Assembly (NCBI GenBank): GCA_029936815.1
Contig: JAPYRX010000002.1
Coordinates: 1 to 64,000, forward strand
DNA: 64,000 nucleotides
Direction of reading: 5' to 3'
Origin: Dehalococcoidia bacterium
GTDB taxonomy: Bacteria > Chloroflexota > Dehalococcoidia > Lucifugimonadales > GCA-002694895
Positions within the stretch are counted from its first letter, which is position 1. Each line of letters starts with the position of its first letter. The translations under genes and the position numbers were made by a program. The notes beneath the pieces were generated by a model. It had not been told where the DNA came from. It did no database searches and was given only the letters and a program-made list of their open reading frames with translations. Below are positions 1 through 64,000 of this stretch, piece by piece.

Positions 1-1542
1 TTCTTTATTTGCAAAAGCTAAGCTCCATCCCCAATTATTTGGATCTGTAATTAATATAGAAAATTTCGATGTATTTCCTAAAAAATTGTTTTGATGAGTT
101 AAATTAAAATTTTGTCCCGGTCGCAATTCAAGCACTTTACTTTCTCTGTATTTGCCGTTTTCTTCTAATTTGAAAACAACTTTCATTGGGGCACCAATTC
201 CAGAAAATAGAAATTGCCAATCTTCTTCAATTTTAATATTTTCTATAATTGTGTCCCCCCATCCATACTTGCTATATAACAAGTTTGAAGATTTAAACCC
301 TAAGTCTTCAGGATATACCATTGCTTTAGAATCTAATTCTGAATCTTTAATTCCATCAAACAATAATACATCTAGAGGATTATCACCAAACGGGTTTTCT
401 TCACCACTAATCATCCAACCCATCCCATTTGGAAGCCCTCTTCCTCTGTTCCAATCAAATCCAAAACTTTTACTTTCCCATCCTTCTTTAGGATTTCTAT
501 AAATATCACCAAATTCCGCAACTACTTCTTCGGAAAAAATAGCAGGTGCATATATCGTTCTTGGTTGCTTAATTAAAGAGAAAGCAATATGCGAAGATGC
601 TCCTTTGCTCCCAGCCATTTCGCTAAAAGACGGGACATACATATATGCTAATATATCTCCTTTCTTTACATATTGACCATTTGTAACAAGTATAAATTGT
701 TTATAGAAATCTTTTGGTTTGCCTATAATGCCAGGTATCATATAAGGTTCCATTTGATACAAGAATTCTATATAACTATTATCGTCTTTGGCTATTCTTA
801 AAGTAAAATTGTAAGCTACATGCCACCAAGCAGGATCTACGTCTGAGTGGTCAACCACATTATAGAATGATGATTCAGGTAAACTAACATAACCATCAGC
901 TACAGCATAGATAGGAGGGTAATCAGAAGGTTTTTTAGCATTAATCCACCTTTGATCTGTGTTTGAAAAATATACTTGAGCATCATTATGCGGCCTAGGA
1001 CTTCTTGCTCCAACATAAGGATGTCCTGCAATAACATCTTCAAAGTCAACAAAAAATCTATCGCTTTTATTTGTTGCAAAATAAGTTATATTCGGAAGGG
1101 ATTTTTCACTTTGTGATGTTGATGTTATGGCTTTTTGATTAGTATCAGTTGGATTTTTAGGTATAGCCATAGCATATTGTATTTGTGTTGTGGTATTTCT
1201 TATGCAAATATTTTTTTTATCAGACGGAATGTCTGCACATAGTTTTGATGGATCAAGACTGTTTGTCGTACCATTGTTGATTGCGTTTAAAATTTGAATT
1301 TTTATATATGAATCCAAGTCTACATCATTAGTAATTCTGTTGTTTAAATCAACATTCGATTTATCTTCTGGATTTTGTGATTGAGGTTGTTGGTCAGATT
1401 TACTTTCTGTATTTTTTTCTAGAGATTGAATTTTTGTACTTTTCAAATTTGAAGTTTGCGGAACAGAATTATCTGTTTGATTTGTATTTGAATTACAAGC
1501 AAAAACGACAAAGCAAAGTAAGAGTATAAAAGGTAATTTCAT
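1..1542 (-). CDS. exported lipoprotein with degenerate M23-like fold (partial, 3' end outside window)
   Basis: The frame is open from an ATG at 1542 to the window edge, giving 514 codons with no stop, so the C-terminus is missing. The N-terminus is a lipoprotein signal: M-K, a hydrophobic run, then VVFAC with the lipid-bearing Cys at residue 20. A Gln/Asn/Ser-rich linker follows to about residue 70. From about 175 to 325 the pattern suggests the duplicated hybrid motif fold of M23 peptidases: PHND (H185, D187), IYAVADGYV near 211, a GQYVKKGDILAYM stretch near 295, and SSHIAFSL (H318), where active enzymes have HxH. The second His is Ala, so it is probably not an active M23 peptidase. The family call is my pattern reading; the surface-lipoprotein call is firm. 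It faces the tRNA-Leu cassette region. Confidence 0.7.
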   Translation of the reverse strand, partial: MKLPFILLLCFVVFACNSNTNQTDNSVPQTSNLKSTKIQSLEKNTESKSDQQPQSQNPEDKSNVDLNNRITNDVDLDSYIKIQILNAINNGTTNSLDPSKLCADIPSDKKNICIRNTTTQIQYAMAIPKNPTDTNQKAITSTSQSEKSLPNITYFATNKSDRFFVDFEDVIAGHPYVGARSPRPHNDAQVYFSNTDQRWINAKKPSDYPPIYAVADGYVSLPESSFYNVVDHSDVDPAWWHVAYNFTLRIAKDDNSYIEFLYQMEPYMIPGIIGKPKDFYKQFILVTNGQYVKKGDILAYMYVPSFSEMAGSKGASSHIAFSLIKQPRTIYAPAIFSEEVVAEFGDIYRNPKEGWESKSFGFDWNRGRGLPNGMGWMISGEENPFGDNPLDVLLFDGIKDSELDSKAMVYPEDLGFKSSNLLYSKYGWGDTIIENIKIEEDWQFLFSGIGAPMKVVFKLEENGKYRESKVLELRPGQNFNLTHQNNFLGNTSKFSILITDPNNWGWSLAFANKE

Positions 1543-1594
1543 AAGAATGATGTTATATAAATTATGTTTAAAAAACAATATGCAATTTATCTAT

Positions 1595-1616
1595 GGTGCC
1601 ATTTGCGGTGCCATTT
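1595..1616. repeat. direct repeat pair GGTGCCATTT, candidate arm-type recombinase sites
   Basis: Two exact copies of GGTGCCATTT begin at 1595 and 1607, 12 bases apart, about 60 bases left of the first tRNA-Leu fragment. A comparable pair of a different sequence sits at the same distance left of the third fragment (4161-4181). About one helical turn of spacing fits tandem integrase arm-type sites. Function is inferred. Confidence 0.45.
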
Positions 1617-1676
1617 AACCATATAAGAAGATTGAAACACTTAAGAAATACGTCTCTTCAGCAATGGTTTACTGAA

Positions 1677-1736
1677 GGTAATGCCCAGGGGGAGACTCGA
1701 ACTCCCACGAACCTAAGTTCAACAGATTTTAAGTCT
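1677..1736 (-). repeat. tRNA-Leu(TAA) 3' fragment 1 (att-like remnant)
   Basis: These 60 bases match the 3' part of the intact tRNA-Leu(TAA) at 4792-4874 plus the five bases beyond its 3' end, from GGTAATGCCC through the T-arm and variable arm to the anticodon-loop/stem bases AAGTCT. The 5' half of the tRNA is not there. Patchy similarity farther right (TACCATTCC near 1767) may be decayed tRNA sequence. A fragment that stops at the anticodon loop is the classic displaced tRNA end left by a tyrosine recombinase. Confidence 0.85.
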
Positions 1737-1935
1737 TACGTATTCTACTTATATGCACTTAAATATACCATTCCCCCTAGGATAAACACTATCGAGATTT
1801 AGATGTGATTAAATACAATAAAAGCTTATAGTGGGAATTTGGTGGGAATAGTGGGAATTTTATTTTTTGACTTAATGCTTATAATTTAATTATGAATAAA
1901 AAGATTTAAATGATAAAAACCTTAGGTAGATTGTA
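1737..1935. other. cassette 1 leader: triple GTGGGAAT repeat and promoter-like block
   Basis: This non-coding stretch holds three copies of GTGGGAAT at 1831, 1842 and 1851, about one helical turn apart, which could be recombinase arm sites or an operator. It also holds a 22-base block at 1865-1886, with TTGACTTAATG followed by TATAAT, that recurs with one mismatch at 4404-4425 in cassette 3. TATAAT is a plausible -10 for the nuclease gene, with no good -35. Nothing else is recognisable. Confidence 0.5.
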
Positions 1936-3417
1936 ATGAAAAATACAATAACTAAACAAAATTATAAAAATCATATGACATGCCAAGCTATCAATCACTA
2001 TGATACCGGACAATCAATAGAACAATCTTATGTAGAAAATAACAGAAAAAAAGAAGGTATTGCTATTGAAGAAGAGTCAAAAAAATATTTTGGTGACTTA
2101 ATCGATTCAAATCACTTACATATAGAAATAAAAAACTATAGAAATATAACACTATACCAACCAGAAACAACTATTGAAGTTAAAGATACTAATATAAGAA
2201 TAACTAATAGAGCTGATTATTTATTTATTGATAAAGATGGAAATTATCATTTGATAGAAGTTAAAGGAAAAGCTAATCCCTACAAATCAAATGGTAAATT
2301 AGAAGATGAAATTAAACGTGATCTAAATTATCAAAGATATGTATTAGAAAAATCAAATATACCTATAAAATCTGTACATTTACTTTATCTCAACAAAAAT
2401 TGGATCAGGAAAGGGGCAATAAATATCAAAGAGTTGTTTCAAAAAGATGATGTTACTAATTTGTTGGAGTATCAATCATCTAATATTGAAGAAGAAATAA
2501 ACAAAATGATAAGTATAATCAAAAAGAACTCAAAGCCAACAAAAAAAATTAATAAAGGAAATTGTAGAGAATGCCCACATAAACAAAATTGTCATTTAGA
2601 AGAAGGGCTTACTGACGAAATTTTTGAAATACCCAATATAACCACTAAACAAATAAATAACTTAACAAATAATAAAATTAGCAACATTAAAGATGTCTCA
2701 AAATATCTTAAAATTAGTTCTGCTCAAGAATCATATATCCAAGTCACAAGTACAAAAAAACCAATAATAAATATTCAATCCATAAGAAATGAACTAAAAG
2801 ATTTTAAAGCAGAGGATCCTGTATATGCTTTAGATTACGAAACTCTCCAACCTCCTATACCTAAATGGGATGGGTTTAGTGCTTATCAACAAATCCCAAT
2901 GCAATACCATGTAAGTAAGCTAGACGAAAATCAGACAATTCATAGATATTATTTACATAATGAAAATTCAAATCCATTACCAAAACTTTTAAAGAATCTT
3001 GAATCTCAAATAGGAGATAAAGGATTAATTCTGGTCTATCACAAAAGATTTGAGCAAAAAAGAAATGATGAAATGGGTTTAATGTATCCTGAATATGCAT
3101 CATTTTTAGAGTCATTGAATAAAAGAATGTATGATTTAGAGGAAATATTCAAAAACTCCAAAGGTTACTATATACACCCAGATTTCAAAGGAAGATCTAC
3201 ATTGAAACTGGTTCTTCCAGTATTTAATAAAGAACAAACATATTCTGATATAAATATTTCAGGCGGTATGATAGCTCGGTATAAATGGCATGAGATGATA
3301 AGTGGCAATATAAGTGATACTGAGAAGAAAAAGATTTACAAAGATTTACTAGAATATTGCAAGTTAGATACAGAAGGTTTGTTAATCATATTCAAATCAT
3401 TGATACAATTAATTTAA
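1936..3417 (+). CDS. DUF2779 protein: Cas4-like Fe-S PD-(D/E)XK nuclease fused to DEDDy exonuclease-like domain
   Basis: The 493 aa product has two nuclease halves. The N-terminal half (about 1-230) resembles RecB/Cas4 nucleases: D94, then E108-V-K110 for the PD-(D/E)XK core, a downstream QRY-type motif (QRY at 133-135), and a Cas4-like cysteine set of C16 plus CRECPHKQNC (C210, C213, C219) that could hold a 4Fe-4S cluster. The C-terminal half (about 295-493) matches DUF2779: LDYET (D300, E302), a YHKRFE motif near 368, MYDLEEIF (D400) and YCKLDTEG (Y474, D478), a DEDDy-type exonuclease set. It is the only gene of its cassette, and its stop is followed at once by tRNA fragment 2. DUF2779 proteins are poorly characterised; a DNA-processing or defence role is inference. 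Translation start is ATG with a weak ribosome site. Confidence 0.82.
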   Translation: MKNTITKQNYKNHMTCQAINHYDTGQSIEQSYVENNRKKEGIAIEEESKKYFGDLIDSNHLHIEIKNYRNITLYQPETTIEVKDTNIRITNRADYLFIDKDGNYHLIEVKGKANPYKSNGKLEDEIKRDLNYQRYVLEKSNIPIKSVHLLYLNKNWIRKGAINIKELFQKDDVTNLLEYQSSNIEEEINKMISIIKKNSKPTKKINKGNCRECPHKQNCHLEEGLTDEIFEIPNITTKQINNLTNNKISNIKDVSKYLKISSAQESYIQVTSTKKPIINIQSIRNELKDFKAEDPVYALDYETLQPPIPKWDGFSAYQQIPMQYHVSKLDENQTIHRYYLHNENSNPLPKLLKNLESQIGDKGLILVYHKRFEQKRNDEMGLMYPEYASFLESLNKRMYDLEEIFKNSKGYYIHPDFKGRSTLKLVLPVFNKEQTYSDINISGGMIARYKWHEMISGNISDTEKKKIYKDLLEYCKLDTEGLLIIFKSLIQLI

Positions 3418-3474
3418 GGTAATGCCCAGTGCGAGACTCGAACTCGCACGAACCTAAGCTCGACAGATTTTAAG
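3418..3474 (-). repeat. tRNA-Leu 3' fragment 2 (att-like remnant, variant T-stem)
   Basis: It matches the intact tRNA-Leu(TAA) 3' part from GGTAATGCCC to the anticodon-loop TTTTAAG. The T-stem carries paired changes: GCGAG/CTCGC replaces GGGAG/CTCCC, so base pairing is kept. This argues that the fragment came from another functional tRNA-Leu, probably carried in by an element, and not from simple decay of the local copy. Confidence 0.85.
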
Positions 3475-3585
3475 TGTGTTTAAGCAGATATTACAGTCAA
3501 TATAAATGAATACAAACATTGTTAATTACTGAACAGAATTTAATTCGTCTGGTATCAAATCAATATAATTAATATCTATTTGTAA

Positions 3586-3605
3586 ATGGTCAAGATATGG
3601 TCAAG
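3586..3605. repeat. direct repeat pair ATGGTCAAG, left arm of cassette 2
   Basis: Two exact copies of ATGGTCAAG start at 3586 and 3597, 11 bases apart, between tRNA fragment 2 and the GNAT start. The same nonamer recurs at 4161 just beyond the GNAT gene. I infer recombinase arm-type sites; an operator for the cargo gene is an alternative. Confidence 0.5.
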
Positions 3606-3631
3606 GAATGTGCATGATGTAAAATACATTT

Positions 3632-4126
3632 ATGATTGAGATTAAAACAGATAGATTAATTTTAAAAAAACCTAAAAGCAAACAGGACATATTATCAATT
3701 GTTTCACAAATAGGAGATTGGGAAGTCGTTAAATGGTTGGCAATGGTTCCTTATCCCTATACTTACAATGATTGTGAAAGCTATTTGAAAGAAAGTAATA
3801 ACAATGAACTTGCTTTAAATATATTCTTAGATAATCAATTAATAGGCGGTGTAGGATTACATTTACATAATGATAATTATTATGAACTTGGCTATTGGTT
3901 AGGAAAAGATTATTGGGGAAAAGGTTATGCAACCGAATCAAGTAAATATTTATTAGAATATGCATTGGGAAAATTAGATTCACCTAAAATTAAATCAGGA
4001 TATTTTATAGATAATCTTCCATCAGGAAATGTTTTGAAAAAACTAGGATTTAAAGAAATAGGAATAGAAAAAAGATACTCTGATTCCATGAAAAAAGAAA
4101 TGGACATGATGAAAGTCATACTTTAA
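3632..4126 (+). CDS. GNAT family N-acetyltransferase (RimJ/RimL type)
   Basis: The 164 aa product is a complete single-domain GNAT. It opens with the strand IKTDRLILKKP typical of the RimJ/RimL subgroup, and carries the acetyl-CoA binding loop in GYWLGKDYWGKGYATES near residues 88-105, followed by an NLPSGNVLKKLGFKEIG segment, the conserved Asn and closing strand of the subgroup. Family members acetylate N-terminal or side-chain amines of proteins, antibiotics or small molecules; the substrate cannot be read here. It is the only gene of cassette 2 and may act as a resistance, toxin-modifying or housekeeping passenger. ATG start; no strong Shine-Dalgarno visible. Confidence 0.85.
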   Translation: MIEIKTDRLILKKPKSKQDILSIVSQIGDWEVVKWLAMVPYPYTYNDCESYLKESNNNELALNIFLDNQLIGGVGLHLHNDNYYELGYWLGKDYWGKGYATESSKYLLEYALGKLDSPKIKSGYFIDNLPSGNVLKKLGFKEIGIEKRYSDSMKKEMDMMKVIL

Positions 4127-4160
4127 TTCACAATCTTTTTTGTTCGTTTATTATTGGGAA

Positions 4161-4181
4161 ATGGTCAAGAAAATGGTAGAA
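4161..4181. repeat. ATGGTCAAG / ATGGTAGAAG repeat pair, right arm of cassette 2
   Basis: ATGGTCAAG at 4161-4169 is followed 12 bases on by the near copy ATGGTAGAAG. The position, about 60 bases left of tRNA fragment 3, mirrors the repeat pair left of fragment 1. Function as arm-type sites is inferred. Confidence 0.5.
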
Positions 4182-4242
4182 GCCTATAATTGCAGTCATT
4201 TTCTTGGATAGAAAAACATCTCTCTAGAGTCATTTTACTGAA

Positions 4243-4299
4243 GGAAATACCTAGGGCGAGACTCGAACTCCCACGAACCTAAGTTCAACAGATTTTAAG
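4243..4299 (-). repeat. tRNA-Leu 3' fragment 3 (att-like remnant, hybrid T-stem)
   Basis: It resembles the tRNA-Leu(TAA) 3' part from GGAAATACCT to TTTTAAG. One T-stem strand matches the intact gene (CTCCCAC on +) and the other matches fragment 2 (GCGAG on +), leaving a mismatch. The sequence just left of it (TTTTACTGAAGG) also matches that left of fragment 1 (TTTACTGAAGG). It therefore looks like a recombinant of two att versions, since decayed at the acceptor end. Confidence 0.8.
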
Positions 4300-4453
4300 A
4301 ATAAAGTGTTGGTCATTCAACTCCATAATATTAGATAACCATGTACCTGATCTGCTGAGCTGTTCATCATATTAAATAATAATGGATAATCCTAATGGTA
4401 CACTTTTGACTTAATGATTATAATTAGGTTATTTAATTTTATCTAGGAGCATT
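4300..4453. other. cassette 3 leader with block shared with cassette 1
   Basis: Non-coding. It holds the 22-base block at 4404-4425 with TATAAT at 4419-4424, a likely -10 for the TM2 gene, and two ATGG-headed short sequences at 4382 and 4395. A clear AGGAG ribosome site stands before the ATG at 4454. Confidence 0.45.
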
Positions 4454-4747
4454 ATGACTCAATCTCAAAAAATTAAAGATCTTGAAGAAAAGGTAAAAAT
4501 CAAAGAATTAGAATCAAAATTAGAATCTGGCCCATCTAGTGAAAAAGAATGGTTTATATTATTTATTTGTTGGTTTCTATTTGGTTTTTTTGGTGTTCAT
4601 AGATTTTATGCGGGTAGAATTGGTACTGGTATAATTTGGGCTCTTACATTTGCTTGTTTTGGGATAGGTTATTTGGTTGATTTTATCTTAATAGTTATGG
4701 GAAATTTTCGAGATTCCGAGCACAGAAAGATAACTTATAAAAAATAA
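4454..4747 (+). CDS. TM2 domain membrane protein
   Basis: The 97 aa product has a short charged, coiled-coil-like N-terminus (LEEKVKIKELESKLES) and then a TM2 domain from about residue 30: two hydrophobic helices joined by the hallmark FGVHRFYAGRIGTG turn, and a second helix FACFGIGYLVDFILIV. TM2 proteins are small inner-membrane proteins of mostly unknown function, common beside stress, defence or phage genes. AGGAG stands seven bases before the ATG. It is the sole gene of cassette 3; what it gives the host is unknown. Confidence 0.88.
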   Translation: MTQSQKIKDLEEKVKIKELESKLESGPSSEKEWFILFICWFLFGFFGVHRFYAGRIGTGIIWALTFACFGIGYLVDFILIVMGNFRDSEHRKITYKK

Positions 4748-4791
4748 GATATTTTAATTGAAATATATGAAGAAGTAAATAAATCAGGTAA

Positions 4792-4874
4792 TGCCCAGGG
4801 GGAGACTCGAACTCCCACGAACCTAAGTTCAACAGATTTTAAGTCTGCCGCGTCTACCATTCCGCCACCCGGGC
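4792..4874 (-). tRNA. tRNA-Leu(TAA)
   Basis: This 83-base gene reads on the minus strand with acceptor GCCCGGG pairing CCTGGGC (one G-T), discriminator A, anticodon stem GCAGA/TCTGT and loop CTTAAAA, giving anticodon TAA. It has the long variable arm of tRNA-Leu and T-stem GGGAG/CTCCC. CCA is not encoded; TTACC follows. Three copies of its 3' part lie at 1677, 3418 and 4243, marking it as an integration target. Confidence 0.95.
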
Positions 4875-4875
4875 T

Positions 4876-4952
4876 TGGAGGCGACGGGCGGATTCGAACC
4901 GCCGAATAAGGGTGTTGCAGACCCCTGCCTTAGACCACTTGGCCACGTCGCC
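4876..4952 (-). tRNA. tRNA-Cys(GCA)
   Basis: Minus-strand cloverleaf with acceptor GGCGACG/CGTCGCC, discriminator T as expected for Cys, anticodon stem GGGGT/ACCCT and loop CTGCAAC, giving anticodon GCA. Bases 4878-4876 read CCA, so the 3' end appears to be encoded, unlike the neighbouring Leu genes. The body without CCA is 4879-4952. Confidence 0.95.
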
Positions 4953-4966
4953 ATAATTTTTCACAC

Positions 4967-5051
4967 TGCCGAGGAGGAGACTCGAACTCCTACAGCCTTT
5001 AGGCTACAGCGCCCTCAACACTGCGTGTCTACCAAATTCCACCACCTCGGC
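4967..5051 (-). tRNA. tRNA-Leu(GAG)
   Basis: Minus-strand gene of 85 bases with acceptor GCCGAGG/CCTCGGC, discriminator A, anticodon stem CAGTG/CGCTG with loop TTGAGGG (anticodon GAG), a long variable arm with stem AGCC/GGCT, and T-stem GGAG/CTCC. It probably shares a transcript with the Cys and Leu(TAA) genes downstream. Confidence 0.93.
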
Positions 5052-5135
5052 GGCTCTAAATATCATTTGTATTTAGATAGAAACAAAATTATAGAAGAAT
5101 TGAGTACTCTTTGTCTATAAGAGATGTTTAGGAAT

Positions 5136-6329
5136 TTAGTTCAGCATATTTTTAAAAGGAAATTTAGGTTTTATTAAATTTTTGATTGTAAATCTAGTCA
5201 AATTAAATTTGTCTAATAGAGGGTCTTTTATGTTTTCAACTATTAATTCAGAGAGTAATTTACCAATTATTGGGGATAATTTGAATCCATGCCCACTAAA
5301 TCCAACTGCGTAAAACAATCCTTTGATTTTAGTAGATTTGCCAAGGATAGGATTTGCATCCGGAGTCATATCATACAGCGCAGCATGACCTCCTTTTAAA
5401 ATCGAGTCTTTAAATCTTGGCAACCGATTTTCAATTTTCAATTTATGATTCAAAATTATATTTTCATCAGCAGATTGATTATAAAAATCTGGAGATACTA
5501 TATCACTTTGTTCAAATCCTAATTCTTCACCGATTATATAACTGTTTCCATCATCAGGCCTCATGTAAGTACCGTTAACATAATCCATAAGACAATATTT
5601 GAATGGATCAAAATAGGAATTCGATTTTACTAAAGCTTGTTGAACCCTTAATGCAAAGATCGGAAGATTTTCATTAGTTGATTTATTAATATAATTAGCC
5701 CATGCTCCCGCGGCATTTACAACAATAGAAGTTTCAATTTTCCCTTTATCAGTTGTGACAGATTTAATCTTGTCATTTTTAACTTCGATTGATTCAACTT
5801 TAGTATGAGTAAATATTCCCACTCCATTGTTCAATGCTTCATTAGCAAAATAATATGTCGAGTCTACAGAATCGACATATCCTGCATTTGGCTCAAGAAA
5901 ACCAATTTCGACATTGCTTAAATTTATATTAGGAATTAATTTTTCGATTTGTTCAGTAGATAAAATTTCGAGATTTACACCATGATCTTGATTAAGCTTT
6001 ACATTTTGTTCTACTATTTCTTTATTTTCCTTAGAAAAAAGATATAATCTACCATTTTTATTTATTTTAATTTCAGTTTTTTCAAACAATTTTTTTGATT
6101 CCTTAGCCATTTCTATCAAAAAATCAGTTTGATAAAATTCTCTTATCATTGCTCCTGATTTATGAGTCGCTCCAGAAGACAATGAATTCATTTCAATCAA
6201 TGTAATAGAATTCACACCTTTTGTTGAAAGGAACATTGCTATGGAACAGCCAATGATACCGCCACCAATGATTACGACATCAGACTTGGTAGGTAAATTA
6301 TTTTGATTCAAAGTATCTTGCAATTTCAT
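5136..6329 (-). CDS. FAD-dependent oxidoreductase, DAO family
   Basis: The 397 aa product begins with a Rossmann FAD-binding motif (VVIIGGGIIGCSIAMFLS, residues about 18-35) and has the DAO-family layout: SSGATHKSGAMIREF after the second strand, a VNAAGAWA motif near 205, and a C-terminal GFSGHGFKLSPIIGKLLSEL closing the FAD site. Relatives oxidise secondary or primary amines of amino acids (sarcosine, glycine, D-amino acids, dimethylglycine), releasing an imine and H2O2 or passing electrons on. The substrate is not decidable. The start overlaps the upstream AIR-synthase-like gene by 32 bases, implying coupled translation; a downstream TTG is an alternative start. Confidence 0.85.
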   Translation of the reverse strand: MKLQDTLNQNNLPTKSDVVIIGGGIIGCSIAMFLSTKGVNSITLIEMNSLSSGATHKSGAMIREFYQTDFLIEMAKESKKLFEKTEIKINKNGRLYLFSKENKEIVEQNVKLNQDHGVNLEILSTEQIEKLIPNINLSNVEIGFLEPNAGYVDSVDSTYYFANEALNNGVGIFTHTKVESIEVKNDKIKSVTTDKGKIETSIVVNAAGAWANYINKSTNENLPIFALRVQQALVKSNSYFDPFKYCLMDYVNGTYMRPDDGNSYIIGEELGFEQSDIVSPDFYNQSADENIILNHKLKIENRLPRFKDSILKGGHAALYDMTPDANPILGKSTKIKGLFYAVGFSGHGFKLSPIIGKLLSELIVENIKDPLLDKFNLTRFTIKNLIKPKFPFKNMLN

Positions 6330-7299
6330 CTCTTTCGAATGTAGGAAAATTTTTAACTTTATCCTTGATTTTTAATTTCAAACCTTTATCTTTAGGAGTT
6401 ATTTTACCAATTTTATTTACATTGATTCCTGCTGATGTAATTTTTTTTATTAGAGTATTCGAATATTGAGAGTCACAAGTTATTATTAGACTACCAGAAG
6501 AAATCAATCCCAAAGGATTTAAATTTAATTCATCGCATATAAGTTGTGTTTCATTTTTAATTGGGATTTTTTCAGCATTGATATAAAGGCCATTGTTTGA
6601 TGCTATTGCTAGTTCTTCTAATCCAGTGATTAATCCTCCTTCTGTCGGGTCATGCATGCTCGACACGTTTTTGTTTCTTATTGCTATTTGGGATTCTTTC
6701 ATTACACTAATTCCAGGATTGTAAATAAATTTAATGGCATTATTAATGATAGTGGGATTTATCTTTGTTTTTTTTGATTTGATGTCGTTTGCTAATATAG
6801 ATGTCCCTTCAAGTCCAATATGTTTTGTTATTAATATATCATCATTAACTTTAGCTCCTGATGTAGTTATAAGTTTATTTTTTTCAACTTCTCCAATTAA
6901 ACATCCTATGGCAATTGGTGAATTTACCTGAGATGTTATTTCTGTATGACCTCCAACTAAGGATATATTCATTGCCTTACAAGATTTTTTTATGTCTTCA
7001 AAGATTTCTTTAATCTCAAGTTCTGTTATAGAAGGATTGAATAGTAATGTTGTAAGTAGCCATTTAGGTTGTCCTCCCATCGTAAATATATCATTTGAAT
7101 TGATATTCACTAAATACCATCCAAGATTGTCTGTTGCAAATGTAATAGGATCAGTTTTTACCAAAAGATATTTGCTACCAATATCTATAGCAGAAGCATC
7201 CTCGCCTACCGAAGGCCCCACAACAACTCTTTTATCGTCATTAGATAAACTGTTTAAAAGCGTAGATAATATTTTATTTGGAAGTTTTCCTGTTTTCAT
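6298..7299 (-). CDS. AIR synthase-like ATP-binding protein (HypE/ThiL/SelD superfamily)
   Basis: The 333 aa product has the PurM-superfamily fold: N-terminal VGPSVGEDASAIDIG and VKTDPITFAT (ATP/Mg-binding loops), SNDIFTMGGQPKWLLTTLL, LVGGHTEI near 113, and a C-terminal half with SSMHDPTEGGLITGLEELA near 213. It is closest in pattern to HypE, but the chain ends in an ordinary charged tail (ARYFESK), without the Cys-ended PRIC tail that HypE uses for thiocarbamate formation. It is therefore not a hydrogenase maturation HypE. The reaction is unknown; the fold usually activates a carbonyl or acid oxygen with ATP. It is translationally coupled to the amine oxidase downstream, so it may act in the same pathway. 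Confidence 0.75.
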   Translation of the reverse strand: MKTGKLPNKILSTLLNSLSNDDKRVVVGPSVGEDASAIDIGSKYLLVKTDPITFATDNLGWYLVNINSNDIFTMGGQPKWLLTTLLFNPSITELEIKEIFEDIKKSCKAMNISLVGGHTEITSQVNSPIAIGCLIGEVEKNKLITTSGAKVNDDILITKHIGLEGTSILANDIKSKKTKINPTIINNAIKFIYNPGISVMKESQIAIRNKNVSSMHDPTEGGLITGLEELAIASNNGLYINAEKIPIKNETQLICDELNLNPLGLISSGSLIITCDSQYSNTLIKKITSAGINVNKIGKITPKDKGLKLKIKDKVKNFPTFERDEIARYFESK

Positions 7300-7343
7300 A
7301 TATTTAAGTAATGAACAATTATAATAAGTGATATCATAATTTA

Positions 7344-8054
7344 ATGAAAATTAAAGCAGTATTATTTGATTTATATGGTACCTTAGTTGGCTTTGAACCA
7401 TCAAGGTTTCTTATTCAATCTCAAGTAGCATTAAAGTATGGGCTAAATTTATCTGAAAATGGAGTTTCAAAAGGATATTTTTTTGCAGACAAATTTATGT
7501 CAGAACAAAATTCTATTGATCCTATTAGGTCAATGTCCTTGGTAGATAAGAATAATTTTTTTGGGAAATACGAACAATTAGTTTTGTCAGGAGATGGATA
7601 TGAAGTCGATATAAAACTTTGTAAAAAAATTTTCCAGGAATTACAAAAGATCCCATATTCTATGATTTTGTACCCTGATGTTATCCCTACGTTGAGTAGA
7701 TTAAAAGAATCGCATTATAAATTAGGATTGATTTCCAATATGGATAGAATGGGAGATGAATTGTTAAAAGAATTCGCATTAAGTGAATATATTGATGTAT
7801 GTATTACATCAAAAGAAGCTAATGCTGAAAAACCAGATCCAATTATTTTTAATCTAGCATTAAAAAAATTGGGAATCGAATCAAAAGAGTCTATGTATAT
7901 AGGAGATCAAATTTTGTCAGACATTGATGGGGCAAGAAATGCTGGGATGAATTCTATGTTAATAGATCGCGAAAGTAGTCATATTAATTATGATCATGAA
8001 AAAATCTCAACTTTATCTGAATTGTTAGATTTATTAATTACTCAAAATAATTGA
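7344..8054 (+). CDS. HAD-family hydrolase (haloacid dehalogenase-like, subfamily IA)
   Basis: The 236 aa product carries all HAD motifs in order: motif I FDLYGTL with nucleophile D9, motif II LISNMD near residue 131, motif III Lys in AEKPDP near 155, and motif IV GDQILSDIDGA near 185. The helical cap between motifs I and II marks subfamily I. Members are phosphatases or dehalogenases on small metabolites; the substrate cannot be inferred. The 3' end overlaps the convergent EamA transporter gene by 21 bases. Confidence 0.88.
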   Translation: MKIKAVLFDLYGTLVGFEPSRFLIQSQVALKYGLNLSENGVSKGYFFADKFMSEQNSIDPIRSMSLVDKNNFFGKYEQLVLSGDGYEVDIKLCKKIFQELQKIPYSMILYPDVIPTLSRLKESHYKLGLISNMDRMGDELLKEFALSEYIDVCITSKEANAEKPDPIIFNLALKKLGIESKESMYIGDQILSDIDGARNAGMNSMLIDRESSHINYDHEKISTLSELLDLLITQNN

Positions 8055-8918
8055 TAGTACTCCAATAAGGCAAAGTAATATTCCTAAAAACTCATTTCTT
8101 TTAAGTTTTTCATTAAGAAAAATAAACCCCAGCGATAATGCAAACACTGGCGCTGAGCTTGCCAATACTGTTGTCCACGAACCAGTGTTTACTTTTAAGG
8201 AAGATGTCCAAAGTAACATAGCTATAGTTATAAATAATCCTGATAAAGTTAGGAATTTTAATTCGTAAAAATTTGTAGTAGATCTAATGATTTTGTATTG
8301 GAATAAGTTTATTGGAAGAAAGTATATAAATGTTAGTAAGGTTCTTATTGTGGCTGCATCCAAAATAGAAACAACATTTAATGCCTTGTCTACCGAAAAT
8401 GCAGTAGTTCCCCAACAAAGACCACAAGCTAAACTTGCAACAATCCCAATGATATTATTTGTGTTCTTAGTTTTGGAATTAATTAGTTTTATGTGAGGTA
8501 AATTTATTACGATAACACCAAAAACAATAATTCCAGTTCCGATAACAAACAAGTTACTAAATGTATATAAATTAATAAATTTATCTAATAATGATATTAA
8601 TAAAACCTGAATGCTTGTAGCTAATGTGAAAACTATTCCAATTTCGATTCTTTTTAAAGCCTGAATATAAATAAATGTACCTAAAACACTTAATGAATAT
8701 CCTATAAATAAAATCAGATATGTTTTAACATCATATGAGAAAAAAATATCCCATCTAGACAGATAAATATTGACAAGAAATAATGCCAAAAAAGAAAGGC
8801 AACTTTCGATAGATGGGAATAAATACAAATTCTTTATTTTGAATTTTTTCAAGACTATTGCAGATGCTGACCACGATAATGCGCTAAATAATGGGAGTAT
8901 AGATAATATGCTATTCAT
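8034..8918 (-). CDS. EamA/DMT family membrane transporter
   Basis: The 294 aa product is almost wholly hydrophobic, with about ten predicted helices in two EamA repeats (about 1-140 and 155-294). The second repeat shows the typical close of the family, SSAPVFALSLGFIFLNEKL, near 250-270. DMT transporters export or exchange small metabolites such as amino acids or nucleotide derivatives. The start overlaps the end of mfd by 8 bases, so it is likely on the rpsU-mfd transcript or coupled to it. No substrate clue. Confidence 0.87.
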   Translation of the reverse strand: MNSILSILPLFSALSWSASAIVLKKFKIKNLYLFPSIESCLSFLALFLVNIYLSRWDIFFSYDVKTYLILFIGYSLSVLGTFIYIQALKRIEIGIVFTLATSIQVLLISLLDKFINLYTFSNLFVIGTGIIVFGVIVINLPHIKLINSKTKNTNNIIGIVASLACGLCWGTTAFSVDKALNVVSILDAATIRTLLTFIYFLPINLFQYKIIRSTTNFYELKFLTLSGLFITIAMLLWTSSLKVNTGSWTTVLASSAPVFALSLGFIFLNEKLKRNEFLGILLCLIGVLSIILSN

Positions 8919-11900
8919 TTATTTTATTTTCATTTCTTTCAAGTTTTATTAACATATCTAGAAGTTCTTCCTGCCAAACATTTTCATTGAAATTAATTTT
9001 AATTTTATTAGAATTTAAAGATACTTTGTTTTTTATATTAATTAGATCTATATCTAGTGATATTTTGTTGAATTGAATGACAATATCATTTTTAATTTTA
9101 GTAATAGATTTTATATTACAATTCCTAGCTAATATCTGTATTTTGGAGTTATAAATTATATTTTCACCCTCTTTGTTTATTTGCCCATATCGGTCAATGA
9201 TATTCGCTTTAATCAGATCTACAGAATCTAAAGTTTGACATAAATTTAATTGTTTATATAATTCAAATTTGACTTTATGTTCTTTTATATAATCATCAGT
9301 AAATTCTAGGTGAAGGTTTAATTGAATTTTTGGCATTTCATAATCCAAATCAAATTCATTTAGTAAAGGCTTTTGATTGTTTGCCAAAATATTTTTAGCT
9401 TCTGTTATTAATTTTGAATAGAGATTAAGTCCTATAGAAATTACATGGCCACTTTGTTCTTTACCTAATATATTGCCAGCCCCTCTAATTTCTAAATCTC
9501 TCATGGCAATTTTATAACCTGAACCTAATTCTATGGATTCTTCTAAAGCTTGTAGTCTTTTTTCTGATTCGTAAGTTAATTTTGTATATTTTGGAATTAA
9601 AAAATAACTATATCCTTGTTTTTCACTTCTTCCTACTCTGCCTCTTAATTGATATAATTGCGATAGTCCAAACCTGTGCGCATTATTAACAATTAATGTA
9701 TTAACATTAGGCAAATCTAGCCCAGATTCAATTATAGTAGTACAACATAAAATATCTATTTTTTTATTTGCAAAATCAATCATTGTTTCTTCCAAATCTG
9801 ATTCATGCATTTGCCCATGTGCGATTTTTATATTTGCATTAGGTATTAGATTTTTTAGTTGTTTTAAAACAATTTGAATTGTTTCAACTCTATTATGAAG
9901 AAAAAATACTTGACCTCCTCTATTTAACTCATTATTAATAGAGTCTTTTATCAGATTTTCATCGTATTCATTTATGATTGTCTCAACTGGCAATCTTTGT
10001 TCTGGTGGAGTATTAATACTGTATAAGTCTTTTATTCCTGAAATTGCCATGTACAAGGTTCTAGGTATTGGTGTGGCGGTCATTGTTATAATATCTATGT
10101 TTGGATATTTAGATTTTATTTTTTCTTTTTGTTTAACCCCAAATCTTTGTTCTTCATCTATAATCAATAATCCTATATTTTTAAACTTAACATCATCTTG
10201 GATTATTCTGTGAGTGCCAATGCAAATATCAATGCTTCCGTCATTGATATTTTTAGTAATAATTTTTTGTTCTTGTTTTGATTTAAACCTACTGAGATAT
10301 TCTATACTTACAGGAAATGCGGAGAGTCGATTTTTAAAGGTTTCGTGATGTTGCTGAGTTAGAATAGTGGTAGGTGCAACAACGGCAACTTGTTTGCCAT
10401 TACAAACTGCTTTGAAAGCAGCTCTGATTGCCACTTCTGTCTTCCCAAACCCGACATCGCCGCATAGTAAAAGATCCATTGGGTTTTTGCTTTCCATTTT
10501 ATTTTTTATTAATTTTATTGCTGAAGACTGATCTGCTGTTTCCTTAAATGGAAAGCTACCTTCCAAATCTTTTTCCCAATCATTATCTTTTGAATACTTA
10601 ATTCCAGGGCTTAACTCTCTTTCAGCGTAGATAGTTAATAATTCTCTTGCCCATTTCAAAGCGGATTCTTGAGCTTTTTGTTTTGATTTTGTCCATTTTT
10701 CACTACCTAGTGAATTTAATTTGGGAAGTTTATTGGTAGGCGCAATATATGGAGAAATTTTATGAATTTGATTTAAAGGGACATATAATTTGTCGTCATT
10801 TGCATATTCTATTATCATGAAATCTTCTTTAGTTTTAGTTTTTGGAGGTTTCCCGAAATCTATAAATTTTCCAATTCCATGATCGTAATGAACAATATAA
10901 TCACCAGGTTTAACTTCGTCATTTATAATAATTTCTTTGGTTATATTTGTGTAATTAGTTGGAGTGTATTTAGTTCCATATAACTCCCTATCACTAACTA
11001 GCATTGTTTGGTGGTTATTATTACTCAATATGAATCCTGGGGTTGATTTGTATGGAGGAGTATAGGTTATGTTGATATCTTCAGATACTAGCTCAAGGCT
11101 TTCGATTAATTCTTTGGTTCTGTTTAGGTAACTTGTTTGTATTAATATTTGTCCGTTAAAATTTATTAATGGATTGAGATTTGCACTTTTTTGATTTGCA
11201 GATATAACAGGAATATTCTTGATATTAAATAATTTCTCGACCGAATTGGATTGTTGTGTTTTCCAAGGGGTAATATTTATAGTTTTAAATTTATGAATTA
11301 AAGATTTAATTTCATTTATTGTAAATTTGTGTAGATATTTTTCATTTGTATTTCCATTGTCATTATTATTTAAAATACGATCTTCTAAGTTTTGGAAAAC
11401 AAGATCAGGATTTTCCAAAATCACTATTGTGCTTGGTTCTATATGTTCAAATAATGACGATTGATTTTTATGGTTTGAATCAAGATTATAATTGATAGAT
11501 TCTATTGAACAATTGTTTAATTCATTAATACTAACATTTGTATTTATATCGAATTCTCTTATAGATTCTACTTTGTCATCAAAAAATTCAATTCGTATCG
11601 GATTATCATAACCATGAGAAAAAATATCTAAAATTCCTCCTCTTATTGTGTATTCACCTTTTATTTCGATTTGGTGACTTTTATTCTCAAAACCTATAGA
11701 TATTAATTTCTCAGATAATGAATTTAGGTTTATCGAATCGTTTGTTTCAATATTAATTATTTGTGATTTTAATATTGAGGGAGAAGGTAGGGATTCTAAA
11801 GCAGATATGAGAGTTGAAATTATCATCTTATTTGAAGATTTGTTTTTCAAGTTTGAAATACATTCAAATCGTTCATTATTAACTTTAGAATTATTCTCTG

Positions 11901-12174
11901 GTTTTTTTTTCTGAGGGAATAGAATGGTTTCATCAAATTTGTTAGTTAAATTATTAATCCAGTTGACGATTTCATTTCCATGATTTTCAGTTGAAGAAAT
12001 GATTAATACATCGCTACCCGAGGACTTATGAATAAGTTTAGATAATAGCGGAAGTAATGAAGAGCTACACTCAATGAATGTGTTGTTTGAATTGTTGAGG
12101 GTTTTTAGATAGGATTTTATACTATCTGAATTTGTGGCATTATTAATGATATCTTTAACAGCTATGGGATGCAT
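8911..12174 (-). CDS. mfd: transcription-repair coupling factor Mfd
   Basis: The 1087 aa length is near normal for Mfd. The N-terminal UvrB-homology module (about 1-330) is divergent but keeps the GGILDIFSHGYDNPIRIEFF stretch. The RNA-polymerase-interacting domain begins KPGDYIVHYDHGIGKFIDFG (about 415). The SF2/RecG-like motor follows, with Walker A GDVGFGKTEVA at 572-582, DEEQ at 673-676, and TMTATPIPRTL. Motif VI QLRGRVGRS and the TRG element follow, then a C-terminal domain. Mfd removes RNA polymerase stalled at lesions and recruits UvrA; part of uvrA lies at the right end of this window. It sits downstream of rpsU. Confidence 0.97.
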   Translation of the reverse strand: MHPIAVKDIINNATNSDSIKSYLKTLNNSNNTFIECSSSLLPLLSKLIHKSSGSDVLIISSTENHGNEIVNWINNLTNKFDETILFPQKKKPENNSKVNNERFECISNLKNKSSNKMIISTLISALESLPSPSILKSQIINIETNDSINLNSLSEKLISIGFENKSHQIEIKGEYTIRGGILDIFSHGYDNPIRIEFFDDKVESIREFDINTNVSINELNNCSIESINYNLDSNHKNQSSLFEHIEPSTIVILENPDLVFQNLEDRILNNNDNGNTNEKYLHKFTINEIKSLIHKFKTINITPWKTQQSNSVEKLFNIKNIPVISANQKSANLNPLINFNGQILIQTSYLNRTKELIESLELVSEDINITYTPPYKSTPGFILSNNNHQTMLVSDRELYGTKYTPTNYTNITKEIIINDEVKPGDYIVHYDHGIGKFIDFGKPPKTKTKEDFMIIEYANDDKLYVPLNQIHKISPYIAPTNKLPKLNSLGSEKWTKSKQKAQESALKWARELLTIYAERELSPGIKYSKDNDWEKDLEGSFPFKETADQSSAIKLIKNKMESKNPMDLLLCGDVGFGKTEVAIRAAFKAVCNGKQVAVVAPTTILTQQHHETFKNRLSAFPVSIEYLSRFKSKQEQKIITKNINDGSIDICIGTHRIIQDDVKFKNIGLLIIDEEQRFGVKQKEKIKSKYPNIDIITMTATPIPRTLYMAISGIKDLYSINTPPEQRLPVETIINEYDENLIKDSINNELNRGGQVFFLHNRVETIQIVLKQLKNLIPNANIKIAHGQMHESDLEETMIDFANKKIDILCCTTIIESGLDLPNVNTLIVNNAHRFGLSQLYQLRGRVGRSEKQGYSYFLIPKYTKLTYESEKRLQALEESIELGSGYKIAMRDLEIRGAGNILGKEQSGHVISIGLNLYSKLITEAKNILANNQKPLLNEFDLDYEMPKIQLNLHLEFTDDYIKEHKVKFELYKQLNLCQTLDSVDLIKANIIDRYGQINKEGENIIYNSKIQILARNCNIKSITKIKNDIVIQFNKISLDIDLINIKNKVSLNSNKIKINFNENVWQEELLDMLIKLERNENKINE

Positions 12175-12204
12175 TTAAGATATTTTTATTGTTGAGAAAT
12201 GAAA

Positions 12205-12399
12205 TTAGTAACTTCTATAAACTCTTTTTTTAGATCGCCTAGCATTTCTTTGAGCCTCTAGCCTTCTGTTTTCTTGTCTGGACCGAAAATATTGTCGATC
12301 ACGTAATTCTCTCATAATGCCAGATCTTTGCATCATAGATTGAAATCTTTTTAGCATTCCGTCTATTGATTCGCCATCTCTTAATTTTACGTGAGTCAT
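12205..12399 (-). CDS. rpsU: 30S ribosomal protein bS21
   Basis: The 64 aa, very basic product starts MTHVKLRDGESIDGMLKRFQ, the standard bS21 opening, and ends in an Arg/Lys-rich tail (RRSKKRVYRSY). bS21 sits at the small-subunit platform near the anti-Shine-Dalgarno. GAGG lies upstream of the ATG. It is divergent from recF and probably leads the rpsU-mfd-EamA transcript. Confidence 0.96.
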   Translation of the reverse strand: MTHVKLRDGESIDGMLKRFQSMMQRSGIMRELRDRQYFRSRQENRRLEAQRNARRSKKRVYRSY

Positions 12400-12511
12400 T
12401 TACTTTCCTCTTTTTTAACAGAAGAGTATTATAACGTATCATATATGAAAATAAATACTAATATTCACATTCATATGTAAAATATTACAAGAATTAGTTA
12501 TCTTTTTAAAA

Positions 12512-13639
12512 ATGTTAAAAAATATAAAAATTAGAAACTTTAGAAATTTAATCAATTATGAGACAGATTTTAAACCTGGAATCACAACTTTGTATGGAAG
12601 GAATGGTTCAGGGAAGAGCTCATTAATTGAGGCTATATACTTTCTATCTATAGGAAGTTCATTCAGAGCTAGGCATGACAGAGATACTGTTAATAAAAAT
12701 ATTTACGGATCGGGAGATTTTGCGCATATTAAAGGAATTATTTCCAATAAGAATGACTTTACAGAATTGCAATTAATGTTAAATTTAAATGATTCCATGA
12801 GATTAACAAAAAATAGTAATATTAATGGAGCAAAGATTAAATTATCTAAATTTGTAGGAGCATTAAAATCTGTGTGTTTTAGCGTTAATGATATTGATGT
12901 TATTTTTGGATCCCCAAGTGATAGAAGAAAATATATTGATTTGTTAAATATGCAATTAACATCAAATTATGCTTCCGAATTACTTGAATATAAGAATATT
13001 GTTGAATCGAGAAATGCATTGTTAAAAAACATTAACAAGAATTATTCAAACAAAGAAGAATTGGAATATTGGAATACTAAAATGATCGATGTTGGTTCGT
13101 ATATCATTCAACAGAGATATAAATCAATTCAGAAATTAGCAGAAATCTCTGAATTGATTTTTTCAAAGATTTTCAATGCGGAGCATAATGGCAAGATTGA
13201 ATATATACAAAGCATTGATACTCACAACGATCATCATTTGTCTGATGATTTTGAAGAAATACGCAGTCATTTTAGTAATAAAATAATTGAATCAGAAACG
13301 AAAGATATATCATATGGGAGATCGACTATTGGGCCTCACAGAGATGATTTGCTTATTAAAATTGATGGTGATAATGCTTATAATTTTGCATCTAGAGGGC
13401 AGGCAAGATTACTTATATTAGGGATGAAACTTGCTGAGTGTGAGTTAATAAAACAAAACAATGTTGAACCTATCATTTTACTAGACGATGCGTTTTCAGA
13501 ATTAGATTTTCAGAATCAAGAATATTTGGCTAAATTTATTGCTGATTATAAACAGTGTTTAATTACTGGATTAGATTTTAGAGTTATCAAAAATTTGAAT
13601 ATGCCTACTAATGAATTATTATTGGGGGATGATAGTTAA
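12512..13639 (+). CDS. recF: DNA replication and repair protein RecF
   Basis: The 375 aa product is an SMC-like ABC ATPase: Walker A GRNGSGKSSLIEA at about 29-41, ABC signature region SRGQARLLILGMKLAE near 295, and Walker B ILLDDAFSELD near 325. RecF loads RecA at gapped DNA with RecO and RecR. It usually lies in a dnaA-dnaN-recF cluster near the origin, but here it is followed by a sirtuin gene and preceded by rpsU, so it does not mark an origin. The stop lies inside the start region of the next gene. Confidence 0.96.
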   Translation: MLKNIKIRNFRNLINYETDFKPGITTLYGRNGSGKSSLIEAIYFLSIGSSFRARHDRDTVNKNIYGSGDFAHIKGIISNKNDFTELQLMLNLNDSMRLTKNSNINGAKIKLSKFVGALKSVCFSVNDIDVIFGSPSDRRKYIDLLNMQLTSNYASELLEYKNIVESRNALLKNINKNYSNKEELEYWNTKMIDVGSYIIQQRYKSIQKLAEISELIFSKIFNAEHNGKIEYIQSIDTHNDHHLSDDFEEIRSHFSNKIIESETKDISYGRSTIGPHRDDLLIKIDGDNAYNFASRGQARLLILGMKLAECELIKQNNVEPIILLDDAFSELDFQNQEYLAKFIADYKQCLITGLDFRVIKNLNMPTNELLLGDDS

Positions 13640-13643
13640 GATA

Positions 13644-14408
13644 ATGAATGAAAAATTAATTTACGAAGCAGGCGAATTCTTAAAAAAAGCAAAATATCCT
13701 ATTGTACTATCTGGCGCAGGAGTGTCTGCAGATAGCGGAATCCCCACTTTTCGTAATTCTGATTCACTTTCAACAAAAGCTTCATATTTTGGTTATTATA
13801 AAAACTTTATAAATGATCCGAAATTATGGTGGGAAGATCAGTTGGATACAAATAAAAATGAACAAAGAACAAAATTTAGAAATTCGGTTGAACAAGCGAT
13901 TCCTAATCAATCGCATTATGCAATTGCAGAATTGGAATTAAACAATATCATTAAACATGTAATTACTCAAAATGTTGACGAATTACATTATAGAGCCGGA
14001 AGTAAAAATGTAATAGAAATTCACGGTAGTAGATATAAATGTAGGTGTGTGAAATGTGAAAAAAGATTTTCAAGAGAATCGATGGACATATCAATTTTAC
14101 CTCCAATATGTGAGTGCGGAGGGATTATCAAATTTGACACTGTTTTATTTGGAGAAGCAATTCCAAGATCAGTTTTGAAAAATTGTATAGATGTAGTTAG
14201 TAAATCAGATTTTATATTAGTTGTAGGAACCTCGTCTTTAGTCAATCCATCAGCAAATTTCCCGAAATATATAAAAAAAAATGGAGGAATGATTGTCGAG
14301 GCTAATATTAACACAACTCCAATAAGTAGTATTGCTAAGATTATATTAAGAGGATCAACTTCGAATATTTTGCCAATATTATCAGATTATATATTAAAAA
14401 AAAATTAA
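13644..14408 (+). CDS. NAD-dependent protein deacylase, Sir2 family
   Basis: From the ATG at 13644 the product is about 254 aa; in-frame ATGs at 13629 and 13611 lie within recF and are less likely. It shows the sirtuin NAD pocket (SGAGVSADSGIPTFRN), TQNVDELHYRAG and the catalytic-His region IEIHGS, then a zinc ribbon with two Cys pairs (CRCVKC and CECGG), and the closing VVGTSSLVNPSANFP. Sirtuins remove acyl groups from protein lysines using NAD. It is in the recF transcript, with almost no gap to the MFS gene after it. Confidence 0.93.
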   Translation: MNEKLIYEAGEFLKKAKYPIVLSGAGVSADSGIPTFRNSDSLSTKASYFGYYKNFINDPKLWWEDQLDTNKNEQRTKFRNSVEQAIPNQSHYAIAELELNNIIKHVITQNVDELHYRAGSKNVIEIHGSRYKCRCVKCEKRFSRESMDISILPPICECGGIIKFDTVLFGEAIPRSVLKNCIDVVSKSDFILVVGTSSLVNPSANFPKYIKKNGGMIVEANINTTPISSIAKIILRGSTSNILPILSDYILKKN

Positions 14409-14409
14409 A

Positions 14410-15648
14410 TTGAAAAAATTAAAAAAACCAAATATATTTTATGGGTGGTACATAGTCATTGCAGGTACTTTTGCGATGTCTATATCTTCAGGTATTAATT
14501 TTCATGGCTTTGGTAATTTGTTTTTACCTTTATCTAACGAGTTTGGTTGGAGTAGAACACGGATATCTACGATTTTTTCATTGGCAAGATTAGAAAACGG
14601 AATTTTAGGCCCAATTGATGGCTTTTTAATAGATCGTTTTGGTCCGAGAGCAGTTATTTTAGTTGGCGTTCCTATAATGGGAATTGGTTATATATTACTT
14701 TCACAAATCAATGGATTTTTGTCATTTGCTTTAGTCTATATAGTAGGCGTAACGATAGGCGCAGGAACATTGCACACACCCATACAAACAGCAGTTGCTA
14801 ATTGGTTTAATAAAAAAAGAGGATTGGCATTTGGAATAATGTGGTCCGGAGTTGGGATTGGAGGGGTGATAGTTCCTTTATATGGATGGGGAATTCAATT
14901 ATTAGGATGGAGAGATACATCTATAATAATTGGTTTTATTGTGATGATAATCGGAATCCCTTGTGGATTGGTTATGAGACACAATCCATATAAATACGGA
15001 CAATATCCTGACGGATTAAAAGTCACTGAAAATGGATCTGATAAAAATGATTCTATTGTTACCCATTTCTCCCCAAAAGAAGCTTTGTTGTCATCAAGCT
15101 TTTGGCTTTTGTCATTATCTACAGGATTGAGGATTTTGGTTACTAGTGGAGTAGGGCTACATTTAGTACCTTATTTTGTAGATTTAGGGATTGACCCTGT
15201 TACTGCAGCAGCATTCGCAGGATCTGTTGGAGTTATAAGTATTCCTGGAAGGTTTGGGGTAAGTACTATTGGTGATTACATAAATAAAAAATATATATTG
15301 ATGATATCAATGTTATTACTTTCAATATCAGTATTTTTCTTGTCCTTTGTTGATAGTACCAGCGGAATAATAATTGCATTGATCCTTTATTCATTTTCTC
15401 AAGGAGGGAGCGCAGTTGTTCCTAATGCATTGATGGCTGATTATTTTGGTACGAAAAATTATGGAACTATAATGGGATTTAGAAGTATTGTAGTTACTTT
15501 TGGAGTTATATTAGGGCCTATAATTTCAGGGGCAACATTTGATAATTATGGCAGCTATCAGTTAGCATTTCTTGGGTTTTCGATCATAAATTTGGTAGCT
15601 TTTGTTATGTTGTTTTTCTCGAAATCTCCTGTGAAAATCAGTGTTTGA
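14410..15648 (+). CDS. major facilitator superfamily transporter (monocarboxylate/OFA-like)
   Basis: The 412 aa product has twelve predicted helices in two six-helix halves. The opening FYGWYIVIAGTFAMSISSG and GFGNLFLPLSNEFGWSRT match the OFA/monocarboxylate-type MFS subgroup, and DGFLIDRFGPRAV is the MFS loop 2-3 signature. Such carriers move small organic acids; the substrate is unknown. The start is TTG, one base after the sirtuin stop, with no ATG in frame before the first helix. The 3' end overlaps purH by 11 bases, tail to tail. Confidence 0.88.
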   Translation: MKKLKKPNIFYGWYIVIAGTFAMSISSGINFHGFGNLFLPLSNEFGWSRTRISTIFSLARLENGILGPIDGFLIDRFGPRAVILVGVPIMGIGYILLSQINGFLSFALVYIVGVTIGAGTLHTPIQTAVANWFNKKRGLAFGIMWSGVGIGGVIVPLYGWGIQLLGWRDTSIIIGFIVMIIGIPCGLVMRHNPYKYGQYPDGLKVTENGSDKNDSIVTHFSPKEALLSSSFWLLSLSTGLRILVTSGVGLHLVPYFVDLGIDPVTAAAFAGSVGVISIPGRFGVSTIGDYINKKYILMISMLLLSISVFFLSFVDSTSGIIIALILYSFSQGGSAVVPNALMADYFGTKNYGTIMGFRSIVVTFGVILGPIISGATFDNYGSYQLAFLGFSIINLVAFVMLFFSKSPVKISV

Positions 15649-17194
15649 AATGCCTGGTGTCAGTAAAAACCATTGATATGTTTAATTTGTCTGCAAGCTG
15701 AATAACTTCATCATCCCTTATAGATCCGCCTGGTTGAATAATTGATTTAACGCCTATTTCGTATGCTAATTGAACATTGTCAGCAAATGGGAAAAATGCA
15801 TCAGAAGCCAATATACTTCTACTTGCTTTGTCTCCAGCTACTTTTGAAGCAATTTCTATGCTATTTATTCTGTTTGGCTGACCTGTCCCAAGGCCGACTA
15901 TAGATTGGTTTTTTACCAAAAGTATTCCATTTGATTTAACATATCTAATAGCCTTCCATGCAAATTCTAAGTCTTTGAATTCTTCTTGTGAAGGTTTTGT
16001 ATCAGTCACAGTTCGCCATGCATCAATCGAGTCTCTTTTTGTGTCAGAATCTTGAATGATATAGCCTCCTGCAAATGTTTTTAATTCAAATTCCGGATCA
16101 GAATATTTGATGTTTTCCATCGATATTATTCGCAAATCCTTTCGTTTTTGTAATCTTTCCAATGCTTTATCAGAGTATCCAGGTGCAATGATTAGTTCAA
16201 AAAAAATACCTTTCATTGAATTCACAGTTTCTTCTGTTAACGTTTTGTTGAAAGCTACTATTCCTCCGTAAGCAGATACTTGATCTCCATCAAACGCGTT
16301 TTGAAAAGCCTGTACTTGATCGTCCGAAGTTGCTAGTCCGCATGGATTTGCGTGTTTTATGATTACGCATGTATTTTTATTGAAATCATTAACAATTTGC
16401 CAAGCTGTATTTCCATCAATTATATTATTGTAAGACATTTCTTTTCCATGGAGTTGATTCCCATTTATTATTCCATTTCCTAATTCTTCAGATTGAAATA
16501 GATGTGCTTTTTGGTGAGGGTTTTCTCCATACCTTAATTTTTTCACTAATTTACCGGATGGTAATTCATGAGTTTTTAATGAGTTGTTATTTAAATATTT
16601 GTATATAAGGGTGTCATAATATGAAACATGTTGAAAAGCTCTGCTTGCAAGATTTTTTCTTTGCTCAATTGTTATTAACTTATTGATAGATGAACGGCTG
16701 TTATGATCTTTTATTTCATTATTTAGTAAAAGATCATAATCTTTTGGATCTACAATTGTTAATACAGAATCATAATTTTTTGCTGAAGCTCTAATCATAG
16801 TAGGCCCACCTATATCAATCATTTCTATTATTTCTTGGTGAGTACTACTCGGATCTTTTAGAGTTTTTTCAAAAGGATATAAATTACAAATCACAATATC
16901 TATTAGTAATCCTGATATGCTTTCTATTTCAGACATGTGTTTCTTGTTATCTCTTTTGGCAAGTATGCCGCCATAGATTATAGGGTGGAGTGTTTTTACT
17001 CTTCCATCTAAAATCTCATCGCTATTTGTTATTTCTGACACTCTTTTTAGATTTGATATATTTAAATCTATTAAATAGTCATATGTACCACCTGTTGAGA
17101 TAATAGTACAATTAATTTTTTCAAGATATTTTGCTATTTTGTCTAAATTTGATTTGTCCGCAACGCTTATAAGTGCATTGAATCCACTCTTCAT
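15638..17194 (-). CDS. purH: bifunctional AICAR transformylase / IMP cyclohydrolase
   Basis: The 518 aa product has the expected two domains. An N-terminal MGS-like cyclohydrolase (1-190) contains STGGTYDYL and DGRVKTLHPIIYGGI. The C-terminal formyltransferase contains KHANPCG (K280), and SDAFFPFADNVQLA plus QPGGSIRDDEV near the end. It carries out the last two steps of IMP synthesis using 10-formyl-THF. It follows purM with a 4-base overlap, closing a purF-purM-purH operon; the other purine genes are not in the window. Confidence 0.97.
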   Translation of the reverse strand: MKSGFNALISVADKSNLDKIAKYLEKINCTIISTGGTYDYLIDLNISNLKRVSEITNSDEILDGRVKTLHPIIYGGILAKRDNKKHMSEIESISGLLIDIVICNLYPFEKTLKDPSSTHQEIIEMIDIGGPTMIRASAKNYDSVLTIVDPKDYDLLLNNEIKDHNSRSSINKLITIEQRKNLASRAFQHVSYYDTLIYKYLNNNSLKTHELPSGKLVKKLRYGENPHQKAHLFQSEELGNGIINGNQLHGKEMSYNNIIDGNTAWQIVNDFNKNTCVIIKHANPCGLATSDDQVQAFQNAFDGDQVSAYGGIVAFNKTLTEETVNSMKGIFFELIIAPGYSDKALERLQKRKDLRIISMENIKYSDPEFELKTFAGGYIIQDSDTKRDSIDAWRTVTDTKPSQEEFKDLEFAWKAIRYVKSNGILLVKNQSIVGLGTGQPNRINSIEIASKVAGDKASRSILASDAFFPFADNVQLAYEIGVKSIIQPGGSIRDDEVIQLADKLNISMVFTDTRHFKH

Positions 17195-18213
17195 TTTATT
17201 AGAACCTCTGATTCGTTAGTTGAATTTGATTCTAAATAACCAATTATTGATGCTTCGCTGCACAAAGATAAAATTTTATCTACATTTTCTTTTAGAGCCA
17301 CTATTACTAGCCCGGTTCCCATATTGAAAACATTAAACATTTCTTTTTCTAATATATTTCCGTTATTTTGTATAAGTTTGAATATTGGAGGGATATTTAG
17401 AGAGTCGTAATTTATTACTGCATTTAAATCACTATTTATTACTCTCGGTATATTTTCATAAAATCCACCTCCTGTAATATGTGCTGAAATTTTCATTAGA
17501 TCTTTAATTTTATTTATTGATGCATAGTAACTTATATGTGTTTTGGTAAGTTCTTCGCCAAGCGTGGTCCCAAGCTCAGTAAAATAATGATGCAATATTT
17601 TACTGTTGTTTTCTATATCAAATATTTTTCTTACTAGAGTGTACCCATTAGTGTGGATACCGTTTGAAGGCAATCCTATGAGTATATCTCCTTCCTCAGT
17701 ATTAGATTTGTTTTTGATTTCATTTTTTTCTGCAATACCAACAATAAATCCTGCCAAGTCAAATTTACCATTTGTATAAACTTCTGACATTTGTGCTGTT
17801 TCTCCACCTACTAATTTACAATTGTTATCTTCGCAAGCATTTACAATCCCTTTGATTATTTCAAGTAAATCATGTTCGATTATTTTTTCCACAGCAATAT
17901 AATCTAGGAAAAACAAAGGATTTGCTCCGATACATACAATATCATTTACTGATGCGTTTACCAGATCTATCCCAAGAGATTTAAATTTTTTTAATTCTGA
18001 ATGAATTAAAAGCTTACTTCCTACTCCGTCAGTACTAGAAATTAGTACAGGATTTTTATATCCTTTTATTTCAAACAAACCGCCAAAATTTCCTATATTA
18101 TCAACTTCTTGATGAGAACTGAGGATAGATTTCATGTTTTCTTTTAAGTTTGCTGCTTTATCTAAATCAACACCTGATTTTTGATAGTTAGTATTGCTAT
18201 TAATTTTACCCAT
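17191..18213 (-). CDS. purM: phosphoribosylformylglycinamidine cyclo-ligase (AIR synthetase)
   Basis: The 340 aa product starts with YQKSGVDLDKAANLKE, typical PurM. It continues with ISSTDGVGSKLLI (ATP/Mg loop), VNDIVCIGANPLFFLDYIA, VGGETAQMSEVY, GLPSNGIHTNGYTLVRKI and HITGGGFYENIPRV. It closes the imidazole ring of AIR from FGAM with ATP. It overlaps purH by 4 bases and follows purF by 9. Comparison with the AIR-synthase-like protein at 6298-7299 shows that the latter is a distant paralogue, not a second PurM. Confidence 0.97.
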   Translation of the reverse strand: MGKINSNTNYQKSGVDLDKAANLKENMKSILSSHQEVDNIGNFGGLFEIKGYKNPVLISSTDGVGSKLLIHSELKKFKSLGIDLVNASVNDIVCIGANPLFFLDYIAVEKIIEHDLLEIIKGIVNACEDNNCKLVGGETAQMSEVYTNGKFDLAGFIVGIAEKNEIKNKSNTEEGDILIGLPSNGIHTNGYTLVRKIFDIENNSKILHHYFTELGTTLGEELTKTHISYYASINKIKDLMKISAHITGGGFYENIPRVINSDLNAVINYDSLNIPPIFKLIQNNGNILEKEMFNVFNMGTGLVIVALKENVDKILSLCSEASIIGYLESNSTNESEVLIK

Positions 18214-18222
18214 AATAAATTA

Positions 18223-19608
18223 TTATTCTAAATTGAATTTACTCATTTCTAATTGTACTGGAATTGGGTATTTCCCCGTGAAACAAGCGTCACAATATTT
18301 ATTGGAAGCTTTGGGAACTGATTCCATTAATCCTTCTATAGATAGATATCCTAGTGAATCAGCCTTGATATAATTTTGTATTTGATCAATGGATTTATTT
18401 GAAGCTAGTAATTCGGATTTGGTAGCCATATCAACTCCAAAATGGCACGGCCATTTTATAGGAGGGGCGCAAATCCTCATGTGAATTTCTTTAACTCCTG
18501 CTTTTCTTAACAAATCTACTACAAAAGGAGTAGTTGTTCCTCTGACAATGCTATCATCTACAACAATAACAGATTTATCTTTTATTATTTCTTTTAAAGG
18601 ATTTAATTTCCTCCTTACCCCTACTTCTCTTAGCCTTTGGTCAGGAAGAATAAAAGTTCGTCCAACATATCTATTTTTAACAAGACCTTCCGTGAATGGA
18701 ATGCCTGATTGCTCAGCATAGCCAACCGCAGCAGCTATTGCTGAGTCGGGAACACCTATAACAATATCAGCTTCTACTGGATGTTCAATGGCTAATTGAG
18801 CTCCCATTTTTTTTCTAGTTGTATATACAAGTTGATCATCGAGAATACTATCAGGCCTTGCAAAATAAATATTTTCAAAAACACATGCAGCTATTTTGGG
18901 ACTTTCTTTTTTGAAAATTGTTTTGACATCATCTCTAGTTATAAATACTGCTTCACCTGGATCGATCTCTCTTATATATTCTCCACCTATGTGGTCTATA
19001 GCACATGATTCGGATGCTAATACGTAACCATCGTCTATTTTACCTAGGCATAACGGTCTTACGCCTAATGGGTCTCTAATTCCAATCACTCCGTCTTTAG
19101 TAAGAACAGTTAATGAATAAGCTCCTTGAAGCCTGTTCATCATGTAACTAATTTTATCTTTCCATTTTTTCCCCGGGGCATTTGCAAGTAATTGTAATAT
19201 TACTTCAGAATCACTTGTTGAATTAAATTCACATCCCCATTCAATTAACTCATCTCTTATCCCTTGGGCATTTATTACATTTCCATTGTGTGATAATGCT
19301 ATTTCCTCTGATCCCACAAGGCAACCTATAGGTTGTGCATTTTCGATTTTTGTAGATCCTGTGGTTGAATATCTTGTATGACCTATTGAAAAAGAACCTT
19401 TTAGTAGTTCTATGTCTGGTTCATTTAAGGCCTGAGATATTAATCCCATCCCAGTTTTAATATTGATTTTACCGTTATAAGTTGCTAGTCCTGCGCTTTC
19501 TTGTCCTCTGTGTTGGATAGCATATAACGCAAAAAAAGCTAATCTTGAAGCATCAACACTTGTTGTAATTCCAACTACTCCGCATTCTTCTTTTGGATGA
19601 TCAAACAT
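18223..19608 (-). CDS. purF: amidophosphoribosyltransferase
   Basis: The 461 aa product commits PRPP to purine synthesis by making phosphoribosylamine from glutamine. MFDHPKEECGVVGI places the nucleophile at C9 behind a short propeptide, the Bacillus-type arrangement that needs cleavage. GHTRYSTTG and SHNGNVINA follow. The phosphoribosyltransferase PRPP loop reads VVDDSIVRGTT. Cys residues in CVFENIYF, WPCHFG and YCDACFTG fit the 4Fe-4S cluster of that type. It heads purF-purM-purH on the minus strand. No recognisable PurR operator or purine riboswitch was seen in the 67 bases upstream. Confidence 0.97.
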   Translation of the reverse strand: MFDHPKEECGVVGITTSVDASRLAFFALYAIQHRGQESAGLATYNGKINIKTGMGLISQALNEPDIELLKGSFSIGHTRYSTTGSTKIENAQPIGCLVGSEEIALSHNGNVINAQGIRDELIEWGCEFNSTSDSEVILQLLANAPGKKWKDKISYMMNRLQGAYSLTVLTKDGVIGIRDPLGVRPLCLGKIDDGYVLASESCAIDHIGGEYIREIDPGEAVFITRDDVKTIFKKESPKIAACVFENIYFARPDSILDDQLVYTTRKKMGAQLAIEHPVEADIVIGVPDSAIAAAVGYAEQSGIPFTEGLVKNRYVGRTFILPDQRLREVGVRRKLNPLKEIIKDKSVIVVDDSIVRGTTTPFVVDLLRKAGVKEIHMRICAPPIKWPCHFGVDMATKSELLASNKSIDQIQNYIKADSLGYLSIEGLMESVPKASNKYCDACFTGKYPIPVQLEMSKFNLE

Positions 19609-19675
19609 GAACTATTTCTCCAGATTACAAGATTTGATTATATAACTTGATAGAAATGTCTTCAATGATAAAACA

Positions 19676-21109
19676 TCAATGATTAACTATTGGTTGAGCA
19701 ATTATCCATAAACTTAGTGCGGTGTAAAATATCATAAGTATTAAAATTGGTATTTGGCTTTTAATTGCAACGGAAGTTTTACTAAATACTTTAAGAGCGT
19801 TAACATGTGAAATTATAACTGAGAAGATATGCCCCAATATGATTATTATGACAGATGAATACCATGCCTTTTTTGCATTTATAATCCCTATATTTAGAGT
19901 GTAGTTTGAAGTGCCAAAAATATTCCATCCGTATCCAAACGGATCTGAAATGACAGGGATGATTAACTGGCCTGTTATAAGTATATAAGAAAGGTAATGT
20001 GCTATATGATAAGCAATTGCGATTGGCGTAAGAGAAAAAACAAAAGAAGTCATAATCGTTTCTGTAGATTTCTCTTTTGTTATAATAGAAATTGTTTTGC
20101 ACACTATCCAAAGTAAAATAAAAAACAATGAGGGTACAAAAAATATCCCGAGTGTTTCCGTTAATGCTTTCCCAATAGATGGAATCAATAATATCTCTAT
20201 GTTTGTCCATAATCTAGTTTCTGACAATCCATCAAAGGATATAGTGCCTAGTAAGATTACATGAAAAATAACAAATAGAATTGTTGGCGTTTTAAGCTCT
20301 GTTAATCCAATCACTGGAAATCTTAATTTTATCTTAGTAGTTTTCAAATTATCATTTTGAGTGATTTTGAAAATCCCAAATGATCCCATAATATGATAAT
20401 AAACACTGAATATATCTCCTTTTTCTAGCCATTGCTTTGCTCCAAATAAGTACATAAACAATAAACTAAGAACAGTATACGAGGTCATAATTACTGATAA
20501 TGTTAAGGGATTAGAGCCATTCCCAACATTTTCAAACCATGCAAACAATATGAATGATATTATTATTGGCCAAACATCTAGAGATTTCGGATATTCATAT
20601 TTTCCTTTATTTATTAATTTTGGTTTGTTTAATATATTTGTAACTAAGAATACATAAATAATTTTGATAGGGTTCAAGATCTTCCAAAAATCTCCTAAAA
20701 TTGGGGTGATAATTCCAAATCCTACCCACCATATAATCCATATAAATGGAGAGGAAAAATTGTGGATAGGATTATTTGAACCTATATATCCTGAAACGAT
20801 TGTTAGGATAAATAAAAATATTGAGAAGAATTTAACAATATTTCTTATAAATATAAATAAATAATTTTGACTACTTTTATCTGTTAGAAATATATATGAT
20901 TTATTAAATTTTAGTTGGTGTTTTTGATCAAGAAATACTAAGAGGAGTAGAAATGAAAAAATAATTGTTAAACTTCCACCAATTAAAAAAAATGAAAGAG
21001 GAATGGGGAGATCGTATCTTTCACCAAAGCCGTGAGCGTAAATTTTCCCAGGAATAAAGACCCATGCAGTGATTAAAGTTATTACAATAGAAAATATTAA
21101 CTTATTCAT
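19676..21109 (-). CDS. polytopic membrane protein with HGFGERYDLPIPL motif
   Basis: The 477 aa product has about a dozen hydrophobic segments, the first probably a signal anchor ending at KIYA, right before HGFGERYDLPIPL (residues about 26-38). I recall this exported motif from a poorly characterised membrane family in Actinobacteria and Chloroflexota, sometimes annotated after fenitrothion hydrolase; that label is not evidence of function. Conserved-looking His residues in membrane segments (HIAHYLSYILITGQ near 365, GHIFSVIISH near 430) could bind metal. Its ATG shares one base with the stop of the cupredoxin-like lipoprotein gene, so the two proteins are likely made together. Confidence 0.6.
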   Translation of the reverse strand: MNKLIFSIVITLITAWVFIPGKIYAHGFGERYDLPIPLSFFLIGGSLTIIFSFLLLLVFLDQKHQLKFNKSYIFLTDKSSQNYLFIFIRNIVKFFSIFLFILTIVSGYIGSNNPIHNFSSPFIWIIWWVGFGIITPILGDFWKILNPIKIIYVFLVTNILNKPKLINKGKYEYPKSLDVWPIIISFILFAWFENVGNGSNPLTLSVIMTSYTVLSLLFMYLFGAKQWLEKGDIFSVYYHIMGSFGIFKITQNDNLKTTKIKLRFPVIGLTELKTPTILFVIFHVILLGTISFDGLSETRLWTNIEILLIPSIGKALTETLGIFFVPSLFFILLWIVCKTISIITKEKSTETIMTSFVFSLTPIAIAYHIAHYLSYILITGQLIIPVISDPFGYGWNIFGTSNYTLNIGIINAKKAWYSSVIIIILGHIFSVIISHVNALKVFSKTSVAIKSQIPILILMIFYTALSLWIIAQPIVNH

Positions 21110-21489
21110 TATCTTGGATTTACAATTAATTTTCCGATAATTATTTCATCATGTTTTGAGCTAGATTCAGAAGAATGAAATGCTATAGGAAAACTTCCGG
21201 TTGCATTTAAATTCATTTTGAATACTGATAATTCATCTTTTTTCACTATAGATTCTAGATCGTAGCCATGAAAATGTATAGATCCATCAGTGTCACTTTT
21301 AATATTGATAGTTAACTGAGTTTTTTCAATTGTTTTAATATTTACAGGAATTAATTGCATGTTTCTTATTTCTATATTTATACTACTTTCCTGCTCAGAA
21401 ATTTTGTTCAACGCATCATCGCTTACACATGAAATGAATGTGAGTAATAAGATAATAATTGGTAATTTGTTTTTGATTATTGAGCTCAT
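21109..21489 (-). CDS. cupredoxin-like lipoprotein
   Basis: The 126 aa product has a lipoprotein signal, with lipobox FISC and the Cys near residue 21. The mature part is a small beta domain with SIHFHGYDLES and TGSFPIAFHSSE, the pattern of cupredoxin-like proteins of the EfeO / cupredoxin_1 type. The His pairs (HFH near 73, FH near 106) are potential copper ligands, but the usual Cys ligand of blue-copper sites is absent. Its stop overlaps the start of the polytopic membrane protein by one base. I infer a membrane-tethered metal carrier or sensor partner of that protein. Confidence 0.65.
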   Translation of the reverse strand: MSSIIKNKLPIIILLLTFISCVSDDALNKISEQESSINIEIRNMQLIPVNIKTIEKTQLTINIKSDTDGSIHFHGYDLESIVKKDELSVFKMNLNATGSFPIAFHSSESSSKHDEIIIGKLIVNPR

Positions 21490-21529
21490 AGCCTTTGGTT
21501 TATATAATATTAAATCATTGTGAAAAGAT

Positions 21530-22060
21530 TTACGTGGTTTTTGTAGCCTTGATCAAAAAATATTTTCTTGTTATAAGAGATAATGGAATTAATATTAGAG
21601 TAATAGTTGAGAATATTATTAGTATATTTGTGATGTTTGTTCCTTTGTGAACAGTAAATATTTTTCTGATTTCTGACTTTCCTTCGATTGTGTCAATTAT
21701 TATTGTTAAATTGTATATTCCTTCATTAAACATGAATGTGTCATATTCATAAAAAAGAGGGGAGTCAAAAGATTTTTTGGCTTTAATATTTTCATTAAAA
21801 TCTGTTCCGGAAATTTCTATGTTAACATTTGCATCCAAATACCTTAATGTATTGATATTTTGTATGCTTAACGCAATATGGAGAGGCCCAGTAAATATTT
21901 TTTCTGGATAAAGACCATAATTAATTAAATGGTGCTGATCTTGATATGTTTCATATTTTTCTATCCTGCCATTTGCTTCTATAAGATTAGGAAATGAAAA
22001 ATAAAGAATGAGAATATATGCTGAGATATATAGTAATAAAAATTTATTTATTTTAATCAT
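21530..22060 (-). CDS. membrane-anchored exported beta-domain protein (YtkA/CopC-like tentative)
   Basis: The 176 aa product has an N-terminal hydrophobic signal (about 8-28), an exported domain of about 100 residues (GPLHIALSIQNINTLRYLDA, FNEGIYNLTIIIDT), and one C-terminal helix (ITNILIIFSTITLILIPLSL) before a basic tail. The domain pattern, a strand GPLHIAL followed by an added-value strand pair, recalls YtkA-like or FixH/CopC-like immunoglobulin folds found next to copper proteins. No function can be assigned. The start is one base after the trpB stop, and it leads into the cupredoxin-like lipoprotein gene 40 bases on. Confidence 0.55.
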   Translation of the reverse strand: MIKINKFLLLYISAYILILYFSFPNLIEANGRIEKYETYQDQHHLINYGLYPEKIFTGPLHIALSIQNINTLRYLDANVNIEISGTDFNENIKAKKSFDSPLFYEYDTFMFNEGIYNLTIIIDTIEGKSEIRKIFTVHKGTNITNILIIFSTITLILIPLSLITRKYFLIKATKTT

Positions 22061-22061
22061 T

Positions 22062-23243
22062 CTATAATGACATGTTTTGCATAATCGTATTTATATCCTT
22101 ATCTCCACGTCCGCTCATTCCTAATATAATTATGTTATCTTTACTTAACTTGGGAGCTAATTCTTCTAGATAAGCTAATGCGTGAGCAGGTTCTAGTGCT
22201 GGGATTATCCCCTCTAATTTTGAAGTTAACGCCAGTGCCTTTAATGCCTGTTCATCAGTTACTGCTACATATTCTGCTCTTTCTGTATCTTTTAAAAAGC
22301 TATGTTCGGGACCAACTCCAGGATAATCTAATCCTGCAGAAATACTATGAGTTTCGGTAATTTGACCATCTTCGTCTTGGATTATATATGTTTTCGTGCC
22401 ATGCAAAATACCTATTTTACCTTTTACTAAAGTAGCTGAGTGTTGATTTGTATCAACCCCTTTTCCTCCAGCTTCAACTCCAATTAATTTAACTTTTTCA
22501 TCATTTATAAAAGCATGAAATAATCCCATCGCATTACTGCCCCCTCCCACGCATGCAACAACATAGTCAGGTAATTTGTTCTCAACAGACAAAATTTCTT
22601 TTTTAGACTCAAAGCCTATAACTGACTGAAAGTCTCTTACCATCAATGGGTATGGATGTGGCCCTATTACGCTGCCAATTAAATAATAACTATCATTTAC
22701 GTTAGTAACCCAGTCTCTCATAGCTTCATTGATCGCATCTTTTAATGTTTTGCTACCTGTGTGTACGCTTTTAACTTCTGCTCCAAGTAGTTTCATCCTA
22801 TAAACATTTAACGATTGTCTTTCTATATCTTCTTGACCCATATAGACGACACAATTTAATCCTAGCTTTGCGCATATTGCCGCCGTAGCTACTCCATGTT
22901 GACCTGCGCCTGTTTCAGCAATAATTCGTTTTTTGCCCATTTGTTTTGCTAGTAATCCTTGTCCTACTGCATTATTAATTTTATGAGCTCCTAAGTGAGC
23001 AAGATCTTCTCTTTTAAAGTATATTTTTGCGCCGCCATAATGTTCTGACAAATTTTTTGCGTGGTATAACGCTGTAGGTCTACCTACAAATTCTTTTAGC
23101 ACTTGATGGAATTGGTTTTGAAAAGATTTTGAATCGCGTATGCTTTTATATTTTTGGTCTAATTCTTCGATAGCAAATGAGAGAGTTTCCGGGATGAATT
23201 TTCCTCCAAATTCTCCGTAAAAACCATTATTTGTATTACTCAA
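22062..23243 (-). CDS. trpB: tryptophan synthase beta chain
   Basis: The 393 aa product is a TrpB1-type beta subunit: [12 protein letters not shown] at the start, PLP lysine K88 in [22 protein letters not shown], the phosphate loop GGGSNAMG, and [12 protein letters not shown]. It condenses indole with serine. No trpA or other trp gene lies nearby. It sits between DUF1461 and exported metal-type proteins, so it may have been separated from a trp operon. [11 protein letters not shown] differs slightly from the common REDLNHTGAHK. The start overlaps the upstream gene by 8 bases. Confidence 0.96.
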
Positions 23244-23928
23244 AACTTTCCTCGTTTTTTGTTTTATAAATTATGTTAGCAAATAATAAGAATATTATAG
23301 AAGAAGTTAATGTAAGAATACCAATAATTATCGCTGCGTCCATGAAAAATATTTCTTCGAATATATTAATTAGATAATCTTTTCGAGGGTCAAAAATCCA
23401 TAGATCATTGTTAAAACTAACTATATGAAAAAAATAAAATATCCATCTGAATCCTATTAATATTGCTATTAAAATGAATGCGGTAATTGAAAATGAGAAT
23501 TTCAAGTAAGATTTAGCAGATTTTTTTAATAAATAAAGTTTATTTTTCTTTGATTTTCTAAAATAAAAAAGTACTCGTGCAATTAAAATTGCCCACAATA
23601 TCAGCACTATTACTTTAATATTATTCAAAAGATTTTTTACATCTACCATGTGGATAATCTCTTTTTGATTAAATAGTTTTTTATCGATGCCGTTAATGTA
23701 TGTATTCATATGTATTTTTTCATCAGATTGTTCGTTAAAAAAACCTTGTAAATCATTAACTATTTTTTTCAAGTCATTTTCTTTGATACCTGTTTTAAAT
23801 GATGTATTATTTTTTTGGAATTCAAAGTCATAAAGAAAATCAGTATTTACTATTAATATTGCGCTTGAAAATAATATTGATACAAATAATATGGTTTGGA
23901 AAAGTATTTTATTTATTATTAATAACAT
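23236..23928 (-). CDS. DUF1461 (TIGR01906-type) integral membrane protein
   Basis: The 230 aa product has an N-terminal helix, an extracytoplasmic loop with HMVDVKNLL near residue 93, and three further helices. The late motif [20 protein letters not shown] followed by [10 protein letters not shown] is the DUF1461 hallmark. The family is widespread in Gram-positive bacteria and of unknown function. It is first in the minus-strand run leading into trpB, and its end overlaps the trpB start by 8 bases. Confidence 0.85.
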
Positions 23929-24005
23929 GTTTTATACTTAATTTGTAAATTTAAAATTATTTTTTTAAGTATAACAATATATTTAATATAATAATTGGAG
24001 GAATA

Positions 24006-24665
24006 ATGGATTTTCCTGATTTGGAATCTAACTTAAATGGGGTATGTGATTTGATCAATATTTTAAGAGGGCCGGATGGGTGTCCTTGGGATAAAAAACA
24101 AACACCTAATTCGTTAACCAAACATTTGGTAGAAGAATGTTATGAATTGGTCGAGGCAATAGAAAATAATGATTTAGAAAACATAGAAGAAGAAATTGGT
24201 GATGTTTTACTAAATTTAGCATATCAGATAATTTTTCTAAAAGAAAAAAAACACTCTAGAGAAGAAAATATAATAGAGAAATTATATTCAAAAATTCATG
24301 TTAGACATCCACATGTATTTGCAGATTTGCAGTTGAAAAATTCAGAGGAAGTTGAAAAAAATTGGGAAAATATTAAAAAAGTGAGTAATAATGATAATCT
24401 CTTTGCAATTCCCAAATATTTACCATCACTTAATTTAGCTGAGAAAATTCAAAAAAAACACATAGAAATCAATTCGGATTTTGATACATCCGATGCAATA
24501 AAAAATTTACAAAAGATTCTAATGAATGATGATGAGATTGACTCAGATATGTTTGGAAAAATATTGTTTGATTTAACTAATATAGCAAGATTGAAAAATA
24601 TTGATCCTGAAAAAAGTTTAAGAATTTATATTAAAAAATATATTAAAGATTTGAATGAAAAATAA
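24006..24665 (+). CDS. mazG: nucleoside triphosphate pyrophosphohydrolase MazG
   Basis: The 219 aa product begins with the MazG domain: LRGPDGCPWDKKQT, then HLVEECYELVEAIE and EEIGDVLLNLAYQ, the EExxE and ExxD metal-binding helices. A second, weaker MazG-like half follows. It hydrolyses non-canonical or excess NTPs to NMPs. Sequence GGAGG lies seven bases before the ATG. It overlaps fmt by 11 bases. Confidence 0.95.
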   Translation: MDFPDLESNLNGVCDLINILRGPDGCPWDKKQTPNSLTKHLVEECYELVEAIENNDLENIEEEIGDVLLNLAYQIIFLKEKKHSREENIIEKLYSKIHVRHPHVFADLQLKNSEEVEKNWENIKKVSNNDNLFAIPKYLPSLNLAEKIQKKHIEINSDFDTSDAIKNLQKILMNDDEIDSDMFGKILFDLTNIARLKNIDPEKSLRIYIKKYIKDLNEK

Positions 24666-25590
24666 GCTTAATATTATATATATGGGGTCCGGATTGTATG
24701 GATCTATCGTCTTAAAGGAATTAGATAATACCCAGATTGATATTAAAGCAATTTATGTAAAATCTAAACAAATTATTTCCAGGAAAAACAAATCAGTATC
24801 TTTTTTTCAAGAATACAATAACGATCTCAGACTGCATATAATAAGTAGGTTTTCTGAATCTAATATAAAAATGATCCAGACTTCTGCTCCTGATTTAATA
24901 TTAGTTGCTTCTTTTGGATTGATATTACCCGACAGTATATTGAAGATCCCCACTTATGGGGTTATAAATATACATCCTTCGTTATTGCCAAAATATAGGG
25001 GGCCGTCACCAATTTCTACCGCCATGATAGATGGAGAGAAATTTACTGGTGTAAGTATTATGAAAATGGTAAAAGAATTAGATGCAGGGCCAATACTCGC
25101 ACAGTATAAAATTGAAATAGATTACAATCTTAACTCCAATGAACTAGGTGTTGATTTATTTAAGATTGGTGCTCGAAAATTGAATTTGTTGTTTTCTAAA
25201 CTTATGACGAATGAAATTACTGAGTATAGCCAAAATAACTCCAAGGCAACTTATACTAAAATAATAAAAAAATCAGACGGACATATTCTTTTGTTAGATA
25301 CAGTAGGTGAGATATACAGAAAATATAAAGCTTATTATGATTGGCCTGGAATTTATTCGTATTGGAATAATAAAAGAATAATTTTTAAAGAACTAAAAAT
25401 AAATAACAAAATAAATATTGATAAAAATTTATTGGGAAAAGTAGAAGGTTTAAACAATGAATCATTAGTAATAAACGCTAGAGATGGGCAACTTTTAATT
25501 AGCAAGTTGCAAATTGAAGGAAGCAAAGCTATGAGTGCGCCTGTTTTTGTAAATGGTAGGCCAAATATAATAGGCGAATATATAAATTAA
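24655..25590 (+). CDS. fmt: methionyl-tRNA formyltransferase
   Basis: The 311 aa product has an N-terminal formyltransferase domain with INIHPSLLPKYRGPSPI (catalytic Asn and His) and MKMVKELDAGPIL (the Asp). The C-terminal OB-like tRNA-binding domain ends near FVNGRPNIIGEYIN. It formylates initiator Met-tRNA with 10-formyl-THF. The start lies within the end of mazG. No def gene is next to it, unlike many genomes. Confidence 0.95.
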   Translation: MKNKLNIIYMGSGLYGSIVLKELDNTQIDIKAIYVKSKQIISRKNKSVSFFQEYNNDLRLHIISRFSESNIKMIQTSAPDLILVASFGLILPDSILKIPTYGVINIHPSLLPKYRGPSPISTAMIDGEKFTGVSIMKMVKELDAGPILAQYKIEIDYNLNSNELGVDLFKIGARKLNLLFSKLMTNEITEYSQNNSKATYTKIIKKSDGHILLLDTVGEIYRKYKAYYDWPGIYSYWNNKRIIFKELKINNKINIDKNLLGKVEGLNNESLVINARDGQLLISKLQIEGSKAMSAPVFVNGRPNIIGEYIN

Positions 25591-25786
25591 ATGATAAGCC
25601 ATGAGCAACACATTTGATTGAAGCATTGATTCTTTGACTCTGTGTATTACTCTTGTACTAATTAAAAGGAATATATATTATACTTTTTACATGTTTTTAT
25701 ATAATTTTAATGAAAAATAAGTTGTATTTATCTATAATGAATCTAGGATGTTAAATACGAATATTAATTTAAAAGTGGGGTTATAA
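25591..25786. other. intergenic leader of the molybdenum hydroxylase operon
   Basis: No gene here. A TATAAT hexamer at 25733-25738 is a plausible -10 without a good -35, about 50 bases before the ATG at 25787. A GTGGGG ribosome site stands just ahead of that ATG. Confidence 0.35.
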
Positions 25787-26662
25787 ATGAAGTACGTAGA
25801 TTATGAAAGACCTACTAGTCTAAAAAGTGCACTCGATATTTTAAGCGAAAAAGGTGATGTAACAAAAATTATGGCTGGTGGTACTGATATATTAGTAAAA
25901 TTAAGAGTTAGAAGTGAACAACCAGATTTATTAATGGATAGTAAAGAAATACCCGAGCTAAATGAATTATCTTTCAACCATGATACTGGATTGACAATCG
26001 GAGCAGCTGTTCCTTTGTATAAACTATACGCAGATGCTGATGTGAAAAAATATTATCCTGCCTTAGTTGATTCAACGACTATAATTGGAGGAATCCCAAT
26101 TCAAGGAAGGGCGACAGTAGGAGGTAATTTATGTAATTCCGCCCCAAGTGCAGATTCCATCCCTACTCTTATTGTTTTAGGAGCAACTGCATCAATTCAG
26201 AGTTCAGGCAAATTAAGAGAAGTACCTGTGAGTGAATTTTGTACAGGCCCAGGATCCAATGTTCTAAAATCTAACGAAATGCTTGTAACTATAAATGTAC
26301 CTGCCCCTGCAGATAATTCAGCTGCTCACTACATGAGGTTTATTCCAAGAAATGAAATGGATATAGCTGTGGTTGGTGTAGGATCTTATGTTAAGCTTAA
26401 TGCTTCCGGAGACAAATTTGAAAGTGTAAATGTATCATTAGCTTCAGTTGCTCCAACTCCTTTAAACGTTACTGAAATTTCTAAATTTTTGTCCGGCAAG
26501 GATGTTAATGATGAAAATATAGAAAAAGCAGGACAATTAGCTAAAGAAGCTTCGAAGCCAATTTCTGATATGAGAGGAACAGCAGAATATAGACAACATT
26601 TATGTTCTGTATTAACAAAAAGATCAATTAACAAATCAATTGAAAGAATTAAAGGGGCATAA
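25787..26662 (+). CDS. molybdenum hydroxylase FAD-binding (M) subunit
   Basis: The 291 aa product is a CoxM/XdhB-type FAD subunit: YERPTSLKSALDILSE at the start, the first FAD loop AGGTDILVK near 32, then TIIGGIPIQGRATVGGNL with its CNSAPSADSIP second loop near 100-125, and a C-terminal CO-dehydrogenase-flavoprotein domain. It passes electrons from the iron-sulfur subunit to an acceptor. It is the first gene of an M-S-L operon and ends two bases before the S gene. Confidence 0.93.
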   Translation: MKYVDYERPTSLKSALDILSEKGDVTKIMAGGTDILVKLRVRSEQPDLLMDSKEIPELNELSFNHDTGLTIGAAVPLYKLYADADVKKYYPALVDSTTIIGGIPIQGRATVGGNLCNSAPSADSIPTLIVLGATASIQSSGKLREVPVSEFCTGPGSNVLKSNEMLVTINVPAPADNSAAHYMRFIPRNEMDIAVVGVGSYVKLNASGDKFESVNVSLASVAPTPLNVTEISKFLSGKDVNDENIEKAGQLAKEASKPISDMRGTAEYRQHLCSVLTKRSINKSIERIKGA

Positions 26663-26663
26663 T

Positions 26664-27152
26664 ATGTCAAAAAAAGTTCACGTACAAACAATAATTAACG
26701 GTGAAGATGTAGAGTTTTTATGCGAACCTAGGCAAAGCCTATTAGAGTGCCTTAGAGATGTTATAGGAATGACTGGAACTAAAGAAGGTTGTAATGATGG
26801 GAATTGTGGAGCATGTACTGTTATATTAGAAGGGAGAACAGTTACTTCTTGCTTGGTTTTAGGAGTTGAAGTAGATGGTAAAGAATTAACTACAATTGAA
26901 GGAATTGCAGATGGAGAAAAACTTCATCCAATACAAACAGCATTTCTAGAAAACGCTGCTTTGCAATGTGGTATTTGTACCCCAGGTTTTATTATTGCTA
27001 CCAAATCATTGCTTGATCACAATCCTGACCCATCAGAATATGAAATTCGATGGTGGTTAGCTAATAATTTATGCCGTTGTACTGGTTATGACAAAATTGT
27101 TAGAGCTGTTCAAGAATCTGCTAAAAAAATCAAAGCTCAGGCTGGAGGATAA
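26664..27152 (+). CDS. molybdenum hydroxylase 2Fe-2S (S) subunit
   Basis: Start at the ATG at 26664, chosen because AAAGGGG precedes it and the family begins there; an upstream TTG at 26640 lies within the M gene. The 162 aa product has a ferredoxin domain (GCNDGNCGACTVIL plus a distal Cys in TSCLVLG) and a C-terminal helical domain with QCGICTPGFI and NNLCRCTGY for the second 2Fe-2S cluster. It relays electrons between the molybdenum and FAD subunits. Confidence 0.95.
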   Translation: MSKKVHVQTIINGEDVEFLCEPRQSLLECLRDVIGMTGTKEGCNDGNCGACTVILEGRTVTSCLVLGVEVDGKELTTIEGIADGEKLHPIQTAFLENAALQCGICTPGFIIATKSLLDHNPDPSEYEIRWWLANNLCRCTGYDKIVRAVQESAKKIKAQAGG

Positions 27153-27153
27153 A

Positions 27154-29400
27154 ATGACAAATATTAAAGAGCCTAAAAAATACGAAGTTATAGGTACTCG
27201 GCCATTACGTCCAGATGGTACTGATAAAGTTACCGGAAGAGCGATATATGGTGGAGATTTTGAAATGACCGGATTAATTCACGGTAAGATTTTACGAAGC
27301 CCACATCCTCACGCTAGAATTAAATCGATAAATTATGATAAAGCTCTAGAATTAGAGGGAGTTATTGCAGTAGTAACCGCTGATGATCTCCCTGTTAATC
27401 CTGATGGTAATATTTCCATAGGTTATTCAAGGGGAAACATACTTGCAAAGGATAAAGTTCTTTATGTTGGGCATGCAATTGCAGGAGTCGCAGCGATTGA
27501 TCCACATATTGCTGAAGAAGCCTTAGATTTAATAGAAGTTGATTATGAATTGTTATCAGCTGTGATGAATGTGGAAGAAGCTATGGATAGTAGCTCTGAA
27601 ATAATACATGAAAATTCTTTCATGAAAGAATTTGGCGAGATGACTGTAACTAATAATAATATTGATGAACACTTTCAGCATAAAATGGGAAATATTGATA
27701 AAGGATTTGAAAATGCTGATTTAATTGTTGAAGGCAAGTATTCCACCGTGATGGTTCATCAAGGTTATATCGAACCTCAGGCAGCTACTGCTTTATGGAG
27801 AACAGATGGAAGTTTGACTGTTTGGAATAGCACGCAAGGATCATTTCCTGATAGAGACGAATTATCTAATATATTGGATATTCCTATATCTAAAATTAAA
27901 GTTGTGCCTCTTGAAATTGGAGGAGGATTCGGCGGGAAGATTCCTATTTATCAGGAACCTGTAGCTGCTTTGCTATCAAAGAAAGCAGGTAACCCAGTCA
28001 AGATCATAATGAGTAGAAAAGAAGTTTTCGAATCTACTGGCCCAACTCCGGGTGGTTACACATGGGTTAAAATCGGAGTAAAAAATGACGGAAAGATTAC
28101 AGCTATGCAATCTGAATTAGCTTTTGAAGCAGGAGCATATCCAGGATCTCCTGTAGGCATGGGATCATTATGTGTATTTGCGGCCTACAAATGTGATAAC
28201 CAATTAGTAGATGGATATGATGTTATAGTCAACAAACCGAAAACTGCTGCATACAGAGCTCCAGGATCCCCTAACGCAGCGTTTGGAACAGAGCAAGTAA
28301 TAGATGAAATTTCTCAAAAATTAGGAATTGATCCTATTGATTTTCGCATGATGAATGCTATCTCCGAAGGAGACAGAAGAGTTGATGGGCCTAAATTTCC
28401 TGTTAATGGTTTGAAGCAAGTGTTAGAATCGATGAAAAATTCGCCTCAATATCAAAAGAAATTAAAAGGATCTAATAAAGGCAGAGGCATAGCCGTAGGT
28501 TATTGGTTTAATGTAGGGCTCCAATCTTCTTGTAGCATTACTGTTAATACTGATGGAACTGTAAATTTAATTGAAGGATCAACTGATATTGGAGGTTCTA
28601 GAGCTTCTATTGCAATGCAGGCAGCTGAGACTCTTCAAATACCATATGATAGCGTAAACCCCAGTATAGTTGATACAAATACTGTCGGTTACACTGCTGT
28701 TACTGGTGGGAGTAGGACAACATTTTCAACCGGATATGCTGCGCATTTAGCTGCAGAAGATGTGAGAGATCAAATGATCAAGAGAGCTTCAGAGATGTGG
28801 GGAGTTCCAAATGATTCTGTTGTTTATAGTAAAGGTCAATTTTCATCTGACGCAGATCCGGAGCTTAGTATGTCTTTTAAAGAATTAGCTTCTCAATTAG
28901 AAAATACAGGAGGATCTATTGCAGGAAAAGGATCTATTAATCCTAAGAAAGTTGGAGGTTCTTTTGCAGGGTCTATTTGTGATTTAGAGATAGATCCTGA
29001 TACTGGGAAATCAACAATACTTGATTTCACAGCAATTCAAGATGCAGGAAAAGCAATTCATCCAAGTTATGTCGAAGGACAAATGCAAGGTGGAAGTGCG
29101 CAGGGAATCGGATGGGCTTTGAATGAAGAGTATTTTTATGATCAAAATGGAATTATGAATAATAGTTCGTTATTGGATTACAGAATGCCAACAAGTCTAG
29201 ATTTGCCTGATATTAACACAATCATTGTTGAAGTTCCTGACCCTACTCATCCTTACGGCGTTAGAGGCGTTGGCGAAGCAAACATTGTACCACCTATTCC
29301 TGCTATTGCAAATGCGATGAAACGAGCTTCCGGAAAAAGATTCTATAATTTACCAATGAATCCGCCTGCAGTTATATCAAAATTGAATCAAGATTTATAA
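27154..29400 (+). CDS. molybdenum hydroxylase catalytic (L) subunit, xanthine dehydrogenase family
   Basis: Start at the ATG at 27154 with GGAGG six bases before it; product 748 aa. It begins GTRPLRPDGTDKVTGRAIYG, typical of the family. Pterin and active-site pieces seen are GGGFGGK near 262, AAYRAPGSPNAAFG near 368, TGGSRTTFSTG near 512, and the catalytic Glu in YGVRGVGEANIVPP near the C-terminus. The loop after AYR is APGSP, not the CSFR of form I CO dehydrogenase, so CO oxidation is unlikely. The substrate is probably an aromatic heterocycle, purine or aldehyde; it cannot be fixed from sequence. Confidence 0.93.
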   Translation: MTNIKEPKKYEVIGTRPLRPDGTDKVTGRAIYGGDFEMTGLIHGKILRSPHPHARIKSINYDKALELEGVIAVVTADDLPVNPDGNISIGYSRGNILAKDKVLYVGHAIAGVAAIDPHIAEEALDLIEVDYELLSAVMNVEEAMDSSSEIIHENSFMKEFGEMTVTNNNIDEHFQHKMGNIDKGFENADLIVEGKYSTVMVHQGYIEPQAATALWRTDGSLTVWNSTQGSFPDRDELSNILDIPISKIKVVPLEIGGGFGGKIPIYQEPVAALLSKKAGNPVKIIMSRKEVFESTGPTPGGYTWVKIGVKNDGKITAMQSELAFEAGAYPGSPVGMGSLCVFAAYKCDNQLVDGYDVIVNKPKTAAYRAPGSPNAAFGTEQVIDEISQKLGIDPIDFRMMNAISEGDRRVDGPKFPVNGLKQVLESMKNSPQYQKKLKGSNKGRGIAVGYWFNVGLQSSCSITVNTDGTVNLIEGSTDIGGSRASIAMQAAETLQIPYDSVNPSIVDTNTVGYTAVTGGSRTTFSTGYAAHLAAEDVRDQMIKRASEMWGVPNDSVVYSKGQFSSDADPELSMSFKELASQLENTGGSIAGKGSINPKKVGGSFAGSICDLEIDPDTGKSTILDFTAIQDAGKAIHPSYVEGQMQGGSAQGIGWALNEEYFYDQNGIMNNSSLLDYRMPTSLDLPDINTIIVEVPDPTHPYGVRGVGEANIVPPIPAIANAMKRASGKRFYNLPMNPPAVISKLNQDL

Positions 29401-29412
29401 GTGTGAAAATTT

Positions 29413-29676
29413 ATGGCTAAGGTATTTATCCCTGCTTTATTACATACTTTTACCAAAAATGTATCTGAGATAGATGTTGAAGGTAATAATGTGAGAACAG
29501 TAATTAATAATCTAGATATGGAATTTCCTGGAATTAAGTTAAAATTAGTAGAAGGGCACCGAATCAAACCTAGTATATCTGTGGCTGTTGATGGAAACAT
29601 CACACCAATGGGATTATTAGAAGAAGTTGGGGAGCAAAGTGAAGTACATTTTTTACCAGCTATTTCAGGAGGATAA
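29413..29676 (+). CDS. MoaD/ThiS-like ubiquitin-fold protein ending in Gly-Gly
   Basis: The 87 aa product has the beta-grasp pattern of MoaD/ThiS and ends FLPAISGG; a C-terminal di-glycine is needed for adenylation and thiocarboxylation. It stands 12 bases after the molybdenum subunit gene. I infer a sulfur carrier for molybdopterin or cofactor maturation dedicated to this operon, or a carrier for another sulfur-requiring step; no MoaE or E1-like enzyme lies beside it. Confidence 0.85.
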   Translation: MAKVFIPALLHTFTKNVSEIDVEGNNVRTVINNLDMEFPGIKLKLVEGHRIKPSISVAVDGNITPMGLLEEVGEQSEVHFLPAISGG

Positions 29677-29681
29677 TAGAT

Positions 29682-29978
29682 ATGATTATAGTTATGAGGA
29701 CATATATTCCAAAAGCAGGCAAGGGTGGAAGCTTGATAAGATTAATTAAACAAGTTAATGATGCTTTCGTTAGCAATGCGTTTCCTAAAATTGAGATTTT
29801 ACGTGCTTCGCATGGCCTTCATGGGAAACTCCAAACTATTCAAAGATGGAATTCTAATGATGAATATAATGATTCTAGAGACAAAGTGCGAGGAACTAAA
29901 GAAGTAACTTCTTTATTTGATGAAATTTATCCTCTTTTAGAAGAAACACATTATACAGAACTTTTTAACGTAGAATGA
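29682..29978 (+). CDS. small dimeric alpha/beta-barrel-like protein
   Basis: The 98 aa product (MIIVMRTYIPKAGKGGSLIR..., with QTIQRWNSNDEYNDSRDK in the middle) has the size and strand-helix pattern of NIPSNAP / antibiotic-monooxygenase-like ferredoxin-fold proteins. I do not recognise a specific family. GGAGG precedes the ATG, and the gene follows the MoaD-like gene by five bases, so it is the last gene of the molybdenum hydroxylase operon. An ATG four codons downstream is an alternative start. Confidence 0.5.
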   Translation: MIIVMRTYIPKAGKGGSLIRLIKQVNDAFVSNAFPKIEILRASHGLHGKLQTIQRWNSNDEYNDSRDKVRGTKEVTSLFDEIYPLLEETHYTELFNVE

Positions 29979-30044
29979 CTTTCACAAAATTTTTAAATTA
30001 TGATATAGTTTTAGTATTAACAGTAATTTAATTAGTGATTAATT

Positions 30045-30869
30045 ATGAGCAATGATCAATTTGGTTTCACAAAATTTTCTGATAACGATTTTTATAGTAA
30101 TATTAATAAAGCATTAATTAATTCTCTGGACTTGAAATCTGATCTAAAAATTGTAGATCTAGGATGTGCAAGCGGAGGTATTAGTAAAATAATTATAGAT
30201 AAACTCCAAAATACTAACAGTATTAATTCTTCTATTATTGCTGTTGATCACTCTAAAGATGCATTAAAGGAAGCCCAATCTAACCTACGAGCAGTTTCTG
30301 ATTCAATGATTACATTTGTACAAAGTCGATATGAAGAATTCTCATCTAAAATAAAAGAAAAAGTAGATTTGGTTGTATTATGTAATGCTATTCATTATTT
30401 GGATGACAAAGAATTAGTAATAAAAGATGTCATGAAAATTTTAAAACCAAATGGTAGATTTGCTTTTAATTCCTCATTCTTTGATGGAGCACATCCTGAG
30501 GACACGAAAGGATTTTATCGTAAATGGATGTTTAAAGCTATGAAAATATTGTCAAAAGAATTTAAAATGCGACCAGCTAAGGCTGATAAGATTGAATCTA
30601 GAGTACAGCTTACTCCATCACAATACCATGATGTTTTAGGAAATTGTGGCATGAAAATAATCAATACAAAAATACGAACTGTAGAAGTACCACTTGATGG
30701 ATGGTTAGATATCAGTAGCTTTAAAGATTTTATAGAAGGAATAATGCCGGGAATCAAACTAGATATAGCAAGCCAGTGTTTGCAAAAAGCAGTAAAAGAA
30801 ACATTTGATGAAATGAAAATTACTTTTGTAAATAGAAACTGGATGGAAGTTATCGCTGTTAAATCTTGA
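30045..30869 (+). CDS. SAM-dependent class I methyltransferase
   Basis: The 274 aa product has SAM-binding motif I IVDLGCASGGISKII near residue 36, an acidic residue after strand 2 (IIAVDHSKDA), and motif IV VDLVVLCNAIHYLDDKE near 107. The rest resembles small-molecule methyltransferases (UbiE/methyltransf_11 group). The substrate is unknown. Its TGA stop overlaps the putative TTG start of the ornithine-cyclodeaminase-like gene, so the two may act in one small pathway. Confidence 0.88.
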   Translation: MSNDQFGFTKFSDNDFYSNINKALINSLDLKSDLKIVDLGCASGGISKIIIDKLQNTNSINSSIIAVDHSKDALKEAQSNLRAVSDSMITFVQSRYEEFSSKIKEKVDLVVLCNAIHYLDDKELVIKDVMKILKPNGRFAFNSSFFDGAHPEDTKGFYRKWMFKAMKILSKEFKMRPAKADKIESRVQLTPSQYHDVLGNCGMKIINTKIRTVEVPLDGWLDISSFKDFIEGIMPGIKLDIASQCLQKAVKETFDEMKITFVNRNWMEVIAVKS

Positions 30870-31811
30870 TTGGAATATTTGCCTGTGATTAGTATATCTA
30901 AAAGACGCATTACTGAAATTCTTTCGGACAAATTCGCATACTCTCATGTTAAAAATGCTGCAGAGATTCAAAGCTTATCAGGTACGTACGTAAAAGCTAG
31001 ATCTACAAAATCATTTGGCGATAAAAAATTACTTGCTGATATGGCTGCTTCAATAGAAGATTTGAATGTTTTTGGATTAAAACATTACGTTGTTAATAAT
31101 GGTCGATTTTTTTACTATATTTATCTTTATGATTTGAGTTCTAAAGAACTACTTACAATTATCGAAGCTGAAGAGATTGGGAAATACCGAACTGCTGCAG
31201 TTACCGCATTGGCTGTAAATAAATTACGGAAACCTTTTATGAAAAATCTTGCAATAATTGGAACAGGTTTTCAGGCGAAACAGCAATTAAATTCAATCCT
31301 TTTAAATAATTCTATATTTGACAACATATATATTTATAGCCCTAATACTGAGAATAGAAATAAATTTGCAATGGAGTTCAACCAACAATACCCTAGTATA
31401 AATTTTATAAATTCCGAGAATGAAAAATCCGCCTTAAAAGAAAGTGATGTAATAGTGACAGCAACAAATTCGTTATCACCGGTTATTCACCATCAATATT
31501 TAAAAGAAAATTTTTTGATTGTTGGAATTGGAGCAGCTACTCCTTATTGTATAGAAATTGATCAAAATATTATAAAGGATTGTGATTTGGTTTTAGTCGA
31601 TGATAAAGAACAAGCTAAATTAGAAAGTGGAGATATTTTAAATCCTGTGTCCAAAGGGTTGTTGAAATGGGAAGAGGTTTTTAATTTTTCAGATATCTTT
31701 GATACAACATTTAATTTACAAGAAAATAAAAATAAAATTTTTTTCAAATCATTGGGGATAGCTCTTTGGGATGTAGCAATTGCAAAAGGGATATACGATT
31801 TGTCAAAATAA
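30870..31811 (+). CDS. ornithine cyclodeaminase / mu-crystallin family protein
   Basis: The product is up to 313 aa and shows the family NAD-binding motif LAIIGTGFQAKQQL near 126, an upstream substrate loop EIGKYRTAAVTALAVNKL, and VIVTATNSLSPV near 195. Members include ornithine cyclodeaminase, ketimine reductase, alanine dehydrogenase and the SbnB/opine-type enzymes. The likely start is TTG at 30870, overlapping the preceding TGA, with GTG at 30885 as an alternative; no ATG serves. Reaction unknown. Confidence 0.85.
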   Translation: MEYLPVISISKRRITEILSDKFAYSHVKNAAEIQSLSGTYVKARSTKSFGDKKLLADMAASIEDLNVFGLKHYVVNNGRFFYYIYLYDLSSKELLTIIEAEEIGKYRTAAVTALAVNKLRKPFMKNLAIIGTGFQAKQQLNSILLNNSIFDNIYIYSPNTENRNKFAMEFNQQYPSINFINSENEKSALKESDVIVTATNSLSPVIHHQYLKENFLIVGIGAATPYCIEIDQNIIKDCDLVLVDDKEQAKLESGDILNPVSKGLLKWEEVFNFSDIFDTTFNLQENKNKIFFKSLGIALWDVAIAKGIYDLSK

Positions 31812-31812
31812 T

Positions 31813-32265
31813 TTAATTTTGAAAATCTACTTCAAATAATTTGTAATAAGTTTCTTGCATCCCTAAATTTTTATATACTTTTTGTGCAATCTCGTTATTG
31901 TTTTCTACGTAAAGTCTTATTCCAGTACAAATTGGATCATCAATTGCTTTTTGATGAATATATGAATACATTTTTTTGTAAACACCCTTTTTGCGATATT
32001 CTTTTTCTACATAAACACTTTGAATCCACCAAAACATTCCATTCCTCCAATCACTCCATTCAAATGTTATCATTAAAGATCCTAGAATTTCATTTTCATT
32101 TTTTGCAACTACATAGTATCCAAGGTTAGAATTAGTTAAAACTGCATTTACACCCAGCTTAACTAGTTCTTCTTCTAAAATTTTATTTTCAGTTTCTTTT
32201 GCCATTTTTATATTAAAATCGACAAGCTTTCTGACTTCATTGACGGTTGGTTGGGTTATTTTCAA
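31813..32265 (-). CDS. GNAT family N-acetyltransferase
   Basis: The 150 aa product is a single GNAT domain: MITFEWSDWRNGMFWWIQSV, then the acetyl-CoA loop VYVEKEYRKKGVYKKMYSY near residue 85, and VENNNEIAQKVYKNLGMQ at the end. It differs from the RimJ-like GNAT at 3632. The substrate is unknown. It is convergent with the cyclodeaminase-like gene (1-base gap). Confidence 0.87.
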   Translation of the reverse strand: MKITQPTVNEVRKLVDFNIKMAKETENKILEEELVKLGVNAVLTNSNLGYYVVAKNENEILGSLMITFEWSDWRNGMFWWIQSVYVEKEYRKKGVYKKMYSYIHQKAIDDPICTGIRLYVENNNEIAQKVYKNLGMQETYYKLFEVDFQN

Positions 32266-32408
32266 TTTTTTATCCTCGTGAAATTAATGATTTTATTAAA
32301 TACATCAAATCATTGTATTGTTTATACGATTAGGTTGTGATAAATTATTGTAGCTGATTTTAGATCGCATATTTTTTACATATATTTTTACGTATAATAA
32401 TTAATACT

Positions 32409-33074
32409 ATGAGTACTATTCTACAAATTGAAAAAAGAACTGTCGAGGGTAAAAAAGTTAAGACTTTAAGAAATAAAGGAATTGCCCCTATTCATTTATA
32501 CGGTAGTAACGTAGAGTCTTCTTCTATGCAAGCTGATTTCAAGACATTAATTGATGTGTTAAATGAAACAGGATTTTCTATTCCAATTACATTGGCATAC
32601 GGTAAAAATGAAGTTTTAGCTTTTGCCAGAAATGTTCAAAGACACCCTCTTACCGAACAAATATTACATGTTGATTTTCAAGTTGTTAATAAGGAAGACG
32701 AAGTTGAAATTGAGGTCCCTGTTAATCTTTTAGGTGAATCTCCTGCTGTTAAAAATTTTGGAGGTATTCTTATTAAATTATTAGAAACTATCAAAATCTC
32801 CAGCAAGGTAGACCAGGTTCCAGAATCAATTGACTTAGGTATTGATGGACTAGAATCATTAGAGCAAAGCTTACTTGTGAGTGACATTGAAATTCCTGAT
32901 GGGGTCAAGGTAATTACTGATGATACATTTGCAATAGCACGTGTTATTCCACCTAGAATTGAAGTTGAAGAAGTTGAAGAAGCTGAAGATTCACTTGAAT
33001 CTGATTCAGACCAAGAATCAGATGGTGATTCAGAAGATTCACAAGATTCACAAGATTCTGACAATCCTAAATAA
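32409..33074 (+). CDS. rplY: 50S ribosomal protein bL25, CTC form
   Basis: The 221 aa product has the 5S-rRNA-binding L25 domain (about 1-92, with RNKGIAPIHLYG) and the extra C-terminal domain of TL5/CTC proteins (about 93-185, EIEVPVNLLGESPAVKNFGG). The tail from about 192 is almost entirely Asp, Glu, Ser and Gln, encoded by GATTCACAA-like repeats. TATAAT at 32393-32398 is a candidate -10 close to the start. Confidence 0.95.
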   Translation: MSTILQIEKRTVEGKKVKTLRNKGIAPIHLYGSNVESSSMQADFKTLIDVLNETGFSIPITLAYGKNEVLAFARNVQRHPLTEQILHVDFQVVNKEDEVEIEVPVNLLGESPAVKNFGGILIKLLETIKISSKVDQVPESIDLGIDGLESLEQSLLVSDIEIPDGVKVITDDTFAIARVIPPRIEVEEVEEAEDSLESDSDQESDGDSEDSQDSQDSDNPK

Positions 33075-33339
33075 AGAATAATTATTACCGAATAACTATT
33101 CATCTTTTTAACCTACGTTTTTATTAATTGATTGTATATTGTATTTTTTTTCTTACATAATTTGGATATTTTTTGAGATTATAAATATAAATCGAAAATT
33201 AATCACTTTAAATATATTGACATAGTTTTTCAGTATGGATATCATTTCCTAGCTTTAAGTTTAAATTTCTACCTTTTATTTAAATAAAAGTATTAATTCT
33301 TTTTTTAAATAAGTTTTAGTAATTTAGCCTTAGAGAGTA
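33075..33339. other. intergenic region upstream of the surface-protein promoter
   Basis: No gene. AT-rich sequence with no hairpin terminator visible after bL25. The region leads into the strong promoter at 33340. I see nothing else recognisable. Confidence 0.4.
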
Positions 33340-33368
33340 TTGACACTGTCACTAAGACAGTGTTTAAT
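33340..33368 (+). promoter_or_regulatory. sigma70-type promoter with palindromic operator in its spacer
   Basis: TTGACA (33340-33345), an exact 17-base spacer, and TTTAAT (33363-33368). A perfect inverted repeat, ACACTGTC-ACTAA-GACAGTGT at 33343-33363, runs from inside the -35 to the first base of the -10. A dimeric repressor bound there would block RNA polymerase. The start of transcription should be near 33375, giving a leader of about 145 bases to the surface-protein gene. Confidence 0.68.
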
Positions 33369-33433
33369 ACTGTAATAAAATTTGCATAAAAGTGGTATAT
33401 ATTAATTGACAGTCTACTTGTATAAGTGATTCG

Positions 33434-33468
33434 AAGGAAGAGTGATCAATAGATTACTCGCCCTTTTT
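33434..33468 (+). terminator. terminator-like hairpin in the surface-protein leader
   Basis: Stem GAGTGATC / GATTACTC (one G-T pair) with loop AATA at 33440-33459, extended by AAGG / CCTT across a small internal loop, and followed by five T. It lies between the promoter and the start codon. It could attenuate the long gene or end a separate RNA of about 95 bases; a 5' stabilising hairpin is the alternative. Confidence 0.5.
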
Positions 33469-33518
33469 ATGCATATTAATTAGAAATTTATTAAATAAAT
33501 AAAATGAGGGGGTCGAAA

Positions 33519-36500
33519 TTGAAAAACCCATTTAAAATTTTATCATTTCTGAGTTTAGCTGCTCTACTGCTTGTATCATTTGTACAATTTGATACGACAG
33601 AAAATGTAGAAGCTGTAGCTCCTGCTGCCGATAAGGTACTATTCCTGAACTCAAGTTCAGCTAAAGTAACTTATTATAAGCCAGGGGATACTGCGTTATT
33701 CTATATTAATGACGCTGATCTTCAGACAATCAATACAGGTGTAGGATTATGGACAAGCCTAACAACTGCTGTCCAGCACACATCAAGTTACATGATCGGG
33801 TCAACCGTTCTTAGAGCTGACCCTGTAGGAGCAACCGATCCTGATACGCTTGCAGTAGGTATAAATGTTCTTGCCTGCTACGCAAATAGCGTAAGAGGTG
33901 GTTTTGGAGTTGCTGGTTCTCTACAAGGACCATCAGTGAATTTAGCATCAGAGAGCTGTAATGCAGCGTCGGCAGCAGGTTTAGATCTGTCTGGTGGTGC
34001 TAACTCTGGTGACTTTACCATGGGTAAAGTAGGAGATATGGATGATGACAATACTATATTAGCATCATATGATTCTGCTACTCCAGCGAATACGCCATTC
34101 TCACAAGTTCCTTCTGTTAAAATTGGAGCTAATAATGCTACGATTGACAACTATAGTAGTGCGTCTGGTACATTCTCATTAGTGAACGGTGTTAACGCAG
34201 CGGCTGGTGATAATGTTGAAGTTACATTTAAGTATCATTTAACTGATACTTATACTTCTACAACTGGAACAGCTACTGCATCCAACAATAGAGCGAAGAT
34301 TACAAGTACATCTGACCCTATTGGTGAATGGGTAGACATCTCAGAAGTAGCCGCTTACACAGCAGCAGCAGCTAGCAGTGCAACATCTAACAAATATAGA
34401 GGTAAACTCGATTTGAGTAATGATGCATCGAAATCTGCAGCTGGTGACAACAATATATGGGTACAAGAAGCTGATACATTGACTGTAACATTCTATGACA
34501 CTGATCACACAACTGTGATTAACTCTCACTCAGTCACTATAGACGCAACCAACCCTACTATTACTGCTATTTCTCCTTCCGATGGATCTTATATTAAAGA
34601 TACATCACCAACATTGACTTTCTCTATTGGAGATCTTCAAGCTGGTTTGGATACAACAACATTAGGTAACAACGTAGCGTTGTCAATCAGGGGCGAAACT
34701 GCCCATGATGATGATTGTGTTGTTGCTGACTCGGAACTAACATTTACATCTGTAAGTTCTACGGTAATGAATATAAGCTTATCTATAGCTGCCGCAGGAA
34801 CCAAATGGTCTGCTGCTCCAACATATTCTTCAGGCTCAGATTGTGCTGACAGAAATGGTGGTGGTTTTGGTTTAGATACCTCAACTCTACAGGCTTCCGG
34901 TAACTCACACGGTAAAGAATCATACTTTACTATAACTGCTACAGATAAAGCAGGTAACACTAAAACTGTTACTACAACATCTTCAAACTTCAGAATAGAT
35001 AGCGTTGCCCCTGATATGATTTCAGCTGCAACTGGTACATGGTGGGATGCAACCAACCTTGTAGACAAAACTACTGGAGCCGCAATTAAAAATACTGTTA
35101 AAGTGGTTTTCAATGAAGCACTTGACCCAGCATCTGTTTCGATAGATGACTTTGAAGTAGATGATGTAAAGCCTGCTTCATTAGTATTAGGTGGTAAAAA
35201 CAGTAGCGCTTCAACCTGTCTAGCAGGTACGGGTGGCACTTGTGTAAAGAATGAATTTGTTTACCTAACTATGGGGACAGACTTGAGTCCTGACTCAAAA
35301 CCAAAAATTGAAATGGTTGGTAATGTAACTGACTTAGCTGGTAATGCTTTGAAAGCATCATCAAGTGCATCAACCTATCCGGTTGCTGATACTGTAACAG
35401 CTACAGACTCACAGAAGCCATCTATTACTCTTGAGACATTAACAGTTAAAACAGGTACTTTAGCAGACTTATTAGACACTGCTCAAATAACTACTTTAAG
35501 CTGGACAGCGTCAGAGAAATTAAGTGGTTCTTCTACAATAATTAAAATTACAGGTGGTAATACTACTGCAACAGTATCTACAAATGCTGCTGTGACTATG
35601 ACTACCCCTACTACAGGTAGTTTCCTCGCTAAACAAGCTAACGCTCCGTTTAACGCAACAACTACTGGTATTTACGGCATGCAGATCAAGAACGTAGACT
35701 TAGCGTCTAACTCTACAGTATCTGGTATGACCAAAGTTACTGATGAAGATGTTTCTTCACAAATAACTGGAAACGTAGCAGCTTCAGCTGCAATAGCTCT
35801 TAAATTAGCTAATTGGCCTATTGCTGACGCAGATGCTGACGGATCAATTATGGATGACTTCGCTATAAGTGTTGACGGCGTAGCTTACACACTTACCGAC
35901 GATCCAACAGAAGGTTGTGGAGACGTTGAAGCAGGAGCTACATTCGCTATTACTAACTTTGATTTTAGTGAAAATGAAAAAGTTAATACATGCGTAGGTA
36001 ATGCAATAACAGCTACATCTATAGTTAAAGTAACTTATCATTATGCAAACGCTTCAAACGTTGTCGAAATTGATACAGCTGGTCCTACTCTAACGTTCGA
36101 CCCTGCTGGTGGAACTTCCACTGAGAAGTCGAGACCTTATGTAAGCATTATCGCTGACGACGATGAGTATGCTGACGATACATACACTACAGTAACTATT
36201 ACAAAAGCAACTCTTAAGAGTCCTAGTGGAGTAACTACCGATATTAGCGGTAACTTAACTTCAGCTGACAATAAGAGATTCATATATGCTCCAACAGCAG
36301 ATATGGAACTTGGTCAGTGGACTGTTACAGCTCAAGTAACTGATACTGCAGGAAACAAATCAACAGAAACTACTAATAAGTTTACTGTTAAAGCAAGAGC
36401 TAAATTCTCATTAGGCCTAAAAGCTGGATGGAACTTACTCAGCTTACCTAATAACCCATCTGACACTTCTATTGATAGTGTAGTCGGTACAGCTAACGGT

Positions 36501-36959
36501 GTATCAACTGTATACTCATACGAAGGTGGAGCATGGAAGGTAGCTGTGAGAGAGAAATCAGCCGGTGCATGGGGAGCTTTTGCCGGATCCTTAACAACCA
36601 TGGAAGGTCACAAAGCTTATTGGGTTAAGTCTGCTGACTTCCAGTCACTAAAGATTGATATACCTGCATTAGTAGGTGGAGCTTCCGGAAGTGATACACC
36701 TCCAACACCTCCAACAATTCCTGTAAATGTTGGATGGAACATGGTGGCTGCTGTTGATACTAGTGGGTTATTGAAAGATGACGCAACTGTTTCAACAATC
36801 AAAGTATACTTAACTGGATTAACAGTTACTAAGATATACGAATACGATACAGCAGGCGGATCTTGGACAGGATATGCATCAGATGACTCATCCAACAACA
36901 TTAAAGTTGGTAGAGGTTACTGGTTGTATGCAACCAAGTCTGGTACTCTTGTACCGTAA
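33519..36959 (+). CDS. large exported surface (S-layer-like) protein with C-terminal GWN modules
   Basis: I prefer the TTG at 33519, five bases after GAGGGGGT; the ATG at 33504 has no ribosome site and would put that sequence inside the gene. The product is about 1146 aa with a signal peptide (about 1-33, KILSFLSLAALLLVSF, cleavage near VEA-VAP). The mature chain is Thr/Ser/Ala/Asp-rich, with Big-like repeats (TITAISPSDGSYIKDTSP, TATDKAGNTKT, TDTAGNKSTET). The C-terminus has two modules starting GWNLLSLPNNP (about 969) and GWNMVAAVD (about 1071), each ending GxxYW. Codons are richer in G/C than its neighbours, as in very highly expressed genes. It is likely the main cell-surface layer or adhesin. 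Confidence 0.85.
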   Translation: MKNPFKILSFLSLAALLLVSFVQFDTTENVEAVAPAADKVLFLNSSSAKVTYYKPGDTALFYINDADLQTINTGVGLWTSLTTAVQHTSSYMIGSTVLRADPVGATDPDTLAVGINVLACYANSVRGGFGVAGSLQGPSVNLASESCNAASAAGLDLSGGANSGDFTMGKVGDMDDDNTILASYDSATPANTPFSQVPSVKIGANNATIDNYSSASGTFSLVNGVNAAAGDNVEVTFKYHLTDTYTSTTGTATASNNRAKITSTSDPIGEWVDISEVAAYTAAAASSATSNKYRGKLDLSNDASKSAAGDNNIWVQEADTLTVTFYDTDHTTVINSHSVTIDATNPTITAISPSDGSYIKDTSPTLTFSIGDLQAGLDTTTLGNNVALSIRGETAHDDDCVVADSELTFTSVSSTVMNISLSIAAAGTKWSAAPTYSSGSDCADRNGGGFGLDTSTLQASGNSHGKESYFTITATDKAGNTKTVTTTSSNFRIDSVAPDMISAATGTWWDATNLVDKTTGAAIKNTVKVVFNEALDPASVSIDDFEVDDVKPASLVLGGKNSSASTCLAGTGGTCVKNEFVYLTMGTDLSPDSKPKIEMVGNVTDLAGNALKASSSASTYPVADTVTATDSQKPSITLETLTVKTGTLADLLDTAQITTLSWTASEKLSGSSTIIKITGGNTTATVSTNAAVTMTTPTTGSFLAKQANAPFNATTTGIYGMQIKNVDLASNSTVSGMTKVTDEDVSSQITGNVAASAAIALKLANWPIADADADGSIMDDFAISVDGVAYTLTDDPTEGCGDVEAGATFAITNFDFSENEKVNTCVGNAITATSIVKVTYHYANASNVVEIDTAGPTLTFDPAGGTSTEKSRPYVSIIADDDEYADDTYTTVTITKATLKSPSGVTTDISGNLTSADNKRFIYAPTADMELGQWTVTAQVTDTAGNKSTETTNKFTVKARAKFSLGLKAGWNLLSLPNNPSDTSIDSVVGTANGVSTVYSYEGGAWKVAVREKSAGAWGAFAGSLTTMEGHKAYWVKSADFQSLKIDIPALVGGASGSDTPPTPPTIPVNVGWNMVAAVDTSGLLKDDATVSTIKVYLTGLTVTKIYEYDTAGGSWTGYASDDSSNNIKVGRGYWLYATKSGTLVP

Positions 36960-36982
36960 CTAACTTAAACAATAGTTAAGTT

Positions 36983-37021
36983 AAATAACAGAGACCTCCC
37001 AAGTGGAGGTCTCTGTTATTT
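36983..37021. terminator. strong hairpin terminator after the surface-protein gene
   Basis: A perfect 17-bp stem (36983-36999 with 37005-37021, core AACAGAGACCTCC) and a 5-base loop CAAGT. T-rich on the right and A-rich on the left, 23 bases after the surface-protein stop. The following anchored surface gene starts 19 bases after it, so that gene may be expressed only by readthrough or by processing. Confidence 0.88.
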
Positions 37022-37039
37022 TAAGAGGAGATTCTCTAA

Positions 37040-38143
37040 ATGATTTTACGCACTTTTACCAAATATATTCCACTTGTTTTATCTCTCATTATATTTTTTA
37101 ACATTTCTTATGATTCTATTCACGCCTCCCCGCCATTACTTCCAATGGTTCTTTCTGGTGAAATCACTGTTAAATCAAATAAATCCTCTGATAATCAAAT
37201 TTTATTTGCACAAATTTTAAATACTGATAATTCCGTTCTTTTTACTTCACAATCCGTTATTGTAAAAAATAATAATTATATTGCTTTGACTATAGGCCCT
37301 TTAGATTCTGTTACTGTTGGTAAAACCGTAAGATTTTTATTTATGTGCGGTGATTATCCATGTAAGGAATACGCTGAACAAACTATACCTTTTCAACAAG
37401 CTAAAGTAATATTTCGTTATAATTTAATTTTCGAAAACGTTCCCCCTTCTCAATCCGAACTTCAGGCTGCAGCTGTTAAAGCAAAAGTTGATTCTGATGC
37501 TAAAGCTGCTGCCTTAGCTAAAGAACAAGAAATAATATCTAAAGCAACCGCAGAAGCCAAAGCAGCCGCAGAAGCCAAAGCAACCGCAGAACCCAAAGCA
37601 ACCGCAGAACCCAAAGCAAAGGTAGATCTTGACGCTGCAACTTCAACACAATCAAATACCCATTCTAAACCTTTAGCTGATATTAAAGCCTATCCTTCGG
37701 TATATTCTGGTATCTTAGTGGCTGCTGGTACATCTATACCTTCTGGTGCTATCTTAAAAGCCCAAATTGGTGATTATATATCTTCACCTGCATTGATAAA
37801 GGGTAACAACTTTCAAAATCTTGTTATTTCACCTGATATGACTGAATATATTGGCGAACCAATTACTTTCTACTTAAATGATGTTAAATCGGAACCCACA
37901 AATGAAACATATGTTCCTGGAGTAACATCCGAAGTCACATTGGCATTTATTGGATTGCCTAGTAATCAAGACCCAAAGAATGATATAGCTGTTTCTGAGA
38001 AGCCTCAGTCGAAGACAGAACAATCTTCAGGTTCTGGTTGTTCATTAGTATCAGCTCGAAATAATAACAACTATTCAGGACTTATCTCTTTTGCCTTCAT
38101 GCTACTTATACCATTGTCTGCTTATAAAAGAAGTAAAAAATAG
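37040..38143 (+). CDS. exported protein with duplicated beta domain and C-terminal GC-TM-basic sorting tail
   Basis: The 367 aa product has a signal peptide (about 1-29, cleavage near IHA-SPP), a beta domain (about 37-135), an Ala/Lys/Glu-rich linker with 6-residue repeats (ATAEAK/ATAEPK, about 165-195), and a second, similar beta domain (about 222-315, opening YSGILVAAGTSIPSGA). The end is SSGSGCSLVS, an Asn-rich stretch, a hydrophobic helix and KRSKK. This tripartite tail resembles cysteine-type C-terminal sorting signals (Synerg-CTERM / MYXO-CTERM style). GAGG precedes the ATG. It lies just after the main surface protein and is probably part of the same envelope layer. Confidence 0.75.
   Translation: MILRTFTKYIPLVLSLIIFFNISYDSIHASPPLLPMVLSGEITVKSNKSSDNQILFAQILNTDNSVLFTSQSVIVKNNNYIALTIGPLDSVTVGKTVRFLFMCGDYPCKEYAEQTIPFQQAKVIFRYNLIFENVPPSQSELQAAAVKAKVDSDAKAAALAKEQEIISKATAEAKAAAEAKATAEPKATAEPKAKVDLDAATSTQSNTHSKPLADIKAYPSVYSGILVAAGTSIPSGAILKAQIGDYISSPALIKGNNFQNLVISPDMTEYIGEPITFYLNDVKSEPTNETYVPGVTSEVTLAFIGLPSNQDPKNDIAVSEKPQSKTEQSSGSGCSLVSARNNNNYSGLISFAFMLLIPLSAYKRSKK
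37544..37615 (+). repeat. four 18-bp tandem repeats in the linker of the anchored surface protein
   Basis: Units GCAACCGCAGAAGCCAAA at 37544, 37562, 37580 and 37598, with one or two substitutions, encode ATAEAK/AAAEAK/ATAEPK/ATAEPK. Copy number could vary by slippage, changing stalk length. Confidence 0.88.
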
Positions 38144-38149
38144 ATAAAA

Positions 38150-38851
38150 TTATTTCGACTTGTTAAGTAGTACTATTCTTTTATCTTTGGGGATATTGTT
38201 AACTGTTACATTAAGTTTATTGAGATTAGATTTGTCTTTTACCCCAAAAGCAATCCTGCTATTTTCGTATACTTGTTCTTCATTATACGATTCTTGTAAA
38301 TCGGAAATTACAATTACCCTATAATCAATATCTGTTGTTAGTTTTTGAAATGTATTTCCATCTTTAGTGCTTATATTAATATGTGGTGTTAGGATTATTT
38401 TAGGATTTTCAGATGACAATTTATTTTTATGGTTTGCAGGAATCGTTTTATTTCCTAGAGAAAGTATTTTTATTCCTTCTACTTGAATTAAATAATATAT
38501 TCCATATTCTCCTGATTTATCATCATCATTGTCTACTATATTAATTTGATTTTGTTCTGTCTCAAAGTCAATAAGTGATTTCTGAACTGGTTTTTCATTT
38601 GTTTCTTCATTATTTTTGTTTTCACTTATTCCATTTGTTTTATTTAGTTTATATCCGATAGATGTGATATAAAAATTGTCAATTTCAAATTCACCAGGAG
38701 AATTAACATTTAATTTATTATTTTTTATTGACACCATAGGATCATTAAACAGTCCTATGTTATATTCGTCTGCCGAATCAGGGTTTGTAATAAGAGTACA
38801 ATTACCTGAAATTATTTTAAGAGAGTTCGAATTTGTTAGGGTTATTTCCAT
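38150..38851 (-). CDS. degenerate metallo-beta-lactamase-fold protein (UlaG/Lactamase_B_3-like)
   Basis: The 233 aa product has the strand order of short UlaG-like MBL proteins: an opening ITLTNSNSLKIISGNCTLI, then NSPGEFEIDNFYITSIGY, and IYYLIQVEGIKILSLGN where active members have a HLGD motif. The metal-binding HxHxDH segment is absent; the space between the first strand and PGEFEI is only about 40 residues. The middle (about 75-110) is an Asn/Glu-rich insert. It probably does not bind metal and may be structural or regulatory. Divergent from dnaJ. Confidence 0.6.
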   Translation of the reverse strand: MEITLTNSNSLKIISGNCTLITNPDSADEYNIGLFNDPMVSIKNNKLNVNSPGEFEIDNFYITSIGYKLNKTNGISENKNNEETNEKPVQKSLIDFETEQNQINIVDNDDDKSGEYGIYYLIQVEGIKILSLGNKTIPANHKNKLSSENPKIILTPHINISTKDGNTFQKLTTDIDYRVIVISDLQESYNEEQVYENSRIAFGVKDKSNLNKLNVTVNNIPKDKRIVLLNKSK

Positions 38852-38952
38852 ATTGATATTTTCTGTTCGATAATATTCATCATTATATCAAACATATCAC
38901 TAACTTTTATATGTTTGTGCCAATATTAATTGAACAGTGATTTCTATTCTTA

Positions 38953-38981
38953 TTCAGATATTTGATTAATTTTAGTATAAT
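38953..38981 (+). promoter_or_regulatory. candidate promoter of dnaJ-prmA-rsmE
   Basis: TTCAGA (4 of 6 to the -35 consensus), a 17-base spacer and a perfect TATAAT at 38976-38981, 29 bases before the dnaJ ATG. No CIRCE inverted repeat is seen, so HrcA control is not indicated. Confidence 0.5.
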
Positions 38982-39010
38982 CTAATATTAAATATTAATT
39001 TTATGGATTT

Positions 39011-40108
39011 ATGGCTAACAAAAGAGATTATTATGAGATTCTTGGTATATCCAAGAATGCAAATGATGAACAAATTAAAGCAGCTTTCAGAAAGAAAGCT
39101 TTAGAATTCCATCCGGATAGAAACAAAGCTGAAGATGCAGAACAAAAATTTAAAGATATAAATGAAGCTTATCAAATTCTTTCAGATTCTGAAAAGAGAT
39201 CTAAATACGATCAATTTGGACATGCAGGAGTTTCTGGAGCAGGTACAGGAGGAGCAGGCTTTGAAGGTGGTTTTGGTGGGTTTGGTGATATATTTGACGC
39301 TTTTTTTGGTGGCTCTCAATCTTCATCTGGTCGTAAATCATCTTACAGAGGGTCAGATTTAGAATACCCAATCAGACTAACTTTTGAGGAAGCCGTTTTT
39401 GGTGGAGAAAAAGCCATAACAATAGAAAAATTATTTCAATGTGATTTATGCAAACCCACAAATTGCTCAAATTGTAATGGAACTGGTCAGATAAAACGTG
39501 CACAAAGAACAATGTTTGGGCAATTTACACAAGTTGTAGGCTGTCAAACCTGTAATGGAACAGGACAATCATTTGATACCAAATGTAATAAATGTCGAGG
39601 AGCGGGTAGATATAAAGATAGTAAAAACCTGTTTGTAACTATACCGCAAGGAATTGACGATGGAATGCAAATAAGATTACAAGGCGAAGGCGAGCCTGGA
39701 TTAGGAGGAGGTGCTAGTGGTGATTTATACGTATTGGTCAAAGTTGAAGAACATAATATTTTTGAAAGATCAGGCAATAATATTGAAATGTCAATTAACT
39801 TAAATATCCCTACATTAGTTTTAGGAGGTACTATTACTATACCTACTATACAAGGGGAAGAAAACTTAACTATAGTTCCAGGGACTCAGTCTGGGCAAGT
39901 TTTTAGAATAAGAGGAAAAGGAATCGTAGATGTTAGAGAGAAAAATAAAAGAGGAGATCAGATCATTACAGTTTATATCAAAATTCCTAAAAAGTTAAAT
40001 AAAGAACAGAGAGATTTATACCAAAAATTACAGATGATAACTGAAGATGACACAAAAAAAAGCGTTTCAGACTGGTTGAAAAACAAGATAAAAGATACTT
40101 TTTCGTAA
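39011..40108 (+). CDS. dnaJ: chaperone protein DnaJ
   Basis: The 365 aa product has a J domain (1-70, with HPD in FHPDRN) and a G/F-rich linker (AGTGGAGFEGGFGGFGD). The zinc centre is CDLC, CSNCNGTG, CQTCNGTG and CNKCRGAG, the first pair lacking GxG. The C-terminal substrate-binding domains end at DWLKNKIKDTFS. It stimulates DnaK. grpE and dnaK are not upstream, unlike the common grpE-dnaK-dnaJ-prmA-rsmE order; only the dnaJ-prmA-rsmE end is kept here. Confidence 0.96.
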   Translation: MANKRDYYEILGISKNANDEQIKAAFRKKALEFHPDRNKAEDAEQKFKDINEAYQILSDSEKRSKYDQFGHAGVSGAGTGGAGFEGGFGGFGDIFDAFFGGSQSSSGRKSSYRGSDLEYPIRLTFEEAVFGGEKAITIEKLFQCDLCKPTNCSNCNGTGQIKRAQRTMFGQFTQVVGCQTCNGTGQSFDTKCNKCRGAGRYKDSKNLFVTIPQGIDDGMQIRLQGEGEPGLGGGASGDLYVLVKVEEHNIFERSGNNIEMSINLNIPTLVLGGTITIPTIQGEENLTIVPGTQSGQVFRIRGKGIVDVREKNKRGDQIITVYIKIPKKLNKEQRDLYQKLQMITEDDTKKSVSDWLKNKIKDTFS

Positions 40109-40152
40109 TTTAAAGAGAGATTGATATTAGTGCTGACAACAAATGGACTGTT

Positions 40153-41004
40153 ATGTCTGTTGATACTCTGAATGAATATGTTGAACCAATTACTGAATTA
40201 TTTACCAAATATATAGATGGTGATATTTATTATTCAACATATGAGGAAAGTAATCATACTAGAACAACGGTTGAAATATGTGCGGAAGGTAATATAAACC
40301 AATCAGACTTTGAGTATGTATCAATAGGTGTTAAATTACTTGGAAATTTAGATGAATTAATTGATTTGACTGTAAAATATATATCTGATGAAGATTTGAA
40401 AATTTATTTCAATACTGTTTATGATCCTATAAAAATTGATTCGATTATGATTTATCCTGAAAATACAAATAATGATTTTAACTATTCATATTTTAATATG
40501 TTGATTAAGCCAGGATTAGGGTTTGGTACCGGAAAGCATCCTACAACAAAATTATGCCTAGAGCAATTGCAGAAAATTGACAACAAATTTGTTTTAGATA
40601 TTGGTACTGGTTCTGCAATATTAAGTATAGCTTCGTTTTTCTTTGGCGCTAGCAAAGCAATTGGATTAGATAGTGATGATATGGCATTAAATAATGCAAA
40701 ATATAATATTTCATTAAATAAACTAAATAGTAAAATCGAATTGATCAAATCAAGTTTTGAAGAATATCTAACAGGAAATTTATTTGACACAGTATATGCT
40801 AATGTTGGGGAATTTTTTTTACATGAGAATATTCAGATTATTTATGATTTAATAAAACCAAAAGGTAATTTAATTATATCTGGATTTAAAGAATCAAGAA
40901 GAAATAAAATTTACAAATTATATTCAAAGAATTTTAAAGTAATAGAATGTAAAAATGAATATGATTGGAGCTGTATGAGGTTGATGAAAAATGAAACAAA
41001 ATAA
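40153..41004 (+). CDS. prmA: ribosomal protein L11 methyltransferase
   Basis: The 283 aa product has a small N-terminal domain and a class I methyltransferase domain with the PrmA signature: GLGFGTGKHPTTKLCL near 122, then VLDIGTGSAILSIA near 146, and YANVGEFFL, where the usual motif is ANIL. It trimethylates L11. The family start K-W-x-x-x is seen just upstream of the ATG (codons for K-W-T-V), so the true start may lie slightly farther 5' at a rare codon. The end overlaps rsmE by 14 bases. Confidence 0.92.
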   Translation: MSVDTLNEYVEPITELFTKYIDGDIYYSTYEESNHTRTTVEICAEGNINQSDFEYVSIGVKLLGNLDELIDLTVKYISDEDLKIYFNTVYDPIKIDSIMIYPENTNNDFNYSYFNMLIKPGLGFGTGKHPTTKLCLEQLQKIDNKFVLDIGTGSAILSIASFFFGASKAIGLDSDDMALNNAKYNISLNKLNSKIELIKSSFEEYLTGNLFDTVYANVGEFFLHENIQIIYDLIKPKGNLIISGFKESRRNKIYKLYSKNFKVIECKNEYDWSCMRLMKNETK

Positions 41005-41743
41005 AATAATTCAAAATCAAAATAGATTTTTTATAGAATTAGATTTTACCGATATTGAACAAATAGAATTTCCAAATAATATTGTTCATCAAATTAATAA
41101 TGTTTTAAAAAAAAGACCTGGAGATCACGTTTTTTTATTTAATGGTAATAAAAAAGAGTATAAAGTCATTTTATCTGAAGTTACTAAAACCAGAGTTACA
41201 GGTTATGTTAAAGATGTTATAGATTTTGATGGCGAGTTGGATATTAATATACATTTATATCAATCTTTAGTGGAATTTGGGAGGATGGAATTGGTAATTC
41301 AAAAATCAACTGAATTAGGGGTTAAGAATATTTTCCCAGTACTATCAGAAAAATGTAAAATCAAAACTTTTTCAGAAAACAAAAAGAATAGATGGCAAAA
41401 TATTATTACAGAATCTAGTGAACAAAGTTTTAGGTCTGAAATAATGAAATTAGAGTCAATTATTGATTTCCCTTCTGCTTGTAAGCTATCAAAAGGGCTG
41501 ACATTGTTTTGCAATGAATACGAAACAGATTTTCATATAAACAAAATTAATCACTCATATTTAATTGAAAATAATATTAAAGATATCTCAATATTTATTG
41601 GCCCGGTTTCTGGATATAGTGATTTTGAAATTCAACTTGCAAACAAATTCCGTTTGCTTAGCGTGAGTTTAGGGCAACGTGTTTTAAGAACAGAGACTGC
41701 TGCTATTGTAGCTGTCTCTGGGATTATGAGTCAATTAGAGTAG
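40991..41743 (+). CDS. rsmE: 16S rRNA m3U1498 methyltransferase
   Basis: The 250 aa product has an N-terminal PUA-like domain (HQINNVLKKRPGDHVFLFNG) and a SPOUT knot with IFIGPVSGYSDFE and LSVSLGQRVLRTETAAIVAV near the end. It methylates U1498 of 16S rRNA with SAM. Third gene of dnaJ-prmA-rsmE and convergent with gpsA, 6 bases apart. Confidence 0.94.
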   Translation: MKQNKIIQNQNRFFIELDFTDIEQIEFPNNIVHQINNVLKKRPGDHVFLFNGNKKEYKVILSEVTKTRVTGYVKDVIDFDGELDINIHLYQSLVEFGRMELVIQKSTELGVKNIFPVLSEKCKIKTFSENKKNRWQNIITESSEQSFRSEIMKLESIIDFPSACKLSKGLTLFCNEYETDFHINKINHSYLIENNIKDISIFIGPVSGYSDFEIQLANKFRLLSVSLGQRVLRTETAAIVAVSGIMSQLE

Positions 41744-41749
41744 GATTTA

Positions 41750-42733
41750 TTATACTTCACCGATAGTCTTTCTGATTAATGTTAATGGGTCTAATTCCTG
41801 ATGACAAACTTTTATCATAAGTTCTATAAACTCTGAATCATGTGACAAAGTATCAGATAAATTTTTCGCCCCATACAGAGTGTCTATTCCTTCTACGATG
41901 TTATTGATTTTTTCATTTATAGAACTTATAGAATTTCGTTCTCCAATTAATTGCCCCGCTCTTCTGTTTCTACTTAATGGGCTATATGAGGATGCTAACG
42001 TATCTCCTAACCCTGACAATCCACTTATAGTTAAAGGTTGAGCTCCTGCGTTCGTTGCTAATTTAACGATCTCACTGAATGCTATACTAATAAATGCCCC
42101 CTTTAAATTGTTACCCAATTGAAGACCATCACATATCCCGGCGCCTATGGTTACAATATTTTTTAGTGCTCCCCCTAATTCTACGCCTGTGATGTCATTA
42201 GAAGGATAAATTTTAAAATGCTTTTTTTCAAGAATATTTTTTAATGCCATAAAAAACTTTTGATTGTGAGTTGCAATTACTGTGCTAGTAGATTTTTTAT
42301 TGTATATTTCATTAGCTAAATTAGGTCCTGATATTACAGCAATATTTTTTTTAACGATTTGTGGTAATTCTTCAGATATCATTTCAGATATTCTTTTACC
42401 TGTTGTTTTTTCAATACCTTTAGAGGCAATTAGAATTTTATGATTAGGTTTTATATAAGGTTTGAGAATATTTAGGTTATGTCTAGTTGTCTGTGAAGGG
42501 AAAGTTAGAATCAATAAGTCAGATTCTGTTACCACTTTATTTGTATCAGATGATAATATGATATTATCTGACAATGAAATTTTTTGGTTAATTTTATTTG
42601 TTCTATTTTCAGATTCGTCTTTGGTTCTGCAAAGTATGGTGATTTGTGTGTTTTGTATAAGGTGTGATAGAGCTTGCCCCCATGTAGTATTTCCAATGAT
42701 AGCAATTGTTGATATTTTAAAATTTTCTTTCAT
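41750..42733 (-). CDS. gpsA: glycerol-3-phosphate dehydrogenase (NAD(P)+)
   Basis: The 327 aa product has an N-terminal Rossmann motif IAIIGNTTWGQALSHLI (the usual GAG is GNT), a catalytic Lys region LGGALKNIVTIGAGICDGL and SGLSGLGDTLASSYSPLSRN. It makes sn-glycerol-3-phosphate for phospholipids, the substrate of PlsY encoded just before it. The start overlaps the end of plsY by 17 bases. GNTTWG is an unusual form of the dinucleotide loop. Confidence 0.93.
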   Translation of the reverse strand: MKENFKISTIAIIGNTTWGQALSHLIQNTQITILCRTKDESENRTNKINQKISLSDNIILSSDTNKVVTESDLLILTFPSQTTRHNLNILKPYIKPNHKILIASKGIEKTTGKRISEMISEELPQIVKKNIAVISGPNLANEIYNKKSTSTVIATHNQKFFMALKNILEKKHFKIYPSNDITGVELGGALKNIVTIGAGICDGLQLGNNLKGAFISIAFSEIVKLATNAGAQPLTISGLSGLGDTLASSYSPLSRNRRAGQLIGERNSISSINEKINNIVEGIDTLYGAKNLSDTLSHDSEFIELMIKVCHQELDPLTLIRKTIGEV

Positions 42734-43307
42734 TATTATTAATTAATCTTTTAATATTTTCTTTATGCCTGAATAAAATTATAACCATTGTTGTAAAATA
42801 ATATACCAAATATTCAATTTCATATATTCCTAAAACAATAAATATTATGAATGGTATAAAAGAACTTATAGAACCAACTAAAGATCCAATAGATGCAGTT
42901 TTGGTTTTATAAATTAAAAACAATGATAATATTACAGGTATTAGTACTATTTCGTAAGCTATAGCTGAAAATGTACCAACCCCAGGAGCAATTCCTTTCC
43001 CTCCTTTAAATTTCAAGAATAAAGGGCAGCAATGACCTAATACTATCGAAGAAGAAGAAAGGGCTATTAACAGAGGATCTGTTATCATTTGACTTAGGAG
43101 TAAAATCGTAATGAACCCTTTACTATAATCGAAAAAAAATACAAATATACCTACTTTCAATCCTAATACTCTTGTCACATTTGTGGCACCCGTGGATCCA
43201 CTTCCAATATTGTGTAAATTTTTATTTGAAATGAATTTAGTTATTATGTATCCAAAAGGAATAGATCCAATCAGATAGCTAATTGTTATGTATATTAAAT
43301 AAGTTAT
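42717..43307 (-). CDS. plsY: glycerol-3-phosphate acyltransferase PlsY (start codon apparently AUA)
   Basis: Family homology runs through a full 196 aa: YLIGSIPFGYIITK, HNIGSGSTGATNVTRVLG, VFFFDYSKGF and GHCCPLFLKFKGGKGIA, the PlsY motifs that transfer acyl from acyl-phosphate. A GTG at 43178 would remove the first helix and the GSG motif. Between the upstream in-frame stop and YLIGSIP there is no ATG, GTG or TTG. ATA at 43307 has GGAGG five bases before it and overlaps the der stop as ATAA, the counterpart of the usual ATGA coupling. I therefore call AUA as start; an ATG-to-ATA sequencing error is the alternative. Confidence 0.82.
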   Translation of the reverse strand: MTYLIYITISYLIGSIPFGYIITKFISNKNLHNIGSGSTGATNVTRVLGLKVGIFVFFFDYSKGFITILLLSQMITDPLLIALSSSSIVLGHCCPLFLKFKGGKGIAPGVGTFSAIAYEIVLIPVILSLFLIYKTKTASIGSLVGSISSFIPFIIFIVLGIYEIEYLVYYFTTMVIILFRHKENIKRLINNNERKF

Positions 43308-44644
43308 TTTTTCCTCCGACTCCTGAAAAACAGCTTTATAATAACACCTTTATAATCAAATTTTTCTCTTATTACATTTTCTATATACCTTTTGTACGAG
43401 AAATGAACATAATTTGGATTGTTCACGGTAAACTCAAAGACATTTGGATATATTTGATGTTGCTTTATTCCATATATATGTAAAGTTTGGCCTGGTTTGT
43501 TTTTCGGAAGGTTTTGTGCGACTTTACTCATTATGAAATTGTTTAATTCATTTTCATCATGAATAATTTTAGATTTTTTATATATTTGGTTACATAAATT
43601 TATTAGATCAGTAATTTTAATTCCTTTTAATCCGGAAATGAATATTAATGGCGCATCTTTGAGGAATTTAAATTCTTCTCTTACTTTTTTTTCTATATCT
43701 TCATGATTTAAATTCCTCGATTTAATAAGATCTGACTTGTTTATTGCTACAATTATTCCATCAGTTGAATGTAAGACTGTTTTAATTATTTGAGCATCCT
43801 GATTAGTAGCTGGTTCTAAAGTATCAATTAGTAATATGCTTACATCTGAATCAGAAATATAATCAATTGCTTTGTTGACACTTACTTTTTCAATGAAGTT
43901 ATCGATTTTACCTCTTCTTCTTATACCTGGCGTGTCTACGATGTTATAGCTTTGATTAGAAACAACAATATCATAATCAATACTATCTCTAGTTGTGCCG
44001 GGGATATTACTAGTAATAGATCTTTTAGATCCGTGCAATTTGTTAAATAGTGTAGATTTTCCAGTGTTTGGCCTTCCTACTATAGAAAGTCGTATCTGTG
44101 TACTTATTTGATTTAATTCATTTTTAGATTTAGATGGTAGTTCAGCTAATATTTTATCTATTAGTAAATCTATATTAAGATTATGATAAGCACTTATTCC
44201 TATTATTTCATTAAATCCTAATTCGTAAAATTCGTTAACAAATTGTTCTTTATTAGAATTATCTATTTTATTTACTACTAATATTGATTTTTTATTTGAA
44301 TTTCTAACTATTTGTGCAACTTTCTTGTCTGTTGGGGCTATACCGTCATTTCCATCAGTGATCATTATAATCAGATCACAATTATTTAGTGAGAATTCTA
44401 TTTGTTCCCTTATATGATCTGAAAATTCGTCTAGTTGATCTTCTGAAAATCCACCAACGTCAGTTACGATTATTTTTTCATCATTAATATCAATTTCGCC
44501 ATTAATTCTATCTCTAGTTGTTCCAGGAATAGTGCTCACGATGGCTTTTTTCCTTCCTATCAGCCTGTTAAATAAAGTAGATTTACCTACATTTGGTCTT
44601 CCAATAAGAGCGATATTATAGTCGTTCAAACCAAATCCAATCAT
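43304..44644 (-). CDS. der: ribosome biogenesis GTPase Der (EngA)
   Basis: The 446 aa product has two tandem GTPase domains: GRPNVGKSTLFNRL (about 15-28) with TDVGG and NKID, and GRPNTGKSTLFNKL (about 189-202) with DTPGIRRRGK and NKSD. A C-terminal KH-like domain ends RSRRKK. Der acts in 50S assembly. Its last codons encode the Shine-Dalgarno GGAGG used by plsY. The start overlaps argF by 4 bases. Confidence 0.96.
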   Translation of the reverse strand: MIGFGLNDYNIALIGRPNVGKSTLFNRLIGRKKAIVSTIPGTTRDRINGEIDINDEKIIVTDVGGFSEDQLDEFSDHIREQIEFSLNNCDLIIMITDGNDGIAPTDKKVAQIVRNSNKKSILVVNKIDNSNKEQFVNEFYELGFNEIIGISAYHNLNIDLLIDKILAELPSKSKNELNQISTQIRLSIVGRPNTGKSTLFNKLHGSKRSITSNIPGTTRDSIDYDIVVSNQSYNIVDTPGIRRRGKIDNFIEKVSVNKAIDYISDSDVSILLIDTLEPATNQDAQIIKTVLHSTDGIIVAINKSDLIKSRNLNHEDIEKKVREEFKFLKDAPLIFISGLKGIKITDLINLCNQIYKKSKIIHDENELNNFIMSKVAQNLPKNKPGQTLHIYGIKQHQIYPNVFEFTVNNPNYVHFSYKRYIENVIREKFDYKGVIIKLFFRSRRKK

Positions 44645-45549
44645 GAATATAATTTATATAGTAAAGCAGTTTGCGAATGTAATCTGTTTTCTGCTTGTTC
44701 AAAAGCAAGAGATATTTCTGAGTCTATTATCCCTTCTTCAATCTCTTCGCCTTCCTTTGCTGGCATATCATGCATGATTAATACATTCTTGTTTGCAGAA
44801 GAAATTAATTTTTTGGTTACCTGATAGTCTTTGAAGTCGATTATTCTTATTTTTTGTTCGCTTTCCATTCCCATGCTTACCCATTTATCAGTATATATAA
44901 TATCTGCTTCATTTACAGCTTTGATTGGATTTTCATCCCAATCCATTTTTGTTTCTTTGGAATTTGCAATTGTTTTAGCTTTTTGAAAAATATTTGATGG
45001 TATCTGATATTTCGAAGGGGAAGAATATGTGAAATTCAAACCTAGATGCGCTGCTATAAGAGATAAACTTCTAGCTACATTGTTGCCATCTCCAATATAT
45101 GTGAAATTTATATCGTCAAATTTACTAAATTGCTTGTATATAGTGTACATGTCAGCTAAAGCTTGGCATGGATGCTCTAAATCAGATAAAGCATTTATGA
45201 TAGGTACATTAATATTTTTCGTGAAATTGACCAATGTTGAATGATTAAATACTCTAGCAACGACACCATCTACCCATCTGTCAAGATTTTTTGCTATATG
45301 AGTTACACTTTCTCTTTTCCCAATTCCAATATCATCATTATTTAGATATATAGTATTACCACCTAATTTTTTTATTCCCACCTCAAACGATACACGTGTC
45401 CTTAAAGAAGCTTTTTCAAAAACTAATGCTATGTTTTTATCTTGCAATACATTCGAATAGTTTCCTTTTCGAACATGTTCAGTTAAGTTTATAAATTCGA
45501 TATGCTCTAAGCTATTCCAATCATTTACTGACAAGAAATTTTTATTCAT
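44641..45549 (-). CDS. argF: ornithine carbamoyltransferase
   Basis: The 302 aa product has the carbamoyl-phosphate motif EKASLRTRVSFEVG (about 50-63), HPCQALADM near 127, and a C-terminal ornithine loop MHDMPAKEGEEI near 262, where many enzymes have HCLPA; HDMPA variants are known in some phyla. It makes citrulline for arginine. No other arg gene is nearby. First gene of the argF-der-plsY-gpsA run; GGAGG precedes the ATG. Confidence 0.92.
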   Translation of the reverse strand: MNKNFLSVNDWNSLEHIEFINLTEHVRKGNYSNVLQDKNIALVFEKASLRTRVSFEVGIKKLGGNTIYLNNDDIGIGKRESVTHIAKNLDRWVDGVVARVFNHSTLVNFTKNINVPIINALSDLEHPCQALADMYTIYKQFSKFDDINFTYIGDGNNVARSLSLIAAHLGLNFTYSSPSKYQIPSNIFQKAKTIANSKETKMDWDENPIKAVNEADIIYTDKWVSMGMESEQKIRIIDFKDYQVTKKLISSANKNVLIMHDMPAKEGEEIEEGIIDSEISLAFEQAENRLHSQTALLYKLYS

Positions 45550-45654
45550 TATTCCTCCTGATTTTATAATTTTTATTCACGTATTGTTTGTATAGAAATT
45601 TTATTATTGTTATGAGATACATTATATTATTATCCTGTAAAATTTATACTGAAT

Positions 45655-45704
45655 TGTGGATAAGTAGTTAAAATTCGTGGATAAAATTACATGAAAGTGG
45701 ATAA
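45655..45704 (+). promoter_or_regulatory. three phased DnaA-box-like sites
   Basis: TGTGGATAA (45655, exact complement of consensus TTATCCACA), CGTGGATAA (45676) and AGTGGATAA (45696), same orientation, 21 and 20 bases apart, so about two helical turns. They lie in the AT-rich intergenic space between the divergent argF and O-antigen-ligase-like genes. They could form a DnaA-controlled promoter or a replication origin element. Confidence 0.5.
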
Positions 45705-45788
45705 ATATTAAATGAAATTAACTAGAATCTCAAGGAGATTATAGTTCTTTGGATATATAATGTAATAAAAAATAATGCGTATATACTA

Positions 45789-47996
45789 TTGAGTACTTCT
45801 ATTAAACAATTTAAAAACAAACCTGATGATAGGGAGCAAAAAGAATACTCTGTAGATATTCAACATAGAGTTGAATTCTATTTTAGAATTTTTCTAAATC
45901 TAGGTATTTTTGCAATATTCTCTTCACCATTTGTTGTTTATTTTGCAGTCCTGTATCCATATACCGTTCCTAAAGCTTTATGGATTCAGTCAATCAATTG
46001 GATTGTATTATTAGTCTATATTATTGGTATTATACTGAATAAAAATTTATACCAAATATATAAACCGAAATTGAATTTTATTTTCTATTTATATTTAGTC
46101 TACATATTATTATATTTTATAAGCTCTGTATTTGGAGAAAATTTTACTAGAAGCTTTTGGTCTGATTTCCAGAGAATGACGGGCTTGTATTGGCATATTC
46201 ATACTTTGATAATCTTTTTTTTATTATCAGGTATTTTGAATAAACCTAAACATTTTTACATACTTATGACTTTTGTGTTCTTTAGCGGTATTGTACTTTC
46301 AATTTTTTACATATTTGAATTTTATTCAATTTTTGCATTTAATATGCCTGGGTATTCAGATTCTAATAGAGTAGTTTTCACTTTTGGCAATCCAGGATTT
46401 GCAGGATTATATTTCATGCTTGTATATTTGATTGGCATAGGGATGTTTAGGTATAATTTCTATAGATTATTTTCTGAATTAAATTTTTTAAATTCCTTTA
46501 CGGAAAAATATAAATTTCTCTTGTATTTTACTTATATGTCTATAGGATCTTTTCTTTTAATTTATTCTGTATTTATTAGTGCTTCAAGATCAGCATTTAT
46601 TGGAGCGATGTCTGGAACTATAATGTTTCTGATTTTATTGGTTGTTAAAAATAATAAAATTTTTAACTATAGGAATCTTTTTTTTGGTTTAATAGCGACA
46701 ATCCTTATTCCGGTATTATTTACAATCATTCTTTTTCTTACAGATATTGGGGCCTTACTTTTCAGTAGATTTGAAGTTTTATTAACTTCAAATTCATCTG
46801 TCGACATTGGGCTTTCTACAAGATTAGCTAATTTGAATGTTGTCTATAACGCATTTTTAGATAAGCCTGTATTTGGCAATGGGATGTTTCATTTTGCTTC
46901 AGCTTATAACAAATTTAGTATTCCTTCTCAAGTAACTTCATGGGAGATGGATAATGCTCATAATATATTAACTAATATTCTTGTAACAGGAGGATTAAGC
47001 GTATTTTTAATTTATATATATATGATGTGGAATGTATTATTTTATTCTATCAAATCTTCTGAATATAATTTTAAATCTAGCGAATTTGATATGAGTGCTC
47101 TAAATTTTATTGTTATAATTTTTTTCACAGGATATTTCTTTCACCATATGTTTTGGTTTGATATTCAAGAATCTTTTGTATTGTTCGTTTTGATGTTGAC
47201 AGTTGTGAATTTTTCTTTAAAATCTCCTAAATTTATAGCTTCAAAAGTTAGTAAAATTGCTATTATTAGTAAAGATTTTTTCTATTTAATATTTAAAAAT
47301 AATCAAAGAATATTTGTTACTATAATTATCATAATTATCCCTTTGATTTTTATTAATATTGAATTAAAAATACTTAGAGCTACTTCACAGATTTGGGATT
47401 ATGGTGCATTCAAGATAGAATCTAATTATAAAACTCCAGAAGAATTAGACACTGCGTTATCAGAAAAGTATATTCTTTTAGAGAATGCTATGGATATATT
47501 CCCTCCATTGGCAAATGATGCTAGAGTATACATAATAAATGACGCCGTACATTCTGTTTCAAAATTACCCGATCCAATTCGAACAAATTTCTTTGAATTT
47601 GCTACTAAACACTCAATTAGTGCAGTAGAATCCCAGCCTGAATATTGGAAAACTTACGCAAGAGCAGGTATTTTATATTTTGAAAGAGCAAAAATAGAAC
47701 AATCAGATTTAAAATATGAATATAAAAATAAAAGTGTAGAGTATTTGAATAAATCTATTGAAATTGGCCCTAGTAGAATTGATCTTTATCGTTCATTAAT
47801 TGTAGTCTTTTTATGGTTTGACGAAACAGATAATGCTAAATTAATTTTAGAAAAATATAAAGATTTTTTAAATTCCAGAAATTCTGAATTAGATCATAAT
47901 TATTATGTTTTCAAATCGACAATTGATTTTCATAGGTGTTCAAATAGCTCGGATGATTATGATATTATTAAAAATTGTATTTATGGAATGAATTAA
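45789..47996 (+). CDS. O-antigen ligase / Wzy-like polymerase membrane protein with C-terminal TPR region
   Basis: The 735 aa product has about twelve helices over residues 35-515. The Wzy_C-type ligase features are SASRSAFIGAMSG near 260 and a periplasmic loop with FGNGMFHFASAYN and DNAHNILTNILVTGG near 358-400. A soluble C-terminal part (about 525-735) has TPR-like helices (PEYWKTYARAGILYFERAKI). Such proteins polymerise or ligate surface glycans; substrates are unknown and no glycosyltransferase cluster is adjacent. The start is TTG; no ATG fits before the first helix. Confidence 0.82.
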   Translation: MSTSIKQFKNKPDDREQKEYSVDIQHRVEFYFRIFLNLGIFAIFSSPFVVYFAVLYPYTVPKALWIQSINWIVLLVYIIGIILNKNLYQIYKPKLNFIFYLYLVYILLYFISSVFGENFTRSFWSDFQRMTGLYWHIHTLIIFFLLSGILNKPKHFYILMTFVFFSGIVLSIFYIFEFYSIFAFNMPGYSDSNRVVFTFGNPGFAGLYFMLVYLIGIGMFRYNFYRLFSELNFLNSFTEKYKFLLYFTYMSIGSFLLIYSVFISASRSAFIGAMSGTIMFLILLVVKNNKIFNYRNLFFGLIATILIPVLFTIILFLTDIGALLFSRFEVLLTSNSSVDIGLSTRLANLNVVYNAFLDKPVFGNGMFHFASAYNKFSIPSQVTSWEMDNAHNILTNILVTGGLSVFLIYIYMMWNVLFYSIKSSEYNFKSSEFDMSALNFIVIIFFTGYFFHHMFWFDIQESFVLFVLMLTVVNFSLKSPKFIASKVSKIAIISKDFFYLIFKNNQRIFVTIIIIIIPLIFINIELKILRATSQIWDYGAFKIESNYKTPEELDTALSEKYILLENAMDIFPPLANDARVYIINDAVHSVSKLPDPIRTNFFEFATKHSISAVESQPEYWKTYARAGILYFERAKIEQSDLKYEYKNKSVEYLNKSIEIGPSRIDLYRSLIVVFLWFDETDNAKLILEKYKDFLNSRNSELDHNYYVFKSTIDFHRCSNSSDDYDIIKNCIYGMN

Positions 47997-47997
47997 T

Positions 47998-48279
47998 ATG
48001 GTAAATTCAGTCAAAATAATTAATGAAGGGAGAGAATTAGAAATTGATTTTGGAGATGAAGTAAAGATTTTCAGTTCCCGTAACTTGAGAATTAATTGCG
48101 GGTGCGCAAATTGCGAAGAAGAATGGTCTGGAAAGAGAATATTAGAACCAACATCTGTTTCTAGCGGTATTGTTTTAGAAGATTTTATGTATATAGGTAA
48201 ATACGCACTGCAATTCCTTTGGAGTGATGAGCACTTTACAGGAATTTTCCCATTTACTGTATTGAAAAATTTAGATTAA
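47998..48279 (+). CDS. DUF971 domain protein
   Basis: The 93 aa product matches DUF971 (the N-terminal domain of gamma-butyrobetaine hydroxylase-like proteins) from end to end. It has a GRELEIDFGD start, LRINCGCANCEEEWSGKRI with a Cys cluster (C-x-C-x2-C) that may bind zinc or iron, and YALQFLWSDEHFTGIFPF at the end. Function is not settled; stand-alone members are often near Fe-S or quinone genes. It starts two bases after the ligase stop. Confidence 0.88.
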   Translation: MVNSVKIINEGRELEIDFGDEVKIFSSRNLRINCGCANCEEEWSGKRILEPTSVSSGIVLEDFMYIGKYALQFLWSDEHFTGIFPFTVLKNLD

Positions 48280-48281
48280 TA

Positions 48282-48695
48282 TTATGCAGGTTTAAATTTT
48301 GGAAGAGCAATTTTATCGTTAATATGCTCAAATACTACTTTTAGAGGCATTCCTATTTTCAATTTTTCAGGAGTAGGGTCTTTCATAACTATATTTGTAG
48401 GCATTAAAGGTCCTTCTTCAAGTTGAACTATTGCTGTGACAAATGGTACGTCTTTAATAAATCCTGGGTGAGGAGCGCGATGTACAATTGAAAAAGTGAA
48501 CAACGTTGCATTTCCGGTAGCTTTGATCCATTTAGTATCTTTCCTCATAGCACCAGGAGAAATATCTCGAGGATAAAAGTATGGACCATTTACAGGGCAT
48601 TCTCTTAACCAAAGTTCTTCTTGCTTTGCTTTTTCCCAATAAAAATCAGATTCACCTTGTGGACTTGGGATAGGTTTTTTATAATCATTAGACAT
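48282..48695 (-). CDS. DUF35/OB-fold acyl-CoA-associated protein lacking the zinc ribbon
   Basis: The 137 aa product has a DUF35 layout: an N-terminal helix (FYWEKAKQEELWLRECP), a rubredoxin-like segment, then an OB fold (TLFTFSIVHRAPHPGFIKDV, FVTAIVQLEEGPLMPTNIV). Only one Cys (LRECPVNG) remains of the four zinc ligands. Members partner a thiolase-fold subunit (BbsA-BbsB, ChsH2), and the thiolase gene directly precedes it on this strand by 14 bases. Confidence 0.85.
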   Translation of the reverse strand: MSNDYKKPIPSPQGESDFYWEKAKQEELWLRECPVNGPYFYPRDISPGAMRKDTKWIKATGNATLFTFSIVHRAPHPGFIKDVPFVTAIVQLEEGPLMPTNIVMKDPTPEKLKIGMPLKVVFEHINDKIALPKFKPA

Positions 48696-48709
48696 ATTAC
48701 ACTCCTTAA

Positions 48710-49855
48710 TTAATCTATTGCTAGAACTATTGTTCCTGTGGATGATAATGCTCCGCCTGTACCATTAATAAGACAGGTTTTTGGGTCATCTAGTTGTCTT
48801 TCACCAGTTTCTCCTCTTAATTGTCTTACTGCCTCTAGAACTAAAAACATTCCATACATACCTGTGTGGCAATACGATAGCCCCCCTCCATTAGTATTCA
48901 TAGGAAATGCTCCGCCAGGCGCAGTTCTTTGATTTGCAACAAAATCAGGCCCTTCACCAGGTTTGCAAAAACCTAAGCTCTCTAGGGTAGCTAGCACTGT
49001 ATATGTAAATGAATCATATATCATTGCTAAATCAATATCGTCGTGCGTTAACCCAGCCATCTTTAATGCTGCTGGCCCAGTATTTCTTGCCCAAGTACTA
49101 GTTAGATCAGGCATTTGGGATATAATTCCATGATCGTGTCCTTCAGATACTCCAAGAACCCAAACAGGTTTTTTTGGAAGCGATGTTGCTATTTCTTTTT
49201 TTGTAACAATATAAGCACCACCTCCATCATTAACTAGGCAGCAATCAAACAAATGGAAAGGCCATGAAATCCATCTTGATTCGTGATAGTCATCAAATGT
49301 CATAGGATCTTTCATATAAGCTTTAGGGTTTTTAATAGCCCATTTACGGGTTGAAACTGCTATCTCTGCTAAAGCCTGCCTTGTTCTTTCTTCTCCGTAT
49401 AAATGCATATATCTCATGCATGCCATAGAATAGTTTATTGGCATTCCTATGAAACCATAAGGGATTTCATACTGGCTAGCTGGATCAGACAAATTTGGCC
49501 CTGGTCTATTTCGTGCACTTCTACCGGCTTCTCCGTGTGTGACTAAAACAGTTTCACAATAACCGGCATTAATAGCAGCCATTGCATGTGCTATATGTAT
49601 TTCAAAAGATGATCCTCCAACTGAAGTTGAATCTGTATATTTTATTTTATTTAATCCCATAAATTCAGCAGTATTTAATGTTGAAGTTCCTGCAGTAACT
49701 ATTCCATCTATATCGCTAGGTTTCATTCCTGCATCTTCAATAGCATTGTATGCAGCTTCTGCATGTAGTTGTAAATTAGATTTGTTTTCAATTTTTCCAA
49801 TTTCATCTGATTCAGCAACTCCAACAATTGCTACAGATCTAGATAAATCTGACAT
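48710..49855 (-). CDS. thiolase-fold protein lacking the nucleophilic Cys
   Basis: The 381 aa product has the thiolase fold of the SCP-x / BbsB subgroup: VGVAESDEIGKIENKSNLQL, IDGIVTAGTS, an HIAHAMAAINAGYCETVLVTH helix-strand, and NTNGGGLSYCHTGMYG near 325. The usual nucleophile position before the helix is TSVGGSSFEIHIAHA, without Cys. Related heteromeric thiolases with DUF35 partners act in beta-oxidation-like cleavage of aromatic or steroid acyl-CoAs. The reaction here is unproven. ATG at 49855. Confidence 0.85.
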   Translation of the reverse strand: MSDLSRSVAIVGVAESDEIGKIENKSNLQLHAEAAYNAIEDAGMKPSDIDGIVTAGTSTLNTAEFMGLNKIKYTDSTSVGGSSFEIHIAHAMAAINAGYCETVLVTHGEAGRSARNRPGPNLSDPASQYEIPYGFIGMPINYSMACMRYMHLYGEERTRQALAEIAVSTRKWAIKNPKAYMKDPMTFDDYHESRWISWPFHLFDCCLVNDGGGAYIVTKKEIATSLPKKPVWVLGVSEGHDHGIISQMPDLTSTWARNTGPAALKMAGLTHDDIDLAMIYDSFTYTVLATLESLGFCKPGEGPDFVANQRTAPGGAFPMNTNGGGLSYCHTGMYGMFLVLEAVRQLRGETGERQLDDPKTCLINGTGGALSSTGTIVLAID

Positions 49856-49922
49856 AAATGTTCTCCGTTCAAAAATTAATTAAGTCTAGCTTACAACTTT
49901 ATTTGACTAATCTTCAATAAAT

Positions 49923-51137
49923 TTAGTTGATATTTTTATAATTCATGAATTTTTTTGATTTATACCCTAAAGTCAGCGTTAATATTAGGCCTATTATAGT
50001 TACTGATTGTATAGAAAATATAATACCTATTGTATCAATTAAATAACCACTTATAACTAACCCGACTGGTAATGTGAATATAGCTAATTGCCTTATTCCA
50101 ATTATTCTACCAATCATATCTTTTTGAGTGATACTAAGAACCAACACAGCCAAGCTAATCATTGTTATTGACCCAGCTGCTCCATATATGACAAGTATTA
50201 ATGTTAATAATAATTTGTTTGTAATGATACTGGTCAAAAACATGCTGAAATGCCAGGTAATTAGAAATGAAAATACTAACTTACCTGGTCTATTGGAAAG
50301 GTTGCCAAATGATAATATCAATGAACCAATAAGCGCCCCTATAGCAGTAAAAGAATTAAACAGTGCTAAATCAGAAGCATTTCCATTTATGATGTCTTTT
50401 ATTATGAACGGGAGATACGCGCCTGGGAGAGTGAAAAGGATTAAGTTTGCAAGCCCCGCAAAAAACATTATTGAAACAAGGACTTTATTTTTATTCAAAT
50501 ATTTAATACCAGTCTTTATTTCTTTAATTATATTTATTTTATGATAATTGACCCCAGGGACGTCTATTGAAAAGATTATCAGAAAAGAAAAGAAATATAA
50601 AATTGCGATTAAGATATAAGCTTGCGTGATTCCATAGTATGAATAAACTATAGCTCCTATAAGAGGGCCTATTATTTTAGCAAAATCCATTATTGATCTT
50701 ATTAGAGCTGATGCGTTCCTTAAATTAATTTTAGATATCAATAATTGAGTTAAAGATTCTCTAGATATTCGATCAGATGTTCTTGCAATACCGTAAAAGA
50801 AAGTTATAAATATGATGTTAAATGTTGATAGAAGGTCGTTATTACTTAAATATAAGAAAATTAATGAATGTATCAGCATATAAAATCGTGAAATTTTCAG
50901 GGTGGTTTTTTTGTTAAAATTATCAATGATTCCGCCGATAAATGGGGCAAATATGGTGCTAACAAATCTAATTGCACTATAAATTCCTAAAATTAATCCA
51001 GAGTTTGTTTTAGTTATTATCACCCATGATATTATTAAAATTTCAATTTGATCTGCAGTCCCAATCAATGTATCAGCAAACCATAATTTTCTAAATTTAT
51101 TATTTTTTAATTGCCCTGGATACTTCATGTTTATCAC
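49923..51137 (-). CDS. major facilitator superfamily transporter (drug-efflux-like)
   Basis: The 404 aa product has twelve predicted helices and opens FRKLWFADTLIGTADQIEIL. The loop PFIGGIIDNFNKKTTLK is the MFS signature, and the pattern resembles the MFS_3 / enterobactin-exporter group. The start overlaps the preceding MFS gene by 38 bases; a second ATG nine bases downstream still overlaps. Substrate unknown. Confidence 0.85.
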   Translation of the reverse strand: MINMKYPGQLKNNKFRKLWFADTLIGTADQIEILIISWVIITKTNSGLILGIYSAIRFVSTIFAPFIGGIIDNFNKKTTLKISRFYMLIHSLIFLYLSNNDLLSTFNIIFITFFYGIARTSDRISRESLTQLLISKINLRNASALIRSIMDFAKIIGPLIGAIVYSYYGITQAYILIAILYFFSFLIIFSIDVPGVNYHKINIIKEIKTGIKYLNKNKVLVSIMFFAGLANLILFTLPGAYLPFIIKDIINGNASDLALFNSFTAIGALIGSLILSFGNLSNRPGKLVFSFLITWHFSMFLTSIITNKLLLTLILVIYGAAGSITMISLAVLVLSITQKDMIGRIIGIRQLAIFTLPVGLVISGYLIDTIGIIFSIQSVTIIGLILTLTLGYKSKKFMNYKNIN

Positions 51138-52305
51138 TATTGTCTAAATTAAATGCAAATACAATTCCTATAAAACATAATATTGAACTTAATATAAAAC
51201 CAATTTGGTGAGAATTTGTTATTTCTCTTAAAAGTCCAATAATAAATGGGCCTCCAAATCCTCCGATTTCTGCAGATGCAAAGAACATTCCTGCTGCAGT
51301 ACCTATTTTTTTTGGACCTATTTCATTGTGTTCCATTAGAATCAGTGTTGATAGCGGCATCAGAGCGATCTTGAAAACAGTTACTATAAGTAATGAAAAA
51401 ACAAGTTTGTATCCTGTTAAAAAAGCTATTCCCAAAGAAGCCACTCCACATAAAAACAATATATAAATCATTGCCTCTTTTCTCTTGTTTTTAGGAAATA
51501 GAGAAGTTATTAATATAAGAGAAATTAAGCTTATCAATGTAAATATTGAAGATATATATCCTGCATTAGTTATACTAAAATTTTGATCTATAAGAATAGA
51601 GGGCGTCCAAGCTCCAAGAGAGTGGCTGATGAAGAAGAAGATAATAGATAAAACCATTATTATTTTTACTGTCTTAATTTTAAATAGATCCTTATATGAT
51701 GTATTAATATCAGGATTAGGATTTATATTGTTTTGATTTTTATCTTTTGAAAACACAGCCCAAAATATCATTACTATGAAAAGTATCATCCCGTATATTA
51801 CAGAGATCATTCTCCAATTATTGAAATGAATAGCGATATTAGCCGCGGTTGCAAACGCAATAGCATTTCCTGCAACAGGTCCTGTAGCATAAATTCCAGA
51901 AGCAAGACCTCTATCTTTTTGTTTAAACCATGTTGCTACAAGTTTAGGTGATCCTGATGATGCAATAGGACCTCCAAAACCGAAAATTCCTACAGATATT
52001 AACAATGACATGAAATTTACTGACAACCCTCTTGCAATCATTGAAATAAACATAACAACTATTCCAATCATTATCGATTTTTTTAACTTCCATTTATCAA
52101 TTATGCTACCGGTTGGCATTGCTGTGAATATATATATAAATTGCCAAAATCCTAATATGAAACCCATTTGAGTGTATGTAAGATTTAATTCGTTTATTAA
52201 GATAGGAGAGATAGGGGATAAAGATCCACTAACCATTCCAAAGCATGTGTATACACTCCACATTAAAAAGAGCATAATCCAATGATAATTATTTTGTAAA
52301 ATCAT
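51100..52305 (-). CDS. major facilitator superfamily transporter
   Basis: The 401 aa product has twelve predicted helices and an MFS loop MPTGSIIDKWKLKKSIMIG. Its second half has FFASAEIGGFGGPFIIGLLR. The N-terminus SLSPISPILINELNLTYTQM resembles sugar-phosphate/nitrate type MFS. It overlaps the next MFS gene by 38 bases and follows the bicupin gene by 6, so the cupin protein and both carriers may serve one compound. Confidence 0.85.
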   Translation of the reverse strand: MILQNNYHWIMLFLMWSVYTCFGMVSGSLSPISPILINELNLTYTQMGFILGFWQFIYIFTAMPTGSIIDKWKLKKSIMIGIVVMFISMIARGLSVNFMSLLISVGIFGFGGPIASSGSPKLVATWFKQKDRGLASGIYATGPVAGNAIAFATAANIAIHFNNWRMISVIYGMILFIVMIFWAVFSKDKNQNNINPNPDINTSYKDLFKIKTVKIIMVLSIIFFFISHSLGAWTPSILIDQNFSITNAGYISSIFTLISLISLILITSLFPKNKRKEAMIYILFLCGVASLGIAFLTGYKLVFSLLIVTVFKIALMPLSTLILMEHNEIGPKKIGTAAGMFFASAEIGGFGGPFIIGLLREITNSHQIGFILSSILCFIGIVFAFNLDNSDKHEVSRAIKK

Positions 52306-52311
52306 TTGTCT

Positions 52312-53049
52312 TCATCTCTCATTTTTGTCAGCAGGACTTCCTGCAGGGCAGAACACTCCTAATAGTTCAAGTTCGTTAGTGTCGTGTTTGTTTTCTAGTC
52401 TATGTATTGTGCCAGGAGGCAAATAAATACTTGTTCCTTCTTTGATTTTTTCTTGCTTTTCACCATAGTGAATAATACCTTCGCCTTTGATTATAAATAT
52501 TACTTCTTCATAAGTATGTTCATGAAAAGGGGCTTTTATTTTTTTTATGAATCCTAGAAATTGTGTAACATATTTTGATCCATATTCGGGGTCTATTAAT
52601 AATTTGAAATATCTATCTTCTCCTGCAGGAAGATTAGTTTGTTTGTTTTTATCTACATGCGGAACGATTTCGGATTGTTTTTCCACTTTGGCTTTTTTGA
52701 GTTTGTGAGATTCGGTTTGCGGACTTTTGATTATTAATAATGTTGAATGATCAAAAGCTATATTTGCGACCTCGCATTCTATTTTTTCTGGTATTAAAAA
52801 TGCATACCCTTTACTTAGTATTAACTCTTTTGAATAAATATCATTTTTTATGGTTACCGAGATTTCCCCGTTTAAAACGTATCCAATTTTTTGTGATTTA
52901 ATAGATTTATTTAATATGATCGGTTTGTTTTTCAAATACAAAATACTTTGTATTAAATTTTCACATCCAGAAGTTGAATCTATAATTGTGTGAGAATATG
53001 TGTCTTTAGGGTTCTTATTTATTACATTATGGTGAACTATTTGAACCAT
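52312..53049 (-). CDS. bicupin protein
   Basis: The 245 aa product has two cupin domains. The N-terminal one (about 25-115, with GYVLNGEISVTIKN and GYAFLIPEKIECEV) lacks the metal His set. The C-terminal one (about 155-235) has HEHTYEEVIFIIKGEG and YLPPGTIHRLEN, with His and Glu residues that can hold a metal. The pattern resembles quercetinase/glyoxylate-isomerase-like bicupins. The substrate is unknown. It leads the MFS-MFS run on the minus strand. Confidence 0.82.
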   Translation of the reverse strand: MVQIVHHNVINKNPKDTYSHTIIDSTSGCENLIQSILYLKNKPIILNKSIKSQKIGYVLNGEISVTIKNDIYSKELILSKGYAFLIPEKIECEVANIAFDHSTLLIIKSPQTESHKLKKAKVEKQSEIVPHVDKNKQTNLPAGEDRYFKLLIDPEYGSKYVTQFLGFIKKIKAPFHEHTYEEVIFIIKGEGIIHYGEKQEKIKEGTSIYLPPGTIHRLENKHDTNELELLGVFCPAGSPADKNER

Positions 53050-53147
53050 ACTTAAATACTACTTATTTAATTAATTAATATTACTGTTTATATTTCAAAT
53101 TCTTAATTTAAGCAACCAAAGAACATCTAAAAAGTATTGTTATTATT

Positions 53148-53156
53148 TGTTATAAT
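53148..53156 (+). promoter_or_regulatory. extended -10 promoter of the 2-oxoacid dehydrogenase operon
   Basis: TGT-TATAAT, a perfect -10 with the TG extension, 28 bases before the lpdA TTG start and without a clear -35. Confidence 0.5.
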
Positions 53157-53184
53157 ATACCTTTAAATTAACATTGGTGCTTAT

Positions 53185-54570
53185 TTGAATGATTATCAAG
53201 TAGTTGTAATTGGAGGAGGCCCTGGCGGGTATGTTGCAGCAATTAGAGCAGCTCAACTAGGATTTAAAATAGCTGTTATAGAAAAAGATACTGTTGGAGG
53301 ATTATGCCTTAATTGGGGATGTATCCCTTCAAAGGCATTACTTAGAAATGCAGAAGTCTTGAATTTAATTAAAAATTCTGAGGAATTTGGTATAACATTT
53401 GAAAATTTGATTTATGATTTTTCAAAGGCGGTAAAAAGAAGCAGGAAAGTAGTACGAAAATTAACTACCGGAGTTGAATTTTTGCTTGAAAAGAATAATG
53501 TTGAATTAATTTCTGATATCGCTTCAATAACTGGATTAAATGAAATCAAACTTGAGAATTCAAATAAAGTTATCACTACTGATAATATAATTCTTGCAAC
53601 AGGATCGATATTTAAACAATTTCCAAATTTGCCAATAGATGAAAAACTAGTTATCACCAGTAGGCAAGCTTTAGAATTAAAAGAAATTCCCAAAAGTATA
53701 GCTATAGTTGGAGGTGGCGCCACAGGGATAGAATTTAGCTATATATTTAATGCTTACGGAAGTGAAGTTACTATCATTGAACTAACCGATCGAATAGTAA
53801 ACAAAGAAGATAAAGATATAAGTAAGGAATTAACTAAATCTTATCAAAACAAGGGGATTAATATTTTAACAAGCACTCATATCTCAAGTCTTTATGTTAA
53901 TGAGAAATCTGTTTCAGTGAATCTATCATCAAATGGAGATTCATCGTCAATTGAAGTTGATACCGTAATGGTTGCAGTTGGTGCTGAAGCAAACATTGAA
54001 AATTTAGGAATAAAGGAAATAGGAGTTGAAATTGATAATGGATGGATAAAAATTGATGAATATATGTCCACTAATTTTTCAAATATCTATGCAATTGGTG
54101 ATGTGACAGGTAAGTTATTGCAAGCCCATGTTGCATCTCATCAAGGTGTTGTGGCTATTGAAAAAATAGCAGGATTAAATCCGGAACCTATTAAAAATTA
54201 TTATGATATGCCTAGAGCAATATATTCCGAACCTCAGGTTGCTAGTATTGGTTTAACTGAAGAAGAAGCTAAATCAAAAGGCTATAAAATTAAAGTAGGA
54301 ACTTTTCCTTTATCAGCAAGTGGAAAGGCTTTGGGATCAGGAGATACTGAAGGTTTTTCAAAATTGATTTTCGATTCAGAAATAGGAGAATTACTTGGTG
54401 CGCATATGATTGGCTCTAATGTATCTGAGCTATTAGGTGAAATAGGCATACTAAAATTGTTAGAAGGATCTTCTAAGGAGATAGGTGATTTAGTTCATCC
54501 TCACCCAACTATTTCTGAGATACTCAAAGAATCAGCTTTAAGTTCTTTGGGCACGGCTATACACATATAA
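53185..54570 (+). CDS. lpdA: dihydrolipoyl dehydrogenase (E3)
   Basis: The 461 aa product has an N-terminal FAD motif GGGPGGYVAAIRAA, redox Cys pair C41 and C46 in GGLCLNWGCIPSK, an NAD-binding IAIVGGGATGIEFSYIF, FAD-contact YAIGDVTG and catalytic His in HPHPTISE (H440, with E445). It reoxidises lipoamide of the E2. The start is TTG; an internal ATG would remove the FAD site. First gene of E3-E1alpha-E1beta-E2. Confidence 0.96.
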   Translation: MNDYQVVVIGGGPGGYVAAIRAAQLGFKIAVIEKDTVGGLCLNWGCIPSKALLRNAEVLNLIKNSEEFGITFENLIYDFSKAVKRSRKVVRKLTTGVEFLLEKNNVELISDIASITGLNEIKLENSNKVITTDNIILATGSIFKQFPNLPIDEKLVITSRQALELKEIPKSIAIVGGGATGIEFSYIFNAYGSEVTIIELTDRIVNKEDKDISKELTKSYQNKGINILTSTHISSLYVNEKSVSVNLSSNGDSSSIEVDTVMVAVGAEANIENLGIKEIGVEIDNGWIKIDEYMSTNFSNIYAIGDVTGKLLQAHVASHQGVVAIEKIAGLNPEPIKNYYDMPRAIYSEPQVASIGLTEEEAKSKGYKIKVGTFPLSASGKALGSGDTEGFSKLIFDSEIGELLGAHMIGSNVSELLGEIGILKLLEGSSKEIGDLVHPHPTISEILKESALSSLGTAIHI

Positions 54571-54592
54571 TTTTTTTGTAAAATTACACTTT

Positions 54593-55558
54593 ATGGATAA
54601 ACAATTAGCTAAAAAATATTTATTAGGAATGCTTAAGATAAGGCAATTTGAAGAAGCATGTGGTCGCATGTACATGCAAGGAAAGATAAAAGGATTTTTA
54701 CATTTGTATATCGGAGAAGAAGCTATTGCCGTGGGATCAATTTCGGAATTGTCAGAAGATGATTATATAATTACTCATTACAGAGATCATGGCCATGCTC
54801 TTGCGAGAGGTATGGATCCAAACAAAATTATGGCAGAATTATACGGAAGAGTAGATGGGAGTAGCAGAGGGAAAGCTGGATCTATGCATCTTTTTGATTC
54901 GAATTTACATTTTATGGGAGGACATGCAATTGTTGGAGGACATTTACCAATTGCAGTTGGAATAGCTTTAGGATTAAAAAAGCAGAACAAAAATGGCCTT
55001 GTAGTTGCTTTTTTTGGTGATGGAGCTGTTAACGAAGGCGAATTTCATGAATCTATGAACTTGGCAGCGTTGTGGAAATTACCTATTATTTTTTATTTAG
55101 AAAACAATCAATACGGAATGGGAACACATGTGAAACGATCATCAGCAAATCCTGATATGTTATATAAATTCGCAGATTTGTACGGAATGCCATCTACTAA
55201 AATTGATGGGATGGATGTCTTAACAGTAAGAGATTCTACCAGAGAAGCAATTGATAAAATAAGAAAAAATAATGGACCAATATTAATAGAAGCTATGACA
55301 TACAGATTTAGAGGTCATTCTATGGCTGATCCTTCTGCTTACAGGGAAAATGAAGAAGTTCAGAAATGGCAAAAAGAAAAAGATCCAATTGAGTTATTTA
55401 AGCAATATTGTATATCTAATGATCTTTTAAATGAATCAGATTTTAAATCTGTAGATGATGAAGTGAAAGAAATAATACAAGAGTGTTTAAATTTTGCTGA
55501 AAACAGTCCATTACCTGATATGAGTGTGGCAAAGGATAAAATTTATAATATAAATTAA
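54593..55558 (+). CDS. pdhA: pyruvate/2-oxoacid dehydrogenase E1 alpha
   Basis: The 321 aa product has HYRDHGHALARG near 63, a GSMHLFD motif near 98, and the TPP-binding GDGAVNEGEFHESMNLAALW near 142, followed by ENNQYGMGT, which is typical. AcoA/PdhA-type alpha subunit of the heterotetrameric E1. Its substrate is most likely pyruvate (acetoin is an alternative, since AcoA is similar); the small size is that of the bacterial E1 alpha. Confidence 0.93.
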   Translation: MDKQLAKKYLLGMLKIRQFEEACGRMYMQGKIKGFLHLYIGEEAIAVGSISELSEDDYIITHYRDHGHALARGMDPNKIMAELYGRVDGSSRGKAGSMHLFDSNLHFMGGHAIVGGHLPIAVGIALGLKKQNKNGLVVAFFGDGAVNEGEFHESMNLAALWKLPIIFYLENNQYGMGTHVKRSSANPDMLYKFADLYGMPSTKIDGMDVLTVRDSTREAIDKIRKNNGPILIEAMTYRFRGHSMADPSAYRENEEVQKWQKEKDPIELFKQYCISNDLLNESDFKSVDDEVKEIIQECLNFAENSPLPDMSVAKDKIYNIN

Positions 55559-55562
55559 TTGA

Positions 55563-56552
55563 GTGTTAAGAAATATGACAGAAATGAATTTGAGAGATGC
55601 ATTGTCAAAAGGACTTAGAGAAGCCTTGGATACAAATGAAAATGTATTTTTGATGGGTGAAGACATAGGTATATATGGCGGTCCTTATGCAGTTACAAAA
55701 GGATTGTTTGAAGATTATGGATCAGAAAAAATAATTGATACCCCTATATCTGAATCAGGATTTGTTGGAGCGGGCATTGGATCTTCAATGGTTGGTATGA
55801 AGCCTATAATAGAGATTATGACAATTAATTTTTCACTTTTAGCAATAGATCAGATTGTTAATCATGCAGCAAAAATGCATTATATGTCTGATGGTCAACT
55901 TAGTGTCCCTATCATCATTAGAACAGTGACAGGCGCAGGAGGTAGATTGGCTGCAACACATTCCCAAAGTTTTGAAGGATGGTATGCGTCAGTTCCTGGA
56001 TTAATAGTTGTCGCTCCGTCTAATCCTAGCGATGCATTAGGATTATTAAGAGCATCAATTAATGATAATAACCCAATTATTTTCGCAGAACATTCTATGC
56101 TTTATGGAGTAACTGGAGATGTTCCGGATCAATATTATGAGACTCCAATAGGTTTGCCTAAAATAATAGAAGAAGGAAATGATCTTACAATTATTGCGTG
56201 GTCTGGAATGATTCCTGTCGCTCAAGAAGTATCCTCAAAGTTGAAAGATAAAAAATTACAAACTGAGATTGTTGACCTTAGAACATTGAATCCAATTGAT
56301 TTTGAATTAATATTTAATTCTGTTAAAAAAACTAATAAAGTAGTAATATTAGATGAGTATTGGGAAACCGGATCATTTGGGGCTTATATTTGTTCAGTTA
56401 TTCAAGAAAATTGTTTTGATTATCTGGATGCTCCAATAGCTGTTGTAAATAGTTTAAATATACCTATGCCATATAGCGCTGATTTAGAAGATGAAGTAAT
56501 TCCTAATACTAAGAGAGTATTAATGAAAATCGATGAATTATTAGGTTTGTAG
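55563..56552 (+). CDS. pdhB: pyruvate/2-oxoacid dehydrogenase E1 beta
   Basis: The product is up to 329 aa; GTG at 55563 or the ATG at 55575 may start it. It shows LMGEDIGIYGGPYAVTKGL, IDTPISESGFVGAGIGSSMV, GAGGRLAATHSQSFEGWYA and WSGMIPVAQEV. It closes the E1 active site with the alpha subunit. Two bases before E2's Shine-Dalgarno it ends with TAG. Confidence 0.94.
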   Translation: MLRNMTEMNLRDALSKGLREALDTNENVFLMGEDIGIYGGPYAVTKGLFEDYGSEKIIDTPISESGFVGAGIGSSMVGMKPIIEIMTINFSLLAIDQIVNHAAKMHYMSDGQLSVPIIIRTVTGAGGRLAATHSQSFEGWYASVPGLIVVAPSNPSDALGLLRASINDNNPIIFAEHSMLYGVTGDVPDQYYETPIGLPKIIEEGNDLTIIAWSGMIPVAQEVSSKLKDKKLQTEIVDLRTLNPIDFELIFNSVKKTNKVVILDEYWETGSFGAYICSVIQENCFDYLDAPIAVVNSLNIPMPYSADLEDEVIPNTKRVLMKIDELLGL

Positions 56553-56564
56553 GAGGAAATAAAA

Positions 56565-57842
56565 TTGTCAGAAGAACTTAACATGCCTCAGATGGGTTAC
56601 GATATGAAAGAAGGGGTAGTAGTGAAATGGCTTAAAGATGTTGGCTCCTCTATTAAAATTGGTGACCCTGTAGCTGAAATAGAAACCGACAAAGCAGTTG
56701 TTGAATTTGAATCTTACGCAGAAGGAACTTTGCAAGAAATATTAGTCGAGGAAGGAACAAAAGTAAATGTAGGAGATGCTATAGCGATTGTAGGAGACGG
56801 ATCCTTGATTAATTCTGATAATACTACACCTCCTGTGACAAGCAATGATATTGAAGAAGATTCAAACGAGGAAATTTCTATAGCATCATCAGATGTAGTA
56901 ATAGAAGAAATTATTCCACCTGATAGTAATAGTGATGGAAGTAAAATTAAGGTATCCCCTTTGGCTAGAAAATTAGCAAATGATAATAATATCGATTTAA
57001 ATTCTGTTTCAGGAACTGGGCCAGGCGGAAGAATAGTTAAGGTAGATATATTAAATTTAATTGAAATAGATTCTGAAACATTATCTTCATCCGAAGAAAA
57101 TAAAATTAAAATTGATACTAATATTCCATCAATAGATGAAGTACCTACAGTCTTGCAAGAATTTAATGAAGGAAATAAAATGCGGTCGCAAATTGCAAGA
57201 GTTACACAAAGAAGCAAACAAGAAGTTCCTCATTATTATCTTTCTACTGATATAAATATGGATAAGGCTTTAGAAATTAGAGCTCAGATCAATACAAAAT
57301 TAGCAGAACAAAATATTAAAATTAGTATCAATGATTTAATAATAAGAGCCACAGTTGAGACTCTCAAAAAATACCCTATTTTTAATAGTCGATATGAAAA
57401 TAACAATGTAATTATAAATGACGAAATAAATATTTCTATAGCTATAGCTTTAAATGAAGGATTAATTATGCCATCAATAATTAATTGTAATGATAAAGAT
57501 ATTAAAGATATTTCACTTTCTACAAAAGACTTGGTTAATAGAACTAAAAATGGTAAATTAACAAGTGCAGAATACACTAAAGGTACTTTTTCAATTAGTA
57601 ACTTAGGTATGTTTGATGTTAATAGTTTTTTGGCAATAATATTGCCGCCTCAAACTTCTATGCTAGCTGTTGGGTCTGTCAAGAAAACTCCAGTTGTTAC
57701 GAAAGATGACAGTATAATAATTTCTAATATCATGAATGCTAGCTTATCTGCCGACCATAGAGTAACAGATGGAGCCGCAGGAGCATTATTTATTGCGGAA
57801 TTAAAAAATAATTTGGAAAACCCTGTTAATTTAATAATATAA
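56565..57842 (+). CDS. pdhC: dihydrolipoamide acyltransferase (E2)
   Basis: The 425 aa product starts at TTG with AGGAGG eight bases before it. It has one lipoyl domain (1-80; lipoyl Lys K43 in IETDKAVVEFES), an Ser/Asp/Glu-rich linker, a peripheral-subunit-binding domain (about 128-165: VSPLARKLANDNNI, GTGPGGRIVKVDI) and a C-terminal catalytic domain ending SADHRVTDG (H398, D402). It moves the acyl group to CoA. Last gene of the complex; thyX follows in 20 bases. Confidence 0.95.
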   Translation: MSEELNMPQMGYDMKEGVVVKWLKDVGSSIKIGDPVAEIETDKAVVEFESYAEGTLQEILVEEGTKVNVGDAIAIVGDGSLINSDNTTPPVTSNDIEEDSNEEISIASSDVVIEEIIPPDSNSDGSKIKVSPLARKLANDNNIDLNSVSGTGPGGRIVKVDILNLIEIDSETLSSSEENKIKIDTNIPSIDEVPTVLQEFNEGNKMRSQIARVTQRSKQEVPHYYLSTDINMDKALEIRAQINTKLAEQNIKISINDLIIRATVETLKKYPIFNSRYENNNVIINDEINISIAIALNEGLIMPSIINCNDKDIKDISLSTKDLVNRTKNGKLTSAEYTKGTFSISNLGMFDVNSFLAIILPPQTSMLAVGSVKKTPVVTKDDSIIISNIMNASLSADHRVTDGAAGALFIAELKNNLENPVNLII

Positions 57843-57862
57843 AATAATATATACTATTTATT

Positions 57863-58498
57863 ATGAATATCGTTAAATTAGTATCAATTACACCTGACGC
57901 GGAAGAAACCATTGCTTATATTGCGAGAGTTAGTAATCCTAAAAACCAAGATAATGAAAAATATGATAGGTTGCTAAATTATATGATTGATCATGGTCAT
58001 TGGTCACCTTTTGAACAGGCTTACATGACGATAGAAATTCAAACTTCTTTAGCGATTGCTACTCAAATATTGAGACATAGATCTTTTACTTTTCAACAAT
58101 TTAGTCAGAGATATGCTGAAAAAAACCTTATTAATGAATCTATAGATTTACCAGAATTGAGAAGCCAGGACACTAAAAACAGACAAAATTCAATTGATGA
58201 TATATCGGAAGATATCAAAAATGAATTTAATAACAGAATTAGAAAACATTTTGATGAATCAACAAAACTGTATGATGATTTGTTGAATGAAGGAGTTGCG
58301 AAAGAATCTGCTAGATTTGTTTTACCACAAGCAACTACAACTAGAATGTATATGACTGGAACAATAAGAAGTTGGATGCACTACATAGACTTAAGAGCTG
58401 GTCATGGAACGCAAAAGGAACATATGGATATCGCTCACCAGATTAAAAATATATTCAAAGAGAATATGCCTGTTATTGCTGCGACTATGAATTGGTAA
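57863..58498 (+). CDS. thyX: flavin-dependent thymidylate synthase
   Basis: The 211 aa product has the ThyX signature RHRSFTFQQFSQRY near residue 73, HGHWSPFEQAYMT near 48, and LPQATTTRMYMTGTIRSWMHY near 155, followed by RAGHGTQKEH. It makes dTMP from dUMP with FAD and methylene-THF, giving THF and not DHF. A strong terminator follows the stop. Confidence 0.96.
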   Translation: MNIVKLVSITPDAEETIAYIARVSNPKNQDNEKYDRLLNYMIDHGHWSPFEQAYMTIEIQTSLAIATQILRHRSFTFQQFSQRYAEKNLINESIDLPELRSQDTKNRQNSIDDISEDIKNEFNNRIRKHFDESTKLYDDLLNEGVAKESARFVLPQATTTRMYMTGTIRSWMHYIDLRAGHGTQKEHMDIAHQIKNIFKENMPVIAATMNW

Positions 58499-58504
58499 AA
58501 AAAA

Positions 58505-58525
58505 ACCCGGTAAAAATTACCGGGT
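58505..58525. terminator. bidirectional terminator between thyX and the FAS1 gene
   Basis: Stem ACCCGGTAA / TTACCGGGT with loop AAA, flanked by A-run on the left and nine T on the right, so it can serve both convergent genes. The A/T runs extend the stem. Confidence 0.92.
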
Positions 58526-58554
58526 TTTTTTTTACCAATTTTACAATAATTAGA

Positions 58555-59901
58555 TTAGATATTTTTTCTGTAATTCAATCTTACTAGACCTGAAATAGTA
58601 ATCAACATGATTCCTAGTGCAAGCATTCCGTATGCGACGTTTAGAACATTAGTATCATAAGCACCCACACTTGGTAATCCTGGGAATGGACCTCTTCTTG
58701 CGATTACAGTATCTACAAGATGAATAATACCGTTACTTGCTTCAATATCTGTTGCAGTATATTTAGCTTGATTGCTATCCATAATTTTTATATCAATTTT
58801 AGAATCACCAGATAGAAGATGTGAATCAAGAACATGAACTTCTAGTGCACGTTTTAAATTCGCAGAATTATTAGATAACTTGCTCCAGTTTGCATCTCCG
58901 TATGATGTGATTGCTGTATCAGTAGGAGCCAACAAAGTAATTGGACCAATTGCTGAAAGGTCCGATGACATTCCGGCAGTATTAATTGCTACAGATAATT
59001 TTGTTAATCTAGTATCATTTTTGATTGTTGTGTATATATCATCAAGTTTAGACAGTTTAAATGATCCCATTTTATAAGATTCTTTAGTTGCAATAACTGT
59101 ACCTAGGTTTTTAGCTCTTAATAAAGAGTTGAGTGCATCATTCATGAGAATTGATCCTGTTTCGAAATTCGTGAATGTTTGTGCTTGTTGAGCAGAAAGT
59201 ACTGCTGCATCAGCGTTGCTTTGGATAATTGTAATTGCACTACTAGCTGTTGTACCGTTGTCATAGACATAAGAACCAGTTATATTAGTCCCCATAGCTT
59301 TAGTAATTGCTTCGCTAGCTAATTTCACATGAGCGGCCACACCGTTTCCAACATCGCCATTAACTACATCTATCATTTTTTTAGCACTAATAACTAAATC
59401 AGCTGTTGTTTTAGCATTTTTCCCATCAGTTGCATGTGATATAGCAGTATTTAAAACATTTTGTAATCCTGTGATTTCTGAATCTTTGCCAACTAAAGAT
59501 CTGATATTCTTAACATCTTGGCCAGGGATTGTGTTTGCGAAAATTATTCTTGAAGATGCGCCAGATTCTTCTCTAATTTCTAGTCTTCTGAAATTAACCA
59601 TAATATCCGAATCTGATGTATATGAAAGTTTTGCAACTCCATCTTCGTCTACCGTTACATTCCCAACACTCGTTTTCTTCATTGAATCATCAAGCAGGTA
59701 CGCATTATATTTCATTGAACCTGTTGGTGAAGTAACACCTGTCATTGAAACAGTAAGAGTGTTACCAGCAGACGATCCGGTTGAAATCATTGCAGAGCCG
59801 CTACCGGACACTGATGCTGCGTAAATTAATTTTGCTGGCAAAGCAACGAAAATTATTGCCATAAGTAAAGCTGTGTATCTAAATATATTTTTCTTGGGCA
59901 T
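58555..59901 (-). CDS. exported FAS1 (fasciclin) domain protein with C-terminal membrane anchor
   Basis: The 448 aa product has a signal peptide (about 1-29, MAIIFVALPAKLIYAAS), a long Ser/Thr/Ala-rich region of about 240 residues with helices, and a FAS1 domain (about 275-395: SDLSAIGPITLLAPTDTAI, then NLKRALEVHVLDSHLL, then SNGIIHLVDTVI). A hydrophobic segment (about 418-440) and NYRKNI tail anchor it. FAS1 domains mediate adhesion. Codon use is GC-richer than neighbours, similar to the surface-protein gene, suggesting high expression. Confidence 0.9.
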   Translation of the reverse strand: MPKKNIFRYTALLMAIIFVALPAKLIYAASVSGSGSAMISTGSSAGNTLTVSMTGVTSPTGSMKYNAYLLDDSMKKTSVGNVTVDEDGVAKLSYTSDSDIMVNFRRLEIREESGASSRIIFANTIPGQDVKNIRSLVGKDSEITGLQNVLNTAISHATDGKNAKTTADLVISAKKMIDVVNGDVGNGVAAHVKLASEAITKAMGTNITGSYVYDNGTTASSAITIIQSNADAAVLSAQQAQTFTNFETGSILMNDALNSLLRAKNLGTVIATKESYKMGSFKLSKLDDIYTTIKNDTRLTKLSVAINTAGMSSDLSAIGPITLLAPTDTAITSYGDANWSKLSNNSANLKRALEVHVLDSHLLSGDSKIDIKIMDSNQAKYTATDIEASNGIIHLVDTVIARRGPFPGLPSVGAYDTNVLNVAYGMLALGIMLITISGLVRLNYRKNI

Positions 59902-60193
59902 GATCTTCGCACCTTTAATTTTTAAATATTATAATCAAATTCTAGAGAAGTATCTTATCATAAATAGATATTTCTTCCTATATAAATAATAACTATTTTT
60001 ATAACAATTATTGTATAAGAATAGAGAATTATGGCTAACTATACAATATTCAATAAACAAAAATAAGTATCATTAGAATGAAATATATACAGATTTGCTG
60101 TTAGAAAAAATAGTTTTAGATGTCTTTTTTTAACTTTTTTTAACTTAAAGAAAGGAATCGTAGTAAAAATGACACCTAAATTCTAAATTTAAG
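59902..60193. other. AT-rich intergenic region between divergent FAS1 and oxidase genes
   Basis: No gene. A minus-strand TATAAT at 59928-59933 may be the -10 of the FAS1 gene; no good -35. The rest has T/A runs (TTTTTTTAACTTTTTTTAAC near 60125) and nothing else recognisable. Confidence 0.35.
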
Positions 60194-60221
60194 TTGTCAG
60201 AAATAGATAAAAACCTATATT
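60194..60221 (+). promoter_or_regulatory. candidate promoter of the oxidase-amidohydrolase pair
   Basis: TTGTCA at 60194-60199, 16-base spacer, TATATT at 60216-60221; the ATG of the oxidase gene is 32 bases on. Confidence 0.45.
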
Positions 60222-60252
60222 CTATCGTTTATTAGCTATATGGCAAAAATAT

Positions 60253-61398
60253 ATGAAAAATAAGCCCAAGAATTATGAAGTAGTTATCATAGGCGGAGGG
60301 GTGATCGGAGTATCGATAGCTTATAAATTATCAATGAATAATATCAAATGCGCTATTATTGAAAAAAATAAATTAGGACATGGAGCCACTCGGGCAGCTG
60401 CTGGAGTTATTTCTCCTCTTTTTTATGGATCTGATCCAATAGAATCTCCGATGAGTAAAATGAGGATATTGAGTTATGAAATGTTTCTCAATTTAGAAAA
60501 CGAGTTTGAAGAATTGGAAATCGAGTCTCCTTATAAAAAAACAGGTATATTTAGAACAGCATTTGACGATTCGGAGTTGCAGTTATTAAAAAATTTATCT
60601 GAAATTACCAAGAAATTTGGAGTGAAATCCGAATTGATAGATGATTTGAACTTGAGAAATGAATTGAATTTTATAAATGAAGAAATTACTGCTGGAATAT
60701 TTTTTCCTGATGAGGGATATGTAGATGGGTTAGATTTTGTAAATAAATTAAAATTGGCTATAACCAAAACGGGTTCGGATATTTTTGAAAATGAAGAATT
60801 TATTGATTTTAATATTGAAAATGAAAATCTTAATAAGATAACCACCTCTAAACAAACAATTTTTGCAGAGAATTTAATATTTGCAACCGGATCAGAAAAT
60901 ATATTGTCAAAATTGGATCTTCCGAAAGAATTAAACATTTATCCAGTCAAAGGGCAATATATACTTGTGAGATCTAGCGGTTTTAAATTGCCCTACACAA
61001 TTGGGGATGGTACTTATGGACAAATAGAAGATGGCCCAGATTATCAAGGATATTTAGTTCCTCGTGATGATAATATGATTTATATTGGAGCTTCTAAGCA
61101 CCCTGGAAAAAATGATACGAGCATCGAACTTGAAGGAGTTGATTTTTGTTTGAAAATTGCAAAAAAATACCTTCGCAGTATAGAAAACTTGGAATTTATA
61201 TCAGCAAATTCAGGAATTAGGCCTCAATCTAAAAATGGGAAACCAATTATAAAAAAAATATTTAATAAACAAAATATTTTTTTCGTATCCGGACACTTTA
61301 CGCAAGGAATGATGCTATCTCTAGCTACTGCTGAGATAATAAAAAATTATTTAATCAAATCAGATATAATTTTATTTGAAGAATTTAACGAGATGTAA
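60253..61398 (+). CDS. glycine/D-amino acid oxidase-like FAD protein (ThiO/DAO family)
   Basis: The 381 aa product has the FAD motif VVIIGGGVIGVSIAYKLS (about 10-27), then GHGATRAAAGVISPLFYG, a long substrate domain with PVKGQYILVRS near 233, and a C-terminal NSGIRPQSKNGKPII followed by VSGHFTQGMMLSLATAE, the family's final FAD loop. The pattern is closest to ThiO/glycine oxidase. No thi genes are nearby, so glycine or a D-amino acid catabolic role is as likely. It precedes the amidohydrolase gene by two bases. Confidence 0.87.
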   Translation: MKNKPKNYEVVIIGGGVIGVSIAYKLSMNNIKCAIIEKNKLGHGATRAAAGVISPLFYGSDPIESPMSKMRILSYEMFLNLENEFEELEIESPYKKTGIFRTAFDDSELQLLKNLSEITKKFGVKSELIDDLNLRNELNFINEEITAGIFFPDEGYVDGLDFVNKLKLAITKTGSDIFENEEFIDFNIENENLNKITTSKQTIFAENLIFATGSENILSKLDLPKELNIYPVKGQYILVRSSGFKLPYTIGDGTYGQIEDGPDYQGYLVPRDDNMIYIGASKHPGKNDTSIELEGVDFCLKIAKKYLRSIENLEFISANSGIRPQSKNGKPIIKKIFNKQNIFFVSGHFTQGMMLSLATAEIIKNYLIKSDIILFEEFNEM

Positions 61399-61400
61399 AC

Positions 61401-62963
61401 ATGAAATCTATTAAGAAAATATATTCTAATTTAAATTTTGCAGACCCGAAGACTGGTGAATCCGGTCCTTTGACAATTTATGTTAAAAATGGATTTATTG
61501 AAAAGGTAACTGATGAAAAATTAAATATTGGGATTGATTATATTGATTGTAATAATTCATTTATACTCCCAGGATTTACAGATGGGCATGGTCACATGAC
61601 TCATTTAGGGAAGAATCAATACGAAGTAGATTTGTCTAATTGTAAATCAGAAAGCGAAGTGATTTTTGCTATTGAGAAATTTCACAAAGAAAATAGTAAT
61701 TTGAATTGGATAATAGGTGGAGGTTGGAACCAAGAAAATTGGGATAAAAAAATATTGCCAAACAATTATAAATTGAGTAAAAAGTTTCCTGCTATTCCTG
61801 TAATAATGATAAGAATTGATGGTCATGCTATGTGGGTAAATAAAAAAGCTATGGAAATTGCTGGAATTAATGGTGAAACAATAAATCCTGAAGGAGGTGA
61901 AATATTAAAGGAAAACAATGAACCCACGGGTATTTTGATAGACAATGCACAGAGTTATATGAAAGAAGTAATGCCAAAAGAAAATTTGAACGATGTTAAA
62001 AAATGGATATTAGAAGCTCAGAACATATGCCTTTCTAAAGGATTGACTGAAGTTCATGATGCAGGAATAAGTTCTATTCAGTACAAATCTTATTTGTCTT
62101 TAATAAAGGAAGATAAACTTAAAATTAGGATATACGGAATGGCCAATCAAGAATTTTTTGAGGAAGGTGTAGGTATTACATCTGAAGGACTTTTTGAATT
62201 AAGAAGTGTCAAATTAGTTTCTGATGGAGCTCTTGGATCTAGAGGTGCGGCACTGATTGAAAAATATAGCGATGATGATTCTAATGGCATATTGATTTTA
62301 GACAAAATTAAGATGCATGATTTATTTAAAAAAGCTTTTGAGCAAAATTTTCAAGTGTGTATTCATGCTATTGGAGATCATGCAAATAAAGAATTACTTG
62401 ATTCTTTTGAATCTGTTTTAGACATGGATATTGAATTAAATAATCATAGAACTCGTATTGAGCACGCTCAAATAATAAAAAAAGAAGATATAAAAAGAAT
62501 TTCTAATTTGAATATAATAGCTTCTGTCCAACCAGTACATTGTATATCAGATATGTTTATGGCTGAATTCAGATTAGGAGATCGAATAAAGGATTCTTAT
62601 TTATGGAAAACTTTGTTAGACAATCAAATTGAAATTATGGGAGGATCGGATTTTCCTGTTGAAGATTCTTCTCCTTTAATTGGGATACATGCCGCAGTTA
62701 ATCGAAACAAAATAAATTATGTACCTGAGAATGGATGGGAAGCAAAAGAGAAATTAACTGTTTATGAATCTGTAAAAATGTTTACAGAAGATACGGCTTT
62801 TGGTTCTTTCAAAGAAAACTTAAAAGGGAAAATTGCTGTTGGATATATGGCTGACTTTACTTTATTAGATCGAAATATCTATAAAATCAACACTGACGAA
62901 ATATTAGAATCTAAAATTGTAGCCACCATAGTAGATGGTGAAATGGTATACAAGGATTTTTAA
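61401..62963 (+). CDS. YtcJ-like amidohydrolase
   Basis: The 520 aa product is a metal-dependent hydrolase of the YtcJ family: ILPGFTDGHGHMTHLGKN near residue 55 (HxH metal pair), WIIGGGWNQENWDKK, VSDGALGSRGAAL, a third His in VCIHAIGDHANKELL near 313, TRIEHAQIIKKEDI, and GSDFPVEDSSPL near 415. It may hydrolyse N-acyl or carbamoyl amino acids or cyclic amides. Coupled closely to the oxidase upstream, suggesting removal of an N-group before oxidation. Its end overlaps the opposite-strand gene by 4 bases. Confidence 0.9.
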   Translation: MKSIKKIYSNLNFADPKTGESGPLTIYVKNGFIEKVTDEKLNIGIDYIDCNNSFILPGFTDGHGHMTHLGKNQYEVDLSNCKSESEVIFAIEKFHKENSNLNWIIGGGWNQENWDKKILPNNYKLSKKFPAIPVIMIRIDGHAMWVNKKAMEIAGINGETINPEGGEILKENNEPTGILIDNAQSYMKEVMPKENLNDVKKWILEAQNICLSKGLTEVHDAGISSIQYKSYLSLIKEDKLKIRIYGMANQEFFEEGVGITSEGLFELRSVKLVSDGALGSRGAALIEKYSDDDSNGILILDKIKMHDLFKKAFEQNFQVCIHAIGDHANKELLDSFESVLDMDIELNNHRTRIEHAQIIKKEDIKRISNLNIIASVQPVHCISDMFMAEFRLGDRIKDSYLWKTLLDNQIEIMGGSDFPVEDSSPLIGIHAAVNRNKINYVPENGWEAKEKLTVYESVKMFTEDTAFGSFKENLKGKIAVGYMADFTLLDRNIYKINTDEILESKIVATIVDGEMVYKDF

Positions 62964-63673
62964 TTTTCTTCTAGATGCAAATCTTTTGCTAAATCAACTA
63001 TCACATCAGTAGCCGCATCAAAACTCATTGCACTAGTATTTAGTACAGCATGATAATTAAATCTGTTGTCAGGGTCTTCGATATCAAAAACTTTTTGAAA
63101 ATATTGCGTTCTTGCTTGATCTCGATTATCCATTAATATTTTCGCTTCATCGAGAGAAACTTTTTCAAATAAAGAAATTCGTCTTATTCTATCTTCTTCT
63201 TCTGCAATCAATCCAACCCGTAAAATTTTCGGGTTGGATTGAAGAATTATGTTAGCACCTCTGCCTACAATTACAATACTTCCTAATTCAGCTAATTGAA
63301 GTACAGTTTGTTGAATTCCCTTCGAATAATCGGCATCATTTAAATGATACTTATCATCATTTCTCTCTGAGGCAAGATCTTCAAATTCATGAGTAAGAAA
63401 TGCCGCTGCTCCAGGACCGAAGTGAGGATCTCCAACAGCGCCTGCAAATGCAGATTTTTCAAGAATTTCAGATATTTTTTGTAAAATTGAATCAGAGAAT
63501 GATGATGGCTTTTCTTCTTTTTTTGTAAATAGTTCAATATCCATTCCACTTTGAAGAGCAGCTTGCTTAATAATGTCTTTATCAACATATTCGATATTTA
63601 ATTTTTTGGCTACTTTGGGTCCTATTATTCTACCGCCACCCGCAGTCAATCCCCCTAGTGCTATAACAGGCAT
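62960..63673 (-). CDS. cytidylate kinase-like family protein
   Basis: The 237 aa product opens MPVIALGGLTAGGGRIIGPK, a P-loop-like GGLTAGGGRIIG where family members show GSGGREIA. It continues with IVIVGRGANIILQSNP near 135, RVGLIAEEEDRIRRI, and NRFNYHAVLNTSAMSFDAAT near the end. This Cmk-like family is widespread, of unknown substrate. GAGG precedes the ATG. It lies next to uvrA. Confidence 0.82.
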   Translation of the reverse strand: MPVIALGGLTAGGGRIIGPKVAKKLNIEYVDKDIIKQAALQSGMDIELFTKKEEKPSSFSDSILQKISEILEKSAFAGAVGDPHFGPGAAAFLTHEFEDLASERNDDKYHLNDADYSKGIQQTVLQLAELGSIVIVGRGANIILQSNPKILRVGLIAEEEDRIRRISLFEKVSLDEAKILMDNRDQARTQYFQKVFDIEDPDNRFNYHAVLNTSAMSFDAATDVIVDLAKDLHLEEN

Positions 63674-63706
63674 ATTTACCTCACTACAAAAATTATTATG
63701 ATGATA

Positions 63707-64000
63707 TTATATCATTTTTTTATCTAAATGTTTTTTTAAATATTTGCCTGTCAATGAGTTTTTATGGCTAGTTAATTTGTCAATTTTTCCTTCGTAAATA
63801 ATATTTCCACCCTCATCTCCTGCTCCTGGTCCTAAGTCAATTACCCAGTCTGCAGATTTGATAATATCTAAGTGATGTTCAATGATTAACACACTATTGC
63901 CACTATCAACTAATTTTTGGAGTACTTCTATTAATAAACTACAATCTTGGAACGATAAACCTGTTGTAGGTTCATCTAAAATATATAAGGTTTTACCAGT
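63707..64000 (-). CDS. uvrA: excinuclease ABC subunit A, C-terminal end (partial)
   Basis: Only the last 97 residues lie in the window; the frame is open to the right edge. It shows [16 protein letters not shown] (Walker B and the D-loop region, with Ser where His is usual), [20 protein letters not shown] and [17 protein letters not shown], then [14 protein letters not shown], the UvrA C-terminus. UvrA recognises lesions and is recruited by Mfd. Start outside the window. Confidence 0.95.

Follow-up and report, generated by a model that had tools for sequence, protein, structure and literature searches.

The plsY gene in a genus of Chloroflexota almost certainly begins, as far as comparison of the genomes can tell, at an AUA codon throughout the genus, a start of the already known AUH class (AUA, AUU or AUC) that overlaps the stop codon of der in an unusual ATAA. 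We consider it very probable that plsY of the genus is translated from this codon (43307-43305, minus strand), at low output and with the aid of a Shine-Dalgarno (SD) sequence and of termination on der. The window, which is the whole stretch of 64,000 nucleotides that was analysed, is contig 33 of 35 (genome size 1.46 Mb, 31% GC), and the host genus is probably marine. The features on which the argument turns are the following, with positions in the window.

40126..41004, plus strand: prmA, with a probable AUH start (ATT, 40126-40128) placed by comparison of five species
41750..42733, minus strand: gpsA (glycerol-3-phosphate dehydrogenase), which follows plsY and whose ATG start overlaps the plsY end
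42717..43307, minus strand: plsY read from ATA, 196 aa with fMet as residue 1, matching TIGR00023 at 153.2 bits
43176..43178, minus strand: GTG, the first canonical start codon that the plsY frame offers, not accepted as its start
43304..44644, minus strand: der (EngA GTPase), stop TAA at 43306-43304, matching TIGR03594 at 460 bits
43305..43307, minus strand: predicted start codon AUA, which together with the der stop forms ATAA (43307-43304), at the same place in five of five species
43308..43312, minus strand: A-run spacer (AAAAA) between the SD and ATA, six A with A43307
43313..43317, minus strand: SD sequence GGAGG with a 5-nt spacer, inside the last codons of der

The plsY frame is bounded upstream by an in-frame TAA at 43352-43350 and is open from 43349 down to its own TAA at 42719-42717. 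A scan of the frame upstream of the GTG at 43178-43176 for ATG, GTG and TTG found none of them, leaving near-cognate codons only, and the GTG lies 43 codons downstream of the ATA at 43307-43305. The original prediction had held that the homologous protein extends about 43 residues upstream of the first GTG and that no canonical start exists in the region needed, and both the frame scan and the scores against TIGR00023, the PlsY equivalog profile with a cut-off of 137.2 bits, agree with it. The ATA-started protein lies above the cut-off, with the profile covering 6-192 of 196, whereas the GTG-started protein scores 100.1 bits, below the cut-off, and the profile is matched only from 48. Since a start at the GTG would also lose the first transmembrane segment (TM1) and the GSGSTGATN motif, it was rejected. 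When the ATA-started protein, whose predicted N-terminus is (fM)TYLIYITISYLIGSIPFGY..., is aligned with the Aquifex aeolicus PlsY structure 5xj5, residue 4 falls on residue 5 and the lengths agree. The start thus placed overlaps the der stop as ATAA, as had been predicted, with support from the profile, the protein length and the recurrence of the codon described below.

The GGAGG that had been noted five bases upstream of the ATA is indeed at 43317-43313. Its duplex with the anti-SD has an energy of -9.5 kcal/mol; the 40 open reading frames (ORFs) of the window that start at ATG have a median of -2.15, and 2.5% of them have an SD as strong. The geometry is that of a stop-start overlap, in which the start shares bases with the stop of der and the SD lies within der. 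The start of der itself is probably TTG 44629 (minus strand) and not ATG 44644, as it aligns with TTG in two congeners (G003 and G004) and with ATG in two others (G001 and G002). Changes in the initiation machinery were considered as causes of the unusual codon and rejected. An altered anti-SD is contradicted by the normal GATCACCTCCTTT in the 16S of congener G004, and a degenerate IF3 appears excluded by the good alignment of the IF3 of the window's genome with solved IF3s. An altered initiator tRNA was rejected on the evidence of congener G003, whose initiator tRNA carries the CAT anticodon together with the GGG/CCC stem; an initiator tRNA was not found in the genome of the window, whose assembly is incomplete, and the verdict rests on that congener.

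Conservation was assessed across the five available species of the genus (G000 to G004, where G000 is the genome of the window), every one of them a metagenome-assembled genome and G004 containing many N. Two named records of Chloroflexota metagenome-assembled genomes in the same genus, PAHZ01000012.1 (Chloroflexi bacterium NAT190) and CATLOZ010000053.1, appear to be G004 and G001 again and were not added as extra species. The junction reads GGAGGAAAAAATAACT in G000, GGAGTAAAAAATAATT in G001, GGAGTAAAAAATAACT in G002 and GGAGAAAAAAATAGAA in both G003 and G004. ATA stands at the homologous position in five of five species, each with GGAG, six nucleotides and then ATA, and none has a usable canonical start; the single canonical codon that occurs, a TTG at plsY codon 8 in G004, is too far inside. 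The same ATA thus recurs when der-plsY junctions of independently assembled congeners are compared, and a normal start elsewhere in these homologues, which would have told against the original prediction, was sought in the genus and not found. In G001 and G002 there is an in-frame TAA two codons upstream of the ATA, so that plsY could not start further upstream without leaving the frame. The overlap is ATAA in G000 to G002, where der ends in TAA, and ATAG in G003 and G004, where it ends in TAG.

How much the conservation of the codon itself says about selection is limited. Between species (the G001/G002 pair left out), plsY, der and gpsA are identical at only 0.21-0.49 of their four-fold sites, and synonymous sites are saturated outside that pair. 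However, the third base of the ATA is limited to A or G by the der stop, and ATA is found throughout in 8 of the 75 columns that have isoleucine in all five species. Codon conservation is therefore modest evidence that selection keeps AUA. A stronger point than codon identity is that there has been no reversion to ATG, though a TGA der stop would survive such a change in G000 to G002.

The likeness to ATGA coupling proposed originally is borne out by relatives at exactly this junction. In the order's other families plsY likewise comes after der, with its start usually at the same spot and often in an NTGA overlap: ATGA at four loci (L012, L015, L017 and L025), GTGA at two (L016 and L019) and TTGA at three (L011, L020 and L026), while others have TAATG or a nearby ATG. 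A locus from another family of the order (L035, genome G058) has CTGA, and its plsY is apparently started by CTG. Distant bacterial plsY homologues have ATG, GTG or TTG at the homologous position in nearly all cases. The ATAA could have come from an ATGA ancestor by a single substitution of A for G, turning TGA into TAA and ATG into ATA at once, and the TAG stop of G003 and G004 would be a later change; this order of events is proposed from the junctions as they stand rather than from a tree reconstruction. A loss of the TGA stop or of RF2, which would have forced ATGA to become ATAA, was rejected, as TGA ends 11 of the 56 longer ORFs of the window and prfB is present.

One alternative is that PlsY is never separately initiated and arises only as a fusion to Der, through a -1 frameshift at the stretch of six or seven A that GGAGG would stimulate. 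The stretch, a candidate for the slippery heptamer X XXY YYZ, stands directly before the der stop in five of five species and plsY is in the -1 frame of der, but we regard this explanation as improbable. AAA-AAA lysine codons are expected anyway in an AT-rich genome, and the sister families, which have NTGA and lack the A-run, give plsY its own start at this position. Stimulators of -1 frameshifting are typically spaced by 10 nt or so, and the GGAGG, which is at initiation spacing, is too close. Moreover, the N-terminus of PlsY is extracytoplasmic, and a 446-aa Der domain attached to it is implausible. It is just as improbable, in our estimate, that plsY starts slightly downstream at another near-cognate codon, such as ATA 43295, ATA 43289, ATT 43283 or CTG 43274. 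Near-cognate codons are abundant in the frame, but only ATA 43307 is conserved across the five species in both codon and SD spacing, and starts at the later ones would cut into TM1.

The genome of the window contains five PlsY-family genes (on contigs C33, C8, C13, C24 and C9), and more than one copy is commonly present in members of the order. The der-adjacent copy could in principle be a paralogue in decay, its start already lost, while the others do the work. This is very improbable, since the der-adjacent copy is the best family match of the five (147.5 bits) and lies above the PlsY equivalog cut-off, the order der-plsY-gpsA is kept, and plsY is intact and without stops in five species at saturated synonymous divergence. 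That an ATG was misread as ATA is least likely of all, with next to no chance of being right despite the metagenomic origin of every genome and the many N in G004, since five species share the ATA within differing flanking sequence, as expected of a real inherited weak start, and since in G003 and G004 the next base is G, so that an ATG would also abolish the der stop.

Returning to initiation at the AUA, we propose that the strong GGAGG in the last der codons would bring the AUA into the P site of the ribosome, to pair there with the CAU anticodon of fMet-tRNA at two of three positions. Ribosomes finishing der would already be positioned at AUAA and may re-initiate on plsY; we infer this coupling from the geometry of the junction. 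The weak start would attenuate PlsY synthesis and link it to that of der, and PlsY output would probably be sensitive to IF3, like that of infC, which is also AUA-started here. Starts of the AUH type are discriminated against by IF3, which controls infC in E. coli (cited in PMC13009471). The G-to-A change in the ancestral ATGA would have been kept while at least five species diverged. In S. aureus, the AUA and AUU starts of infC, ccpN and cvfC1 have strong SDs (Kohl et al., PMC13009471), and the rare starts with an extended SD that were tested in reporters gave about 10-30% of AUG (PMC13009471). In E. coli reporters, AUA is reported to reach 1% of the AUG level at most (Hecht et al. 2017, cited in PMC12864459), which would be a very low output for an essential enzyme and counts against the AUA reading; the four other PlsY-family genes of the genome may carry the load.

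The AUA start does not appear to be unique to plsY in this clade. The homologous start codon of infC is ATA at 26, ATC at 6 and ATT at 2 of the loci of the order (34/34; L118, at about 2022 on the minus strand, L119-L148 and L209-L211; counted by eye from the output), which shows the clade to make use of AUH starts. No canonical codon lies within 12 codons upstream in 26 of the 34; in G000 alone an in-frame ATG stands four codons before the infC start, and it is absent from the congeners. For prmA the start is probably ATT 40126 and not ATG 40153, judging from the alignment, in which the codon is ATT, ATA, ATA, ATC and ATT in G000 to G004, 8 nt after AGAG or GGAG. An in-frame TAA lies just upstream and G001 and G002 are without a nearby canonical start; relatives in the order have ATG or TTG nearby.

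A survey of 411 reciprocal-best orthologue pairs (about 0.70 Mb of G000 against 0.77 Mb of G004) returned plsY, prmA, uppP and polA as pairs that lack a canonical start in both genomes and have a rightly placed AUH codon; with infC added, the pattern is found in 5 of 411 (~1%). uppP (G000 contig C24, 72104-72967, minus strand) has ATA in G000 and G002 and ATT in G004, and polA (G000 contig C13, 80553-83384, minus strand) has no canonical start in G000, G003 and G004 and ATG in G001; with fewer species and weaker SDs, their AUH starts are less certain than those of plsY, prmA and infC. The survey is evidently sensitive, as it recovered other causes of a missing start, the prfB frameshift and a probable selenocysteine gene. 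Most candidates from a coding-score survey of one genome were spurious, and the orthologue pairs were used instead; a genome scan for GGAGG-N4-8-ATA was uninformative (243 matches against 232 in the reversed control). It is conceivable, though on balance we doubt it, that the five genes form an IF3-responsive set on AUA, AUU and AUC starts through which the IF3 level would co-set envelope-lipid and translation-related enzymes, all of them missed or truncated by standard gene callers.

Several other observations were made in the same genome. The programmed frameshift site of prfB (AGGGGGCGTCTTTGA) is kept at contig C13, 33083-34123 (plus strand), and is conserved in G004. An AhpD/peroxidase-related gene (TIGR01926; contig C8, about 14631-14966, plus strand) has an in-frame TGA at CEY(TGA), also found in G004, and a selB homologue is present, which makes the gene a probable selenoprotein. 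Two ORFs of contig C8 (84806 and 91347, plus strand), which resemble small cupins by eye, read TAG at positions that are TGG (Trp) in their G004 orthologues, and may be pseudogenes, errors or cases of readthrough. A Nudix-like ORF on contig C24 (44168-44536, plus strand) has an apparent frameshift near its N-terminus in G000.

Natural AUA starts have been proven for very few bacterial genes, and an essential-type lipid gene with a genus-wide AUA, to which a single mutation of an ATGA overlap gave rise along with a new stop codon, would show how weak starts arise and persist. Gene callers restricted to ATG, GTG and TTG are predicted to truncate PlsY here to a protein without TM1 and the catalytic motif. 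A search of open-licence papers found no literature on an AUA start of plsY. The closest known case is infC, with AUU in E. coli and AUA in S. aureus, the latter demonstrated by Ribo-Ret (PMC13009471), which likewise combines a rare AUH start with a strong SD and conservation across species. However, the infC product, IF3, regulates its own gene, while PlsY is a membrane acyltransferase and the plsY AUA shares bases with the stop codon of the preceding gene. The AUA of ccpN and the AUU of cvfC1 in S. aureus are also conserved non-canonical starts with an extended SD, but in different genes, and a stop-start overlap is not described for them in the available portion of the source (PMC13009471). 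The geometry is that of the ATGA and NTGA coupling overlaps, which the sister families have at the same junction, and the genus differs from these in having ATAA or ATAG, a near-cognate start and a der stop of TAA or TAG. Changing ATG to ATA in a functional gene still gives protein, at up to 5-fold lower levels (PMC12864459); that change was a laboratory SNP, whereas the ATA of plsY is fixed genus-wide.
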